A DNA stretch of 64,000 nucleotides from Fimbriimonadaceae bacterium (GCA_020847855.1 JADLBH010000027.1:1-64000), one strand, 5' to 3'. Shown: positions 1 through 64,000, counted from the stretch's first letter. Notes: generated by a model from the sequence alone, not told the origin. Made by a program: numbers and translations.

Positions 1-1923
<1,923 letters not shown>

Positions 1924-1981
1924 GATTCTCTAAAGCGCTCTAACTCGGTGCTTTTGACGCACATCCAACTTCCCTATTCGG

Positions 1982-1995
1982 CTTTCAAAGAGCTC
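1982..1995 (-). promoter_or_regulatory. boxA-like antitermination site in the 23S leader
   Basis: The minus strand reads GAGCTCTTTGAAAG about 60 bases before the mature 23S end. This closely resembles boxA (TGCTCTTT...), where the Nus factors assemble on rRNA leaders. Position between promoter and 23S supports the call; function is inferred from the motif. Confidence 0.6.
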
Positions 1996-2044
1996 CCGGC
2001 CTGATCCGGCCAGACCCGCCCTGCTCAAAGCGAGGCGGACTGGG

Positions 2045-2073
2045 ACTATACCACGATCGGGCCCTCCCGTCAA
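2045..2073 (-). promoter_or_regulatory. Sigma-70 type promoter of the 23S gene
   Basis: On the minus strand TTGACG (2073-2068) and TATAGT (2050-2045) are separated by exactly 17 bases, which predicts a start near 2038 and a leader of about 115 bases. A near-consensus promoter directly before 23S shows that this rRNA gene can be transcribed on its own. Confidence 0.85.
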
Positions 2074-2145
2074 GAAATTGGGGCCAGGCGGGAAGAAATG
2101 GGACTCGCGGCCCATGAGAATCCGTCTGGCACGCTTCGACTGAGC

Positions 2146-4308
2146 CTAGCCGCCGTAGGAATGGTTCAGCGTCCAGAGCCAGCTCTCGCCATAAGAACTG
2201 CTCTGCACGTCAATCCGTGGCTGGTCATAGTTCGCCGCGATCTTCCGCCGAACGATCCAGACCGCGTCCCTCGTCTCGCCAGGGTTTAGCGTGCCGAGGC
2301 TCTGAGGGTTCGTGCCAGAGACGATGTCCCAGAACCCCTTGAATTCTGCCGTTACCCCAAAGGCGGGGAGATCCCCGTCGTTCCGGACGGTCGCGCGAAC
2401 CTCGAACGGGGCGAAGGCGCTCATCGCGATCCCGGTCTGCCAGGTTGCCGTCATCACGGGCCCGGAGGCCTCCGTAAAGCCTTCCTCCGTCGCCAAGGCG
2501 AACCGCTCCGAGGCTACGGCCGGGTCGAAGACGCCGTTCGTGAGCACCTTCAGCGCGTAAGAGCCCGCAGAGGAAACCGAGAGTTGCTCGACGTTGTCCA
2601 CCAAGGAGGCGCTGGACGCCTGCACCCCGCCATCCGTCGTCCGGTATGCCTCTAGGTTCAGATTGCTGAAGTTCCGCACGATCGTGGGATAGGTCGAGCC
2701 GTTGAACGCGACATGACGGTTCCATGTAAGCGTGGCCTTGTCGTTCGCGTTCAGCGTGCCCTTGAAGAGCTTGAAGGTCCTGCCGCCACCTGGAGGGGCG
2801 GGCAGGTCCCGCTCGAAGACGTCGCTCGCGTGCAACTGGGCGAGCCCGAGGTCAATGTATCCCCAGCCGTACCTCCGATCCCAGAAAGAGCCGCTGACCA
2901 AGCTGTCGTCCCCGGTCGAGGAGGTTCCCTTCGAGTCCATCGCCTGTGCGGTATTGATGAGGACGGCCTTCCCCGCGAGCCGACTTGGCGTGCCCGCGGC
3001 GGCGAGCAGAATGATCGAGCCCCCCGCGTGTGGCGCGGCGTAGCTCGTCCCGCTGCCGGTTCCCCCGAAGCCCCCACTGGGGAGGGCGGAGTTGATGTTC
3101 GATCCTGGGGCCGCGATATCGGGCTTCTTGCGCCCGCCGACCGTAGGTCCGGTGCTGGAGTAGGAAGCGATCCGATCGTTCGACCGGTTCGTTGTGTTGA
3201 AGTCGTCCATCGCGGCCACCGCCAGGATGTTGTACGCCGGGGCCGGGTGGGTGATCGTTGGGGCACCGGAGCTGAACCCGCCGTTCCCGGTGGACTTGCT
3301 CACCATCACCCCAAAGGTGTCGGCGACCCCGTCGAAAAACTTGTCAATCGGGGCATAGTCGGTCCCGTTCGCCGTCCCGTTGCCGAAGCTGTAGTTGACG
3401 TTTTCCGCTCGCTCCGTAACCCCGGTCATCAAGAAGTTCATCCCGGACATGGAGGTCGAGTCGCCACCTGCCAGCGCCATGCTGATCGTGTCCACGCCAT
3501 GGGCCACGCCCCTGTACGTCGTGTTGACGGAGCACGTCATGCCGCACACCGCGGTCCCGTGGGAGCCAGTATCCCCCGTACCCATGTTGCTCTCGAAGCG
3601 CTTCCCGGCGAAGGCCGAGTGGCTCTGGGTCACTCCGGTATCGAGGATTCCCGCGTCGTGGGGACCGCCGGTCACCCCTGCGCTCCAGAAGGCGTTCGCG
3701 TTCACAGAAGGCACGGAGACGTCGAGCTCGGGCTGCCCCGGCTGATCCAACGCGATCAGAGCGATCTTGAGATCCTTGGCGAGGCGTGGAACGGAGCTGG
3801 CAGGAACCGTCCCGAACACGGTGCTGACCGCGATCGTTTCGCCCCTCACCACGCCACCGAGGGATCTCATGACCCCTTTCACCTGGGCGAAGTCGAAGAC
3901 GGCCGACGACTGGGCGATCCCTACCGCCTCGTTCACCATCGCGTCCTGGAGCTGCTCCCAGCGCGCTGCATAGGCTCGGAGTCCCACTGCGTCCGCGGCG
4001 AACTTTCCTTGCTCGATCGCACTCCGTTCGGCGTCTCGGCTCAAGATGGGCATCGCCCGCGAGACCTGGGCGTGGTTGCGCATGCTCTCCGCGAGCGCGT
4101 CCAGGAAGGGGCGGTGTCGCGGCGCGACGGCGTCCATCGCCTCGGCCATGTGCTGGCGGGAGAGGAATACGATTACCGGCACCTCCTTGGCACCGGAGGC
4201 GAGCGCCGATTTCAGGGCGGGGTCTATCGTCCCGGCTATGGCGACCGAGGCACCGAGCGAGGCGAGAGACAGCACCGAGGCGACGCGGCTAAGGTTGCAG
4301 GCACGCAT
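2146..4308 (-). CDS. Secreted subtilisin-like serine protease (S8 family)
   Basis: 720 residues. An N-terminal signal peptide (about 1-25, ending SVAIAG) is followed by a roughly 170-residue prodomain-like segment and a subtilase domain. The catalytic triad is visible as Asp223 (ILDTG), His250 (GSHGTAV) and Ser422 (GTSYAAP), with the oxyanion Asn at about 342 (TGNGG). The C-terminal 200 residues form a beta-rich tail with a CARDB-like segment (VRNDGDLPAFGV) and no membrane anchor. It probably degrades extracellular protein. It is a single gene between the 23S promoter and a lipoprotein gene. Confidence 0.93.
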   Translation of the reverse strand: MRACNLSRVASVLSLASLGASVAIAGTIDPALKSALASGAKEVPVIVFLSRQHMAEAMDAVAPRHRPFLDALAESMRNHAQVSRAMPILSRDAERSAIEQGKFAADAVGLRAYAARWEQLQDAMVNEAVGIAQSSAVFDFAQVKGVMRSLGGVVRGETIAVSTVFGTVPASSVPRLAKDLKIALIALDQPGQPELDVSVPSVNANAFWSAGVTGGPHDAGILDTGVTQSHSAFAGKRFESNMGTGDTGSHGTAVCGMTCSVNTTYRGVAHGVDTISMALAGGDSTSMSGMNFLMTGVTERAENVNYSFGNGTANGTDYAPIDKFFDGVADTFGVMVSKSTGNGGFSSGAPTITHPAPAYNILAVAAMDDFNTTNRSNDRIASYSSTGPTVGGRKKPDIAAPGSNINSALPSGGFGGTGSGTSYAAPHAGGSIILLAAAGTPSRLAGKAVLINTAQAMDSKGTSSTGDDSLVSGSFWDRRYGWGYIDLGLAQLHASDVFERDLPAPPGGGRTFKLFKGTLNANDKATLTWNRHVAFNGSTYPTIVRNFSNLNLEAYRTTDGGVQASSASLVDNVEQLSVSSAGSYALKVLTNGVFDPAVASERFALATEEGFTEASGPVMTATWQTGIAMSAFAPFEVRATVRNDGDLPAFGVTAEFKGFWDIVSGTNPQSLGTLNPGETRDAVWIVRRKIAANYDQPRIDVQSSSYGESWLWTLNHSYGG

Positions 4309-4365
4309 GTCCTTACCGTAGCACGAAAGTACCGGCTTCGAGTCACGTATTTTTACAAGGATTGT

Positions 4366-4932
4366 CTACCGGCGCACAAACTCGACCGTTGTGCCGCCCG
4401 TGTGGGCAAGGAGCTTCTTGTTCTCGTGGTCGTAGTTCATGATCGGGTAGGCGGCGGGGCTACCGTCCTTCGGCGCGTCGAAACGGATCTCCGATCCCAG
4501 CACCGTGAACTTCCCGTGCGCCTCCGAGCCGGAGACACGCGCAACATAGGTTCCATCGTCTCGGAGCTCGATCACCGCCTCCGCTGACGCCTTCACCGCG
4601 GCCTCGAGCTGCGGGAGCATCTTCTTCGCCTCCTTGTCCCCCTTCGCCGCCATCTCGCGGACCGATTTCAGCCCTTTCTCGATCTCTTCCTTCTGGCTCG
4701 CGCTCAGGATCATCTCGTAGTTGCCCGCAACCTCGGATGCAGCCACCGGCTTGGGCGCGGCAGGCTTCACGCTGATGACGGGCTTCTCTTCTTGCGCAGC
4801 CGTGGGCGTGTCGCTCGGGACCGTCGTCGCGACCGAGTCGTCGGGCTCCGGTGCGTCCCGGACCGTGCTTTGCTCCGGCTCGCACGCCAACGTCAACGCG
4901 GCAAGCAGCGCGACCCACCAGAGATTTCTCAA
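4366..4932 (-). CDS. Putative lipoprotein of unknown function
   Basis: 188 residues from a TTG start that overlaps the stop of the upstream transaldolase gene (TTGA), so translation is probably coupled. The N-terminus is a short hydrophobic signal ending in a lipobox LTLAC (Cys17), followed by an acidic, Pro/Ala-rich linker. The folded part begins with VAGNYEMIL and ends in a beta-rich segment with LRDDGTY, a pattern seen in lipocalin- or META-like exported domains. No enzyme motif was recognised. Confidence 0.8.
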   Translation of the reverse strand: MRNLWWVALLAALTLACEPEQSTVRDAPEPDDSVATTVPSDTPTAAQEEKPVISVKPAAPKPVAASEVAGNYEMILSASQKEEIEKGLKSVREMAAKGDKEAKKMLPQLEAAVKASAEAVIELRDDGTYVARVSGSEAHGKFTVLGSEIRFDAPKDGSPAAYPIMNYDHENKKLLAHTGGTTVEFVRR

Positions 4933-5603
4933 CCTGCCACCGTCCCAGACCGAATTGTGAGGCCGGCGTCGCGCCAGTCCGCGAGAAACCGCTCTAGGCC
5001 CAGATCGGTGAGCGGGTGCTTGACCATCTGCTCAAACACGTTGAAGGGCAAGGTCGCCACGTGGGCTCCAGCGGCGATCGCCTGCACCATGTGCTGTTGG
5101 TGCCTCACACTCGCGACGAGGACTTCGCTCGCATAGCCGTAGGCCTCGATCATTTCCACGGTCGCAGCCACTGCCTCCATGCCGTCCCCTCCAATGTCGT
5201 CCACCCGGCCCACGAAGTTGCTGATATAGGTCGCTCCCGCCTTCGCGGCGAGCAGGGCCTGGGTGACCGAGAACACGAGGGTCACGTTCGTGCGGATTCC
5301 CCGGTCGGAGAGCGTCGAGACCAAGCGAACTCCGTCCCGGATCATCGGCACCTTGATCACGATCTGTTCGTGCCAACTCGCGATCTCCATTGCCTCGCGC
5401 AACATCTCGTCATAGTCCGTCGCGACGACTTCCGCACTGATCGCACCACCTGGCAGCGCGGCGCAGATCTCCAGGACAGTGTCACGGAAGCCCTTCCCTG
5501 CCTTCGCGATGAGCGTTGGATTCGTCGTGACCCCGTCGAGAATCCCCAGTTCGGCGGCTTTCTGGACTTGCCCGACTTCGCCGGTATCGAGGAAGAGTTT
5601 CAT
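4929..5603 (-). CDS. tal: Transaldolase / fructose-6-phosphate aldolase-like protein
   Basis: 224 residues, the length of the short TalC/FSA branch. The start at MKLFLDTG is chosen over upstream codons because family members begin there. TTNPT at 26-30 and the Schiff-base lysine in IVIKVPM (Lys84) are present. It would act in the cytoplasm on C3/C6-C7 sugar phosphates in the non-oxidative pentose phosphate pathway. The downstream lipoprotein gene overlaps it by four bases. It is divergent from mnmE across about 110 bases that must hold both promoters. Confidence 0.92.
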   Translation of the reverse strand: MKLFLDTGEVGQVQKAAELGILDGVTTNPTLIAKAGKGFRDTVLEICAALPGGAISAEVVATDYDEMLREAMEIASWHEQIVIKVPMIRDGVRLVSTLSDRGIRTNVTLVFSVTQALLAAKAGATYISNFVGRVDDIGGDGMEAVAATVEMIEAYGYASEVLVASVRHQQHMVQAIAAGAHVATLPFNVFEQMVKHPLTDLGLERFLADWRDAGLTIRSGTVAG

Positions 5604-5715
5604 CACGAAGACTTTACTCGGCTCACGGCGGATCCTCAGGATTTCGTGCCCCCAAGACCGGGCCCACCGATATCTCACGGCCAGCTCCAAGAATGGTTCC
5701 CGGTACGCTGGAGCC

Positions 5716-7005
5716 ATGCACGCTCTGACCGACACCATCGTCGCCCCGATCACGGCGGTCGGCGGCGCGGTGGCCGTCCTTCGTCTCTCCGGCTCCAATG
5801 CCTGGAGGATCGCGCAAGCCGTTTCCGGCGCAACCCCGATCCCTGGTGGGGCTCGGTACGTCCGCTATCGGCATGGCGACGACGGGATCGCAACGCTCTT
5901 CGCGAAGGGCCGAAGCTACACGGGTGAGGAAGTAGCCGAGATCTCCTGCCATGGCTCTGCGGTCTCGGTGAGGACTCTGGTCGAGTCGTGCATCGGTGCG
6001 GGGGCTCGCCCGGCGATGCCTGGCGAGTTCACCCTCCGGGCCTTCATGAACGGCCGTCTCGACCTGACCCAGGCCGAAGGCGTCCGAGATACAGTGGAGG
6101 CGCTCACCGGCGCACAATTGCGACAAGCCAGCCTCCTGCGCTCGGGCGCACTCCTTCGCGAAATCCGAGCCTTGCGCGAGCGCCTGATCGGCTCGATCGC
6201 ATCCATCGAGGCATCCGTGGACTTTAGCGACGAGGTCGGCGAACTGGACAGAGAGGCGCTCGCAACTCAGGTCGCGGTAGTGGAAAGCGAGGTGGCCTCC
6301 CTGCTCGGCTCGGCCGCGGGCGCCCGACTGGTGAGGGAGGGCCTGACGGTTGCGATCATCGGCAGGCCCAATGCGGGCAAGTCTTCGCTCTTCAACCGAG
6401 TCTTGCGGAGCGACCGCGCCATCGTGACCGCTCAGCCCGGCACCACGCGCGACACCCTGCGCGAGACCATCGAGCACGAGGGTATGGCGGTCACGCTCCT
6501 AGACACCGCGGGACTCCGGCCCGCGAGTGACGAGGTGGAACGCATCGGCGTCGCCAGGTCCATGGAATCCGCCCAAGGGGCCGATGTCGTGTGGCACGTG
6601 TTTGACGCGACCCAGGGACCGGATGGCGGCGATGGGGACCTAGCGACGCAACGTCCCACGATCCTCGTCGCGAACAAGTCCGATTTGCTGGCTGACGGTG
6701 TCCGGAGCAAAGCGGGAATTCCCGTCTCCGCCCTCACCGGAGACGGGATTCCTGCCCTTCTCAGGGCCACGGTGGGCACGGTGGAGTCTGGCCCGGGACT
6801 CGTGAACTCACGCCATCGACCCCTGCTCGAGGAGGCTGCGCTCGCCCTGCGAGACGCCTCGCAAGGCATCGCCGATGGCGTGCCGGACGACCTCGCGGCC
6901 GTCTGCCTCCACTCGGCCGTCCGATGCCTTGGTGAGATCACCGGCGAGGCCGCATCCCCAGACATCCTTCAGAGGGTCTTCCAGGACTTCTGCATCGGGA
7001 AGTGA
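5716..7005 (+). CDS. mnmE: tRNA uridine-5-carboxymethylaminomethyl modification GTPase MnmE
   Basis: 429 residues starting at MHALTDTIVAP; earlier in-frame codons lie in the divergent promoter region. It has the formyl-THF-binding N-terminal domain, a helical domain and an inserted G domain: GRPNAGKS at 216-223, TTRD, DTAG and NKSD. It ends in the diagnostic FCIGK. With MnmG (not seen here) it modifies wobble uridines of tRNA. It lies 96 bases before clpB on the same strand. Confidence 0.97.
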   Translation: MHALTDTIVAPITAVGGAVAVLRLSGSNAWRIAQAVSGATPIPGGARYVRYRHGDDGIATLFAKGRSYTGEEVAEISCHGSAVSVRTLVESCIGAGARPAMPGEFTLRAFMNGRLDLTQAEGVRDTVEALTGAQLRQASLLRSGALLREIRALRERLIGSIASIEASVDFSDEVGELDREALATQVAVVESEVASLLGSAAGARLVREGLTVAIIGRPNAGKSSLFNRVLRSDRAIVTAQPGTTRDTLRETIEHEGMAVTLLDTAGLRPASDEVERIGVARSMESAQGADVVWHVFDATQGPDGGDGDLATQRPTILVANKSDLLADGVRSKAGIPVSALTGDGIPALLRATVGTVESGPGLVNSRHRPLLEEAALALRDASQGIADGVPDDLAAVCLHSAVRCLGEITGEAASPDILQRVFQDFCIGK

Positions 7006-7101
7006 CGAACGGTCCCGACCGAGGCCCCAATCCGGGAACGATGGAACATCGCGTCGCGTTACTACTGTATCAGTCAATTCACTTGACTCTCTAAGGCTCA
7101 T

Positions 7102-9708
7102 ATGCGATTCGACAAGCTCACCACCAAAGCTCAAGAGGCGTTCCAGGCGGCTCAGCAGAAGACGACCGAGATGCAACAGCAGGCCGTGGACGTGGAGCAC
7201 CTGCTTTGGGCGATGCTCCAGGATCAGGGCGGTGTCGTGCGCGCCGTTCTGGCGAAGCTCGACGTGCCGGTAGGGACCGTCTCCTCCGAACTGGAGGCGG
7301 AGATTCAGCGGGCACCCAAGGTCTCCAACGCGGCGCAGTACGGCGCTTCCCTCTCCAACCGCATTCAGACCGTCCTGGACGCTGCGTTCCGGTATGCGGA
7401 TCAACTGGGTGACTCGTACGTCTCCACCGAGCACTTCCTCCTCGGAGCCGCCGAGGACAAGGGCCCCTCGGGCCGGGCCTTGAACCAGGCCGGGGCGAAC
7501 GTCGCCCGACTCCTCCCTGCCATCGAGACGATCCGAGCGGGTCGCAAGGTGGACGACGCAGGCGCCGAGGCCAAGTTCCAAGCCCTCGAGAAGTACGGCA
7601 TTGATTTAACTGCGCGGGCCCGCACGGGCAAGCTCGATCCCGTGATCGGTCGCGACGAAGAGGTTCGGCGGGTGATCCAGGTCTTGAGTCGGCGCACGAA
7701 GAACAACCCTGTCCTCATCGGCGAGCCGGGAGTCGGCAAGACCGCGGTCGTGGAAGGGCTTGCCCAAAGAATCGTGGCGAAGGACGTCCCGGAAGGGCTC
7801 AGGGACAAGTCGGTGATCGCCTTGGACTTGGGTGCACTCGTCGCAGGGGCAAAGTTTCGAGGCGAGTTCGAGGAGCGGCTCAAGGCCGTACTGGAGGAAA
7901 TCGCGCGGAGCGAAGGGCGAATCGTGCTCTTCATTGACGAGCTTCACACCCTCGTCGGGGCAGGGCGTGCAGAGGGCTCGATAGATGCCGCCAACATGCT
8001 CAAGCCGATGCTCGCCCGCGGCGAGCTTCGGTGCATCGGCGCAACCACGCTCGACGAATACCGCCAGTATGTGGAAAAGGACAAGGCCCTCGAGCGGCGC
8101 TTCCAGACCGTGCTCGTGGAGGCCCCAAGCGTCGAGGACACGGTCTCCATCCTCCGAGGATTGAAGGAGCGATATGAGATCCATCACGGGGTTCGGATCA
8201 CCGACTCCGCCATCGTCGCGGCGGCGACGCTCAGCGACCGGTACATCACGGCCCGCAACCTGCCGGACAAAGCAATTGACCTGGTGGACGAGGCCGCGAG
8301 CCGCCTCAAGATGGAGATTGACAGCGTTCCTACTGTGCTCGACACCGCGCAGCGCCAGCTGAGACAACTAGAGATTGACCGCGAGGCGCTCCGCCGGGAG
8401 GAGGACGCAGAGAGCAAGACCCGCCTCGAAGAGACGGAGCGCAAAATCGCGGAGGCAGCGGAGGAGGTGGACGCCCTCCGCGCCCGATGGCAAGGCGAGA
8501 AGGAGCGGATCGAAGCCCTGCGAGCCGACAAAGAGGAACTAGAGGCCCTCCGGGCCGAGCTTGCCGCAGCGGAGCGAGACGACGACTACTCGCTGGCCTC
8601 AGAGATCCAATATGGCCGGATCCCCGTCGTGGAGAGACGGATCGCCGAACAGACCCAAGAGATGGAGGGCCAGAGCGGGGGCAGGATGCTCCGGGAGGAG
8701 GTCGGCTATGAGGACGTGGCCGAGGTCGTGAGCCGCTGGACCGGCATCCCGGTCCACCGCTTGGCGGACACAGAGACCCAAAGGCTCCTCAAGCTGGAGA
8801 ACCGGCTCCGCCAGAGGGTCGTGGGCCAGGACGAGGCGCTCACCAAGCTCGCGGACGCAATCCGCCGTTCCCGCGCTGGACTCGGCGACCCGAACCGCCC
8901 AGTCGGCTCCTTCCTCTTCCTCGGGCCCACCGGCGTGGGAAAGACGGAGACGGTGCGCGCCCTCGCCGAGTGCCTCTTCGACGACGAGCGCTCCATGGTC
9001 CGGATTGACATGAGCGAGTATGGGGAGCGGCACACGGTGGCTCGGCTCATCGGCGCGCCTCCCGGCTATGTCGGGTTCGAGGAAGGCGGCCAACTCACCG
9101 AGGCCGTGCGGCGCAGGCCCTACTCGGTCGTGCTTCTCGACGAGATCGAAAAGGCACACGTGGAGGTCTTCAACGTGCTTCTCCAACTCTTGGACGACGG
9201 TCGTCTCACCGATGGGCACGGCCGAACCGTGGACTTCAAGAACACGGTCGTCGTGATGACGAGCAACATCGGGACGCAGTTCTATTCCGATGGGAGCGGG
9301 TTCGGTTCAGACTATGAGCAGATCAAGCCCAAAGTGCTCGGCGAGTTGAAGAACTGGTTCAGGCCCGAGTTTCTGAACCGCCTGGACGACATCGTGGTCT
9401 TCCGGCAGCTCGGTCCCGACCAAGTTCGGGAGATCGTCCGAATCCAGTCTCTGAAAGTTGCCGAAAGGCTCGCGGCCCAGAGGATCGAGGTCACATTCAC
9501 GGAGGAGGCTCTGGCCGAGCTCGCCGCGATCGGATTCGATCCGGAGTATGGAGCGCGACCCATCAAGCGACTGATCCAGGACCGCGTGGTGAACCCCCTC
9601 GCTCGCAAGATTCTCTCGGGCGAGATCAAGGAGGGGCAACGGATCGAGGTCGCGCTGGAGGAGGGCGAGATCTCGATCCATCCCGTGAAGGCGGTCGAGG
9701 CAGGCTAG
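7102..9708 (+). CDS. clpB: ATP-dependent disaggregase ClpB
   Basis: 868 residues, normal for the family. It has a double Clp N-terminal repeat (1-145), a first AAA+ domain with GEPGVGKT at about 207-214, a long coiled-coil middle domain (about 400-530) and a second AAA+ domain with GPTGVGKT at about 608-615. The M domain, and the lack of a ClpP-binding loop that I could see, separate it from ClpC. It works with DnaK to rescue aggregated protein. No CIRCE or HspR-type inverted repeat was visible upstream. Its stop shares CTAG with the convergent gene. Confidence 0.97.
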
Positions 9709-10346
9709 CGGTGAGGAAGGTTGGCTACCAACCAGCCGTGCTCCCGCAGCCACGCCTTGTCCATTTGCCACTCGGGCCACCATCGGTGGACGAGCGCCCA
9801 GAACCGTGAGGAGTGATCCCCCTGTTTCAGGTGGGCGAGCTCATGGATCACTACGTAGCGGCGCACCCGCTCCGGGGCCATGCCGAGACGCCAGTTCAGG
9901 CACACACGCCCGCCAGACGAGCACGATCCCCATCGTGTCCTCATCGCCCGGAGCGCGACCACGGTGGGCTGGAGTCCTGTTCGATCCGCCTCCGAAGCGA
10001 CCAGATTCTTGAGGGCGCTCGCACACTCCTTCCTGAGGCCCGCGATGTCGCCGTCGAAGGGCGACCTCTCTCCCTCGAGCATGCGATAGCCGCGCCATGA
10101 CTCCAGCGTTGCCCGTCGGGCTACCGCCACGTTCGCGTGGCGATCCACCCAAGGCCGGTTCGACTCTAGGAAGCCTAGTGCAAGGCCTAAGCCGACCCGG
10201 CTCGGCACGACCAGGTGGACGCCCAGGTCGTCCGCGACGACGCGAATCCTTCGTGCCCGTGGCGATCGGCGGACATCGGCGATCCCCGAGCTCACCCATC
10301 CTTGGAACCACGATGGCAGGTCTGACTTGGATCTCAAGTAGGCCAT
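9705..10346 (-). CDS. YgjP-like (DUF45 / SprT-type) metallopeptidase domain protein
   Basis: 213 residues if started at [10 protein letters not shown]; the longer frame upstream has no family-like sequence. The C-terminal half carries TRWGSCS at about 137-143 and the zinc site HELAH at 168-172 with a following HSSRFW, the hallmark of the YgjP-like family. It is cytosolic, with no signal peptide. The substrate is unknown; family members are thought to be zinc peptidases. It converges with clpB and overlaps it by four bases. Confidence 0.88.
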
Positions 10347-10360
10347 CCTACAAGGAGAAG

Positions 10361-10388
10361 ACGCCCAAGACCAGGGCCCTGGGCGTCC
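10361..10388 (-). terminator. Hairpin after the secreted-protein gene at 10408
   Basis: GACGCCCA and TGGGCGTC form an 8-bp stem around a 12-base loop. On the minus strand it is followed by TTCTCCTT, a weak uridine tract, so intrinsic termination is plausible. Confidence 0.5.
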
Positions 10389-10407
10389 ATTGCGAGCCAA
10401 AGCGCGA

Positions 10408-11703
10408 CTAGGGTTTGATGATGTCCCAGGTCCCCATGTCCACTCGACAGCCCCAGTTGCTGATCGAGGTCGGGCCGATCGCCTTGTAGGTGACTTGTGC
10501 CCGCACCACGTTCGTCCCCGATTCCACATACTGGCCGGGGTTCGAGGGCACGTTCACCGAGATCGTCGTGTCCGTGGTCGGGGCGTTCCTCGTGTCGAGA
10601 AGAACGTACTGGCCTGAGACGAAGTTGAAGAGCTCCACGGTCTGCTGCAACCCGACCGAGGTCGCCATGGATTCGAGGTTGAACGACATGGAGTTGATGA
10701 CGTTCGTGCTGGCGAAGCCTTCTGTGACGAGCTGGATCGGGGCCTCGTTCTGGTTGATGACGATGCCCTTGTTCCCTTGTAGCCGATTATCGTCACTGAA
10801 GTGCAGGCTCCCGACGTTCCCGCCCACGTGCTGTCCCCGGAACCATTGATAGGTGACCGGGCGGATCGTCTCCAGCGTGCCGGACTGCCCGATGGCCGCG
10901 GTCAGCAAGAAGTTCGCCTCGTTGGGTGTGCCGTTGAACCAGTCCTGCTCCGTCTCGTCATAGATGCCGTTCGGCGCTGGATTGTAATCGAACCAGAAGA
11001 GGTCTTGCGAGGTTCCGATCAGGGGCTCGCCGTCCCCGCTGAAGATGGGGCTCATCTCTCCTTCGAGGAACGTGCCCTCGCCGAGCACGTGGTACTCGCG
11101 CCATTGCTGGGCGAAGTAGCACTGGTTGGCAGGCACGCGCATGTTGATCCGGTTGTCAGAATAGAGCGGCAATGTGAACTTGTAGGCCCCTGGCGATGGG
11201 AACTGGCTGGTGTTGATCCCGATCCCGTAGTCCCAAAGCTCGAGGTCAAAGGCGGAGACCCCGGCTCCCCGGCCCGCGGTGAAGTTCTGCCACGTGCGCA
11301 GCCTCAACATGACGGTTCCAGAGTTCCGCAAAGTGTTCACTCCTAGGGTCAGCGTGCGCCACTTCTGGTTGTTTCCGGCACTGATGATGAAGACATCGTC
11401 CAGCGCGCTCGCCATCTCGGGCGTGTAGAAGTAGTTGCTCCCCCGATCGTTGTTGTAGATGATCGTGTCTTGAGGCACCAAGTAGTCGAAGAGACCGGTC
11501 TTCTTCGGCGGTACGGGCTGCGACACGTCCCTGGCCGTGATCTTCTCGATCACGATCGGGATCTCGAATCCCCCGACGTGTTGCCATTCGCCGTTCGGGC
11601 CGCGATGTTTGCCATACACAACCTCGGCAGTGCCGTAAACGGTCTGAGCCAACCCGGTGCCTGCGAGGCACAAGACGGCAAACGAGCACAAGAATTGCTT
11701 CAT
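10408..11703 (-). CDS. Secreted protein of unknown function with a shared C-terminal module
   Basis: 431 residues from ATG 11703, chosen because GGAGG lies 4-5 bases upstream and a clear signal peptide follows (MKQFLCSFAVLCLAGTGLAQ). The body is beta-rich, without a recognised catalytic motif. The last 100 residues (from about NSMSFNLESMATSV) share spacing and motifs with the C-termini of the gene at 36270 and the broken gene at 25421. They include a stretch of the type GQYVLLDTRNAP, then YVESGTNVVRAQVTYK and a closing Trp/Asp segment. It is probably a cell-surface or extracellular protein. Confidence 0.8.
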   Translation of the reverse strand: MKQFLCSFAVLCLAGTGLAQTVYGTAEVVYGKHRGPNGEWQHVGGFEIPIVIEKITARDVSQPVPPKKTGLFDYLVPQDTIIYNNDRGSNYFYTPEMASALDDVFIISAGNNQKWRTLTLGVNTLRNSGTVMLRLRTWQNFTAGRGAGVSAFDLELWDYGIGINTSQFPSPGAYKFTLPLYSDNRINMRVPANQCYFAQQWREYHVLGEGTFLEGEMSPIFSGDGEPLIGTSQDLFWFDYNPAPNGIYDETEQDWFNGTPNEANFLLTAAIGQSGTLETIRPVTYQWFRGQHVGGNVGSLHFSDDNRLQGNKGIVINQNEAPIQLVTEGFASTNVINSMSFNLESMATSVGLQQTVELFNFVSGQYVLLDTRNAPTTDTTISVNVPSNPGQYVESGTNVVRAQVTYKAIGPTSISNWGCRVDMGTWDIIKP

Positions 11704-11788
11704 GATTCCTCCAACCTCCCCGACAAAGGGTACACCAGCCAAGCGCGACTGAGATACCAGTTTTGCCGGTTCGTTGACGTTCAGACCC

Positions 11789-12589
11789 TCAGAAGGCGCT
11801 CAAAGTTCCGTCCTGTTCGAACTCGAAGGTCGCCACGACCGGGGTGTGATCGCTGGGACGCTCCCATGTCCGAGGATCGAGCGCCACTTCGCATCCCGTG
11901 CAGGAATCCACCAAGCCGGGCGAGGCGTAGATGTGGTCAATCCTCCAACCGAGGTTGCGCTGGAACCCGTTGGGGATCATGTACTCCCAGAAGGTGTAGT
12001 GGCCGTCCCCTTGCGTGAACCTTCGGAAGCAGTCTGTCCAGCCCAGCTCGGTGATCGCGGCGAGGCGCGATTTCTCTTCTGGGTGAAAGCCGACGGACCC
12101 CACATGGCGGTCGGGCTCATAGACATCGTCCTCGGTGGGGGCGATATTGATGTCGCCGAGCCACACGACGCGATCCTGGGGGCTATACCGCTCCCCCAGC
12201 GCCTTCTAGAACCGGTCCAGCCATGCGAGCGTGTAGGCGAACTTGTCGGGGCCCACCTTGGTGCCGTTCGGGACGTAGGTGTTCACGATGGCGACGCCGT
12301 CCACGACACAGTGCAGCACGCGCTTGTCGTCGAGCATTCCTTCGCCCGGTAACCCGGCTTCCACGGCCTCGATCGGCTGCCTCGCCAGCACCGCAACCCC
12401 GTGATACGACTTCTGCCCGTAGATCGCGCAGTAGTATCCCAGGGCTTCCAGCGGTTCGCGAGGGAACGAGCCGTCCTCCACTTTGATCTCCTGCAACGCG
12501 ACCACGTCCGGGGCCGCCTCGGCGAGCCATCGCTCGAGCACGGGCATTCGCGCCCGGATCGAGTTCACGTTGAAGGTGGCGATTCGCAT
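11789..12589 (-). pseudogene. xthA: Exodeoxyribonuclease III gene interrupted by an in-frame amber codon
   Basis: Two halves of one endonuclease/exonuclease/phosphatase protein lie in the same frame. The first half runs from MRIATFNVNSIR, with LQEIK (metal-binding Glu) and NTYVPNG, to LAWLDRF. A TAG at 12208-12206 follows, and then KALGERYSPQ, WLGDINIAP (catalytic Asp/Asn), RIDHIYAS and PSDHTPV (catalytic His) up to residue 266. Every catalytic motif is intact; only the amber codon breaks it. It sits in the variable linker where CAG, AAG or TGG would be one base away. TAG ends other genes here (clpB), so general recoding is unlikely. This is a true nonsense mutation or a sequence error. Confidence 0.9.
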
Positions 12590-12672
12590 GCCCGAAGATT
12601 ACCGTCGGCATGTTGCCCACACCCAGGCGCGAGTCAAGGCACATCGCCAGAAGTGGGCGGTACGCTTTGGAT

Positions 12673-12888
12673 ATGGACAGAGTGAACGCCGAGGGGATCC
12701 GTAGAAAGGATCTGCTCTGGGCGCTCCGCTCCCGGCGTATCGTCCTCTTGGCCCGGCGACGCTCGGAGTGTCTGCTGTGCCGCGGTCACCCCGTGGACGA
12801 GTCCGGGTTGTGTACGGTCTGCGCCTCTCAGGCGACCGAGCAAGAGGCCGAGCTCATCGAGCGGTGGAGGGCGGGCCAGGAGCCTTAG
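12673..12888 (+). CDS. Small four-cysteine zinc-ribbon-like protein
   Basis: 71 residues from ATG 12673 (MDRVNAEGIR). It is basic and ends in a knuckle pair CLLC...CTVC (CX2C-X9-CX2C), which should bind one zinc, followed by an acidic helix. The next gene starts at the base after its stop, so the two form an operon. The function is unknown; DNA, RNA or protein binding is possible. Confidence 0.65.
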   Translation: MDRVNAEGIRRKDLLWALRSRRIVLLARRRSECLLCRGHPVDESGLCTVCASQATEQEAELIERWRAGQEP

Positions 12889-13734
12889 ATGCAGGGTGCC
12901 TGGTGGCTGCTGACCTTCGCTCTCGCCTTCGTCCTCGTCTTGGCGTGGCGCTGGGCCAAGGGAAGTCGTGAGCACGGCTATCTGGCCGTGTCAGAGTACT
13001 GGGTCTATGCGAAAGGAGCCTCGATGCCTCGGATCGAACGGATCATGGAGTCCATGGTCAAGTCGAACCCGCTCAGCAAGCCCCACCGGCCCGCGATCAC
13101 GACCCGCGAGGGGGTCCTCTTCTCCGATCTTCGGCTCCGCATGACCTCGGCCCGTCGGCAGGCGAACCCGCACGCCTTTAGGCCCGACCTCTTTGAGCCG
13201 GACGCGGTCCCGAGCGGCGAGATCCTGGCCCTTCTAGCCCGATCCGATACCTTTATGCGCCTTCGATACTTGAGCGAGTCCCGGCTCGCGGACACGAGGC
13301 ATCTCCAGTTCATGCCCCACCTTGCGGCGGCGGTGTGCAGGCTAGTGGACGGCACAATCGTGTATGACCCGGTCAGCCAGGCCTTTTACACTCCGGAGGC
13401 CTTCGACAAGCTCTTGGGCATGCAGGAGGGCGCGGAACGGCCCGAGGTCCATCTTAGAACCCTGAAGAAGGAAGGGCCGGACGGGGTGTGGTACGAGAGC
13501 CGTGGGCTTCGGAAGCTGGGGTGCAAGGAGCTACGGAGCGACTTCCAAGACACGGACAGCGACGTGATCGTGGATCACCTTCTGTGGGAGGTCTGCCTCC
13601 GCCTCTTTCAGGAGCCGGGATCGCTCGGCCCCTTCGAGATCGAAGCCTTCGGAGGGAGGTTCGTCGCCGATATCGAGCGGCAACGAGGGGAGACGAACCT
13701 CCTACGGTTGGGCCGGGTCCGCGATCCTCGTTAG
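12889..13734 (+). CDS. Membrane-anchored protein of unknown function
   Basis: 281 residues. One N-terminal membrane helix (about 5-22, WWLLTFALAFVLVLAW) is followed by a soluble mixed alpha/beta domain with no signal cleavage site. The ATG follows the stop of the four-cysteine protein gene with no spacer, so translation is probably coupled. No family was recognised. It converges with the gene at 13731 with a short stop-codon overlap. Confidence 0.7.
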   Translation: MQGAWWLLTFALAFVLVLAWRWAKGSREHGYLAVSEYWVYAKGASMPRIERIMESMVKSNPLSKPHRPAITTREGVLFSDLRLRMTSARRQANPHAFRPDLFEPDAVPSGEILALLARSDTFMRLRYLSESRLADTRHLQFMPHLAAAVCRLVDGTIVYDPVSQAFYTPEAFDKLLGMQEGAERPEVHLRTLKKEGPDGVWYESRGLRKLGCKELRSDFQDTDSDVIVDHLLWEVCLRLFQEPGSLGPFEIEAFGGRFVADIERQRGETNLLRLGRVRDPR

Positions 13735-14957
13735 ACCCCGACCGGCAGGAAAACTTCCTGCTCGATCGTGCGGTCGCCAATCTGGGTCGTAAGGACGATC
13801 CTCCCGGTTCCTAGCTCGCCACGGGGCACCACGATCTCGAACGGAACCTTCGCCACGCCTCGGCTGTGATAGATCGTGTACTTGGATTCCTGTCCCTTCG
13901 TGACCGTCCAGGTCTCAGGACCCTGGATCCGGAGCACGCCGTCAATTCGGTTGCGGCCGTTGGACCGCACCACGATCTTGCCGCGAACGACCTGGGCACC
14001 GTCGCTGAACGGCAGCACCTTGGGCATGTCCGGCTCTAGATCCACGAGTTGTGCGACCCGGATGCTGGTCCGCAACACCGTGACTTCCCCGCCGGGCCGT
14101 GCCAATTCCAGCCTGAGGACCCGGTAGCCAGGCTCGGAGTCCTTGCGGACAGGGGACGCATAGTCGTAGACGGCCCCATTGTTTCGCCCCCAGCCTGGAA
14201 ACGGGCCTTCGGTGACGGACATCACTCCGGCATTGTCCCCTTCGAGAGAGGCCGTGACCTTCTCGAAGACGACGTCCTCGCTGTCCCTCGACAGGAGGAA
14301 GCGGGCTTTGAAGTCGTCCTCCCGTGCGACGCTCCGGCTGGCCAGGTTGGGCTTCCACGAGAAGCCCGGAGGGAGCCCGATTCCCGCCTCGGTCTCCAAC
14401 CGCACGATCGCCACGGGGCGAGGCAGATAGGCCGCGCCCATGTCGTTACCGGTCGGAATCGCGTCGATCCGGACGCCGATCCGGTCCCCTGCCTTGGGTG
14501 CGAGGTCGCGCCGAGGCTGGAACGCGAGCTCGATGCAGCCTGCGCCCACTGCGGCCCGTACGCTCTCGGCCGGGACGTCGGCGGGAAGCCACACCGGCCC
14601 GGCAGGATCGGTTGCGTCCAGGCTTCGGTACGAGACCTCGGGGCCCGCGCTCCCACGCCGGACGCGGAGTTCCAGGTTGTCGTCGCCTACGAGCCAGCCG
14701 TCGCCCTGCACGTCCAAGCTTACGACCAAGTCGCTCCCATCGGGGGCGCAGAGCCCGAAAAAGAGCTTGTCAGGCTCCCACTGCATGTAGGTCTGTGCGG
14801 AGCCGTTGTCGTAAAGCAGGTCCCATTCCGATGGATCCACTCGACCGTCAATGCGCGGAGTCAGCGCGATTCGAACGGGGTGGACGGGCACGAAGGCCCC
14901 GAGCGGACGGGGATCCTGCACGGCCATGGCCATGAGGGCGACCCAATTGGCTGGCAT
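13731..14957 (-). CDS. Protein with a CBM9/DOMON-like sugar-binding domain
   Basis: 408 residues. The N-terminal 190 residues show the CBM9-like pattern IDGRVDPSEW, then LFFGLCAPDG, DNLELRVRRG and a closing VRIDAI. A beta-sandwich tail (VPFEIVVPRGELGTGRI) resembles repeats found next to glycosidase domains. The signal peptide is poor; the start may be misplaced by a few codons. It may be an exported carbohydrate-binding protein. It follows rplI on the same strand by 38 bases and could be co-transcribed with it. Confidence 0.65.
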   Translation of the reverse strand: MPANWVALMAMAVQDPRPLGAFVPVHPVRIALTPRIDGRVDPSEWDLLYDNGSAQTYMQWEPDKLFFGLCAPDGSDLVVSLDVQGDGWLVGDDNLELRVRRGSAGPEVSYRSLDATDPAGPVWLPADVPAESVRAAVGAGCIELAFQPRRDLAPKAGDRIGVRIDAIPTGNDMGAAYLPRPVAIVRLETEAGIGLPPGFSWKPNLASRSVAREDDFKARFLLSRDSEDVVFEKVTASLEGDNAGVMSVTEGPFPGWGRNNGAVYDYASPVRKDSEPGYRVLRLELARPGGEVTVLRTSIRVAQLVDLEPDMPKVLPFSDGAQVVRGKIVVRSNGRNRIDGVLRIQGPETWTVTKGQESKYTIYHSRGVAKVPFEIVVPRGELGTGRIVLTTQIGDRTIEQEVFLPVGV

Positions 14958-14995
14958 ATCCTAAGGACAAGCCAGCCGAGGAAAACGATTCTGGA

Positions 14996-15610
14996 CTAGG
15001 CCCCGTCTTCGGGCGCGGCTCCCGACACCGGCTCGTCTTCCACCGCTTCCGCTGTTTCTTCTGGGGCTTCCGGTTGTTCGGCGGCCGGGGCGGCCACGGC
15101 CGGCTCCTCACCCTTTTGGGCCCTGGCGAGCCTCTCGGCCTCGGCTTCTGCGGCCTCGACCTCGGGATCGAAGACCTGGACAAGAACCTTGATCTCGACC
15201 TTCGGGTGGACATCAATCTCCACCGTGTGGGTTCCCAGTCGCTTGAGGGGGTGGTTCAGAAGGATCGCCTTCTTCTCGAGCTTGACCCCGAGATCGCTCT
15301 CGATCTGGTCCACGATGTTTTGGTCCGTAACCGCGCCGAAGAGCTTGCCTGTCTCCTTCCCTACTTTGCTCTCATAGCGGATCAGCTTTCCGTCCAGCTT
15401 CTCCTTGACCTTCTCGGCCGCCGCCTCGGTACTGGCGAGGGAGGCTTCCAACTTTGCCATCCGGCGAGCGACCACCTCGAGCTGGGTCTTGTCCGCAGGC
15501 ACGGCCATGCGGCGCGGGAAGAGGAAGTTTCTGGCGTAGCCAGGCTTCACGTTGACCACTTGGCCTTCCTTGCCCAGCTTGGGCACCGACTGTTTGAGAA
15601 CGATCCTCAT
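14996..15610 (-). CDS. rplI: 50S ribosomal protein L9 with an extended acidic tail
   Basis: 204 residues. The N-domain (MRIVLKQSVPKLGKEGQVVN, GYARNFLFPRRMA), connecting helix and C-domain (IDVHPKVEIKVLVQV) match L9, which normally ends near residue 150. The last 50 residues are Ala/Glu/Pro-rich and acidic, an unusual tail. L9 binds 23S rRNA near the L1 stalk base. It lacks its usual rpsF-ssb-rpsR neighbours and instead lies 13 bases after an MCE-domain gene. Confidence 0.95.
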   Translation of the reverse strand: MRIVLKQSVPKLGKEGQVVNVKPGYARNFLFPRRMAVPADKTQLEVVARRMAKLEASLASTEAAAEKVKEKLDGKLIRYESKVGKETGKLFGAVTDQNIVDQIESDLGVKLEKKAILLNHPLKRLGTHTVEIDVHPKVEIKVLVQVFDPEVEAAEAEAERLARAQKGEEPAVAAPAAEQPEAPEETAEAVEDEPVSGAAPEDGA

Positions 15611-15623
15611 CGTGCTTCTTCCC

Positions 15624-17024
15624 TTACTTGCGTATCGTGACCCCGAGCGAGGGGGAGTTGCGCTCGAAAACCCGGTCTAGGCCGAACCAACCCGTCACGC
15701 TCCTTCCCAGGTCAATCCCGAGCCGCGCATCGAACCTCGGGTCGTTGAGGCCGAACACATCGGCACGCAACCCGACCCTCGGCGCGAGTGCGTAATCTAC
15801 CCCAATGCCAGGCTTGCTCGCGTAGACTCCGTACCGAAGGTCCGTCCGAGAGCCGAACGAGCGTACGAACTGTAAGTTCACCTTGTTCGACTCGAAGGCG
15901 TCGTAAAGTCCCAGGCTCAACCGCTCCTGCCCGATCGGGATCGTTGCGTTGAGATCGGTCCTCAGCCGCCCTGGGCGGGTCTCGCCCATCACCGTCGCCT
16001 CAATCTGGACGCCGCTCGAGAAACCCTTGCCGCGCTCCGTGATGTCGTCCACGGTCTTGTTGAACTTCTTGATCAAGGAGTCCACCTCGTCGGCGAGGGA
16101 GTTCGCCTTCTTCATGAGGAGCGTGGCCTCTTCCGAGACCTTGACCCCGTTCTTGGCCATGAGTTCTGCGTCCGCCGCGACACGGGTGCCCGAAGCGGAG
16201 ATCACCTTCACGTTCTCCAGGGTCTCGTCAATGCTCGCCCGCATCTTCGGGTCGTTTGCCATGGCCCTCAGGTCGCCGACCAGGCCCCGCCCGTCGTTCA
16301 CGGCGGCTTGCAGCGAGTCCATCAGGGCGGTCGTCTTGCCTTGCAGCTCGCCGGACGCGACGAGCTTGCGGACCTCAGTGCTCACCGCCTGGAGGTTGGC
16401 CAGGCTCGCCGACGCGGATCGGAGCGACTGCTCCATCACCGACTGGTTGCGTGCGAGGAGCGTGTCCACCCGCCCGGCGACGCCGCCGAAGCGGGCTGTC
16501 GTGCGGTCGAGCGAGCCGATCAGTTGCTTGACCCCTTGCTTGAGCTCTTCGTCCTCGACGGTCTGGCGCACGGCCACGAGGGTCCGGTTCATCTCATCGA
16601 GGGTCGAGTCGAGGTTCAGGCCCATGGATTCGAGCGGCGAGGCGAGCGCACCGCGGATCACGCTACCGGGCATGAGCCGGCCGCTGGCCGCGGTCCCGTG
16701 GAGCAGCACCCGGGTGTCCCCGATAGCGAGTAGCGAGGCGGGCACTACGGCCACGGAGTCTCTAGGCAGGGCGGTCCCCGCCTCGATGGAGAGGGCAAGC
16801 CGGGCCCTGCCCTCTGGGGTCAGGTTGACCTTTTCGACCTGGCCCACCTGGACTCCTGCAAGCATCACCGGCGAGCCGACCGCCACCCCGCCCGCGTCGT
16901 CGAACTCGGCGAAGTAGGCGTCGGTCTTCGGGGCGAACAGGCCTGCCTGGAGCACGTTGAGCGCGGCCAGACCGAGCACGCCGAAGAGCACAACGAACGC
17001 CCCGACTTTGGCCGCCGACGTCAT
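15624..17024 (-). CDS. MlaD/MCE-domain protein (lipid transport)
   Basis: 466 residues. One N-terminal membrane helix (about 6-28) is followed by an MCE domain (about 35-120: DDAGGVAVGSPVMLAGVQVG...IRG) and a long helical coiled-coil region with many alternating Leu/Ala heptads. The tail is beta-strand-rich and could form a barrel or shaft end. Proteins of this type form hexameric shuttles that move lipids between membranes. No permease (MlaE) or ATPase (MlaF) gene is adjacent, so its partners must lie elsewhere. Confidence 0.88.
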   Translation of the reverse strand: MTSAAKVGAFVVLFGVLGLAALNVLQAGLFAPKTDAYFAEFDDAGGVAVGSPVMLAGVQVGQVEKVNLTPEGRARLALSIEAGTALPRDSVAVVPASLLAIGDTRVLLHGTAASGRLMPGSVIRGALASPLESMGLNLDSTLDEMNRTLVAVRQTVEDEELKQGVKQLIGSLDRTTARFGGVAGRVDTLLARNQSVMEQSLRSASASLANLQAVSTEVRKLVASGELQGKTTALMDSLQAAVNDGRGLVGDLRAMANDPKMRASIDETLENVKVISASGTRVAADAELMAKNGVKVSEEATLLMKKANSLADEVDSLIKKFNKTVDDITERGKGFSSGVQIEATVMGETRPGRLRTDLNATIPIGQERLSLGLYDAFESNKVNLQFVRSFGSRTDLRYGVYASKPGIGVDYALAPRVGLRADVFGLNDPRFDARLGIDLGRSVTGWFGLDRVFERNSPSLGVTIRK

Positions 17025-17484
17025 GACGGTGATTCTAGCAGGAACACAAACGCATCAGCACTGGTCTCGGAAACGAAACGCGGAGCGATTCTCAAAATGG
17101 AACTTGCGGATTGGTTGAATGCCCCCGTCTCGAAGCCTTCTGAATTCGGTCGTCCGCTTCCGCCCAAGGCCAGCTAGGGTCAATGAGGGAGGCTAGTTGA
17201 CCAAGACGTTCGATCGGGCCGGCTACGTTGTGCAGGATCGGCGGAGGATTGGGCTCCGTACAGACGCGCGCATGCGGCAACCCGTGGGCATTCCCTCCCG
17301 CGAAGAATCCGCTGGTGATTCCAACAGGCCGACAGACCCCCCCCAAGTGAGTCTAGATGGAGTTCCAGGGCACTCTGGGGCCCCTTGGTCCGTCTAACGG
17401 AATAGTTGAGCACAGGGCCAAGCCCGTCCGACAATTGACGGAGGCGAGTCCAGGTTCGACCGAGAAACGAGGAAAAGACAACGT
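17025..17484. other. Long intergenic region between divergent MCE and clpC genes
   Basis: 460 bases without a convincing gene. Short ORFs here have poor coding character. It must hold the clpC promoter and leader and the promoter of the MCE gene. I could not find a CtsR-type direct repeat, a CIRCE element or a clear sigma-70 promoter in it. A weak ribosome-binding site (GAGGA) lies about 11 bases before clpC. Confidence 0.5.
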
Positions 17485-19959
17485 ATGTGGCAACGCTTCA
17501 CAGAAAGGGCACGCAAGGTCGTGTACTACGCCCAAGAGGAGGCACAGAAGTTTGGTGAGGGCTATGTCAGCACCGAGCATCTCCTGCTGGGCCTGGTGCG
17601 GGAGACCGATAGCGTCGCCTCCCGGGTGCTCGAGCGCCTGGGGGTAAGCCTGGGCCGAATCCGGTCGGAGGTGGAGAAGCAGCTGCCTCGAGGCGACCAA
17701 CGCCCGGGCCACGAAGTTGCGCTGACACCCCGAGCGAAGCGGGTCATTGACCTTGCCTATGACGAGGCAAGGAACCTCAACAACAATTACATCGGAACCG
17801 AGCACGTCTTGCTCGGTCTGATCCGAGAGGGCGACGGCCTTGCCGGCCGGGTCCTCGCCAAGCTCGGCGTGGAGCTGGAACGCTCCCGCCGAGAGGTGAT
17901 GGCGCTCCAGGACAACGAGACGCAAACCCGCCCCGGTGGAAGGAGCGGTTCGAGCAGCTCGAACAAGACGCAAACGCTCGACGAGTTTGGCCGCGACCTC
18001 ACAGAGCTAGCCCGAGAGGGAAAGCTCGACCCGGTCGTCGGCAGGCACCAAGAGATCGAGCGGGTCATGCAGATCCTGAGCCGCCGCACCAAGAACAATC
18101 CGTGTCTCATCGGCGAGCCCGGTGTCGGAAAGACGGCCATCGCAGAAGGATTGGCCCTCCGCATCGTGAGCGGCGACATCCCCGACCTGCTGAAGGACAA
18201 GCGGTTGGTCGCGCTCGACCTCGCCAGCCTCGTCGCTGGTACCAAGTACCGAGGCGAGTTTGAGGAGCGGATGAAGAAGGTCATGGAGGAGGTGCGCCGG
18301 GCCGAGGGCCAGGTCATCCTCTTCATTGACGAACTCCACACCCTGGTGGGCGCCGGCGCCGCCGAGGGCGCCATTGACGCGAGCAACATCATGAAGCCCG
18401 CCCTCTCGCGTGGCGAGTTGCAGTGCATCGGCGCCACCACCCAGGACGAGTTTCGCAAGTACATCGAGCGCGACGCCGCCCTCGAGCGCCGTTTCCAAGC
18501 CGTCAAGGTGCGAGAGCCGAACGAGGAAGAGGCCATCGAGATCCTCAAGGGCCTTCGCGAGCGCTATGAGGCCCACCACGACGTCAAGATCACCGACGAG
18601 GCCATCGTGGCGGGAGTCGAGCTCAGCCAAAGGTATATCACGGATCGGACGCTGCCCGACAAGGCGATTGACCTGATTGACGAGGCCGCGTCGCGCCTCC
18701 GCCTCCAGCTTTCCCTGCCACCGGCCGAGATCCGTGAGGACAAGGCCAGGCTGAGCCGGATGAGGTCAGAACTCGACCACCTCCGCCGCCACGACCCCGA
18801 TGGAGAAGAGTTCCGCAGGCTCGAACAGGATATTGACAACCTTGACTCCACCCTCGCCGATCGCGAGGACGAGTGGCAGGCCCAGCCCAAGCCGGAGGCC
18901 GTGATCGGCGAGCCGGAAGTGGCCCAGATCGTCCAGAGCTGGACCGGGATCCCGGTCATGCGCCTGGTCGAGTCCGAGTCCCAGAAGCTGCTCAAGATGG
19001 AGGACGACCTCCACGAGCGGATCATCGGCCAGCACGACGCCGTCGTCGGTGTCGCCAGGGCGATCCGCCGCTCACGGAGCGGCCTCAAGGATCCCAAGCG
19101 GCCGATCGCCAGCTTCATGTTCCTAGGCCCCACAGGAGTTGGCAAGACCGAACTCGCCAAGGCCTTGGCCGAGTACCTCTATCAGAAGGACTCCTCCATG
19201 GTCCGCATAGACATGTCGGAGTACATGGAGCGGTTCTCGGTGAGCCGACTCGTCGGCGCGCCTCCAGGCTACGTCGGATATGACGAGGGCGGTCAGCTCA
19301 CCGAGCAGGTTCGTAGGAACCCCTACAGCGTCGTGCTCCTCGACGAGATCGAGAAGGCGCACCCCGACGTCTTCAACATTCTCCTGCAGGTGATGGAAGA
19401 CGGCCAACTCACTGATTCGCAGGGACGGACCGTGGACTTCCGAAACGTGATCCTCATCATGACGAGCAACGTCGGCGTCCGGCCGATCGAGCTCGACAAG
19501 GGCCTCGGGTTCAGGAACATCGAGGTGGACGTCAACGACCCCAAGATGTACGAGTCCATGAAGGCGAAGATGCTCGAGGAGCTGAAGAAGGGCTTCCGAC
19601 CCGAGTTCTTGAACCGCGTGGACGAGGTCATCGTGTTCCACCACCTGACCAAGGAGGAGATCCTGCAGATCGCGGACCTCTACCTGGCACGTGTCAACCG
19701 CCAGGCCAAAGAACTGGGAATCTCCCTCGACCTCAGCGAGGAGGTGAAGTCTTTGCTCGTGGAGAAGGGCTACGACCCGAACCTCGGGGCCAGGCCGCTC
19801 AGGCGGGCCGTCCAGCGCTACATCGAGGACCCGCTCAGCGAAGAGCTACTCAACGAGAACTTCGCCGAAGGCGACCACATCGTGGCCGAGCTGGGCGAGA
19901 ATGAGACTGTGGTCTTCCGCAAGAAGAAGGCTCGCGAGCTCGCAGGTTCGAAGAACTAG
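17485..19959 (+). CDS. clpC: ATP-dependent Clp protease ATP-binding subunit ClpC
   Basis: 824 residues starting MWQRFTERARKVV. It has a double Clp-N repeat (1-150), a first AAA+ domain with GEPGVGKT at about 210-217, a short middle domain (about 400-470) and a second AAA+ domain with GPTGVGKT at about 548-555. The short middle domain separates it from ClpB. It unfolds substrates for ClpP. The usual Firmicute partners ctsR, mcsA and mcsB are not adjacent, so regulation must differ. Confidence 0.96.
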   Translation: MWQRFTERARKVVYYAQEEAQKFGEGYVSTEHLLLGLVRETDSVASRVLERLGVSLGRIRSEVEKQLPRGDQRPGHEVALTPRAKRVIDLAYDEARNLNNNYIGTEHVLLGLIREGDGLAGRVLAKLGVELERSRREVMALQDNETQTRPGGRSGSSSSNKTQTLDEFGRDLTELAREGKLDPVVGRHQEIERVMQILSRRTKNNPCLIGEPGVGKTAIAEGLALRIVSGDIPDLLKDKRLVALDLASLVAGTKYRGEFEERMKKVMEEVRRAEGQVILFIDELHTLVGAGAAEGAIDASNIMKPALSRGELQCIGATTQDEFRKYIERDAALERRFQAVKVREPNEEEAIEILKGLRERYEAHHDVKITDEAIVAGVELSQRYITDRTLPDKAIDLIDEAASRLRLQLSLPPAEIREDKARLSRMRSELDHLRRHDPDGEEFRRLEQDIDNLDSTLADREDEWQAQPKPEAVIGEPEVAQIVQSWTGIPVMRLVESESQKLLKMEDDLHERIIGQHDAVVGVARAIRRSRSGLKDPKRPIASFMFLGPTGVGKTELAKALAEYLYQKDSSMVRIDMSEYMERFSVSRLVGAPPGYVGYDEGGQLTEQVRRNPYSVVLLDEIEKAHPDVFNILLQVMEDGQLTDSQGRTVDFRNVILIMTSNVGVRPIELDKGLGFRNIEVDVNDPKMYESMKAKMLEELKKGFRPEFLNRVDEVIVFHHLTKEEILQIADLYLARVNRQAKELGISLDLSEEVKSLLVEKGYDPNLGARPLRRAVQRYIEDPLSEELLNENFAEGDHIVAELGENETVVFRKKKARELAGSKN

Positions 19960-19973
19960 CGTCCTCTCGGCTC

Positions 19974-20007
19974 GATCCCAGGTGCATGACTCATGCGCTT
20001 GGGATCC
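19974..20007 (+). terminator. Hairpin downstream of clpC
   Basis: GATCCCAGGTGCATG and CATGCGCTTGGGATC form a 15-bp stem with two wobble pairs around ACT. It begins 14 bases after the clpC stop. No uridine tract follows, so it may be an RNA-stabilising stem or a weak terminator. Confidence 0.45.
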
Positions 20008-20031
20008 CTCGTTCATGAGGGGCCTCGATTG

Positions 20032-20238
20032 ATGATGAAGACCAAGGATCCACGGTCTCGCGCATCGCCTTTGATGGGAGGATGGATTGCCTGCCTGCGC
20101 CGCTCTCCGCCCCGAGGCTCCGACAACGGGCATCCGGCCGCCGAGGGCGCGATCGACTACCTCAACCACCGCGTCGCCTTCACCGTGAACCACGCCGAAA
20201 AGGTCGTCCTTGCCCAGGGCCTGAGCGCCGACCTCTGA
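20032..20238 (+). CDS. Possible small protein, unknown
   Basis: About 68 residues if started at MMKTKD. The second half (AIDYLNHRVAFTVNHAEK) has strong G/C at third positions and looks like real protein, the first half less so. It may be the surviving 3' part of a larger gene. There is no similarity I can name and no good ribosome-binding site. Confidence 0.35.
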   Translation: MMKTKDPRSRASPLMGGWIACLRRSPPRGSDNGHPAAEGAIDYLNHRVAFTVNHAEKVVLAQGLSADL

Positions 20239-20321
20239 GCAGGCAGGCAGCGTATCCACGGAGGCCAGGACGCGTGAAGTCTGGCTCGAAGCGAACCGTT
20301 TGCGATACACAGGCGTATACT

Positions 20322-21962
20322 ATGATTACTATGCTCACCATCGGGCATCGGGCATTGGCCGGTGTGTGCATTTCCCTCGGGCTGTGCCTTCCCGCTGAAG
20401 CAGGCCACTACGTAGTCTCGTACTCGGGCGGAAGTGTGACTACCACGGGGACCAACCCGATTTGCGGCCGTACTCTTTCGTACTCGACGAATCCGCAGAC
20501 GGGTTGGTACGGCGGCTCGGGAACTGCGGGCGTTTGCATAGATCCACCTCCCGTTCCTGGATCCGGAACCGTCGTGTGCCAAGGCGTCGTGACAATGACC
20601 TTCACGTGGATCAAGGACGCTCCCGAAGATCTGGAGGAACCGCCCGGCAGCGTGATTGTCAAGAAAACAAGCACTGCAAGTTGGGCGGGCGACGGCGGAA
20701 CAGCCGCGAACGGCCTCGGCGATCCCGCGCTTCCTTTAAGCGGGTTCACCCAGACGTCTACCGGCGTGAAATGGGTCGCCATCAATGAGCCCGGGCTTGT
20801 TTTCTCGCTCACGATCGATCCGGCTGCGTCCTGTACGTTTGAACTCGGCGGTTCGTCCGGGATGAACTCGGGTAGTGCGGGAGTCAGCGTCAAGGCCGAA
20901 AGTTTCCCGATCCGAATCCAGTTCGCGGGCACGACAGAGATGAACGGGCCCTCAATCCTGATCGGCCAAAGGCTTGTGTCTACGGTCGTGGGCATTCCCG
21001 GCGAGGTGCTGGACGACGACCCGAGCATCGAGCCCAACGACTCGTACACCTGGGAAGAACCGCCGGGCAGGCCGTTCCTCGACTACAGACCAGACCTCAT
21101 GCCTACGACATTCCAGGCTTGGGTCGACCCTGGCGCTCCGAGCATGGAAGCGTACTTTTCAAGTGCTCTCGATCCTGACAAGAAAGTCCAAGACTCCGTA
21201 CAGTACACGGTTCGTTGCGTCGTGCAGCTTCCCAAGTTTGGTCTCACGCTACACCCGAAACGGGAGGTCAAGGTCCACCGTCCGATCTATGAATACTCGA
21301 CAGGTAACGGCGGCGGTGAACCAAGAATCGGCAGCATGTACCTGCTGCGGCGGTTACCCAACAATTTGTACGTCGTTGACGAGACCAACCCGGAATGGTT
21401 CAAGCTCTGGGGCCAGCCGCCACCGGTTCCGCACCTGCCCGGCTATAAGGTTGGGGCGGCGGTGAGGCTCCAGGTGCTCGAGCCGACAGGGTTCGGGCCC
21501 GAGGTTGGGCAGTGGAACTACACCCAGAAGGGATGGCTAAAGTTCCATCTCAAAGATGCTGCCGGGAACAGCTTTCACAACACGGACTGGGGCATCGAGG
21601 GCCTGGACGGCTCGTTCCCTTACCCACAGGACGGCGGCCCGTGGCCGGCCGGGGCGACTCACCGAATGTGGGTCGACTCCCCTGGCGTCAACGTTGCGCC
21701 GAGCCCATACGAGTGGTGGGACATGCGTGACCGGTTCTGGCTGTACGTGTTCTACAAGCCTCCTGGCTCGGACTCGCGGTGGGTGCCGATCGTGGTCCAC
21801 CCGTGGCTCTGCGGAGGGCTGGCCGTGAAAGGGGCGAGCAGTTGGACCGCCTCGAACCAGGACAGCGCCTTCCTGGCCAAGGGCCACTACCCGTGGCCGC
21901 TCCCCATGTGGAACCGGTTCCTCGACGGAACTCAGATTACGTCCGGAGCCCCACCGCCGTAA
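20322..21962 (+). CDS. Large secreted protein of unknown function
   Basis: 546 residues from ATG 20322 (MITMLTIGHR); ATG 20331 is an alternative. The N-terminus is a signal peptide ending near LCLPAEAG. The mature chain is rich in Gly, Pro, Ser and aromatic residues and looks all-beta, with several paired cysteines early on. No catalytic motif was recognised. A second exported-protein gene follows after 56 bases on the same strand, and the two are probably an operon. Confidence 0.75.
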   Translation: MITMLTIGHRALAGVCISLGLCLPAEAGHYVVSYSGGSVTTTGTNPICGRTLSYSTNPQTGWYGGSGTAGVCIDPPPVPGSGTVVCQGVVTMTFTWIKDAPEDLEEPPGSVIVKKTSTASWAGDGGTAANGLGDPALPLSGFTQTSTGVKWVAINEPGLVFSLTIDPAASCTFELGGSSGMNSGSAGVSVKAESFPIRIQFAGTTEMNGPSILIGQRLVSTVVGIPGEVLDDDPSIEPNDSYTWEEPPGRPFLDYRPDLMPTTFQAWVDPGAPSMEAYFSSALDPDKKVQDSVQYTVRCVVQLPKFGLTLHPKREVKVHRPIYEYSTGNGGGEPRIGSMYLLRRLPNNLYVVDETNPEWFKLWGQPPPVPHLPGYKVGAAVRLQVLEPTGFGPEVGQWNYTQKGWLKFHLKDAAGNSFHNTDWGIEGLDGSFPYPQDGGPWPAGATHRMWVDSPGVNVAPSPYEWWDMRDRFWLYVFYKPPGSDSRWVPIVVHPWLCGGLAVKGASSWTASNQDSAFLAKGHYPWPLPMWNRFLDGTQITSGAPPP

Positions 21963-22018
21963 GCGATGTCGCCCGACAAAACCGACATAGAACGAACAAT
22001 GCAGAACAAGGTAACATT

Positions 22019-22933
22019 ATGAAACTCTCAAGAATCAATTCACCGATGCGCAAAATCGTCGCCGTCCTCATCGCGGCCGCCCCGATCTTTTGCCTCGCCG
22101 AACGGATCCCTGGCCCCGGGTGCCTCAAGATGCTGGCGGGCGAAACGGACGGCCTGCGCGTCAGCCGCCTCGAGGATCGGCCTAACGTGCCCGTCGCGAT
22201 AAAGACCTCGGGAGCGACACCGAGCGACCCTAGGTTCCTCCTCCCGGATCCGGAGGCGATCTGGACGGAGGAACACCTGACCCCGTTCCTTCGCTCGCTC
22301 GCAGGCATGCCGCACGACCTGGCCCTCCGGAACTGCACGGAGTTCCGGATCCTCCATCGCGGGATGCCGATGGGTGACGTTGACCTGAGAGTCGTCGAAC
22401 TGCTCGTTGAGCTCGACCGTGAGCAGGAGGCGCTTCTAGAGCTCGAACAGAGTGAAGGGCTGGCGATCCGAGAGCCTCACTTTGTCAGGAATGTGGATCT
22501 ATGGGCATACCTATTGGGCAGGGCGGGGCGCGTGTATACGAAGGCGTTTCGCTCGGATCAGGATCCACGGAACCAGTACCCCGGCAACAAGGTCAACGGG
22601 TCGAGGTTTCGACCGTACATTCCCGGTTTCGTGCCCTCCGCTCCAGAATCAGTGGCGTTCGGAGCCTACTATTTGACGAGCAGTACGACCTTCACGGGCC
22701 CGACGCGTCTACGGATCTTGCGCCGTGCCCACGAGGCGCTACCGGACGAGCCCAACGTCAAGAGGGCGCTTGCAGAGGAAGAGTGGCGGACCGCCAAAGA
22801 CTACGAGAAGGCCCTTCGGCTCATCCGCGAAGTGATCGCCGTAGCCGACCCCGGGATCAGGGGAGACCTGATCGGGGAGGAAGGTCGCTATGACGCGGCG
22901 CTCCGCTACCGGCGCGAGCACGGCGGCGGTTGA
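22019..22933 (+). CDS. Secreted helical-repeat (TPR-like) protein
   Basis: 304 residues from ATG 22019. The signal peptide is IVAVLIAAAPIFCLAE. The rest is largely helical with TPR-like stretches (VVELLVELDREQEALLELE; LRRAHEALPDEPNVKRALAE). It is probably a periplasmic protein-binding scaffold and may work with the preceding secreted protein. It converges with the gene at 22942 across 8 bases. Confidence 0.7.
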   Translation: MKLSRINSPMRKIVAVLIAAAPIFCLAERIPGPGCLKMLAGETDGLRVSRLEDRPNVPVAIKTSGATPSDPRFLLPDPEAIWTEEHLTPFLRSLAGMPHDLALRNCTEFRILHRGMPMGDVDLRVVELLVELDREQEALLELEQSEGLAIREPHFVRNVDLWAYLLGRAGRVYTKAFRSDQDPRNQYPGNKVNGSRFRPYIPGFVPSAPESVAFGAYYLTSSTTFTGPTRLRILRRAHEALPDEPNVKRALAEEEWRTAKDYEKALRLIREVIAVADPGIRGDLIGEEGRYDAALRYRREHGGG

Positions 22934-22941
22934 GCGGCCCG

Positions 22942-23598
22942 TTAGTGGGTACGTAGCCATTCGCTGAGCTGCTGTTCGGTCGCTTCCCAACGGTCGAGGT
23001 GCCTGCCCGGCCGTCCTTGGAGCGAGCCCTTGATCCCAAAGCTCCTAAGGACGTCGCCGTCTTGACGGATACCTTCCACAATGATGCGGTAATAGAGTCT
23101 GTGCCCGTACTCGTTAGGGAATCTCCCAGCAAACTTCTGTTGCATCGCTGCTGATATCGCTGGATACAGAATCATCGCCTTTGGCCCGTCCTTGGTTTTC
23201 GTAACGAAGAAGTTATGGTTTACTTCGCGGCCGACAACTTTGTAATACTGTGTACATTGCAAGCTAACCCCTTCGCCCACCCCTCCATCCAATGCCACTC
23301 GTCGGGCCCGCGTCGCACTCAGCATCGGGGGCCAGCAGTATTCGCGCATGACCTTAGCGAACTGCGCCTCCGATATACCGTAAACTTCGAGCTCGTTTGG
23401 ATACGAATAGTACAGGAGGGTACCCACATCGTGGGTCTCGTAGGCGACCGAGATGCGATTCGCGGCGGAGACGACGGACTCGTTCCGCCAGTACAAAAGC
23501 CAGGCCTGCCATCCGCACCATGAGAGGACGAAACAGCCTCCCGCAAGGGTGAGGATGCCCCGTGGGGTACGGGGCAGTCGGAGCGCCAAGCGAGGCAA
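22942..23598 (-). CDS. Single-pass membrane protein, last gene of a four-gene operon
   Basis: 218 residues from a TTG start. One membrane helix (about 15-37) is followed by a soluble domain with a central CTQYYKVVGREVNHNFFV segment and a helical C-terminus. No family was recognised. It begins 9 bases after the Cys-rich protein gene, so it belongs to the same transcript as the pilin-like and thioredoxin-like genes. Confidence 0.65.
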   Translation of the reverse strand: MPRLALRLPRTPRGILTLAGGCFVLSWCGWQAWLLYWRNESVVSAANRISVAYETHDVGTLLYYSYPNELEVYGISEAQFAKVMREYCWPPMLSATRARRVALDGGVGEGVSLQCTQYYKVVGREVNHNFFVTKTKDGPKAMILYPAISAAMQQKFAGRFPNEYGHRLYYRIIVEGIRQDGDVLRSFGIKGSLQGRPGRHLDRWEATEQQLSEWLRTH

Positions 23599-23607
23599 AG
23601 TCGTCGC

Positions 23608-23970
23608 CTAGCCGCCCCCTCCGGGTGGTTGAGGCGGTTCGCACCTGCTTCCTGCACCGCAAACTACGTTGAGGCAAGGGTTCGTCGTTCCGCTCGAAAC
23701 CTCACGGTAGAGCCACTTGTTGGGGAAGGTGTCGCAGAGTTGCCGCTGAACCTTGTTGCAGTTGTCTCCCGACTCGTAGCACGACCAATCCGTCCAAGGA
23801 TAGCCTTGTCCACCCGTGGATTCATCTTCGAGCCCGCACGCTGGTGCATCGGCCCCCACCCTCGTCGCTAGCATTGCGACAGTTGCAAGAAGTATGAAGA
23901 CTGCGACCAGCCCACGACCCATTGCAGCCTTCGCACTTCCGTTTACGTTCTTCGGCATTTGCTCGATCAT
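23608..23970 (-). CDS. Small exported cysteine-rich protein
   Basis: 120 residues from ATG 23970, chosen because AAGGAG lies 10 bases upstream. A signal peptide or anchor (GLVAVFILLATVAMLATRVG) is followed by about 75 residues with seven cysteines (PACG, WSCY, DNC, QLC, NPC, VVC, SRC) and a glycine tail PPGGGG. Disulphide bonding outside the cytoplasm is expected. A thioredoxin-fold gene two positions upstream could form or reshuffle these bonds. Confidence 0.7.
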   Translation of the reverse strand: MIEQMPKNVNGSAKAAMGRGLVAVFILLATVAMLATRVGADAPACGLEDESTGGQGYPWTDWSCYESGDNCNKVQRQLCDTFPNKWLYREVSSGTTNPCLNVVCGAGSRCEPPQPPGGGG

Positions 23971-24023
23971 GTTATCTGTACTCCTTGGGCGTTTATGCCC
24001 GGTCAGTGTCGGACTCAATTCAT

Positions 24024-24596
24024 TCAGAAGTTCCAAAAACCCTCGGGATCGGACATCGGAACTTGCCGGCTCCTCATCTTGATGGAACCGTTCAGCCGTA
24101 AGCCGACTGCCCGCACCGGACCGTCCACAGGCTCGTAGACGTTCAGGCTCCGGTCGTTACAGTGGTAGTCCGCAAAGAGCATTGCCTCGCCTTGGTACTT
24201 GTTCACGTAGAACTCCCACCAGTCGTCCGTGTGCAGCCACTCGATGTAGTCGGTCTTGCGCTGGAGGTAGTCGGGCGCCCCGGTCGAAACCTGGGGCTGG
24301 CAACAGCAAGGGCTGCGCCAGACCGTTTTCGGGGCGATCGAGAAACACGCGTCCGAAACCGAGACGTCCGGCGGCAGGCCCATGTCCACGGCACGGCCGA
24401 ACTCCACCTTGTTGTCGTTCGCCTCCCGATAGAGAGAAACGCCCAAGTAGATCTGCCTCAAGTTGTTCCTCGTCGCAGCCTCCTTACCCGCCATGCGCGC
24501 CTTCGAAACCACAGGGGCGAGCGTAGCCATCAAAATCGCCAAGATCGCGGCGCAGACCACGACCTCGATCAAGGACATAGCCCTAGCGCGTTTCAA
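24024..24596 (-). CDS. Type IV pilin-like / pseudopilin protein
   Basis: 190 residues. The N-terminus MKRARAMSLIEVVVCAAILA has the short basic leader, Glu+5 and hydrophobic helix of prepilins, but Ala replaces the usual Gly before the cleavage site. The globular part includes CCC and WWEFYVNKY motifs and resembles the DUF1559-type major pseudopilins of Planctomycetes and Armatimonadota. It overlaps the preceding thioredoxin-like gene by four bases. It could be a surface-displayed or secretion pseudopilin. Confidence 0.8.
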   Translation of the reverse strand: MKRARAMSLIEVVVCAAILAILMATLAPVVSKARMAGKEAATRNNLRQIYLGVSLYREANDNKVEFGRAVDMGLPPDVSVSDACFSIAPKTVWRSPCCCQPQVSTGAPDYLQRKTDYIEWLHTDDWWEFYVNKYQGEAMLFADYHCNDRSLNVYEPVDGPVRAVGLRLNGSIKMRSRQVPMSDPEGFWNF

Positions 24597-25147
24597 TCGA
24601 AAACACCCCGAGCACTGATGACGCGGCCGTGGCGATCCAGCCTCAGAATGGAAGGTACGTCGTACAACCCCGGCGGTCCATACTGGCGTCTACTATCAAT
24701 CACAACCCAGGTTCTTTCCTTTCTGGCGCTGACGAGCCTCCTGAGCCGATCCTTGCTCGAGCTGTCCGCCGTGAGGAAGATCGCGTCGCCGGACACCTGG
24801 GGAAACTTCGTCACGCCGTGGCGATCCATGCTACACGAATTGCACCCCGAGAGGACTACGACCGACGCGCCTTGCAATTCGCGCAAGGGCGTCCCGGGCA
24901 TGTCCGTCATCGGCAAGGTAAGCGAAACGCCGACAAGAGACTCGGAAGAAGCCAGCAACGACTTAACGTTCCGGGACGCACTTACGACACTACGGATCGC
25001 TGCCGTCCCAAGGAGCATGAGTACCGCGAGCAGTGCGATCCCCGTCGCGGCCTGGAAGGGGCCCAGCTCCGGGCTCCGGGCTCCGAAGTGCACATAGCAC
25101 AAAGTGTACATAACGCTTTGGGCCCTGTAGGTCTTTCGCTCCAACAC
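24593..25147 (-). CDS. Membrane-anchored thioredoxin-fold-like protein
   Basis: 184 residues (or about 172 from an inner ATG at 25111). A membrane helix (about 35-55) precedes a domain with the order of a TlpA-like fold: beta strand VVVLSGCNSCS (a CX2C active-site candidate) and then a helix. The cis-Pro segment is unclear. It heads an operon with pilin-like and Cys-rich exported proteins, which suggests a role in extracytoplasmic thiol chemistry. Confidence 0.55.
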   Translation of the reverse strand: MLERKTYRAQSVMYTLCYVHFGARSPELGPFQAATGIALLAVLMLLGTAAIRSVVSASRNVKSLLASSESLVGVSLTLPMTDMPGTPLRELQGASVVVLSGCNSCSMDRHGVTKFPQVSGDAIFLTADSSSKDRLRRLVSARKERTWVVIDSRRQYGPPGLYDVPSILRLDRHGRVISARGVFD

Positions 25148-25420
25148 TGGTGGGCGATCCGGGAACTCGAACGTGCGAGAAACACTGGGGACGGTGCCGA
25201 GGCAAGCACCGTTCGCAGCAGAAGCTGCGATGCCGCGTCTCGCCTTGTAGGCCCATTGAGGGCAGACACCAAGCCCTGCTCGGCGACTCCGCCGAGAACA
25301 GAGGGCACCGAGCCAGACCCTTGGGGAGAAGGCGTCGCGCCGTGTTCACAAAGTCTACCCCAACTGCGCTCTGATCGGAAGCGTCCGAACCCGTTCCCAA
25401 GTACGCTTCTCCCACCTGTC

Positions 25421-26821
25421 ATGCGAAATCTCGCCCGATCCCTTTGTGCGGCCGCCCTCGTTGCCGCCGTCTCTCCCGCCGCGCTCGCACAACGAACGCT
25501 CATGCGAGCCGAGTTCGGTCGGAAGGTTGATCCAGTTCGAACGATGCAAGTACGGTTCCTGGGCAGGCAGGGCTCGTCCCTCAAGGCGATACCGGCCTCC
25601 TCATGGGTGCCCTACCAACCCCCGAGCGCGAGAACATTGGACAATCCGGTCGTAGCAGTGGACCACTTGGAGTTCATTTTTTGGAACCAACTGAGAGATC
25701 ATTACGGACGAGAACCCCGCCTATTCCGTAACTTGCGGCATCGGTAGAGGGCGGTACTACTTTGGCCAGGATTACCAGAATCCCTATTGTCTCGATGATC
25801 TCAAGTGTGGTTCGGGCACCGAGGGCACCCGAACCGACCGCATCGGCTTTGCGTTCAACTGGAACCCACCTATCCAACTTCCGTGCTACGTCGCTGTGTT
25901 CACGACCGAGAACTTCGTGATTGATGGCGGGGGCGATCCCAACGATCCACAGGCGTTACAGTACTTTAATGGCGTCGTTTATGACTTTGGAGTGCTGGGA
26001 GCACGCGGAGATTACTACTTGGCAGACGTGGACCTCTCGCAGACGGCGCAGTACCACTAGATGCCTGCAGATGGTTCCGGGAGTTCTGTAACGGTGCGCG
26101 CAAGCGTCTACAATCCCGTAACCGGCGATCTGACCCTGGCGGATCACGCGTGTCAGATGATGTTATGGTTTACAAAACCCGGTAACCCTTCGTACCTTCG
26201 TGGACGATACCAATGGGACGACGACCAGCCTACGGACGGCACATGGGATCCAAGCGGGGGGACGACTATCTCTTTGCCAGTACATGCCCCATTCTCGCCC
26301 CGAACGAGATCCTTGGACCCACCCTTGCTTTCCTCAATTCTTCTGCCAACACATATACGGAAATCGCTCCCACGAGCTTCCGAACGATCTACGGAAGGCT
26401 CGACTCTGGCTGGCACGGGAGCTTGGCGGAAATTGACTTGGATGTTCTCCGGCACTGCCGTTTTCTCGTGCCCAACTCGACGGCTTTACCGATTGAAATC
26501 GAAGTGACGGGGCAAACGAGCATCGCGGTGCCGACCCGCGTGAAGGCCCGTTTGCTAGGACGAGTTCTCAACCTTGGCGGATACCGGCATGCCGTCCTAC
26601 AGTACAACTTTTCCAGCGGTGCCTACGAGGACTACGCGCTCGGGAACGCGACCACGGAGTTCTCAAGCGTTGTTTCCGACTCTATCTTGTCCGGTAACCA
26701 TGCTGCCAAGGTAAGCCAGTCAGGAGAACTGCGTGCCCGGTACCGACTATGGAAAGTCAACCCTTCCGCCGTGGCGAGGTACTGCTACGAGGCGGATCAG
26801 TTCATCTGGTTCGTTCGGTGA
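25421..26821 (+). pseudogene. Secreted protein gene broken by two frameshifts and one stop codon
   Basis: The reading begins with a good signal peptide (MRNLARSLCAAALVAAVSPA). Coding sequence then shifts by +1 between about 25676 and 25697 and resumes as CGIGRGRYYFGQDY. It meets TAG at 26058-26060, continues in the same frame as MPADGSGSSVTVRA and QWDDDQPTDGTWD, and shifts again in a run of six G near 26256. It ends with a C-terminal module like those of the genes at 10408 and 36270. From family knowledge, intact proteins of this type read straight through DYYLADVDL, PADG and QWDDD. The gene was once about 465 codons long. Confidence 0.85.
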
Positions 26822-27052
26822 TCATCGGGGGTCTAGCCACGGGCGGCGACTCATAATCTGGTTTGGTGCACGAAAGGATGGGTGTGACGCCGCCCGTTCG
26901 TCCGGCCAACTTCCTATGCCAAGGGTTTTGGTATGGCAAGGAGGTTTCAGGGACTTGCCGATTCGTTGCGAGCCCGCTCTCACCCCACCCGACGAGGGTG
27001 GACACACATAGACCGCCGTATTTTGACGAGCGTTCCCGTACTCCTACAACCT

Positions 27053-28468
27053 ATGCGTCTCACCGCACTGACCTGCCTTCTCGCCTTGACCGGTCTAGCC
27101 TCGGCCGCGAACCTGGACTCCCTCAACCGATCCCATGCCCACGGCTCGGCCCGCCTGGCCATGTCCGGCACGGGCTTTGGTAGCGGAGGGGCGAACTCCT
27201 GGGTCTCGATCGGCGGCACCCCGGCGATCCTCTCCTCCTGGTCCGACACTCGTATCGTCGCCTACGTACCCGAAGGCATGCCTTTGGGCGCGACCGAGGT
27301 CCGGGTCCTCGTAGCAGGCAGCCCGACCAACCCCCTCCCCCTCAAGATAGGGCCGCGAGTCCGGTCAGGTGGCAGGGTTCCCTGGCGGTTCGAGCTCGAC
27401 GACGACTACCTCACCGCCCCGCCCTACGTCGGTCCGGACGGTACCGTGTACGCCAAGGGCATCCACGGCCACACGTACGCGATCGCTGCCGACGGCGGGC
27501 TCAAGTGGCTCTACCTGGACGGGCTCACCGACATGGGCCAGGTCTCCGTGACGATGAACGGCGACATCCTGATCGGCGGTGCGAACAACGTTGCCCGGCT
27601 CAACCCGCAAGGGCAGCCCGTCTGGTGGGCGGGCGGGCTGGGTGTCCAGTTCCTCTGCGGCCCGAACGAGGGGCCCGACGGCAAGATCTACGGGGCCTCG
27701 AACGAGTTCTACGGCGGGATCGGCGCCTTCGAGATCAGTGCCTCGGGGCAACTCCTCCGAACCCACCCCATGCACGGCCGCTCGACGGGTTCGTCCTACA
27801 CCTACCCCGTCGCGTTCACCGCCGAAGGTTGGCACGTTTACGATGCCAGGCCGCGGTTCGGGGGCGGCACGCAGACCGTGTATGCGTTCCACTACGGCGG
27901 AGGGTTGCGATGGTCGAGGAGCGGGCAGGTGCCGCTGGCCCTCCCAGGAGGCCGAATCTACGTCCAGGTCGCGGGCGGCGAAAACAACTATGGCGCCTAC
28001 GACAGCGATGGCAGCTTGGCCTGGGCCCACTCCTACAACAACTTCGGTGTGCCCGGCTTCCACCCGACCGTGGGCCCGGATGGCTCGGTCTACCAGGTCA
28101 CGGGCGGCTCGTGGCTCGTGCGGTTCGGGCTCGACGGCCAGGTCGTCTGGATCCGAAAGTACCCGTTCACCACGCTCCAACACGGCTGCGTCACCCCGGA
28201 CGGGGCGATCGTGGTCTTCAACCAGACGTTCAACCTGACCGACCCTCGCCGCGTGCGGGCGATAGACCAGGCTGGGAACGCCCTCTGGCAGGTGGACCTC
28301 CCCTTCGAGGGCGGTCAGGCCGTGGCCCCCTTCCAGCCCTTCGGCCTCTCGCCGGACAGTCGGCGGGCTTATCTGGGCACCACCTCCGTCTCGCCGAGCG
28401 GCGACCCGCGGGCCTACCTTTGCGCCTTCGACCTCCAGGCGGGCGGGCCGATCTCCTTCTCCAAGTAG
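27053..28468 (+). CDS. Secreted IPT/TIG plus beta-propeller protein
   Basis: 471 residues from ATG 27053; a longer frame upstream lacks a signal. A signal peptide ([14 protein letters not shown]) is followed by an IPT/TIG-like domain (about 20-100) and six to seven PQQ-type propeller repeats ([31 protein letters not shown]). It is probably extracellular and ligand-binding rather than enzymatic. It converges with tuf, with a terminator between. Confidence 0.82.
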
Positions 28469-28478
28469 CCCTGAGGGC

Positions 28479-28530
28479 AAAAAAAAGCCGACCCTCCCTC
28501 CGCCTGCGGCGTGCAGGGGAGGAAGGGTCG
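28479..28530 (-). terminator. Intrinsic terminator of tuf
   Basis: On the minus strand CGACCCT...AGGGTCG closes a long GC-rich hairpin followed by eight T residues (28486-28479). It lies 9 bases after the tuf stop and may also slow plus-strand transcripts from the propeller gene. Confidence 0.85.
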
Positions 28531-28538
28531 AGCGAACT

Positions 28539-29750
<1,212 letters not shown>

Positions 29751-29970
29751 TGCTTCTTGTCCTGTCAGTCTCTCTTCCGGTTTTTTCCGCACGAGGCAGA
29801 GCCACCAAGGTCAGTTGATCCTAGGCCGGATTCGAAGGCGCGGCGAGCCTGGGCCCAGCCGCGAACGACCGCCCATTTTGGCAGGTCTTCGCCCCACGGT
29901 CAAGAAGGACTAGGGCTAAGGTGGAACCATGGAACCCGCCACCGCCCACGGCGCGACCGCCGCACAAACC

Positions 29971-30000
29971 TTGACCTGGGCCGGGCGAGCCGGACATAAT
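29971..30000 (+). promoter_or_regulatory. Sigma-70 type promoter for the gene at 30063
   Basis: TTGACC (29971-29976), an 18-base spacer and CATAAT (29995-30000) predict a start near 30007, about 55 bases before the TTG start codon. Confidence 0.55.
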
Positions 30001-30062
30001 AAGCAAGATCGCCCCGAAGACCGGAGGCGGACGAGTCGCCGGGACGGGGCTGAGAGGCACCT

Positions 30063-31682
30063 TTGATCGCCATCCTCGCCCTCCTCCACAGCCTCCAAGC
30101 CGCCCCGTTCCAGCACGCGGACGTCACCGTCGCCGACCTCCTCGCCGAGCTCTCCCGCGAGACGGGCCATCGCTACGCCGCCTCCCCCGAGATCGCCGAC
30201 GAGCGCCTCGTCGTCTACGCCCGCCCCGACTCCGCCGCGAGGTTGCCGGGAATGCTCGCACGCCTGCTCGACTGCTCCTGGGAAGACGCGGGCGGAACCA
30301 GGCTGCTCGTCAGCCGACGCGACTGGGTTTGGGACTACGACGCCTCGCTCGCCAAGGCCGAGGAGAGCTTCCGGTCCGTCCTCGCGCAGGCCAAAGCCAT
30401 GCCCGCCCCGACCGGCGACTTCGAAGCCGACCAGAAGAAGTCCATCCTAAGGGAACCCCGCCGCGATCCCAAGTTGCCCTACAACACCTTGACCCAGCCC
30501 TGGCAGGTCGCCTTCGCCCAGAGCACCTCCGAGGAGGCCCTCGAACGATTGCTCCGAGGAGACACGATCGTCGCCGCCACCCACTGGACCCCCCGCGACG
30601 TCACCTTGCCAGGCGATGCCTCCTGGTACAGCGATGCGGACGAGCCCGTGCCGTTCGCCGTCGTCCTGAGCTACTCCGAGGGGTCGCTCCGCTCGCTCCG
30701 CATGTATGGAGAGGCCGGGAGCAACTCCCAGTCCCACAGCATCCAAGTAGGCCCGCACCCCTTCTCGCACGACGCCAGTCCGTTCCCCTTCCGTAAACCG
30801 GAACCCGCCTGGAACCACGACTCCGACCCCGGGGCCCGCAGCTTCCGAGAGCCCACGGTCGAGGCAGGTGAGACGCTCGCCCAGGCCCTCCGCAAGATCG
30901 CCCAGGAAGAGCCGCTCAGCTGCCTCGCCCTCAGCAACCCCTTCCCAGTAAGGTTCAAGGGACCGATCCATGACTACTTCCAGCAGGAAGGCTTCCTCCT
31001 CGTCCGGGGGCGCTACTTCCACCGGGCCCGCGATCTTTGGCAGGCCAAGGCGAACTTCGCCGCCCGCGAGTCCTGGCCCGTCCTCCGCGACCCCCAGCAG
31101 ATCCTCGACCGCGAGGTGCGCCACCCGGTCAGCCGTGCCATACCGGAAGCCGCCAACCTGGCCGTCCAGGACTCGAGCATCTACGCCGACCCCCGCTCCC
31201 TCGTCTTCCGCTTGTGGAACGCTGTCGGCCCGAGCGACCGCCAGCGGCTCCTCGAGTCCGGCATCCCCTTCGCCGATCTCCCCGAGCAAGCCCGCTTCGC
31301 CGTCCGTGGCGCGTTCGTCCGCCAGTTCGAGTACGAGGGGACCCTCCACAGCCTCCGCGCCCTCTCCGCGCTCGGCCAGGCCGGGTGCCGCATCACCCTC
31401 GAATGCAGCGTCACCGAACGGATCCACTACTCCCTCACGCGCAACTCGGGCGGTTCGAGCGGATGGCCGCCCAGCCAGAGCCTCGTCCAGGAGCACCCCG
31501 AAGCCCCCGCCTCGCGCTTGGTCACCCTGGCCGCCACCGTCACTGCCAGCAACATCGAGGCCCCCCACGCCTCCCCCGAGCTGTGGCTGAGCCAGGTCGT
31601 CGCCTCGGGCACGGTCCGCTCCCTTGCCCAGGACGCCCGCGACCCGATCCTTCACCCCGAGTTCCCAGTCGGCGATCGCTAG
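30063..31682 (+). CDS. Exported protein with an STN-like N-terminal domain, unknown
   Basis: 539 residues from a TTG start. A short hydrophobic N-terminus is followed by a segment resembling the secretin/TonB short N-terminal fold (VTVADLLAELSRETGHRYAA). The remainder is mixed, with no catalytic motif. Domains of this kind bind partners in the periplasm. It interrupts the ancestral fusA-tuf linkage. Confidence 0.6.
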   Translation: MIAILALLHSLQAAPFQHADVTVADLLAELSRETGHRYAASPEIADERLVVYARPDSAARLPGMLARLLDCSWEDAGGTRLLVSRRDWVWDYDASLAKAEESFRSVLAQAKAMPAPTGDFEADQKKSILREPRRDPKLPYNTLTQPWQVAFAQSTSEEALERLLRGDTIVAATHWTPRDVTLPGDASWYSDADEPVPFAVVLSYSEGSLRSLRMYGEAGSNSQSHSIQVGPHPFSHDASPFPFRKPEPAWNHDSDPGARSFREPTVEAGETLAQALRKIAQEEPLSCLALSNPFPVRFKGPIHDYFQQEGFLLVRGRYFHRARDLWQAKANFAARESWPVLRDPQQILDREVRHPVSRAIPEAANLAVQDSSIYADPRSLVFRLWNAVGPSDRQRLLESGIPFADLPEQARFAVRGAFVRQFEYEGTLHSLRALSALGQAGCRITLECSVTERIHYSLTRNSGGSSGWPPSQSLVQEHPEAPASRLVTLAATVTASNIEAPHASPELWLSQVVASGTVRSLAQDARDPILHPEFPVGDR

Positions 31683-31913
31683 CGGAACGAACTTCCTGAG
31701 TATCGCCCATAGATCGGCGACGATGCCCGCTGCATGATCCGGGCCGGGCGACCCGCGGGGGGCTCGGACCGGCCCTTCGGGCAACGACGGCTGCACGGGA
31801 GCCTTCCGCACCCGCCGAGCTCCCTTCGGCCGAACCGGCGAGGGGAAGGGTTTTCAACGCAGCACCACGATTTCGGCACATCGCAGAGCTCTGTGGTTTA
31901 GTATGGAATCAGG

Positions 31914-32180
31914 ATGCGATTCTCGGTTCCGTACTTCACAGTCGCGGCTTCCGCCGCCTTAGCCGGGAGGGCTGGCGCGCAGGGCACGCAGATCGCGCAA
32001 CGGTTCGGAGGTGGCGGGCCCATGCCCAACTGCTTCGGCGGAACGAACCTCGAGGTCCGGTTCGAAGCGTGGGACAACCTGGGAAGGGTCTACGAAGACT
32101 TTGACGACGCCAAGCTCCATGGCGTCTATGACGGGAACAAGGACGCTGAACCGACGACGAACTGGGTGAGGCCGCTGTGA
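31914..32180 (+). CDS. A0: degenerate member of the caspase-like A family
   Basis: 88 residues: signal peptide (FTVAASAALAGRAGAQ), a strand PMPNCFGGTNLEVRFEAW matching the head of A1 (PMPFYFSGTDCRASGEAV), and a tail KLHGVYDGNKDAEPTTNWVR matching the end of A2 (KLRGVYAPENVPLPSPLTW). The whole central domain with the putative His-Cys pair is missing, which suggests an internal deletion that kept frame. Its stop overlaps the start of the next gene (GTGA), as in the other cassettes. A single TTTAGTAT-like -10 lies near 31898. Confidence 0.6.
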   Translation: MRFSVPYFTVAASAALAGRAGAQGTQIAQRFGGGGPMPNCFGGTNLEVRFEAWDNLGRVYEDFDDAKLHGVYDGNKDAEPTTNWVRPL

Positions 32181-33088
32181 CCAGGGGCAAGACGGTGCTG
32201 TTCTGCGGCGCGGGCTTGGTCACTCTGGGCGTTGCGGGGGCGGTGTTCCTTTCCGGGCTGCGTCCCACTGCCTTGACCATGAGCCCCGAGGACGGCTGGG
32301 CACTGGCGCAGAGGATCTTCGCCGCGATCGGGCAGGACCTGACCACCGAGGATCCGCTCACACTCGATCGGGACGGCCTGTGGGGCGTGCGAGCGACCGT
32401 CAGCGGCTCGGGCACTTACCTGGTGGGGGGCAACCCGAAGAACGCCAACGTCTCCGTGAGTGGGGGCCGGGAGTACGATTTGAGGAAGTCGGGCGAGCGG
32501 CGGGCCGAGTACCGCTTCACGAGCGCCGAGGAGGCCGGGCGCTATTGCGACGAGATCGCCGCCGCCGCCTTCGGGGGGACCGAGTTCCGGCGGACGCGGC
32601 TGGAGTTCTTGCCCCGCGACGAGCGGGACGGGAGGGGCTGGCTGGTGCGCATGGCGAGCGCGACGGCGCTCTACCACCGGGTCCATCGTGGCTACACGAG
32701 CGTCTCCGGCGCAGACGGCTTGAGCCTCCAGGTGGACGCGGCCACCGGTGCGATCGAGTACGCCTACTGGCAGCCCGACCCCTTCGCTACGAGCGGCAGC
32801 GCGACGCCGACAGTGTCCGAGCAGGAGGCGCGGCGGCTCGCCGAGGAGTTTGTCCAGGACTACCTTCACCCCGAGGAGATCCGCGGTTTTCCGGCCCGGC
32901 TCGGGTGGGCGGCGCAGTACGACCCCGTGACCCGCGAGACCCTGCCCAGCTATGTCCTGGCCTGGCACTTCACCCACCCGGACTATGCCGACCGCATGAT
33001 GGACTGGCCAGCCTTCCAGGACTCGCACGACCAGTGGCACGTGGGCAGTGTGCGGGTCTCGGCGACGGGCTCTGGGAAGGTCTGGTAG
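32177..33088 (+). CDS. B0: exported PepSY-like protein
   Basis: 303 residues from GTG 32177, which overlaps the A0 stop. An N-terminal membrane helix or signal (about 7-26) precedes two PepSY-like units. The second begins VSEQEARRLAEEFVQDYL and ends SVRVSATGSGKVW in place of the usual VDA.TGEV. It is of the same type as B1-B4. PepSY domains occur in peptidase propeptides and inhibitors; an inhibitory or chaperone role toward the A proteins is inferred. Confidence 0.65.
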   Translation: MTRGKTVLFCGAGLVTLGVAGAVFLSGLRPTALTMSPEDGWALAQRIFAAIGQDLTTEDPLTLDRDGLWGVRATVSGSGTYLVGGNPKNANVSVSGGREYDLRKSGERRAEYRFTSAEEAGRYCDEIAAAAFGGTEFRRTRLEFLPRDERDGRGWLVRMASATALYHRVHRGYTSVSGADGLSLQVDAATGAIEYAYWQPDPFATSGSATPTVSEQEARRLAEEFVQDYLHPEEIRGFPARLGWAAQYDPVTRETLPSYVLAWHFTHPDYADRMMDWPAFQDSHDQWHVGSVRVSATGSGKVW

Positions 33089-33124
33089 GCGACAGGTCGG
33101 CGCCCGGTCCAGTAGAATGTCGGC

Positions 33125-33784
33125 ATGTCATTGCTCGCCTCGCTCGCCTTTTTGCTCGCCCAGCAGGGCTCGCCGCCGCCGGAGGGCGCGGTGGTGCTCT
33201 TCGACGGGAAGGACGCCTCGGCCTGGCTCCACCGTGGCACGGGGGGGGCCTGCCAGTGGGACGTCGTGGACGGTTGCCTCGTCGTGAAGGCGGGGACGCC
33301 CGACATCGTGACGAAGCAGGTCTTCGGCGACTACCGCCTCCACCTCGAGTTCTGGCTTCCGCTGATGAAGGACGCCGAGGGCCAGGCGCGGGCGAACAGC
33401 GGGGTCTATCAGCACGGCCGCTATGAGATCCAGATCCTGGACAGTTGGGAGAACCCGACCTATGCGAAGGGGGGGTGCGGGGCGATCTATGACCAGAAGG
33501 ACCCGGACCGCGACGCGATCCGCCCGCCCGAGAAGTGGAACACCTACGACATCGAGTTCCGCGCCCCGCGCTTCGGCGAGGGGGGGAGGATGACGGCCAA
33601 GCCGCGGGTCACGGTGGTGCACAACGGGGTGAGGATCCATGACGACGTGGAGATCGAGAAGCCCTCGACGGCGGCGGCGCTGGACGACGGCCCCCAGCCC
33701 GCGATGGGCCCGATCCTGCTTCAAAACCACGGGAACCCGGTCCGTTTCCGGAACATCTGGGTGCTGCCGCTCGACCCCCGCTAG
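33125..33784 (+). CDS. 3-keto-disaccharide hydrolase domain (DUF1080) protein
   Basis: 219 residues, mostly one DUF1080 concanavalin-like fold: VVLFDGKDASAWLHRG, then DYRLHLEFWLP, ANSGVYQHGRYEIQILDSW, CGAIY and PILLQNHGNPVRFRNIWVLPL. These are the family's landmark motifs, and homologues bind or cleave sugars outside the cytoplasm. A short signal peptide (SLLASLAFLLAQ) is present. It is 36 bases after B0 and may share its transcript. It converges with fusA. Confidence 0.88.
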   Translation: MSLLASLAFLLAQQGSPPPEGAVVLFDGKDASAWLHRGTGGACQWDVVDGCLVVKAGTPDIVTKQVFGDYRLHLEFWLPLMKDAEGQARANSGVYQHGRYEIQILDSWENPTYAKGGCGAIYDQKDPDRDAIRPPEKWNTYDIEFRAPRFGEGGRMTAKPRVTVVHNGVRIHDDVEIEKPSTAAALDDGPQPAMGPILLQNHGNPVRFRNIWVLPLDPR

Positions 33785-33801
33785 CTCGGACGGAGGGGGG
33801 C

Positions 33802-33838
33802 AAAAAAAAAACCCTCCCTTGAGCTCCAGGGGAGGGGT
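33802..33838 (-). terminator. Intrinsic terminator of fusA
   Basis: On the minus strand ACCCCTCCC and GGGAGGGT pair around TGGAGCTCAA, followed by at least nine T. It starts 24 bases after the fusA stop. Confidence 0.88.
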
Positions 33839-33861
33839 AACGGTTGGGGGAAAGATCGGTT

Positions 33862-35991
33862 CTAGCGTCCGGCTTGTGCCTTTGCGACGACTTCCTCGGC
33901 GATGTTGCGTGGGACCTCCTCATAGTGGGAGGGGGTGACGTTGGGGGTGGCTCGGCCCTGGGTGAGCGAGCGGAGGGTGGTGACGTATCCGAACATCTCG
34001 GCGAGGGGGACGTGGGCGGAGACGACGGTGACCCCCCCCTGGGCGGCGTCCATCTTCTCGATGCGCCCTCGTCGCCCGTTCAGGTCTCCGACGACGTCGC
34101 CGACGTTGGCCTCGGGGGTGGTGACCTCGACGTGCATGATGGGCTCCTTAAGGACGGGGCTCGCCTTCTTCATGACCTCTCGGAAGCCGATGCTTCCCGC
34201 CTGCTTGAAGGCGTTCTCGTTGGAGTCCACGTCGTGGTAGGAGCCGTCCACGACGCTGACCTTGACGTCCACGACGGGGTATCCGGCGATGACCCCTGCG
34301 AGCATGGCCTCTCGAACCCCCTTCTCGATTGCGGGGATGTACTCCTTGGGGATGGAGCCTCCGACGATCTTGTTCTCGAAGACGAACCCTTTGCCGACCT
34401 CGAGGGGCTCGATGGTGAGCTCGCAGACTCCGTACTGGCCCGAGCCGCCGGTCTGCCGGACGAACCTCCCCTCGGCCTTGGCGTTGCCTTGAACGGTCTC
34501 TCGGTAGGCGACCTGGGGCTTGCCCTGGTTGGCCTGAACCCCGAACTCACGGTTGAGCCGGTCTACGATGATCTCGAGGTGGAGCTCGCCCATGCCGCTG
34601 ATGATGGTCTGGCCGCTCTCCTGGTCGGTGTGGACTCGGAAGGTGGGATCCTCCTCGGCGAGTCGCTGCAAGCTGGTGCCGAGCTTCTCTTGGTCGGCCC
34701 TGCTCTTGGGCTCGATGGCGATTTGGATGACGGGCTCGGGGAACTTGATGCTTTCGAGCGCGATGGGTGCGTTCGTTGCGCAGAGGGAGTAACCCGTCTT
34801 GACATCGTTGAGGCCGATGATCCCGGCGATCTCGCCCGCACTGACCTCCTCGATCTCTTCTCGCTTGTTGGCGTGCATCTCGAGGATTCTGCCGACGCGC
34901 TCGCTGCGGTTGCGGATCTCGTTGGTGCTGGGGTCGCGGTAGCAGACCGCGACCTGGCTTCCCTTCTTGAGGACCCCGCTATAGACTCGGACGTAGGTGA
35001 GGCGCCCGACGAACTTGTCGGACATGATCTTGAAGGCGAGGCCTGCGAAGGGCTCCTCGTCTGCGGGTTTGCGCTCGAGCGGGGTCTCGTGGCTGGGGTC
35101 CACGCCTGCGACTGCGCCGACATCGAGGGGCGAGGGGAGGAACTCGACGACGGCGTCCACGAGGGCTTGGACCCCCTTGTTCTTGAAGCTGGACCCGCAG
35201 AGGACGGGGACGACCTTGCCGGCGATGGTTCCCGCGCGGAGGGCGTTCTTGATGTCTGCGATGGGGATGTCGGATCCTTCGAGGAATCGCTCCATGATGG
35301 AGTCGTCGAACTCGCTGATGGACTCGAGGAGGGTCTCGCGGTACTTGTCGGCCTCTTCCTTGAGCTCGGCTGGGATGTCCTTGACGTCGAAGGTCTTGCC
35401 GTCGTCGGAGGTGTAGACGGTGGCCTTCATGGTGACGAGGTCGACATATCCCTGGAAGTTGGACTCTGCGCCGATGGGGATGGTGATGGGCGCGCCGTTG
35501 GCGCCGAGGCGGGTGCGGATCTTGTCGAGGACGCTGTAGAAGTCGGCCCCGAGGCGGTCCATCTTGTTGATGTAGGCGATTCTTGGGACTCCGTACTTGT
35601 TGGCCTGTCTCCAGACGGTCTCGGACTGGGGCTGGACGCCTCCGACGGCGCAGTAGACGGCGACGAGGCCGTCGAGGACTCGGAGGGATCGCTCGACCTC
35701 GACGGTGAAGTCCACGTGCCCTGGGGTGTCAATGATGTTGATCTTGTGCTCGGGCTTGTCGCCTTGGCTGCCGCTCCAGAAGCAGCTGGTGGCGGCGGAG
35801 GTGATGGTGATGCCTCGTTCCTGCTCCTGCTCCATCCAGTCCATGGTCGCCGCTCCCTCGTGCACCTCGCCCATTTTGTGGGTCTTGCCGGTGTAGTAGA
35901 GGATCCGCTCGGTGGTGGTGGTCTTGCCTGCGTCAATGTGGGCGGCAATACCGATGTTTCGGATCAGTTCGAGTGGGTGGCTTCGGGGCAT
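33862..35991 (-). CDS. fusA: Elongation factor G
   Basis: 709 residues. AHIDAGKT at 17-24, [12 protein letters not shown] and the five EF-G domains are all present. It drives translocation. It is separated from rpsG by about 10 kb of accessory genes and from tuf by about 4 kb, although order and strand still match the str operon. Its start lies in a region that converges on nothing, so it must use its own promoter in the 270 bases upstream; none was clear. Confidence 0.98.
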
Positions 35992-36186
35992 GGCGGTCTC
36001 GCGGAGGTGGTGTGCTTGGGGTTGGCCGTCGTTGCGGGCTACGCCGTTCGACCGGAGGGATTGTAGACTCGTGTGCAGGTTCTATCCTAGGACGGGCCCA
36101 GGTTGGAGAAGAGGGCTGGGTGGGCCGTTTGCCCGGTTCCCTGGGTTGATGAGTCTGGCTTTGGGCTCGATTGCAGGGCATGACAA

Positions 36187-36220
36187 AGGCCCGAGCCCGG
36201 AGCAAGCTCCGGGCGGGCCT
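36187..36220. terminator. Hairpin between fusA and the gene at 36270
   Basis: AGGCCCGAGCCCGGAGC and GCTCCGGGCGGGCCT form a long near-perfect stem around AA. It lies 50 bases after the minus-strand gene at 36270 and may end that transcript. There is no strong uridine tract on either strand. Confidence 0.5.
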
Positions 36221-36269
36221 GTCCTCTCCTCTCGGCATTTGCCGGGGCGGGAAAGTCGTGGTCTGTGGG

Positions 36270-37448
36270 CTAGTCCTTCATGGTGAAGTCCATGCCGAAG
36301 TAGTCGGTTTTGAGCGCGAAAAGGGCGTTCGCTACGGGTCCGGAGGGTTTGACCCTGACCCTCCATGTGGCGACGCCTCCGCTGGAGACGTGATCTGATG
36401 CGCCGTGGGAGAAGGATCGCACCAAGTTCGCTGTGCCGAGGCCGGTGGACTGGACGTTTTCGAACTGCCCCGTAGTGGTGTTCAGCGCGTCGAGTTCGAA
36501 CCGGAAGGCGCCGGCGGAGTCCATCCTGCAGTCGTAGCTGATGCGGGTCTTGTCGACCTCCGCCACCGCGATGTGCGACGGCAGGGTTGCCTTGAACTCA
36601 ATATTGATCGGGTCCACGATCTGGTTGGGGATCAAGAACTTTTGCACGTCGTAGGTGTCGCCATCCCTCCGCGTGAGGCTCGCGTCGTTGCCCTGGATCA
36701 GCTTTCCGAGCTTCACGGTGGGCGTGGGCTTCATGAAGAACTGGTGCATCACGGCGCCTCGAATGTCGGTGTATCCCCCCGAGCCGATTTGGCTTGCGCT
36801 CCCGTCCGTCGGGTTTAGGGAGAAGAGCTCGTCGCGAATCCCTCGGATCGCGTTGCCGAAGGCATAAAGCTCCTGTATGGACGCGGCCGCGCCCAGTGCC
36901 GGGTTCACGTCGGTCGTCGCACCCGTGAGTCGGTTCACCGTGCGAAGGCCCCCGACTCCAGTCGCTTCGACGTCCCAAGCAAACATTCGGTCGTCAAAGG
37001 TGATCATCAAGCCCTGGATCTTCGAGCTGCCCATGAGACCGACAAAGACCGGCTGGCCCACGGCAGGGATGCGCCAAAGCTCGTCCGCTGCGGCGGAACC
37101 GCTGTCTACGACGGCCCATATCTCTTCTCGCGCGTCCGAACACGTGGCCCGCACGTCGGACTTGCCTCCAAAGTCGTAAAGGGTGCCCACGGATACGCTC
37201 CCGTTGGTTGGATCAATCTTGAAGAGGCGACCGGTCGGGCCGATGGTGTAGATGCTGCCGTGCCAGCAGAAGAGGTTGTTGAGACTTGTCTGCCCGGTCG
37301 GGCCGATGGACACTCCTGAACCGGTGACATTGTTGATTCGGAAGAACTCGCCATTGAAGTTCACACCGAAGACGTTGGCCTGGCCAAAGCCAAGGGACGA
37401 GATCGCGGCCATCGCCGCAGTGAGCGCAAGTTTGTGAAGTCGCGTCAT
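36270..37448 (-). CDS. Secreted beta-propeller protein with the shared C-terminal module
   Basis: 392 residues from ATG 37448. The signal peptide (LALTAAMAAISSLGFG) is followed by propeller-like repeats (FFRINNVTGSG, LFKIDPTNGSV, ELFSLNPTDGS) to about residue 245. The last 110 residues carry the module also seen at 10408 and in the broken gene at 25421 (ISYDCRMDSAGAFRF...GQFENVQST...ATWRVRVKPS). It is probably exported and attached or displayed through this module. An array of inverted half-sites lies just upstream. Confidence 0.75.
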   Translation of the reverse strand: MTRLHKLALTAAMAAISSLGFGQANVFGVNFNGEFFRINNVTGSGVSIGPTGQTSLNNLFCWHGSIYTIGPTGRLFKIDPTNGSVSVGTLYDFGGKSDVRATCSDAREEIWAVVDSGSAAADELWRIPAVGQPVFVGLMGSSKIQGLMITFDDRMFAWDVEATGVGGLRTVNRLTGATTDVNPALGAAASIQELYAFGNAIRGIRDELFSLNPTDGSASQIGSGGYTDIRGAVMHQFFMKPTPTVKLGKLIQGNDASLTRRDGDTYDVQKFLIPNQIVDPINIEFKATLPSHIAVAEVDKTRISYDCRMDSAGAFRFELDALNTTTGQFENVQSTGLGTANLVRSFSHGASDHVSSGGVATWRVRVKPSGPVANALFALKTDYFGMDFTMKD

Positions 37449-37482
37449 GGACAAGGACACTTTATGCCCTCGGGTCAGGGTT

Positions 37483-37528
37483 CTAACCCTTACGTTGGTT
37501 AGGGCCCGGCCCTAACTTTCGTTAGGGG
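37483..37528 (-). promoter_or_regulatory. Four alternating GTTAGGG half-sites before the gene at 36270
   Basis: CTAACCC (37483-37489), GTTAGGG (37498-37504), CCCTAAC (37510-37516) and GTTAGGGG (37521-37528) alternate in orientation. The central pair forms GTTAGGGCC-C-GGCCCTAAC. It lies 35-80 bases upstream of the start codon, so it could be an operator or an RNA hairpin. Confidence 0.5.
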
Positions 37529-37677
37529 TGCCTGGAGGTCGCCATTGGGTGGGCCCTGCCTATCCGGGTACGCGCGCCTCTCCTGCGGTAGGGGTGAGTC
37601 GTACTCCCGACGAAGCACCGTAAACCGATCGAGCGCGGCCCGCAATTTGGTAGGTCCAAGCTTCGAGCCGTCGTTCC

Positions 37678-38697
37678 CTACGCCTTCCTCCGTCGCAACC
37701 AGAACACAGCGGACGTACCCACAAACAGGCCAGCTAGGACAACAGCCACGGCGACCGGGGGGTTCGCTTGCCTCGCTTCGGGCCTGATTCGGTCTGGTCC
37801 TATCGCGGCATCGGAACCAGCCTTGTTTTCGACCGCGCCGAAGAGGACGGTGCCAGTTTCAGTGTCAACCGCCAAGTTCCAATTCTCACCCGTCATGAGC
37901 CACGCTTGGCGAATCTCTAACCTGGAAAAGTTCTTTGCTTCGGGCGACGTCCATGCGGTTTCCTTCGGGAGAGCGTGAACCAAGGTCGCGTGATCGCGTA
38001 CCACTCCATCCCCGGGCCAGCGGAAGGAAGCCATCCCGCGGGCGCCTAACCGCGACTGAACTCGGCCGGATTCTCTCTCGACGGTCTTCCGGGCGATCGC
38101 CAAGGCACTGTCCAACGGAAGCGGCCGGAGCGGATCTGCGCGGTACGAGCGGTTCAGGACTAACATCAATTGCACGAGCCTCCCAGATCCTTGGTCCAGC
38201 CCGGCTTCCATCACATTTCCGCCAATCGTGCGCGTGCCAAGTCGGGATTCAGCCAGTCGGCATGCTACGATCTCCGCCGTTCCCTTGGTGTCAGCGCTGG
38301 GTGACTCCTCGAAGTCCCACGAGTCAAGTTCCAAACCCAAGCCCGTGCCCATCGCCCGCAATCGGGCCTCACGTGCACCTGGTGATGTGGAAAACGCTTC
38401 CGCCTCCGTATCGCTATGGTCGAGCTGCGCGTCCGAGTCCAGAAAGAGCACGGGTCGTTTCCCTGGCCAGTCCACCTCGACGAGGAGGCCGTCTTGGGTC
38501 GCGGAAAAGCCGTTACCCTGGCCACGCAATTCGATGGAGAATCTGGCCGCGTCTAAGTCGGGCCTCAGCACCCTCAGTGCGACTTCCAGGGCGTCTCGTG
38601 CACCTTGCTCAGTCTGACCGTAAGTCACACTTGACAAGCAGCTCGCGCTAAGAAACACGACTACCTGACCGACGCACTTGATCCTACTTGTTAGCAT
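37678..38697 (-). CDS. B1: exported PepSY-like protein with C-terminal anchor
   Basis: 339 residues. The signal peptide ends near SVTYG. Two diverged PepSY-like units follow; the second starts LPLDSALAIARKTVERE and ends LAVDTETGTVLFGAV. The C-terminus is a membrane helix (PPVAVAVVLAGLFVGTSAVF) and a basic LRRRKA tail, a sorting-signal-like arrangement. It starts 5 bases after A1. It should sit on the outer face of a membrane next to A1. Confidence 0.7.
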   Translation of the reverse strand: MLTSRIKCVGQVVVFLSASCLSSVTYGQTEQGARDALEVALRVLRPDLDAARFSIELRGQGNGFSATQDGLLVEVDWPGKRPVLFLDSDAQLDHSDTEAEAFSTSPGAREARLRAMGTGLGLELDSWDFEESPSADTKGTAEIVACRLAESRLGTRTIGGNVMEAGLDQGSGRLVQLMLVLNRSYRADPLRPLPLDSALAIARKTVERESGRVQSRLGARGMASFRWPGDGVVRDHATLVHALPKETAWTSPEAKNFSRLEIRQAWLMTGENWNLAVDTETGTVLFGAVENKAGSDAAIGPDRIRPEARQANPPVAVAVVLAGLFVGTSAVFWLRRRKA

Positions 38698-38702
38698 ACG
38701 CG

Positions 38703-39818
38703 TTACCGAAACCAGTCGTTGGGATATGGGAGAAAGTCATTGCCGGTATACACCTTTGTCAATCTTGTGAACCTATCACCGTAGATAGGTAGCTCCGAAA
38801 ACGAGTTGAGTACATTATCGCCGTAGGGATTTCCATCGAAGTTCGTATAGACGCTAGGTTGATTCAGTAAGTGCTGCTGGGAGGCTAGAGCGAAGAGCTG
38901 TAGACAGGCCTTGTGGACCGTCTGACCCCCAGTAAGCGAAGTGATCAGCCAATCAGCGAGCCGGGAGCCGTCACCAATGAAGAGTTGGCCATATGCGGCG
39001 ACGACGGCCTTGTCCCGAATCGTGAAGGGGTCGTAATTTGTGCCATGTGGTTCAATCGCCGTCAGGAAGGCACTCGAACTCCCCATCTTGCATCCTAGCA
39101 GCAGAGCGAGCTCAACCGGTTCGTTCCCCGTATCGTTGAACGGGGGCCAACCAAACCCGTTCGCTTCCGCCCGCCAGAAGTCGTAGGAGACATCTCCAGT
39201 GCCAATGCTGCTCCACACGAGGTCGCCCTGGCCGGGGCTGCATTGGTGCGCGTTGGGCCCTGCGTGTGTCCATACAACCCAGAATGAAGCGCGCGCGATG
39301 CGTGCCGCGGCGATCGTTGTCGGCCAACTATCGGATAAGTAGGACCGTTGCAAGTTGAGCCCCGAGACAATTCCGTCGGCAGTGCTCGCCAGATCTCCGC
39401 CATAGGTCTCTACAAACTCTGGCAAGTCATGCAACTTGGCCCCGTTCTTGACCACCGAGCTTTCGGCCGCTTCGTAGAAGTTCCCGTGGCTGTCCTTCGC
39501 CTTGAACCTCACCTCGACGCTGGTCCCTGGAGGAAAGTGAGTGGAGTCGAAAGTCAGGCTAAGGCCCTTCGAGGTCGAGGACGGCTCTCCCGCGAGCTTG
39601 AGCCAATGCATGAGGTTTTGTCCGTTGAGGTTGAGCCAAGCTTCGACCAACTCGTTCGCCTCTCCCGCGATCAGCCCTGGGCAGACCGCCTCCCCGCTCG
39701 CACGGCAGTCCGTGCCAGAGAAGTAGAAGGGCATCGGGTCGCTCTGGCCGGTCGTCCCGTTCTGGCTCGGAACCCAGGCGCCTGGGCCCGAGACCTGGGC
39801 GCTAGCCCCTACCGCCAC
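38703..39818 (-). CDS. A1: exported caspase-like (clan CD) family protein
   Basis: 371 residues counted from GTG 39818, but the open frame continues upstream and encodes a good signal peptide (GASALLWLVAVGASAQ) joined to the octamer repeat, so the real start is probably ATG 39870 in another phase. Domain order: N-terminal beta region (PMPFYFSGTDCRASG), Ig-like strand with LTFDSTHF, a caspase-like half with the putative catalytic His in VVWTHAGP and Cys in LLLGCKMG, and the family tail VYTGNDFLPYPNDW. Proteolytic activity is inferred from fold-like pattern only. Confidence 0.65.
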   Translation of the reverse strand: MAVGASAQVSGPGAWVPSQNGTTGQSDPMPFYFSGTDCRASGEAVCPGLIAGEANELVEAWLNLNGQNLMHWLKLAGEPSSTSKGLSLTFDSTHFPPGTSVEVRFKAKDSHGNFYEAAESSVVKNGAKLHDLPEFVETYGGDLASTADGIVSGLNLQRSYLSDSWPTTIAAARIARASFWVVWTHAGPNAHQCSPGQGDLVWSSIGTGDVSYDFWRAEANGFGWPPFNDTGNEPVELALLLGCKMGSSSAFLTAIEPHGTNYDPFTIRDKAVVAAYGQLFIGDGSRLADWLITSLTGGQTVHKACLQLFALASQQHLLNQPSVYTNFDGNPYGDNVLNSFSELPIYGDRFTRLTKVYTGNDFLPYPNDWFR

Positions 39819-39829
39819 GAGCCAAAGAA

Positions 39830-39861
39830 GCGCCGATGCGCCGATGCGCCGATGCGCCGAT
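39830..39861 (-). repeat. Octanucleotide tandem repeat, 4 copies, start of A1
   Basis: Four perfect copies of ATCGGCGC (minus strand) lie 6 bases after ATG 39870. Read through, they encode IGASAHRR-type residues at the start of the signal peptide. With four copies the ATG frame runs into TAG after about 23 codons. Five copies would join it to A1. Confidence 0.9.
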
Positions 39862-39880
39862 GGACGGCATGGTAATTTGA

Positions 39881-39909
39881 ACGTTACCCGCGCTTGGGCA
39901 CTGTGTCAA
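39881..39909 (-). promoter_or_regulatory. Promoter of A1
   Basis: TTGACA (39909-39904), 17 bases, TAACGT (39886-39881), then 10 bases to ATG 39870. The spacer and flanks are nearly identical before A2 and A4. The expected start is only a few bases before the ATG, so the mRNA should be nearly leaderless. Confidence 0.7.
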
Positions 39910-40110
39910 GAGCTCGCTCGGTTCTTTCATACAACGCGCCACTCGTCCTCCCTACTAGTGTAACGTACGCGGGGCGCACCAGCATTCCCTCTCCGCCCCG
40001 GACACCGTTCGGCGCTTAAGGGCATGGGAGTCAACTCTTTGTGCTGAAGTGGGGGGGCCTGCGGCTGGCAGAGGAATCTGGCGCTGCTCGCGTCGGAAGC
40101 TGGGCGGCTG

Positions 40111-41124
40111 TCAGCCTTTCGTCAAGAAGTAGACGACGACGACGAGAGCTGAACCCACTGCGACGAACCCGATGAGACCGGTCCAGGACCCTGGCTTCAT
40201 TGAGCCCGCGGCTTCTTGCACGAGGTTTCGTGAGTCTCCTCGTTCTCCCCGGCTGTCCATCACCTGAAGCACTTCCCCCGAGCAGGCGTCCACTCGAACC
40301 TCCCACTCACGGTCGTACACCGTGTAGACCAGGGGCACGGCGCCGCTGTCCAGCAAGGACAGCGCACGCGCAGAAATCCAACTCTCCCCGGCACTCCAGT
40401 CTAACATGTTCATATACTGCGGGCCTTGCCAGTGAGGCTCGCGCAACGATCCGGCAGCTGCCAAGGCGGCTGCGATCGCCTCATCGGCAGAGACTGGCTT
40501 GCCCGCGGGTGGCTCAAAACTGTACCTCGTGAGCTGGCTGATCTCCGATACGAGACCGGTCTTCGCGTCGAGCCTGACCGAGGTGTGGTTGACAGACCTC
40601 GAAGGGTAGCCGTGTGCGATCGGCTCAAGCTTGACGAACACATTGCGGCTCGTCACCAATCCCTCGGCGTCGGGCTCAGGCACCTCGGCCTCAGTGACTT
40701 GGTCGTGGGACGGCGCACCGACGAGCCTCGCCACCTCTCGCACGCGCTCGAACGCCTCCGTGGTGGAGCGGTACCAGGGACGGAACGGCGGGATCTCGAT
40801 GAAGTTGAGCAGGTTTCCGGGGTATTTCCCGTTCGCGCCACCGATGCTAAGCCCGAGCAAGGCTCCGTCTCGGTCTGAGACAGAGACGCTAACCGTAAGG
40901 CCATCACGATAGAGGTCGCAGCTCCAGTACCCAGGCCTTCGGTTCCTCGGGTGAGGATTATACGTCGGAGCGACGGGCGCGCTGAGTCCGCTCTCGTCGG
41001 GGAACACCGCGATTGCGAACTCGATCGCTATTCGCTCGACGTCAGGGGAGGAGTGGATCTGAGCCTGTGCTCCCACAACCAAGAGGGCTGCCGTGAGCAC
41101 GGCTGTGGGCCTCGTGACAGTCAT
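40111..41124 (-). CDS. B2: exported PepSY-like protein with C-terminal anchor
   Basis: 337 residues from ATG 41124, which overlaps the A2 stop (ATGA). The signal peptide is AVLTAALLVVGAQAQ. The second PepSY-like unit is the clearest in the family: VSADEAIAAALAAAG, then a closing VRVDACSGEVLQV. A C-terminal membrane helix (TGLIGFVAVGSALVVVVYF) anchors it. Same pairing logic as B1 with A1. Confidence 0.75.
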   Translation of the reverse strand: MTVTRPTAVLTAALLVVGAQAQIHSSPDVERIAIEFAIAVFPDESGLSAPVAPTYNPHPRNRRPGYWSCDLYRDGLTVSVSVSDRDGALLGLSIGGANGKYPGNLLNFIEIPPFRPWYRSTTEAFERVREVARLVGAPSHDQVTEAEVPEPDAEGLVTSRNVFVKLEPIAHGYPSRSVNHTSVRLDAKTGLVSEISQLTRYSFEPPAGKPVSADEAIAAALAAAGSLREPHWQGPQYMNMLDWSAGESWISARALSLLDSGAVPLVYTVYDREWEVRVDACSGEVLQVMDSRGERGDSRNLVQEAAGSMKPGSWTGLIGFVAVGSALVVVVYFLTKG

Positions 41125-42212
41125 CCTTGCACCACCCTGAACCACGTCAGCGGACTGGGCAAGGGCACATTCTCGGGCGCGTACACGCCGCGTAGCTTCG
41201 TACGGAAGTCGCCCCAGATCGGCATGTGGCCTTCGAGTAGCGGAGACCAAGGGGGCCTCGCCGAAGGTGGTGCCGACTCAAAGTCACCGTTAACAACGAT
41301 GAATCTACGCGCCTCAAACAAAGTCTTTCCCCAGTACAGTTGCTGATGGTACATGGCGGACAGGTCGGCAAACTGTGAAAGCCGTACCAGTTGGTTGAAG
41401 CCCGTTATCGCCTGGTCCTCCATCCAGCCTCCATAGTTGTTTGCATACGGCAGGTTGAAGACGTTGAAACTCATGTCCGTCGCCGCGGAGCAGGCATGGA
41501 TGAACGCAAATGCGATGGGCGGCTGCCCGGTCGAGTTGAACGGTGGCAGACCCGTCCCCATTTGGATCGAGCGATATGCCTGTACGTCGGCAGGAACGAT
41601 CGTGTCGGCAAACTGGCCGGGGGCGTCGTCGTCGAAGCTGGGGGAAGCATTTCCATGCCCGCCGAAGTACTCGACGGATGCACCTTGCATCTCGGAAAGA
41701 AACTGGAGCTTGGGCCAGCCGTCCTGGGAGTGCGTGTGCGTCCGATACCCCATGATTGCCATCCATGACATCACGATGGGGGCGGAGGCAGGGTTGAGTT
41801 TCTCGTCCATCACGTCGTACTGCTTTGCCATGTTCTTGATCGGTACGGTGACCTCGCTCGCGTGCTCGGTCGGGTCGCCGAATTCCGTCACTTCGAGCCG
41901 AACCGTACAGTGGGTCTGGGAGGCACCCCAGTGTGTCGAGTCGAACATCACGTGGGCCTGCCACTGCGAATGGAGTTCGCCAGGCGTATAGGGGAACGTC
42001 TTGGAGTACACTAGCTCCCCGTTCAGTTTGACCTTGAAAGTCTCAAGACCCTCGGACGGACTGCTCAACCAGGCACGGGCACTCGCACGCGCATTCGTAG
42101 AGGTGAAGTAGAGCGGAGGCGGAGTGTCCGCTGGAATCACGAGGTGAACGCTAGCAGGGCACACGGCGGCAAGTACGCCGACAAGAACCGAAGCACCGAT
42201 GCGCCGATGCAC
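41121..42212 (-). CDS. A2: exported caspase-like (clan CD) family protein
   Basis: 363 residues from GTG 42212, which lies inside an imperfect repeat unit and gives a usable signal peptide (RIGASVLVGVLAAVCPAS). It carries the N-terminal VIPADTPPPLYFTSTNARASARAW strand in two parts, VMFDSTHW, then the putative catalytic His in VEYFGGHGNAS and Cys in FAFIHACSAATD, followed by a helix and VNGDF strand. The tail is KLRGVYAPENV...LTWF. This is the most complete member and the best candidate for an active enzyme. Confidence 0.7.
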   Translation of the reverse strand: MHRRIGASVLVGVLAAVCPASVHLVIPADTPPPLYFTSTNARASARAWLSSPSEGLETFKVKLNGELVYSKTFPYTPGELHSQWQAHVMFDSTHWGASQTHCTVRLEVTEFGDPTEHASEVTVPIKNMAKQYDVMDEKLNPASAPIVMSWMAIMGYRTHTHSQDGWPKLQFLSEMQGASVEYFGGHGNASPSFDDDAPGQFADTIVPADVQAYRSIQMGTGLPPFNSTGQPPIAFAFIHACSAATDMSFNVFNLPYANNYGGWMEDQAITGFNQLVRLSQFADLSAMYHQQLYWGKTLFEARRFIVVNGDFESAPPSARPPWSPLLEGHMPIWGDFRTKLRGVYAPENVPLPSPLTWFRVVQG

Positions 42213-42264
42213 CGATGCACCGATGTGCCGATGTGCCGATGCGCCGATGCACCGATGCGCCGAT
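42193..42264 (-). repeat. Degenerate octanucleotide tandem repeat, 9 copies, start of A2
   Basis: Nine units of ATCGGYGC or ATCGGCAC (minus strand) follow ATG 42273. Some units read ATCGGTGC, which creates GTG codons, and one of them (42212) is in frame with A2. From the ATG the frame is wrong with 9 copies; 7 or 10 would be right. Sequence decay suggests this copy no longer slips freely. Confidence 0.85.
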
Positions 42265-42283
42265 GGACGGCATGGTAGTTTGA

Positions 42284-42312
42284 ACGTTACCCGCGCTTGG
42301 GCACTGTGTCAA
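42284..42312 (-). promoter_or_regulatory. Promoter of A2
   Basis: TTGACA (42312-42307), 17 bases, TAACGT (42289-42284), 10 bases, ATG 42273. The spacer is identical to that of A1. Confidence 0.7.
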
Positions 42313-42383
42313 GAGCCCGCTCGGTTATTTCTTACATTGCGGCACTCCCCCACCTTGCGACAGGACGAGAAGGGCCCAAGGGC

Positions 42384-42437
42384 GGGCCGGCAGAGCAAGC
42401 TCAGACCAGGGGCGGCCATCCTCGGTGCAACCTGGCC
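42384..42437 (-). repeat. Intergenic repeat, copy 1
   Basis: A stretch of about 54 bases containing GCAAGCTCAGACCAG and CGGTGCAACCT (plus strand) recurs at 46200-46253 with a few substitutions. In both places it lies 70-110 bases upstream of the promoter of an A gene. It was probably copied along with the cassette; function unknown. Confidence 0.7.
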
Positions 42438-42510
42438 CAAGCCGACGTGCCGCAGCCTGGGTCTGCCGTTCCGGGACAGCGGGTGCCACGTTCGGTCCAC
42501 ATTGCGACCG

Positions 42511-43389
42511 CTAGGATCCGAAGACGTCCGCGTGCAAGACATCGCCGGTCGAGGCTCGCACGATCACCCACGCCTTGCGAGGCACCCCAGGTTCGAGACA
42601 GGGGGCAAGGTGCACCTTGTAGGCTGGGAATGCCGGTATCGTCTCACTGGGCCGCCCATGCTCACGCTGGTATGCCGTGAACCACTCCCGGTCAGGCACG
42701 GACCATCCTCGCTCGATACTGACCGGTTCGCGCCATTCTCGCGGGTAGGTCTCCTCGTCAAATACGGCCAGTAGAGTGGCAACGGCCTGTCGCGCCCGTT
42801 GCTCTCCAACGTCAACTTCTTCCTGCACGAAGACGACGTGATCCGTGATCCCGAAGTACAGCACAGCACCGTCGTAAAGATCAATGCCGAAGCCCATCCT
42901 GTTGCCGCCTTGGAAGCAGGCAGGGTCGGCTGTACGGCGAAACGTAACGCTCGCTGTACCGTACGATTCCATTCGATCGCCTGTACCGCGCTTTTCGGGC
43001 GTGACCCTCACCTCGTCTATCTTCCAGCCAGACCCCTGCCCGATCCGTTCCGCGAGATCTGTCGCCCGCTCACGAATCTGCTGGTCCGTGGTGAGCTGGA
43101 GCCTTACTTCGCGAACGTTGTAGCGTGCATGAGTCTCGCGACGTACGGACTGGTAGCTCCGTACTAGCAGGTCGCGCAAACGCACGGTGCCGGAGTGCCC
43201 ATCGGCAAAGTGGACTGTACGTTGGTCTGATCCTTCGCCGCTCAGTCGAGCTATGTCCGAAGCCGGGGAGTTCGGGCACGAGATCGCGGACTCAAATCGG
43301 TGGATTGCTTGCAGCAATTGTCCGGTGTTGTCCTGCTCAGTTCCTGCGCAAAGGAAACCTGATGTGAGAAGGGTTATTGCAACGATCAT
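42511..43389 (-). CDS. B3: exported PepSY-like protein
   Basis: 292 residues from ATG 43389, which overlaps the stop of the broken A3 frame (ATGA); an upstream ATG at 43404 is possible. The signal peptide is MIVAITLLTSGFLCAG. It has two PepSY-like units, with the final strand WVIVRASTGDVLHADV. There is no C-terminal anchor. It is closest to B4 (shared VRLQL/VRLEP strand, FPAYKV, VIVRAS.G) and likely a recent duplicate. Confidence 0.7.
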   Translation of the reverse strand: MIVAITLLTSGFLCAGTEQDNTGQLLQAIHRFESAISCPNSPASDIARLSGEGSDQRTVHFADGHSGTVRLRDLLVRSYQSVRRETHARYNVREVRLQLTTDQQIRERATDLAERIGQGSGWKIDEVRVTPEKRGTGDRMESYGTASVTFRRTADPACFQGGNRMGFGIDLYDGAVLYFGITDHVVFVQEEVDVGEQRARQAVATLLAVFDEETYPREWREPVSIERGWSVPDREWFTAYQREHGRPSETIPAFPAYKVHLAPCLEPGVPRKAWVIVRASTGDVLHADVFGS

Positions 43390-44165
43390 GAATTGTCCTT
43401 CCATTCAGTATGCACGTTGTGAGTGCCGTCAAACAGCCACTTGATGCGCGCTAACTCGTCACCGGTGAATTCAACCGCCAAATCCAACTCCCCGTATTGG
43501 TCTACAAGACGATACGGCGCCGGGCCCTCAATCCACTCCTCCTCAGCCGCTTTGCGGACGGTCATACCTGCAAGACTCCTGGTCATGATGCCATCGAAGA
43601 ACGCGAACGCTTGGGCATCTGTCGGCTTGATCTTGAACGAGACGACGACCCGGTTCGTCTGGCACGGCGACTCGCTCAGGTAAGCAAGTGCGAAGACCTC
43701 GTTCTGCTTGCTGACCTCGCATCCGGCAATGTAGTCGAAGTACAGTGGAGGCGGCGGTGGTAGGGTAGCGGCCACGCCTGAAGCTACGATGTGCTGGACT
43801 GCGTTCTGCGACGCCTGGAAACCGGCGGGCTTGGGGGCGTCAGGCGGTTAGCCGAAGTACTGGAGGGAACAGGGCTCGTTGTTCGCAGCTGCATTGGCAC
43901 CACTGTCGCGGCCGATCTGGTACCCCGTCTCCGCCGCAGCGCCGGTGACGCCGAGCTGCAGCGGCCCGTTGAAGGTACAGCACTGTGCCTTGAGCCACAC
44001 GCCTGGCACAGTCTCCGGCGCACCGCCAGGAGGTTGGCGCAGGATGCCGACCTTGGCCCAGAAGACGCCAGGGCCCTCTGCACGGCCGGTCGCAGTCTGG
44101 TTGAACTGGCCTGCAACGATAATAGGCGCGTCGGCAGGGATCCCCCCCGGCTGTGACAGCGGAGA
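43386..44165 (-). pseudogene. A3: broken caspase-like A gene
   Basis: From 44165 one frame runs open for 105 codons (IPADAPIIVAGQFNQTATG, like the A2 head IPADTPPPLYF) to CSLQYFG. It meets TAA at 43850-43848, then continues in frame as PPDAPKPAGFQ, LYFDYIAGCEVSKQ (putative Cys), FDGIMTRSLAGMTVRKAA and the tail LFDGTHNVHTEW. The stop falls where A2 has YFGGHG, so the catalytic His is lost. No start codon or promoter lies before the open stretch, and the repeat and promoter block are absent. A 129-residue product could still start at GTG 43775. Confidence 0.7.
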
Positions 44166-45053
44166 TCAGGACAGGGCGATTTCCAGGATCTCGCCGTTCG
44201 AGGCACGCACGATCACGTAGCTCGGCTCGTCCCAGCCGGGCCACCACGGGCTGTTCGAGAACGACACTTTGTACGCAGGCACGACCGCTTGAAAGTCGGG
44301 CTCCCGGCCGTGCCTGGCCACATAGTCGGCGATCCACTGCTTGCCGGCGCTGCTCCAGCCGAATACGACGGCGGAGACCCGTCGCCACTCCGCCGGGAAC
44401 GCGGAAGGATCCTCCGCGTCAATCTGGGCGAAGACAGCCGCTGCAGCGGACCTCGCCCCGGCTTCGCCGACCGTATCCCCTTCCTCGAGGAACCGGAGGT
44501 GGTCCACAAGGCCGTAATAGAGCACGGCGCCGTCCCACCGGTCGTATGCCACCGTCCATCGGTTGCGGCCCCTGAAGGTAGGGCGGTCGCCGATCTTCCG
44601 GCCCTGGACGTGGGCGGTGCCCCAGGACTTCATGCGATTAGGCTTGTCAGGGTCTGGGGTCTCCGGCTCGAGACGAACCTCCTCTATCTCGAACTCGCGG
44701 TCGAGGCCCAGGTCGGCGAGAAGCCGCTGGGCCTTTGCCCTCGCTTCGTCCTCCGTGTTCATAGAGAGCGCGACGTCCCGCCGAAAGCCGAGCGAGCGTT
44801 CGGCTCCCCGCCCGTCGTTGCGAAAACTGGTCACGCGACCATCCCGAGTGCGCACATCGACGTGAAGCGAGTTGACGATTCGGAACTCCACGTCGCCTAA
44901 AGCTGGGGCGGGCCCGAGTTTCAGCTCGCTTGCGTCGAATTGAGCCCCGATTTGCTGAAGAAACTCGACGGCAGTTGCACGCGGGTCTGCCTGTTGCCCA
45001 GGTTGTGCGATCAGCGTAGAATTAAGCAGTAGGATCAGTGTGCTAAAGTTCAC
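44166..45053 (-). CDS. B4: exported PepSY-like protein
   Basis: 295 residues from GTG 45053, which overlaps the A4 stop (GTGA). The signal peptide is TLILLLNSTLIAQ. The N-terminal unit ends LHVDVRTRDGRVTSF and the C-terminal unit ends YVIVRASNGEILEIALS. No membrane anchor. The A3 remnant continues in the same frame right after its TGA. Confidence 0.7.
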   Translation of the reverse strand: MNFSTLILLLNSTLIAQPGQQADPRATAVEFLQQIGAQFDASELKLGPAPALGDVEFRIVNSLHVDVRTRDGRVTSFRNDGRGAERSLGFRRDVALSMNTEDEARAKAQRLLADLGLDREFEIEEVRLEPETPDPDKPNRMKSWGTAHVQGRKIGDRPTFRGRNRWTVAYDRWDGAVLYYGLVDHLRFLEEGDTVGEAGARSAAAAVFAQIDAEDPSAFPAEWRRVSAVVFGWSSAGKQWIADYVARHGREPDFQAVVPAYKVSFSNSPWWPGWDEPSYVIVRASNGEILEIALS

Positions 45054-46012
45054 GTATTGCGTTTCCAGTCCGTGTGGACGTAGTTCGTTCCGTCGTAAAG
45101 CCACCTGGGCCGAGCGTGCTCGTCTCCAGCTATGTACATGGCGTCATCAAACTCTAAGTCGTAGTCATCCTTCATCGTCGAGGCGTCCCACGCTTCTTTG
45201 GCGGCTCTGCCCACCGTTTTCCCGTCGAAGACCCGCTCAACAATGTCGAAGTACAGGCTCAGCATTTCCGCGTTCTTCAGCGTCACCTTGAACGCAACCA
45301 CGCACCGATTCGCCGTACCGGTAGCCTCGCTGAGGTAGGCGTCCGGGACCGCTGCATTGTTGTTCTCGGCGACCCGGCACGAGGCGAGGAACGCGAAGTA
45401 CAAGGGGAACGGCCCGCCCGGCACTGCGCCTGAGACCACTGTGTCGTTGACCGCGGTCGGCGCCGCGGGCGCCCAGACGACGCCTGGCGTGCCGTGCGCC
45501 AAGATCAGATGGCTGGTGGCGGGCGGCATGTCCGCCGTCACCGTGTTCGCTGACCACGAATTGTTGAAGATGTTCTTCGTGACGGTGTGGTTCCAGAGTT
45601 CGAACCCAAGCGCCGCGCCCGAACCGCCGGCGACCAACGCCAGCTGCTTGTGCTGGATCAACACCGCCGCGTTGTATACCGACCTGGTGGTAAGCAAAAT
45701 CGGCTGGATTGACGTGGTCTGGCCGTTGTGCCAGACAGTGGCGTAGAGCCAGAACTCGACGTCCTCGCCGTGTTCCCAGTGCGTCGAGTCGAACTTGCAG
45801 GCCAGTACGGCCTCGGGCACAACCGCATAAGGAGGCGGCTCTTGCGGCAAAGGGAAAACCTCTCGGTCAAGCTCGTCGAGCGGTTGCGAAGGGGAACTGG
45901 ACTCGACCCAGACCTCCACAAGGCTCGTCTCCGTCGCGGGACTGATTTCGACTTCGACCCTCACCTCATTGTAGGTGCCGCTAAGGATGGACGGCAGCTG
46001 TACGCTCTTCAC
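45050..46012 (-). CDS. A4: exported caspase-like (clan CD) family protein
   Basis: 320 residues counted from GTG 46012. The open frame extends upstream and encodes ALLALFFSLSQA, a signal peptide joined to the octamer repeat, so ATG 46083 is the likely start in another phase. It carries CKFDSTHW, the putative His in LILAHGTPG and Cys in FAFLASCRVAEN. A helix with the gingipain/CHAT-like pattern SLYFDIVERVFDGKTVGRAA follows, then the family tail LYDGTNYVHTDW. Cleavage of protein substrates is inferred, not shown. Confidence 0.65.
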   Translation of the reverse strand: MKSVQLPSILSGTYNEVRVEVEISPATETSLVEVWVESSSPSQPLDELDREVFPLPQEPPPYAVVPEAVLACKFDSTHWEHGEDVEFWLYATVWHNGQTTSIQPILLTTRSVYNAAVLIQHKQLALVAGGSGAALGFELWNHTVTKNIFNNSWSANTVTADMPPATSHLILAHGTPGVVWAPAAPTAVNDTVVSGAVPGGPFPLYFAFLASCRVAENNNAAVPDAYLSEATGTANRCVVAFKVTLKNAEMLSLYFDIVERVFDGKTVGRAAKEAWDASTMKDDYDLEFDDAMYIAGDEHARPRWLYDGTNYVHTDWKRNT

Positions 46013-46050
46013 GACGACGGCCTGGCTCAGGCTAAAGAAAAGCGCGAGAA

Positions 46051-46074
46051 GCGCCGATGCGCCGATGCGCCGAT
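46051..46074 (-). repeat. Octanucleotide tandem repeat, 3 copies, start of A4
   Basis: Three perfect copies of ATCGGCGC (minus strand) follow ATG 46083 by 6 bases. Three copies put the ATG out of frame with A4; two or five would restore it. Confidence 0.9.
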
Positions 46075-46093
46075 GGACGGCATGGTAACTGCT

Positions 46094-46122
46094 ACCTTAC
46101 CCTCGCTTGGGCATTTCGTCAA
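46094..46122 (-). promoter_or_regulatory. Promoter of A4
   Basis: TTGACG (46122-46117), 17 bases, TAAGGT (46099-46094), then 10 bases to ATG 46083. The geometry is the same as for A1 and A2. Confidence 0.65.
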
Positions 46123-46199
46123 GACCGTGCTCGGCTCTTTCGCTTGGGCGGTGATCACCCTTACGGCGGCAGGGCGAGAGGCCTCCAGGGTCGGGCAGG

Positions 46200-46253
46200 C
46201 ACGGCAAGCTCAGACCAGCGGCGGCCACTCCCGGTGCAACCTTGCCCAAGGCG
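46200..46253 (-). repeat. Intergenic repeat, copy 2
   Basis: Second copy of the block at 42384-42437 (GCAAGCTCAGACCAG, GGTGCAACCT). It lies between rpsG and the A4 promoter. Confidence 0.7.
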
Positions 46254-46275
46254 CCCCGCCGCAAGCGAAACTGAC

Positions 46276-46746
46276 TTAGAACCGATAGTGCGCGAAGGCC
46301 TTGTTTGCGTCGGCCATGCGGTGGGTGTCTTCCTTCTTCTTCACAGCCCGACCCGTGTTGTTGTAGGCGTCCACGAACTCGCGCGTGAGGCGGTCCACCA
46401 TGCCCTTGTCGCTGTGCTTGCGAGCCTCGCCGACGAGCCAGCGCAGCGCGAGCGTGCGCCTGCGGATCGGCCGAACCTCCATCGGAACCTGGTAGTTCTG
46501 CCCGCCGACACGCCGAGGACGAACCTCCATGGTCGGCATGATGTTCGCGAGGGCCTTCTCGAAGACTTCGATCTGGCTCGCCTCACACTTCTCAGCCGCG
46601 CGGTCGAGCGCGGTGTAGACGATCTTTTCCGCAGTGGACTTCTTACCGTCCAGCATGAGACGGTTGATGAACCTCTGCAGGAGCTCGCTCCCGTAGACGG
46701 GGTCGGGAAGGACGGTTCGGGGCGGGACGGGTCCGTTTCTTGGCAT
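46276..46746 (-). CDS. rpsG: 30S ribosomal protein S7
   Basis: 156 residues with [30 protein letters not shown] and [19 protein letters not shown], typical of S7, which nucleates assembly of the 30S head. It follows rpsL by 13 bases. In the ancestral str operon fusA follows; here the cassette array does. Confidence 0.98.
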
Positions 46747-46759
46747 GATCGGGTTCTAC

Positions 46760-47143
46760 TTAGCCTGCCGAGGCCTTCGGCCTCTTGGCGCCGTACTTGC
46801 TTCGGCTCTTTTGGCGATTGCTTACCCCGGCGGTCTGTTGAGTGCCGCGAACGATGTGGTACCGCACGCCGGGGAGGTCCTTGACGCGGCCGCCTCGGAC
46901 GAGTACGACCGAGTGCTCTTGCAGGTTGTGGCCGACGCCAGGGATATACGCCGTGACCTCGAAGCCGTTCGTAAGTCGCACACGGGCGACCTTGCGCAAG
47001 GCAGAGTTCGGCTTCTTCGGGGTGACGGTTCGCACCACGGTACAGACGCCGCGGCGGAACGGGTTCCGCTTGAGCGCGGGCGACTTGGATTTCGCCTTCG
47101 CACTGAAGCGGCCCTTTCGTACAAGCTGGTTTACGGTCGGCAT
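46760..47143 (-). CDS. rpsL: 30S ribosomal protein S12
   Basis: 127 residues. [17 protein letters not shown], the [11 protein letters not shown] loop and the [11 protein letters not shown] end are diagnostic. It forms part of the decoding centre. A promoter and a leader hairpin lie upstream; rpsG follows. Confidence 0.98.
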
Positions 47144-47182
47144 GGGTTCCTCGTTCGTCTTAACAGGGCGGATTCTGGCAAC

Positions 47183-47210
47183 AAAAAAGCCCCGGTGGAC
47201 ATCCGTGGGG
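47183..47210 (-). terminator. Terminator-like hairpin in the rpsL leader (possible attenuator)
   Basis: On the minus strand CCCC...GGGGC precedes six T (47188-47183), about 40 bases before rpsL and downstream of its promoter. No gene lies between the promoter and this site, so it could regulate the operon by attenuation. The stem is short. Confidence 0.4.
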
Positions 47211-47314
47211 AGGCATCCGCGTGGCTCTTCGTCAGATTCTCTCGTTTCGATTCGCCAATGGGATCGCTCCTCCGGACTCGGACCAAGCGCTCACACGCCG
47301 GGCCACGAAGGCAT

Positions 47315-47343
47315 AGTATGGCTCAGACGGATGCCGGTGTCAA
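47315..47343 (-). promoter_or_regulatory. Promoter of rpsL-rpsG
   Basis: On the minus strand TTGACA (47343-47338), 17 bases, CATACT (47320-47315). The predicted start is near 47308, giving a leader of about 165 bases. Confidence 0.7.
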
Positions 47344-47415
47344 GGTCCCACCGGGTACAGGCAAGCTTCGACTTCGCGCGACCGGAGGCCTATGCCGCGC
47401 GTCCAGAATAGGCAT

Positions 47416-48921
47416 ATGGCGGAAGGCGAACTTCGCGAGGTGCGGCAAGAGAAGCTGAGAAGACTCCGGGAACTAGGCTTCGACCCATACGCGGTCGAGC
47501 GGTTCCCCGACCCAGGCTCGGTCGCAGCCCTCCTTGAAGGCTTCGAGGAGGGCCAGCCCGCCCGCCTCGCCGGGCGCCTCGTCTCGGTTCGCGAGATGGG
47601 CAAGGCCGCGTTTGCCCATGTCAGTGACGGCGAAGCTCGGATCCAGGGCTACTTCCGCAAAGACGACCTGGGAGAGCCGGCCTGGGAGGCCTTCCAGCTG
47701 CTGGACATCGGTGACCACGTCGGGATCGTCGGAGAGACCATGGTCACGAAAACCGGTGAGCGCTCGATCCGGGTCACCGAGATCACGCCGCTCAGCAAGG
47801 CACTGGAGACCCTGCCCCTGGGCAAGGAGAAGGATGGCCACGCGTGGTATGGCTTGGAGGACGTCGAGACCCGATATCGGCACCGCCACCTCGACCTCGT
47901 CTGCAACCCGGAGGCGCGCGAGAAGCTCGTCGCACGCTCGAGGATCGTGGCCGAGGTGCGCCGGTTCTTCGATGGGAGGGGATTCCTCGAGGTGGAGACC
48001 CCGATCCTCCAAAACGAGGCGGGGGGGGCAGCGGCGCGCACGTTCAACACGCAGTACAACGCCTATGACGTAGAGGTCAAGCTAAGGATCTCGCTGGAGC
48101 TCTATCTCAAGCGGCTGATCTGCGGCGATCTTCGCAAGGTTTATGAGATCGGACGGGTCTTCCGCAACGAGGGGGTGAGCAGCCGCCACAACCCCGAGTT
48201 CACCCTCCTCGAATGGTACGAGGCTTACGCGAACCTGGAGGACGTAATGGCGACGGTCGAGGAGCTTTTCCGGCACGTCGCAGCCGGGGTGTTCGGCACG
48301 ACGGTCGTTGCGCCAGTCTCCGGCGGACCCGAGCTTGACTTTGCCCGACCGTGGATGCGGGTGGACCTGCTCGAAGAGATCGAAAAGGCCACGGGCCTCA
48401 CCGCGGAGGACCTTTCGAGCCTGGAGGCGGCCCTGTCTGCCCTCGGATCGCGAGCCGTCGTCAATCCGGTGACCGGCAAGCGCATCGTCGCCGACGACGA
48501 GGCGCACCTCGGCGGATTGATCGAGAAGCTGCTGGAAGTCTTCGTCGAGCCGAGCCTGCAAGCACCGACTTTCGTGGTCGGTTATCCCATCGAGACTTCC
48601 CCACTCGCCAAGAAGGATCCCCATCGGCCAGGCTTTACCCGCCGGTTCGAGGGCTACGTTCTGGGCCGCGAGGTATGCAACGCCTTCAGTGAGATCAACG
48701 ACCCGCAAGACCAGCGCGAGCGCTTTGAGGCGCAAGCCGGCGAGCGGGAGAGGGGGGACGACGAGGCCCACCCAATGGACGAGGAGTTCCTCTACGCGCT
48801 GGAATGCGGTATGCCGCCCACCGGAGGCTGCGGGATCGGGATTGACCGCATGGTCATGCTCCTCACCGGGGCCGATCACCTGCGCGAGATCGTCCTCTTC
48901 CCCATGATGAGGCCGCAGTAA
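47416..48921 (+). CDS. lysS: Lysyl-tRNA synthetase (class II)
   Basis: 501 residues from MAEGELREV; an ATG 24 bases upstream is possible. It has an OB-fold anticodon-binding domain (about 50-150) and then a class II catalytic core with motif 1 ([10 protein letters not shown]), motif 2 ([15 protein letters not shown]) and motif 3 ([12 protein letters not shown]). It charges tRNA-Lys in the cytoplasm. It is divergent from rpsL. Confidence 0.97.
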
Positions 48922-48953
48922 AAAGATAAGACCCCCGCTTTTTGAGGCGGGGG
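48920..48953 (-). terminator. Intrinsic terminator on the minus strand after the structured region
   Basis: GCCCCCGC and GCGGGGGT (minus strand) pair around CTCAAAAA, followed by CTTATCTTTTT. The uridine tract is on the minus strand, so it ends a transcript coming from greA or the structured region. It overlaps the lysS stop and may also affect lysS transcripts. Confidence 0.8.
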
Positions 48954-49112
48954 CCGGTTTGTCACCAGAGAGGCAGGTTCATCGCGAGCCTGGCCCTGGG
49001 GACCCGGGTGCTAAAACCCAGTTCCTCCCTGGCGGTGTTGATTACTGTGATCCATCTTGTGGCACCACCTCCTTGCGTTTCAATAGTCACCGGCTTGCGC
49101 CGGTGCCACCCT
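48954..49112 (-). ncRNA. Candidate structured RNA between greA and a terminator
   Basis: The minus strand contains a perfect 7-bp hairpin closed by a GCAA tetraloop (CACCGGC-GCAA-GCCGGTG, 49105-49088). A competing 8-bp pairing GTGGCACC/GGTGCCAC (49109-49102 with 49066-49059) and a 9-bp stem CCAGGGAGG/CCTCTCTGG (49032-49024 with 48973-48965) follow. No convincing gene is present; only a 14-codon ORF after AGGAGGTGG. The strong terminator beyond it fits an independent or processed small RNA. It did not match any RNA family I know by sight. Confidence 0.5.
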
Positions 49113-49140
49113 ATCAGACGCTGGCGACCGCACGGAAGTT

Positions 49141-49620
49141 TCAGCGGTCAGGGCCCGTGACTTCGATCACTTCGTAGTTTTGGGTCCCGTTCGGGGTGAC
49201 GACCTGCACCTTGTCCCCGGCCCGCTTGCCCATGAGGGCCGACCCCAGGGGTGAAGCGACCGAGATCCGATCCGCGAGTGGGTCAGACTCGAACGCACCC
49301 ACCAGCTCGATGGTGAGCTTGTCCCCCCACTCCAGGTCCTTGATCGTCACCTTGGAGCCTAAGTGGGCCCCGCCGTCCCCGCTCGGAGCCTCCATCACCC
49401 TGGCGATCTGAAGCACCTTCTCCAGTTCGGCAATCCGGCTCTCCAGTCGCTTCTGGTTCAGCTTGGCCTCATGGTACATCGCGTTCTCGCGCAAGTCACC
49501 GTGCGACTTCGCCTCCTTGATGTTCGCGGCGATCCGCGAGCGTTCCTCGCCTTTGAGCTGCTTCAGCTCGAGGGTCAGCTTCTCAAAGCCCTCTCGCGAA
49601 AGGATCACTTCCTGGGACAT
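49141..49620 (-). CDS. greA: Transcription elongation factor GreA
   Basis: 159 residues. An N-terminal coiled coil with the acidic tip (GDLRENAMYHEAK) is followed by an FKBP-like C-domain ending in SPLGSALMGKRAGDKVQV. It rescues backtracked RNA polymerase. It is divergent from the glycosyltransferase gene. Confidence 0.97.
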   Translation of the reverse strand: MSQEVILSREGFEKLTLELKQLKGEERSRIAANIKEAKSHGDLRENAMYHEAKLNQKRLESRIAELEKVLQIARVMEAPSGDGGAHLGSKVTIKDLEWGDKLTIELVGAFESDPLADRISVASPLGSALMGKRAGDKVQVVTPNGTQNYEVIEVTGPDR

Positions 49621-49664
49621 GGGAAGTGCGATTGTAGCACGGGGTCTGGTTTACTCTTGCACCC

Positions 49665-50561
49665 ATGCGCCTGAGCGTCGTGATCGTGAGCTATAACACG
49701 AGGGAGCTGCTCGAGCGGTGCCTGGCGAGCTTGGACGAGGCGGACGAGGTCATCGTCGTGGACAATGCCTCCGGGGATGCAAGCGCGGACATGGTCGAAG
49801 CAGAGTTCCCCACCGTGAAGCTGATCCGGAACCCAGAAAACCGTGGCTTCGGGCGGGCGAACAACCAAGGGCTCCGTGCCGCCAGCCATGAAGCCGTGCT
49901 CTTGCTGAACTGCGACGCCTACGCGACGCCCGGCGCGGTCGCGACCCTGCAGGCCGCCCTGGACGAGACTGGCGTGATCGCTTGCGGTGGCTTGCTCTTC
50001 ACTCCGCCCCACGAGCCGAACGTCCAGCCGTCGGCCTGCTCGGCTCTCACGCTGTGGGCCGTGTTCTGTGAGCAGAGCGGACTGGAGAAGGCCTTCCCAG
50101 GTTCTCCGTGGCTCAGTCCCTATTGGCAGAGTCGGAGGCTTCTCGCCCAAGGATCGGGCCCGTTCGAGGTCGAGCAGGTCATGGGGGCGTGCCTCGCATT
50201 TCGGCCCGTCGAGCGGTTCGATGAAAGGTACTTTCTGTATTGCGAGGACACAGACTTGTGCCGCCGCCTCCGGCGCCACGGGAAGATCCTCTATGTGCCT
50301 CAGGCCAAGTTTGGCCACGAGCTGGGAGCGAGCAGTTCGGCAGACCGCTGGCGCTCCGTGGCCCGTTACAACCGCGGGAAGGAGCTCTACTTCCGCATCC
50401 ACTCCGGCCCGGTCGCACAAGTCGCGTGCCTCGTGCTCAATCGTACCGGCGCGCTCCTTCGCCTCCTCGCACACTCGGCGATGGCGGCCATCGGGCGTGG
50501 GAACCCGGGGCTATGGTGGCAGGTGCTCACGGCCCCGCTCCCCGGGCCGCCCGAGGGCTAG
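49665..50561 (+). CDS. Family 2 glycosyltransferase
   Basis: 298 residues. GT-A fold: SVVIVSYNTRELLERCL, VVDNASGDAS, NRGFGRANNQG and LLLNCDAYATP, where NCDA takes the place of the DXD metal site as in rhamnosyltransferase-like members. Then VMGACLAFRP and CEDTDLCRRLRRHG. It probably builds an O-antigen or exopolysaccharide unit. It converges with the ABC exporter gene, overlapping by four bases (CTAG), which fits a shared glycan export function. Confidence 0.92.
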   Translation: MRLSVVIVSYNTRELLERCLASLDEADEVIVVDNASGDASADMVEAEFPTVKLIRNPENRGFGRANNQGLRAASHEAVLLLNCDAYATPGAVATLQAALDETGVIACGGLLFTPPHEPNVQPSACSALTLWAVFCEQSGLEKAFPGSPWLSPYWQSRRLLAQGSGPFEVEQVMGACLAFRPVERFDERYFLYCEDTDLCRRLRRHGKILYVPQAKFGHELGASSSADRWRSVARYNRGKELYFRIHSGPVAQVACLVLNRTGALLRLLAHSAMAAIGRGNPGLWWQVLTAPLPGPPEG

Positions 50562-51283
50562 AAGGAGCCTCGATAGGCGTCCAGCACCTTGGGCACGTCC
50601 CCGTCCGCCTTGACCAACCCGTCTTTCAACCAAACGCAGCGGCCAGCAACCTTCTCGATCGCATCGAGATCGTGACTGACGAAGAGGATCGTGCCCCCCT
50701 CCTCGCGGAACTGCTCGATCCGAGCGTAGCACTTCGCCTCGAACTCCGCATCCCCGACAGCGAGGACCTCGTCCACCACAAGGATCTCTGCATCCACGTG
50801 TACCGCGACCGAGAACCCAAGCCGAGCGAGCATGCCGCTCGAATAGGTCCGTACCGGTGCGTCGGCAAACTTCTCTATACCGGAGAACTCAAGGATCGCG
50901 GGTGTCCTTGCCAGCGCCTCGGCTCGGCTCAGGCCAAGGATCATCGCATTGAACATCACGTTCTCCCTCCCACTCAGATCCGGATGGAACCCCGCGCCCA
51001 GCTCCAGGAGGGGGGCGAGACGCCCGTGGACCGCCACGTTCCCTTCTGAAGGCAAATAAACCTTGGCAAGGATCGAGAGCAGTGTGCTCTTCCCTGCCCC
51101 GTTACGGCCTACCACGGCCAGACACTCCCCTTGAGGCACCGTGAGGCTCACACCCCGCAGAACCTCGACCCTCTCGATGTGGCGCTTCCTCCACCAAAGT
51201 GCGGCCGTCTTGATCGAGCCCTCTCCGGAGAGGGAGATCGTGAACGACTTCCTAAGCCCGCTGATCTCGATCGCTGCGCTCAC
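50558..51283 (-). CDS. Polysaccharide ABC exporter, ATP-binding subunit (Wzt-like)
   Basis: 241 residues from GTG 51283 (GTGA overlap with the permease). Walker A is GRNGAGKS at about 59-66. LSGRENVMFNAMIL and SSGMLARLGFSVAV are characteristic of O-antigen and teichoic acid exporters. The C-terminal sugar-recognition domain of long Wzt proteins is absent. It powers transport of a lipid-linked glycan through the adjacent permease. Confidence 0.93.
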   Translation of the reverse strand: MSAAIEISGLRKSFTISLSGEGSIKTAALWWRKRHIERVEVLRGVSLTVPQGECLAVVGRNGAGKSTLLSILAKVYLPSEGNVAVHGRLAPLLELGAGFHPDLSGRENVMFNAMILGLSRAEALARTPAILEFSGIEKFADAPVRTYSSGMLARLGFSVAVHVDAEILVVDEVLAVGDAEFEAKCYARIEQFREEGGTILFVSHDLDAIEKVAGRCVWLKDGLVKADGDVPKVLDAYRGSF

Positions 51284-52167
51284 GGCCTTTCCACGAACCT
51301 CCACTTCATCCGGTTGAAGAGGCTGAGCCCGAGCCACAGAATGAGCATCGAAGCCACCGCGGCCCATGCGAAGTAGCCCCAGTCGAACGGGATCGGAGGA
51401 ACCTTCCCCTCCGCTCCTCCCACGTCCACCGGCCCCGCCTTGACCAAGGTGCGCCGAAAGGCGGTCGTGATCGAGACCAGCGGGTTCAAGTGATAGAGCG
51501 AGAAGCCGATCCCACGATAGGCGGCAGGGAGACCGTGCCACACGTTCTCCACAAAGTACATCACTGGGGTCAGGAAGAATCCGATATAGAGCACGACACC
51601 CACCACGTACTTCACGTCCTCATAGAACACATTGAGGGCGGAAACGATGAGGGAAACCCCGGTCGCGAAGACGAGCGTGATCAAGACCAGGGGAGGGAGA
51701 AACGCCACGCGCCAGGTGAACGGGCTATCACCGAACCCCGTGACGGCCCAGAGCACAAAAAGATACGCGAAGAACACCCCGATCGCCAAGAGAAAGTGGA
51801 CGAAGTTCGCGAGCACGCTCGCAAGAGGGAGCACCTCGCGGGGGAAATAGACCTTCTTCACCATCGGCATCGCCGCCAGTACGGACTGCGCGGAGTCCAA
51901 GATCGAAAGGTTCACAAACATGTAAGGCAGATAGGCTGCAAGGACGTGCGCGCTGTACCCTTCCGATTGATTTCGCAGAAAGACCTTGAACACCATCGTC
52001 ATGACCAAGATCGTGACGAGAGGGTTGAGGAGCGACCAGATGAAGCCGAGGGCACTGTTCTTGTAACGGATGCGCAACTCGCGCTCGGTCATGGCCCAAA
52101 GCAGTTCCCGGAACCGCCAAAGCTCGCGGAGGTTCTCGAGGAGCCCTGGCAATGCGGGGCTCTTCAA
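51280..52167 (-). CDS. Polysaccharide ABC exporter, permease (Wzm-like)
   Basis: 295 residues from a TTG start that overlaps the phoU stop (TTGA). Six membrane helices follow an amphipathic N-terminus (WAMTERELRIRYKNSALGFIW), the ABC2-type pattern. It exports lipid-linked polysaccharide together with the following ATPase gene. Confidence 0.92.
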   Translation of the reverse strand: MKSPALPGLLENLRELWRFRELLWAMTERELRIRYKNSALGFIWSLLNPLVTILVMTMVFKVFLRNQSEGYSAHVLAAYLPYMFVNLSILDSAQSVLAAMPMVKKVYFPREVLPLASVLANFVHFLLAIGVFFAYLFVLWAVTGFGDSPFTWRVAFLPPLVLITLVFATGVSLIVSALNVFYEDVKYVVGVVLYIGFFLTPVMYFVENVWHGLPAAYRGIGFSLYHLNPLVSITTAFRRTLVKAGPVDVGGAEGKVPPIPFDWGYFAWAAVASMLILWLGLSLFNRMKWRFVERP

Positions 52168-52877
52168 GCGTGCCGGATCTCTCCGGGAGCCAGTTCCCCG
52201 GTGACCATGTAGTAGACCCTTTCCATAATGTTGAGGGCATGGTCGGCGATCCGCTCGACATGGTGGACCGCGAGGAGCACCCAGCCCGCCGACACGACCT
52301 TGTCGTGGCTCTCCAGCATCGTCTCAAAGGTTTGGGAGCGCAGGGTGCGGTAAAGCTCGTCCACCCGCTCCTCGAGCCGGTACACCGACTCGATCCCGGT
52401 AGCATCCTTGTTCGTGAAGCCATGGATGGACTCACGCAACATCTGGCGGGCGACGTTCGCCATGAGCGGCACGTCCACGAAGTCTGCCGTACCCATCTCG
52501 GCATCGAGCTTCATCGCGATCTTAGCGATGTCCACGGCGAGGTCGGCGATGCGCTCGATGTCCGTGGCGATGCGGATGATCGTGCCAATCTCGCGAAGGT
52601 CGCTCGCCATGGGTTGCTGGAGGGCGAGCAGCCGCAGGCACCGGGTCTCGACCTCCATTTCCTTGCGGTCCACCTCGTCGTCCATGTCGAGGACTTGGCG
52701 GGCCTCGTCTGCGTCTACGAGCCGGAGTGCGTCCACCGCCTGCGTGACCATCTCCTCGGCCCTGCTCGCCATTCCCACGACATCGGCCTCGAGCACGTCC
52801 ATTTCCCGCTCGATCAAAGGCCGGTGGCCGACGGGCGGGGTCTGATCGTCCGGTGTGGGCTCAGGTTCGTTGTTCAA
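52164..52877 (-). CDS. phoU: Phosphate signalling protein PhoU
   Basis: 237 residues from a TTG start. Two PhoU three-helix repeats are visible, with metal-binding E-X-D-X3-D pattern sites (DMDDEVDRKEME and the second LEERVDELYRTL). It normally regulates the Pst transporter and PhoR. Pst genes are not adjacent; it sits between an oligopeptide ATPase gene and a polysaccharide exporter. The N-terminal 15 residues are acidic and Pro-rich. Confidence 0.93.
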   Translation of the reverse strand: MNNEPEPTPDDQTPPVGHRPLIEREMDVLEADVVGMASRAEEMVTQAVDALRLVDADEARQVLDMDDEVDRKEMEVETRCLRLLALQQPMASDLREIGTIIRIATDIERIADLAVDIAKIAMKLDAEMGTADFVDVPLMANVARQMLRESIHGFTNKDATGIESVYRLEERVDELYRTLRSQTFETMLESHDKVVSAGWVLLAVHHVERIADHALNIMERVYYMVTGELAPGEIRHA

Positions 52878-52884
52878 TTTGGTC

Positions 52885-53817
52885 TCATCCCAGGTTTTCG
52901 GTGCCGTTCCTCAAGTTTGGGACGTGGCAAGCGGCCACGTGGTCTCCTTCACGGTACCAAGGAGGCTCGGTGGTCGCACAGACGCCTACGGCCGACTGGC
53001 ACCGTCCTTCGTATCGGCACCCTTGCCAACGTGTCACAGGGTCGGGTGGTTCCCCGATCGCGGGCGGCGGGAGCTTCCCGAGCTTGGTGAGGCTCGGGGT
53101 CGAGTCCACCAGCATCCGCGTGTACGGGTGAAGTGGCCTCTCGAAAGTATCCTCGGGGGTGCCGACCTCGACGACCCTGCCAAGGTACATCACGATGATT
53201 CGGTCCGCGAGGAACCGCACGGTTCCGAGGTCGTGGGAAATGTAGAGGAAGGAAGCGCTCCCGCTCTGCTTGAGGTTCCGCAGGAGGTTGAGGATTTGAG
53301 CCTGGACGCTAAGATCGAGCGCTGCCGTCGGCTCGTCGCAGATCACGAGAGGAGGCCAGAGCGCAAGGGCTCGCGCGATCGCCGCGCGCTGTCGCTGCCC
53401 ACCGCTCAACTGGTGCGGATATCGGCTTGCGAAGGAGGGGTCGAGGCCGACTTGGTTCAGCAACCCGTCCACATCGAGCGCGACCCGCTTCGTCCGGGCA
53501 GGTTCGCTGATCGTCCTTCCCAGCGTCCACCTAGGGTCGAGGCTCGCATACGGGTCTTGCCAGACCATCCCGACCTCTTCGGCCTGCCCCGCGCGCAGAC
53601 CCGTCACTTCCCGGCCACAGACTCGGATCGAGCCCTCGGCCAGCGGCTGAAGCCCCAGGATCGCCCGTGCCAGGGTCGTCTTCCCGCAACCCGACTCCCC
53701 GACGATCGCCAGGGTCTCCTTCTCCCCCAAGTCCAACGAGACCCCGTCCAAGGCCCTCACCGCGCCACGCTGGGTCGAGAACTCCACGACCGCGTCGCGA
53801 ACCTCTACCAAACTCAC
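52885..53817 (-). CDS. Oligopeptide/dipeptide ABC transporter ATPase (OppF/DppF-like)
   Basis: 310 residues from GTG 53817, chosen because it overlaps the nadK stop (GTGA). Walker A GESGCGKT at about 40-47, signature LSGGQRQRAAIARAL, Walker B VICDEPTAALD, and the C-terminal Cys-rich motif (C-X5-RC-X5-C) typical of OppF. A peptide-binding lipoprotein lies at 61347, but its permeases and OppD are not in the window. Confidence 0.93.
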   Translation of the reverse strand: MSLVEVRDAVVEFSTQRGAVRALDGVSLDLGEKETLAIVGESGCGKTTLARAILGLQPLAEGSIRVCGREVTGLRAGQAEEVGMVWQDPYASLDPRWTLGRTISEPARTKRVALDVDGLLNQVGLDPSFASRYPHQLSGGQRQRAAIARALALWPPLVICDEPTAALDLSVQAQILNLLRNLKQSGSASFLYISHDLGTVRFLADRIIVMYLGRVVEVGTPEDTFERPLHPYTRMLVDSTPSLTKLGKLPPPAIGEPPDPVTRWQGCRYEGRCQSAVGVCATTEPPWYREGDHVAACHVPNLRNGTENLG

Positions 53818-54674
53818 TCCCCACCCCCATATCGGCCCTGGCTCCAACTGAGCCTTTGGCTGAGCTTCTCCAGGAAGTCGGTGTCGTCCACGCACACCAG
53901 TCGCACGACGCGATCCGAGCGTGAGACCCGGACATAGTCGCCGCTGAGTAGGTGAAGGTGCTGCAGCCCGTCGCAAGACAGCACGGTGTCGCCCATCGTC
54001 TCCACTTGAATCTCCACGACCGACGACGCGCTCAACACGAGGGGTCGCGAAGAGAGTGTGTGGGGCATGATCGCGGTGACGACAAGCGCCTCAATGCTGG
54101 GTTCGAGGATCGGCCCTCCCGCCGAAAGCGAGTACGCGGTGGAGCCGGTAGGGGTCGCAATGAGGACGCCATCCGCCGGGTAGGTCGCCAGGTGCCGCGA
54201 GTTCACCGTCACCTCGAAGCTGAGCATCCGGCTCGTCACGGCCCGCTGCACGGCGCTTTCATTGAGAGAGTGGAGCGTGGCGACGATCTTGCCCTCGCGA
54301 ATGAGTTCGGCCCTCACCATCATCCGCTCCTCGATCGAGGAAGTGCCGTCCACGAAGGAGCTCAGTGCCGCTCCCAGCTCGCTGGGCCGGACTTGGGTGA
54401 CAAACCCGAACCTTCCGAAATGGACACCGAGGACGGCGGGGCCGTGCGGGCTCGCGATGTGCGCGGCACGAAGCAGGGTACCGTCCCCCCCGAACGAGAC
54501 CACGATGTCGCCCTCTCCCAGGTCGAACTCGGCGATAGGATTGACCCCGAGGCGGGTCGCGGTCTCCCGATCGGCACTGACCTCGATGCCGTGGCGAAGA
54601 AGCCACGCGGCGGCTTGCCGCGCGGCTTCGATCGCGTCTTCCCGGTAGACGTTAACGACGAGGTGAGACCGCAA
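53814..54674 (-). CDS. nadK: NAD kinase
   Basis: 286 residues from a TTG start. GGDGT at 62-66 (catalytic Asp), LNES at about 137-140 and the substrate loop PADGVLIATPTGSTAYSLSAGGPI are all present. It makes NADP from NAD and ATP. It sits 3 bases after the TPR gene. Confidence 0.96.
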   Translation of the reverse strand: MRSHLVVNVYREDAIEAARQAAAWLLRHGIEVSADRETATRLGVNPIAEFDLGEGDIVVSFGGDGTLLRAAHIASPHGPAVLGVHFGRFGFVTQVRPSELGAALSSFVDGTSSIEERMMVRAELIREGKIVATLHSLNESAVQRAVTSRMLSFEVTVNSRHLATYPADGVLIATPTGSTAYSLSAGGPILEPSIEALVVTAIMPHTLSSRPLVLSASSVVEIQVETMGDTVLSCDGLQHLHLLSGDYVRVSRSDRVVRLVCVDDTDFLEKLSQRLSWSQGRYGGGE

Positions 54675-54677
54675 GCA

Positions 54678-56570
54678 TCATCCTTGGCTAGCTTTGAGTC
54701 GTTTCAGGTTCGCGGCGGCAGCCTGGTGGTTCGGGTCAATCGCGAGTCCCTTCTGTAGGACCTGGATCGCCTCCGCCACGCGGTTGAGCCGTTCGAGAGC
54801 CAGCGCACGGTTATTGTACGCCGTAACGAACTTGGAGTCGCTTGCGATCGCCTTGCGGAAGGTGGCTTCGGCCCCCTTGTTGTCGCCTTGCCTCAGCTGC
54901 CACATCCCCATTCCATTGAGCGCGTTGGCGTTGTTGGGTTGAGCTTTGGCGACAGTGGCGAAGTGGTAGCGTGAGGAGTCGAACTCGCCGCGCGCCCAGA
55001 GCGCGTTGGCCAGCATCAGCCGGGCCGTGTGCTGGCTGCCATCGGTGTGAAGGATGCGCTTGTACTGCTCGATTGCACCGTCCATGTCGCCCGAACGAGC
55101 AAGGCTCGCGGCGTAGTTGTACATGGCCTCGATGCTCGATGTGCCCGTGGCCAGCTTGCGGAAGATCGCCATCGCCTCCTCGTCGCGACCGGTGGCGGCG
55201 TAGTCGAGGGCGAGGTTCTTCTGCGCGTCCAGATCGTTCGGAGCGATCTCCAGGCACTTCTTGTACGCTTCGATGGCTTCTCCGCGATTACCGGCCTTGT
55301 CCTTGGCGACACCTTGGTTGAACCAATAGGCGAGGGCGTTCCTCGTCGTGGCCTCGGAATTCGCGGTGAGCGCGAGGGCCTCGTCAATCTTGCCCTCACG
55401 GATATAGATCTCGGCGAGACCTGCCTTCAGGTCCGGGTCGTTCTCCCCTAGGTTCACCGCCCTGGCGATGTACTTCTTCGCCGCGGGTACGTCCGAGGCG
55501 CGGAGTGCGGCGATCGCCGCGTTCCGCGCAAAGTCCTTGGACTGCGGCCGCGCGTCACTGGCCTTGCCGTAGTGTTGCGCCGCACCCGCGAGGTCGTTCA
55601 GGCCCTCGAGGGCCCTTCCCAGGTTGTTCTCTGCGAACGGCTCGCCCGGAGAGATCCGGATCGCCGCCATGGCCTCGTCGCGGGCAAGGCGATACTCGCC
55701 CTGCATCAGATAGAGCGAGCTCAGGTTGTAAGCAGCGTCGAAGAGGTTCGGCTGTGCGGCCCGCAGGTGCTTGGTCACCGTGATCGCCTCCGCGATGTTC
55801 GGTGGGTCGGTCATGGAATAGCAATATGCGAGGTTGTTCATGACCGAGGCATCGGTAGGATCCAGGGAATGAGCCTTGGCCAAGGTGGCAGCCGCCTCGG
55901 CGTACTTCTCTGCGCGAAGCTGGCGGTAGCCGACCCAGGCGAGGGCCGCAGCGTCCGTCATCCCACCTCGGTCCATCTGCAAGTACATTGCCTCGGCCTC
56001 AGCGTCCATCCCACGAGCGATATAGGCGCTGGCGAGGGTGCCCATCACTGCCTCCTGACCAGGCTTGAGCTTGTTGCTCGTCTCCAGGGCGCGAACGGCT
56101 GTCGCCATGTCCTTCGCCTTGTAGCTCGATTGGCCGTACATGGCCCAAATCGTCGCATCCTCCGGAAGAGCCTCGGTCAAGGCGCCGTAGATCTCGGCCG
56201 CCTCAGCCCATTGTTCGAGCCGGGAGTGCGCCACCCCCAAGTTCGCCAAGACGCCAAGGTCCTGGGGCCGCACCGAGTTCGCTTGGTGCAGCGGGGTCAG
56301 TGAGGCCTGCGACCGGTTGTCCATCAAGCGCAGATAGCCGAGCCATGCATTGGCGTCAAAGTCCTCTTTGCGCTCGGCGACCAGGGCCTCAAACTTGGGG
56401 ATCGCGGCTTGCGCGTTGTTGTCGGCCTGATATTGCTTGGCGGCGTCGGCCACCTTCTTGAGAAAGCCTCGCGGGGCGGTGGGCGCTTTCGGCTCAGTCT
56501 GGGAATAACCGACCACGGAAAGTGCCAGAACCACGGCCAACAGACCGGCTTTGTTCTTCCATCGAATCAT
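54678..56570 (-). CDS. Exported TPR-repeat protein
   Basis: 630 residues from ATG 56570; GAGGTG lies about 9 bases upstream, while an earlier GTG (56582) would put it inside the leader. A signal peptide (LLAVVLALSVVGYSQ) is followed by roughly 14 TPR motifs covering residues 40-625. It is probably periplasmic and a protein-interaction scaffold. It leads the overlapping operon with nadK, the ABC ATPase gene, phoU and the exporter genes. Confidence 0.9.
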   Translation of the reverse strand: MIRWKNKAGLLAVVLALSVVGYSQTEPKAPTAPRGFLKKVADAAKQYQADNNAQAAIPKFEALVAERKEDFDANAWLGYLRLMDNRSQASLTPLHQANSVRPQDLGVLANLGVAHSRLEQWAEAAEIYGALTEALPEDATIWAMYGQSSYKAKDMATAVRALETSNKLKPGQEAVMGTLASAYIARGMDAEAEAMYLQMDRGGMTDAAALAWVGYRQLRAEKYAEAAATLAKAHSLDPTDASVMNNLAYCYSMTDPPNIAEAITVTKHLRAAQPNLFDAAYNLSSLYLMQGEYRLARDEAMAAIRISPGEPFAENNLGRALEGLNDLAGAAQHYGKASDARPQSKDFARNAAIAALRASDVPAAKKYIARAVNLGENDPDLKAGLAEIYIREGKIDEALALTANSEATTRNALAYWFNQGVAKDKAGNRGEAIEAYKKCLEIAPNDLDAQKNLALDYAATGRDEEAMAIFRKLATGTSSIEAMYNYAASLARSGDMDGAIEQYKRILHTDGSQHTARLMLANALWARGEFDSSRYHFATVAKAQPNNANALNGMGMWQLRQGDNKGAEATFRKAIASDSKFVTAYNNRALALERLNRVAEAIQVLQKGLAIDPNHQAAAANLKRLKASQG

Positions 56571-56666
56571 CTTTAGTTGCACCTCGAATCAAATCAGCCC
56601 GAAAGGAACGGGCAAAGCATGGGCGCACAAGGAGCCCAAGCCATTGTAGCAGACGTTAGTCCAGAT

Positions 56667-58910
56667 TTATGGCAGGAAAAATGCCGGGATTGTTCCTTCA
56701 TAGGCGGTTCGAAGGGGCTCGACCGGAGAATCGAGCAGCGTTTCGCCGTCCCGAACCACCTCGAGCCGCGAACCGGACGTCTCGGTCGCACCGATCGCCG
56801 CTGCGCCCACTCCCGCCCTGTGAGCGATCTCGCTGACCTGGGCCGGGTCTGCCGTCTGGACCACCACGAGCCCAGGAAACTCGCCGAAGAGGACGGACTC
56901 GGCGCAATACGCACCGGGAGCGCAGTCCAGCACGATTCGGGCACCTACCATGTTCCCGATCGCGCACTCGGCGAGCGCGACCACGAGCCCACCATCGGAC
57001 ACGTCCTTGGACGCCATGAGGCAGCGCGCCTCGGCCATTTCCACCAGGGCCGTGACGAGCCTCCGCTCCGCGTCCCATTGGGTCGGGCACGGTCTCCCGC
57101 CCGGCTTGGCCAGGATCGCTTCCACGTACCGGCTCGCGCCCAACCCCTGGCCCTCGTCCTCGGGCCAAGTTCCCAGGAGCATCAAGGATGCGTCCTGCGC
57201 CGCCCAAGACGAGCCCACCGCCTCCGCGGGGTTCTGGAGGACCCCCACGATCCCGATCATGGGGGTGGGCCGAATCGCGCCCTCCTCGGTCTCGTTGTAG
57301 AAGCTCACGTTGCCCGAAACGACCGGCGTGCCCAGTGCCTCCGCCGCATCCGCAACGCCTCGGACGGACCGTTCGAAGGCCCAGTACACCTCCGGGTCGC
57401 GGGGGTCGCCATAGTTCAGCCCATCCGTGGCGGCAAGGGGCCGCGCCCCGGTGCAGGCGACGTTCCTCACTGCTTCTGCTACTGCCAAGGTCCCGCCCAC
57501 ATAGGGGTCGGCCGCGACCCAGCGACTGTTCCCATCGAGGGAGATCGCCAACCCCAGCCCAGTGCCGCGAGGTGCGACCACGGCCGCCTCGGCCGCCCCG
57601 GACGCGGCAATCGTCTGCGCCATCACCTGTCGGTCGTACTGCTCGTAGACCCAGCGCTTCGAGCCGACGCCAGGGTTCATGAGGAGCAGCGCGAGGGCCT
57701 CCTCCGCGCTCGGGCCCGTTCCGATCGGGGGACGCCAAGCCGCCGAGGCCGCGAACCATTCCGGTTCCTTCGCCCTTCTCGGCGCGAGCGGGCAGTCCTC
57801 GGCCAGCGGCAAGGGATCGAGGTCAGCCTCCAGACGCCCGTGTCGAAAGATCCGCACTCGGCCTGTGTCCGTGACCTCGCCCACGACTTCTGCACAGGCG
57901 CCCCACTTCCGGAACAAAGAGAGAACCTCGCCCTCGCGGCCCCTGTGTGCGACCGCGAGCATCCGTTCCTGGCTCTCGCTGAGCATGGCTTCATAGGCGG
58001 TCGTGTCCTGGTCGCGGAACGGCACCTTGTCCAGGTCCACGTCCATCCCGACCCCGCCTTTCGCCGCCATTTCGGTCGTGGAGCAAGTGAGCCCCGCCGC
58101 ACCCATGTCTTGGATGCTCTGCACCGCCCCGGTCGCGAGGGCTTCGAGGGTCGCCTCGATGAGCTGCTTCCCCGCGAACGGGTCGCCGATCTGTACGTTG
58201 GGCCGCCGTTGCTCCGAATCCTCGTCCAGGACGTCGCTTGCGAAGGTCGCGCCGTGGATGCCGTCCTTGCCGGTCGCGGAGCCCAGGTAGAGGACCGGGT
58301 TGCCCACGCCGCTCGCCGCGGCCGTCGCGACGGAGTCCAGACGCACGACCCCGACGCACATCGCGTTCACGAGGGGGTTCCCGCTATAGCACGGGTGAAA
58401 GTCCACCTCGCCCCCCACCGTGGGGATCCCGATGCAGTTCCCATACCCGCCGATCGCTTCGACGACGTGCTCGACGAGGTGGCGGTTTCGCTCGCTCTCC
58501 AGAGCGCCTTGGAGCGGACCGAACCGCAACGAGTTGAGCAGGGCGACGGGTCGGGCACCCATGCTCAAGATGTCCCGAATGATCCCTCCCACCCCGGTCG
58601 CTGCGCCCTGGTACGGCTCTACGGCGGATGGATGGTTGTGGGACTCGACCTTGAGCACGACCCCCCAGCCGTCGCCGATGTCCACCACTCCGGCGTTCTC
58701 CAAGCCCTCACCTTCCAAAGCCTTGCGATACTCTCCAAAGTAGGAGAGCACGTTGCGCGAGCTCTTGTACGAACAGTGCTCGCTCCACATGACCGCGTAC
58801 ATCCCGAGCTCGACCAGGTTCGGCTCACGGCCAAGCCCTTGGACGATCAACGAGTATTCTTCGTCTGTGAGACCCATCGCCCGGTGCGGTGCCTCGGCGG
58901 TCGGCGGCAT
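56667..58910 (-). CDS. purL: Phosphoribosylformylglycinamidine synthase subunit PurL (small type)
   Basis: 747 residues, the length of the small PurL that works with separate PurS and PurQ. The start [10 protein letters not shown] is preferred to longer frames. [11 protein letters not shown] (41-51) and [18 protein letters not shown] (89-106) are landmark motifs, repeated in the second half. It makes formylglycinamidine ribonucleotide in purine synthesis. Its ATG overlaps the ATG of the divergent lipoprotein gene. Confidence 0.97.
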
Positions 58911-59319
58911 GCTGGCCAGTATAGCGACGGTGGGCCTGGCGCTCGGGGCCCTCGGATGCACGAACACCCGCCCCTTTCTGGGCGAATGGCAAGGCAGCCG
59001 CATCCTCCCGGCTTTGCCCGGCGAGGACCCGTACCTCCGGGAGACGTTGGCGAAGGTCGTGCTCAGCGTGAGAAAGGACGGGACGTTCCAATTACGAGAG
59101 GAGGGTTTCCAGAAGGAGGGCACCTGGGCACCGAGCGCAGCCGGGCTGACGCTTCAGATTCGGAGCACGCTCAACCGTCCGCTCGAACCGGAAGCTCCCA
59201 TGGGAGGAACCCGAACCCTCACCCTGAACGGGCCCGGACTGAGGTTGGAGCGCCCTGGGCACGAGCCCGTGGACCTATCACGCTCAAAACCTCACGCTTC
59301 GAACTCCCGTATGCCATAG
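58909..59319 (+). CDS. Small lipoprotein, unknown
   Basis: 136 residues. A lipobox signal ([12 protein letters not shown]) is followed by a beta-rich domain ([37 protein letters not shown]), similar in style to small lipocalin-like lipoproteins. Start and purL start share CATG. LemA follows after 7 bases, so the two form an operon. Confidence 0.82.
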
Positions 59320-59326
59320 TCGCACC

Positions 59327-59881
59327 ATGATCTGGATCATCCTGATCGTCCTCGCCGTCATCCTGTTCGCTTTCATCGGGATGTACAACTCCTTGGTCTC
59401 GCTGCGACAGCGAACGATGGCCGCTTGGGGCCAGATTGACGTTCAACTCAAGCGACGCTACGACCTGATCCCGAACCTCGTCGAGACAGCGAAGGGCTTC
59501 ATGGCCCACGAGCAAGACACGCTGGAGGGCGTGATCAAGGCACGGAACATGGCGATGGAGGCCGATGGGGTCGCCAACCAGGCCGCCGCGGAGAACGTTC
59601 TCACCAAGGCGATCGGCGGGTTCTTCGCCCTGGCAGAGAGCTATCCGCAACTGAAGTCAGACACCCTCATGCTCAACCTGCAGGAGGAACTGTCCGGGAC
59701 GGAGACCAAGATCTCCATGTCGCGGCAGTACTACAACGACACGGTCACGGAGTACAACACGAAGCTCGAGGTGTTCCCATCCAGCATCATCGCCGGCATG
59801 GGTGGCTTCAAGCCGCGAGACCTCTTCGAGATTGACGATCCCGTCAAACGGGAAGCGGTAAAGGTCAGCTTCGACAAGTGA
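59327..59881 (+). CDS. lemA: LemA family protein
   Basis: 184 residues. One N-terminal helix (IIWIILIVLAV region), then the LemA core AAWGQIDVQLKRRYDLIPNL with VETAKGFM and the C-terminal FDIDD-type segment. Found in many bacteria as a membrane-attached alpha-helical protein of unclear role. It follows a small lipoprotein gene by 7 bases. Confidence 0.95.
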   Translation: MIWIILIVLAVILFAFIGMYNSLVSLRQRTMAAWGQIDVQLKRRYDLIPNLVETAKGFMAHEQDTLEGVIKARNMAMEADGVANQAAAENVLTKAIGGFFALAESYPQLKSDTLMLNLQEELSGTETKISMSRQYYNDTVTEYNTKLEVFPSSIIAGMGGFKPRDLFEIDDPVKREAVKVSFDK

Positions 59882-59968
59882 GAATCCTAGACCGGCACCT
59901 ACCCGGCGGGCCGGTCGTCAGACTCTGATTCCGCCGGGTAGAGCCCCTCGGGCCCCCACGGCGCGTGC

Positions 59969-60145
59969 TCAGGCGGCTGGACGGAGGTCTTCCCCACCAG
60001 GATCGTGTCCTTCCACGATCCTCAGACAGGGCCTCGCCGCGATCTGGAGGGGTGTCTCCTCCACTCGCAACGCGGTGACCATCCACAGGGCATAGGCTCC
60101 CCCTGCGACGGTCAAGTATCCGACCGCCACCAACACCCAAAGCAC
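59969..60145 (-). CDS. Short membrane protein
   Basis: 58 residues from GTG 60145. A hydrophobic helix (LWVLVAVGYLTVAGGAYALW) is followed by TALRVEETPLQIAARP and a polar tail. Codon third positions are G/C-rich as in neighbours, and other frames here look non-coding. It starts 27 bases after the AraC-type gene, so it is likely the last gene of that operon. Function unknown. Confidence 0.5.
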   Translation of the reverse strand: MLWVLVAVGYLTVAGGAYALWMVTALRVEETPLQIAARPCLRIVEGHDPGGEDLRPAA

Positions 60146-60172
60146 GTGTACGTACAGTGTTGGCGAGAACGC

Positions 60173-61342
60173 TTACGCCACTGAGTGCGAGAATTGCCGG
60201 TTTTTCGAGGTGGAGTCCACTCGCCTCCAGGCGGAAGGCGGGTTCCCGAACCGCTTCGTGAATACGCGGCTGAAGTGGGAAGGGCTGCTGAAGCCCGTCT
60301 CGGCCGAAACCTCAGAGACGCTCGCCTCGGTCAGCTGGAGCAGCTCGCGGGCCTTTTCGAGCCGTACGGAAAGGAGGTACTTGTGGAAGGCAACCCCCAT
60401 GTCCCGCTTGAACAAAAATCGGAAGTGAGAGGCACTGTAGCCCACCTCCGCCGCGACCTGGCCCTCCGAGAGCTTGGTCGCATACCGCCGATTTACGATC
60501 GCAAGGGCCTGGGCGCAGGCTCCATCCATCGCGGAGCTCGCGAGGGGAAGGGACGGTGAGGCAAGCCGCGAGGCGTGCGAGACGGACGCACCCGCGATCT
60601 CGTCCCTCCCCTCGGCAGCGATCAACTCGCGCGCAGCCTCGAGCTGGGCCATGTGATAGCTCCGAGCCCCGCCCAACTCCAGCATCGCGGCACAGATGAC
60701 GCCCAGGAAGGTCAGCCCTAGGCTCCTGGCCTCGTCATCGCTCTCCGCCGCAAAAACGGAACGCCGAAGCTGCTCCAAAGCCTCATCGAACCGAAGCCGA
60801 TCCCCCGTTCGCAGGATCGGCCCGATGTCCTTCAATGGAACCGTGGCCGAAGTGGAGTGGAAAGGACAACCCTCGGCCGAGGCGAATTGAGCACGGACGT
60901 TGGCAAGGAGAAGGCTGGTCTTGACCTCCAACATTCCGATCGTGACGCTGGTGGGCCCGAGCCCGCCTGGGATCTCGAAGCTGATCCTGTCTTGTCGCAG
61001 ATCCTTGCCCTGGTGCCCCAGCGCCCCAATGGTCTCTACCCACGACCCGTCACCGTTGAACCGAGTCACCGGAAGGGGCACGTTTGGATCGTCCCAGTGG
61101 ATCCCCGAGAGCAGCGGGGTGCTCCAGACCGTCTTGGCACCGTTCTTTATCGAGACCACGGCGGCGGCCGTTCCCCTGGGAAGCCCCTCGCCAAGCCCGA
61201 AAGCCCCCTCGATCTCCAGGAGGCACAGTCGCCCCTCGCACGCCGGTAGCTCGAGCTCCAGGCGTCGGACACAGTGCCTTGGATCACAGCCGAGCCAGGC
61301 TCCACCTTGAGGGAGGTCCAGCCCGACTTGAACCCGGTTCAT
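60173..61342 (-). CDS. AraC-type transcription regulator with a novel N-terminal domain
   Basis: 389 residues. The C-terminal 100 residues are an AraC double helix-turn-helix (YATKLSEGQVAAEVGYSASHF and the second SVSEVSAETGFSSPSHFSRVF). The first 190 residues form a beta-rich domain that I do not recognise (LELELPACEGRLCLLEIEG), probably a ligand-sensing module. It follows the peptide-binding lipoprotein gene by 4 bases and may control or sense that uptake system. Confidence 0.9.
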   Translation of the reverse strand: MNRVQVGLDLPQGGAWLGCDPRHCVRRLELELPACEGRLCLLEIEGAFGLGEGLPRGTAAAVVSIKNGAKTVWSTPLLSGIHWDDPNVPLPVTRFNGDGSWVETIGALGHQGKDLRQDRISFEIPGGLGPTSVTIGMLEVKTSLLLANVRAQFASAEGCPFHSTSATVPLKDIGPILRTGDRLRFDEALEQLRRSVFAAESDDEARSLGLTFLGVICAAMLELGGARSYHMAQLEAARELIAAEGRDEIAGASVSHASRLASPSLPLASSAMDGACAQALAIVNRRYATKLSEGQVAAEVGYSASHFRFLFKRDMGVAFHKYLLSVRLEKARELLQLTEASVSEVSAETGFSSPSHFSRVFTKRFGNPPSAWRRVDSTSKNRQFSHSVA

Positions 61343-61346
61343 CGGC

Positions 61347-62957
61347 CTACTGGCTGACCTCGACGGTCGTGTGGGGCAGGTGGCCGAAGAGCGACTCCCG
61401 CAGGCCGCTTACCCGTGGACTGATCAGCTCGGCGTCCCTTTGGAAGTAGATCGGTACCCAAACCGCTTCTTGGAGAGCGATGTCCTCGGCCTGCGCGTAG
61501 AGCGGAAGGCGCTGGTTCATGTCCATCGTGGAGTCGGCTTGGCGGCAAAGGGCGTCGAAGGCGGGGCTGTTCATCCCCATCTTGTTCTCGGGGCCGTAGG
61601 TCGCCAGCATGTGGCTGAGGAAGTTCTGTGGATCGAGATAGTCCGCGGCCCAGCGCATGTGGCAAAAGGGTAGTCGCTTCGCGTTGTACTCGGTGAGGTA
61701 GGCCCCCCATTCGCGGGCCTGTTGCTTGGCCTCGACGCCCAGATTCGCCTTGAGCTGGCTCACGACCGCCTCGGCGACAATCTTGATGTCCGGGCGGTCC
61801 TCGCGGTAGAAGATGTTGAGCGGCGGGAGCCCCTTGCCTCCCGGATATCCGGCCTCGGCGAGCAGTGCCTTCGCCTTGGCGGGGTCATAGGGCAGCACCT
61901 TGGCGTCCTTGCGATCGCCCCCCGGCACCCCCGGCGGGACGATGCTGTTCGCGATGGTGTTCACCCCGCCCAAGAGCTCCTCGACGATGAACCCCTTGTT
62001 GATCGCCATCGCGAAGGCTTGCCGCACCCGCCTGTCGGCAAAGGGAGGGTACTGGAGCCGGTTCATGGCGACGTACCAGATCGCAGGCCGCTGGAAGAAG
62101 TTCAGCTGCTCCTTGTACGTCGGATCCTGCTGAAGGCTAGCGATGTCTTGTCGCTCGAGCTGGACCAGGTCCACCTCCCCGGCCTTGAACTTGTTCAACC
62201 GAGTGACGGCGTCGAGGATGACCGGTCGCTCCATGCGAGCGATCTTGGGGGCACCCCCGTGGTAGTCCGCGTTCGCATCGAGGACGACGAGTTGCTGGGG
62301 CTTGATTTCGGCGACCTTGAACGGGCCTGTCCCCACCATCTGCCCGACCTCCGTCATCGCCGATTCCGGAGGAACGTCCCCCTTGGGCAGCACGCTCCCC
62401 GCGATATAGGTCAGTTTCCCGAGGAAGTAGGGCGTGGGTTGCTTGAGGGAGATCTCGACGTGCGTTGGGTCTATCACCTTGATGCCGGAGACCGAGTCCG
62501 CCTTCCCTGCAACCCGCTCGTTCACCCCGACGATGTCGCCGAAGTAGGCGTCGGCGACCGGAGAGGCGAGCTTCGGGTTCGTGCAGCGGTCGAAGCTCCA
62601 CTTCACATCCTCCGCGGTCACCTCGCGGCCGTTGTGGAACTTCGCGCCCTGGCGTAGGGTGAACGTATAGACCTTGCCGTCCTCGCTGACCTGCCACGAT
62701 TCCGCGACGAGTCCGACCGGCACGTTCTCCGGCCCCCAGCCCACGAGGCCCTCATAGACCTGCTGCAAGAGGTCTATCGTGTCCCCGTCCTGCACCAGGT
62801 GGGGATCCATCGTTGTCGGGCTCGTAACGATCGGGTACCGAAAGACGTTGGTACCCGACCTCTCCCGAGCGGACTTCACCTTGTCCGAAAACCCACCCGA
62901 GCCACAACCAGCCAGGACGAGCGCCAACGCGGAGAACAACAGAGCTGCGCGCACCAT
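61347..62957 (-). CDS. Oligopeptide ABC transporter substrate-binding lipoprotein
   Basis: 536 residues. Lipobox LALVLAGC (Cys18). SBP_bac_5 family pattern: PTTMDPHLVQDGDTI, GREVTAEDVKWSF and the C-terminal HMRWAADYLDPQNF. It binds peptides or nickel complexes outside the membrane. It has no adjacent permease; the OppF-like ATPase at 52885 is a possible partner. Confidence 0.93.
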   Translation of the reverse strand: MVRAALLFSALALVLAGCGSGGFSDKVKSARERSGTNVFRYPIVTSPTTMDPHLVQDGDTIDLLQQVYEGLVGWGPENVPVGLVAESWQVSEDGKVYTFTLRQGAKFHNGREVTAEDVKWSFDRCTNPKLASPVADAYFGDIVGVNERVAGKADSVSGIKVIDPTHVEISLKQPTPYFLGKLTYIAGSVLPKGDVPPESAMTEVGQMVGTGPFKVAEIKPQQLVVLDANADYHGGAPKIARMERPVILDAVTRLNKFKAGEVDLVQLERQDIASLQQDPTYKEQLNFFQRPAIWYVAMNRLQYPPFADRRVRQAFAMAINKGFIVEELLGGVNTIANSIVPPGVPGGDRKDAKVLPYDPAKAKALLAEAGYPGGKGLPPLNIFYREDRPDIKIVAEAVVSQLKANLGVEAKQQAREWGAYLTEYNAKRLPFCHMRWAADYLDPQNFLSHMLATYGPENKMGMNSPAFDALCRQADSTMDMNQRLPLYAQAEDIALQEAVWVPIYFQRDAELISPRVSGLRESLFGHLPHTTVEVSQ

Positions 62958-63148
62958 GCCCTCAGTGTAACCTCACGACGCTCTGGAATGTTGGGGCCAA
63001 GTGGAAGCTGGAACCCCCGCATTTCTGCGGGGTCTAGATGAAATCGTTCTCATCCGCGCCCTAGTTGGCGCGACCTGTGCTAAACTGGATTTGTCTAGGT
63101 GGATCGCTCGTGATCTCCTGACGATGCATTCGTTCGAGAGTTGACCTA

Positions 63149-63748
63149 ATGAAACGTACGCTTACCTTGATGCTCGCCACCTTCCTAGGTGCGACTGCCT
63201 TCGGCCAGACGTTCACCGTAGCGACCTTTGCCGATCCTTCGTCCTCCTCTGCGACCCCGTTGTTCTTCTTCGATACCGTGAACAACACCCTCCAGGGCTC
63301 TTGGACCCAGCCTGGCCTCACGCTGAACCACCCCGGTTTCACCGGCGGCGGCTCGAGCTCGAACGTCACCTTCACCACCTCGCTCATCAGCCTCTCCAAC
63401 CTTGGAGGAGGGCTGTACAGCATGGGTGCAGGGACGGTGAACTTCCTGGACTCGTCCAGTGCCCAGCTCTTCACGATCACGTTCAACGGCGGGCTCTTCA
63501 TTGACCCGTTCTCCGCGGGCAGCAGCGAGGTCGTGGGCGACGTCGTGAGCTTCGCTGGACCCAACGTCCCGTCTGGGCTCACCCAAGAGTCGTTCGCGTT
63601 CTCCTTGGCAAACCCCGAGGCTGTACAGGGGGGTAGGAACTACACCGCCTCCTTCACCTCCTCGGCCGTGCCAGAGCCTGGAACGATGATCGCACTCGGT
63701 GCGGGCCTTGCCGCCCTCGCTGCGCGACGCCGAGCCCGAAAGTCGTAA
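63149..63748 (+). CDS. PEP-CTERM secreted protein
   Basis: 199 residues. Signal peptide MLATFLGATAFGQ, a Gly/Ser/Thr-rich beta domain, and a C-terminal VPEPGTMIALGAGLAALAARRR: the PEP-CTERM sorting signal with motif, helix and basic end. Exosortase would cleave it; no exosortase gene is in the window. A promoter-like extended -10 (TGCTAAACT) lies near 63080. Confidence 0.93.
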   Translation: MKRTLTLMLATFLGATAFGQTFTVATFADPSSSSATPLFFFDTVNNTLQGSWTQPGLTLNHPGFTGGGSSSNVTFTTSLISLSNLGGGLYSMGAGTVNFLDSSSAQLFTITFNGGLFIDPFSAGSSEVVGDVVSFAGPNVPSGLTQESFAFSLANPEAVQGGRNYTASFTSSAVPEPGTMIALGAGLAALAARRRARKS

Positions 63749-63774
63749 AAGTCGGATCGTCACGTCTCCAAGCC

Positions 63775-63810
63775 GCGCCTCCCAGGGACAAATCCTGGGG
63801 GGCGCCTTCT
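63775..63810 (+). terminator. Terminator between the PEP-CTERM gene and metH
   Basis: GCGCCTCCCAGG and CCTGGGGGGCGC form a 12-bp stem around GACAAAT, followed by CTTCTTT on the plus strand. It directly abuts the metH stop, so it may serve both convergent genes. Confidence 0.75.
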
Positions 63811-64000
63811 TTAGCCGACGTTGAAGTACTTCGCCTCGGGGTGGTGGACGATGATCGCGCTCGTGGACTGCTCGGGCTCGAGCATGAACTCCTCGCTTAG
63901 GTTCACGCCGATGGAGCCTCCGTCCAAGAGCTCCATGAGCGCGGTCTGATCCTCAAGGTTCGGGCACGCTGGGTATCCGAACGAATAGCGCGAGCCGTGA
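63811..64000 (-). CDS. metH: B12-dependent methionine synthase MetH, C-terminal end (partial)
   Basis: 63 residues to the stop at 63811; the rest of the gene lies past the window edge. The sequence RYSFGYPACPNLEDQ, then EEFMLEPEQSTSAIIVHHPEAKYFNVG, matches the end of the AdoMet-binding activation domain of cobalamin-dependent methionine synthase. Confidence 0.85.
   Translation of the reverse strand, partial: HGSRYSFGYPACPNLEDQTALMELLDGGSIGVNLSEEFMLEPEQSTSAIIVHHPEAKYFNVG

Follow-up and report, generated by a model that had tools for sequence, protein, structure and literature searches.

Three related genes in the stretch of DNA analysed (64,000 nucleotides from a Fimbriimonadaceae bacterium, phylum Armatimonadota; GCA_020847855.1, JADLBH010000027.1:1-64000; referred to below as the window) carry octanucleotide repeats close behind an ATG that is out of frame with the secreted protein encoded beyond. 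These genes, named A1, A2 and A4, and their paralogs are very probably contingency loci, switched ON and OFF by repeat slippage, for secreted proteins with predicted Ig-like and caspase-like domains, many of them with a PepSY-like partner. A preliminary description of the window had proposed phase variation at these genes. Sequence comparison supports that proposal: unrelated repeats occupy the same place in other family members, the presence of a repeat predicts an out-of-frame ATG, and purifying selection acts on the coding regions.

Octamer arrays separate the ATG from the reading frame

A1, A2 and A4 lie on the minus strand and share the same layout: a promoter, the ATG, the hexanucleotide CCGTCC, the octamers and a signal peptide. 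Each array begins directly after ATGCCGTCC, the ATG being at 39870 in A1, 42273 in A2 and 46083 in A4. In A1, the ATG (39868..39870) is followed by four perfect ATCGGCGC-type octamers (39830..39861) and then by the region coding, in another frame, for a signal peptide (ALLWLVAVGASA) and the mature part of the secreted protein (38703..39829). The A4 ATG (46081..46083) precedes three perfect octamers (46051..46074) and the region coding for its signal peptide (ALLALFFSLSQA) and mature protein (45050..46050). In A2, nine octamers of the same type, partly decayed by C/T and G/A changes, lie at 42193..42264 between the ATG (42271..42273) and the signal peptide and mature protein (41121..42192), the latter modelled with Ig-like and caspase-like domains.

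Frame analysis placed the ATG out of frame in the three genes, with offsets of 1, 1 and 2 for A1, A2 and A4, respectively. The ATG frame reaches a stop after 66 nt in A1, 120 nt in A2 and 54 nt in A4, while the secreted protein, of roughly 330–390 residues, is read in another frame. No in-frame ATG was found upstream of the signal peptide in any of them, and in A1 and A4 no in-frame ATG, GTG or TTG was present before the signal segment. The repeat thus lies between a start codon and an intact frame that the gain or loss of units can restore, at two or five copies in A1 and A4, and at seven or ten in A2. The arrays, the out-of-frame ATGs and the intact signal peptide just beyond each array had all been described earlier and were confirmed; the earlier copy numbers were also correct, two copies being a further solution for A1. 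An in-frame GTG in A2, attributed to repeat decay, was likewise found, at 42212; no Shine-Dalgarno sequence was seen before it.

The octamer is open in all three reading frames. Since 8 and 3 have no common factor, every frame encodes the same cyclic peptide, IGASAHRR, which is basic and open and suits the n-region of a signal peptide. Considering the repeat peptides more generally, all eight units are stop-free and contain Arg, a result that is suggestive only (P = 0.025 in simulations).

Promoters and proposed switching mechanism

Near-consensus promoters (TTGACA/G-N17-TAACGT/TAAGGT) end 10 nt before the ATG of A1, A2 and A4. Their -35 and -10 regions, all on the minus strand, are TTGACA (39904..39909) and TAACGT (39881..39886) for A1, TTGACA (42307..42312) and TAACGT (42284..42289) for A2, and TTGACG (46117..46122) and TAAGGT (46094..46099) for A4. 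The gap between promoter and ATG is 5–10 nt in most of the family genes for which a promoter was found. Because the promoters of A1, A2 and A4 end so close to the ATG, their mRNAs, and hence their translation, are probably leaderless or nearly so. The promoter-to-ATG cassettes span window positions 39862-39930 (A1), 42265-42333 (A2) and 46075-46143 (A4). Those of A1 and A2 are identical at 65 of 69 bases (-60 to +9), and the sequences before and after are dissimilar, which suggests cassette exchange or gene conversion confined to the 5′ end.

According to the mechanism proposed, transcription would start close to the ATG, as the promoter spacing indicates, and translation would begin at that ATG and run through the repeat. 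Octamer units would be gained or lost by slipped-strand mispairing, each unit shifting the frame by 2 nt. At the permissive copy numbers given above, the ATG would be joined to a basic n-region, (IGASAHRR)n, ahead of the hydrophobic signal segment and the mature part of the product; at any other, translation would halt within about 20–40 codons and no secreted product would be made. The assembled genome would then correspond to the OFF state of A1, A2 and A4. Slippage is expected to be slower at A4 and A2, because A4 has only three copies and the A2 array is interrupted. A defect in mismatch repair was considered as a cause and was not supported, since MutS was present in eight of the eight genomes tested; MutS matters little for repeat units longer than about 4 nt.

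Octamers and unrelated repeats at the start of one gene family

In the 2.53 Mb genome, the octamer was found in tandem at only five sites: A1, A2, A4 and two on contig C37. Two perfect tandem octamers were present only at A1, A4 and the two C37 paralogs, A2 being found when mismatches were allowed. Each of the five sites marks the beginning of a gene from a single protein family, and the two C37 paralogs (C37_1 and C37_2) are also out of frame. A chance origin of the octamer was ruled out by this genome-wide pattern search, for which a reversed-pattern control gave 0 matches.

A profile search identified about a dozen copies of the family in the genome. The paralogs on C38, C18 and C6 carry CTGCGGC x3.3, GCGGT x4.2 and CGGCTCT x2.6, respectively, at their starts, and that on C10 has a G13 tract where the signal peptide ends; each of these four is out of frame. 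The copy at C37:232611 has no repeat and is in frame. A divergent second family member adjoining the C6 paralog (hhalign E 1.6e-7) contains GCGCA x3.2 and is in frame. Overall, the repeat units found after the ATG in the family are 8, 7, 5, 2 or 1 nt long, none of them a multiple of three.

Further tracts were observed. On C4 (13800-14790; L052/L054), a family member is split into two frames at a C8 tract that lies within the conserved PPFN motif, possibly a switch inside the gene body or a pseudogene. A fragment at window positions 43784-44206 (minus strand) resembles, by eye, a different secreted protein whose gene is intact on C4 (L093:14004-15425). That gene has TGGCG x5.8 after an out-of-frame ATG, which suggests the same kind of switching in a second protein family. 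In addition, the octamer ATGCGCTA is repeated 7.8 times at L092:18558-18619 (plus strand), in the untranslated leader of a gene for another secreted protein, with TTGACA on one side and the ATG on the other; the frame of this gene ends at a GGGG-stop, and a poly-G tract may interrupt it a second time.

Distribution and repeats in related bacteria

Homologs were detected in 15 of the 84 other genomes of the family Fimbriimonadaceae; ACE_ARM1 and UBA6659 are family members in GTDB records. They are thin across the phylum (36 of 291 genomes, the host's own genome counted). A repeat was present at the gene start in 13 of the first 23 loci examined in relatives, all retrieved before any repeat in relatives had been inspected (homopolymers of at least 7 nt were counted). 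The repeats include a 5-mer x6.8 in the G081 homolog and a 7-mer x6.3 in that of G068, both out of frame. Outside the Fimbriimonadaceae, a G9 tract (G183) and (CT)18 (G150) were found close behind the ATG, again out of frame. The G014 homolog has a long poly-C tract within which the assembly breaks with NN; as a sign of copy-number variation, this break is suggestive only.

Tracts of G7 to G13 were seen across paralogs and homologs, and in some relatives poly-G lies in or near the promoter. Three UBA6659 paralogs (G100) have the arrangement TTGACA-N9-G8 or G9-TAGCGT or TAGGGT, with spacers of 17 or 18 nt and an in-frame ATG 7–9 nt past the promoter; the ARM1_2 homolog also has poly-G in the promoter spacer. 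Poly-G tracts in promoter spacers act as switches in meningococcal porA and opc by altering the -35/-10 spacing. The UBA6659 promoters have the layout of such transcriptional switches and are candidates for the same kind of control. Since family members in relatives contain other repeats or promoter poly-G, it is switchability, rather than any given repeat, that selection appears to maintain. In ACE_ARM1, a C11/G11 tract was also noted upstream of an unrelated gene (L099:15921); other switched genes may exist.

Among homologs with a readable frame, the ATG was out of frame in 13 of the 15 whose coding start contains a repeat and in none of the 15 without a repeat (Fisher test, 1.8e-6). The 13 of 15 did not significantly exceed the two thirds expected to be OFF (P = 0.079). 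In the sampled stretches of relatives, nine repeats over threshold fell within family gene starts (2.8 kb in total) versus four in 255 kb elsewhere. This is a density 204-fold that of the background (1.5e-15), which was drawn from about 440 kb of stretches. The fold value is generous, as the selection of stretches was made in part with repeats already in view.

Conservation of the coding regions and predicted products

For pairs with measurable dS, the dN/dS of the mature coding regions ranged from 0.09 to 0.39: 0.09 for the G075 pair, 0.165 for C37_2 versus C4, 0.205 for A4 (8-mer) versus C18 (5-mer), both with the ATG out of frame, and 0.38 for A1 versus C38. These estimates are rough, and several other pairs were synonymously saturated and gave no ratio. 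Purifying selection on the mature coding regions (dN/dS about 0.1–0.4) indicates that the family genes are not dead, and selection of this kind on out-of-frame genes is what would be expected if they were sometimes ON.

That the coding regions have been kept functional is also indicated by one His and one Cys that are invariant in 27 homologs (H178 and C233 in A2 numbering, encoded on the minus strand at 41655..41657 and 41490..41492, respectively), the His being part of an HG motif in nearly all. The two residues are a putative catalytic dyad. In a low-confidence model of A2 (pLDDT 60), an Ig-like sandwich precedes an alpha/beta domain; among solved structures, the latter comes closest to SAVED-CHAT (Z 9.7), separase (9.5) and caspase-3 (7.8). 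In this model, H178 follows strand 170-177 and C233 follows strand 227-232, the two strands being adjacent in the core, as in a catalytic dyad. For a second model, of an ACE_ARM1 homolog (L109), only Ig-like proteins were among the matches listed; its C-terminal part is unreliable, and this result is not read as absence of the caspase-like fold. A search of Pfam with the A proteins gave no match at threshold, with single sub-threshold hits to CHAT and to an Ig domain.

A gene with weak similarity to PepSY, named B, is found 3′ of many A genes in the host genome and in relatives. In the window, B genes on the minus strand lie downstream of A2 (40114..41124, predicted to be secreted), of A4 (44169..45059) and of A3 (42514..43404). 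A3 itself (43389..43847, minus strand) retains only the 3′ part of an A gene and has neither repeat nor start. The B product may be an inhibitor or a chaperone of A; it is reasonable, though unproven, to see the pair as a secreted caspase-like enzyme and an inhibitor-like partner. A further A-B pair is located at window positions 31902-33085 (plus strand); its A gene, cut to about 90 residues, keeps the signal peptide and both ends of A, with the middle deleted, and is followed by the B gene.

Alternative explanations

One alternative is that the proteins are made even with the assembled number of repeats, through initiation at in-frame codons other than ATG or through ribosomal frameshifting, so that the repeat would do no more than encode the n-region. 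The GTG at 42212 in A2 is in frame and would give MHRRIGASVLVGVLAAV, a GTG inside the signal peptide is another type of candidate, and some of the homologs in ACE_ARM1 and G026 seem to begin at GTG or TTG, no usable ATG being in frame where the start is expected. However, a scan of 39 genes for alternative in-frame starts revealed none that was convincing for A1, A4 or G081_C12, which lack any in-frame ATG, GTG or TTG before the signal peptide, and the candidate TTG in C37_1 and C37_2 is the -35 hexamer itself. All the repeat-free homologs have an in-frame ATG, and frameshifting would need to operate on units of 1, 2, 5, 7 and 8 nt. Expression at the assembled copy number is therefore improbable, although it is the likeliest of the alternatives to switching by slippage.

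Decaying pseudogenes, or assembly errors, in which the ATG has drifted out of frame are rather less probable still. Clearly broken copies do exist, namely the A3 remnant, the C4 member split at its C8 tract, and the members with stops in G032, G010 and G095. Nevertheless, the mature frames are long and intact, promoter spacing is conserved and the His and Cys are invariant; A4 and C18 show a dN/dS of 0.2 despite the position of their ATGs, no repeat-free member has an out-of-frame start (0 of 15), and assembly error does not explain why a single spot carries repeats with five different unit sizes. Least probable of all, and only by a little, is that the octamers are neutral passengers, with no role in switching, of a promoter and 5′ cassette spread by gene conversion. 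The near identity of the A1 and A2 cassettes and an octamer common to five paralogs would fit such a spread, but the copies on C27 and C37 have the same octamer with different promoter sequences. Moreover, a spreading cassette is insufficient as an explanation because unrelated repeats occupy the same place in C38, C18, C6, C10 and in homologs from other genera.

Significance and comparison with known systems

Contingency loci are a textbook trait of host-bound pathogens with small genomes, and are usually explained by immune escape. The earlier remark placing slippage loci mainly in host-associated bacteria is a fair one, and it makes the A family an unusual case. We lean, by a modest margin, towards a broader view of the Armatimonadota, a phylum not known for phase variation. 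In this view, conservation lies in the protein family and not in the repeat: the dispersed genes for secreted caspase-like proteins would serve as a random switchboard that works combinatorially, with short-leader mRNAs, repeats of 1, 2, 5, 7 and 8 nt that have re-arisen at the same spot in the coding start or the promoter spacer, and most copies OFF at any time. If true, contingency-locus biology would reach beyond the classical host-bound lineages to bacteria that are apparently free-living. Family-wide, re-invented switching in this phylum would point to another driver, such as phage, predators or the social cost of a secreted enzyme. Selection for random switching would also be a strong hint that the A proteins act on the surface of the cell or beyond it; the set of genes named here makes these ideas testable. 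In a literature search, none of the 20 titles listed, of 569 matching papers, combined phase variation with Armatimonadota. The slippage mechanism is already known; what looks new is the phylum, together with the recurrent re-invention of the repeat.

With regard to the product, the predicted strand-HG and strand-C layout of A2 resembles that of the clan CD proteins CHAT, separase, caspase and gingipain in a low-confidence model. The A proteins differ from these in lacking a Pfam match at threshold, and their peptidase activity is putative. The nearest known design for the switch is that of the opa genes of Neisseria, dispersed paralogous genes for exported proteins, each with its own CTCTT repeat in the part coding for the leader peptide and switched in frame by slipped-strand mispairing (PMC3960869). 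The A genes are likewise dispersed, with the repeat in the leader-peptide part. Opa proteins, however, are adhesins of host-bound bacteria that form eight-stranded outer-membrane barrels, and a single unit is used in all copies, whereas the A proteins are unrelated to Opa, belong to the Armatimonadota, are predicted to consist of Ig and alpha/beta domains, and have units that differ. In Haemophilus influenzae, tetranucleotide loci are known, hmw1A and hmw2A have 7-, 8- and 9-mer promoter repeats, and units may differ between strains (PMC2651432). As is proposed for the A family, a repeat in the coding start or in the promoter sets expression there, and the length of the unit changes while the switch stays; the H. 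influenzae loci differ in phylum and products, and the A family combines coding-start repeats with poly-G in promoter spacers.
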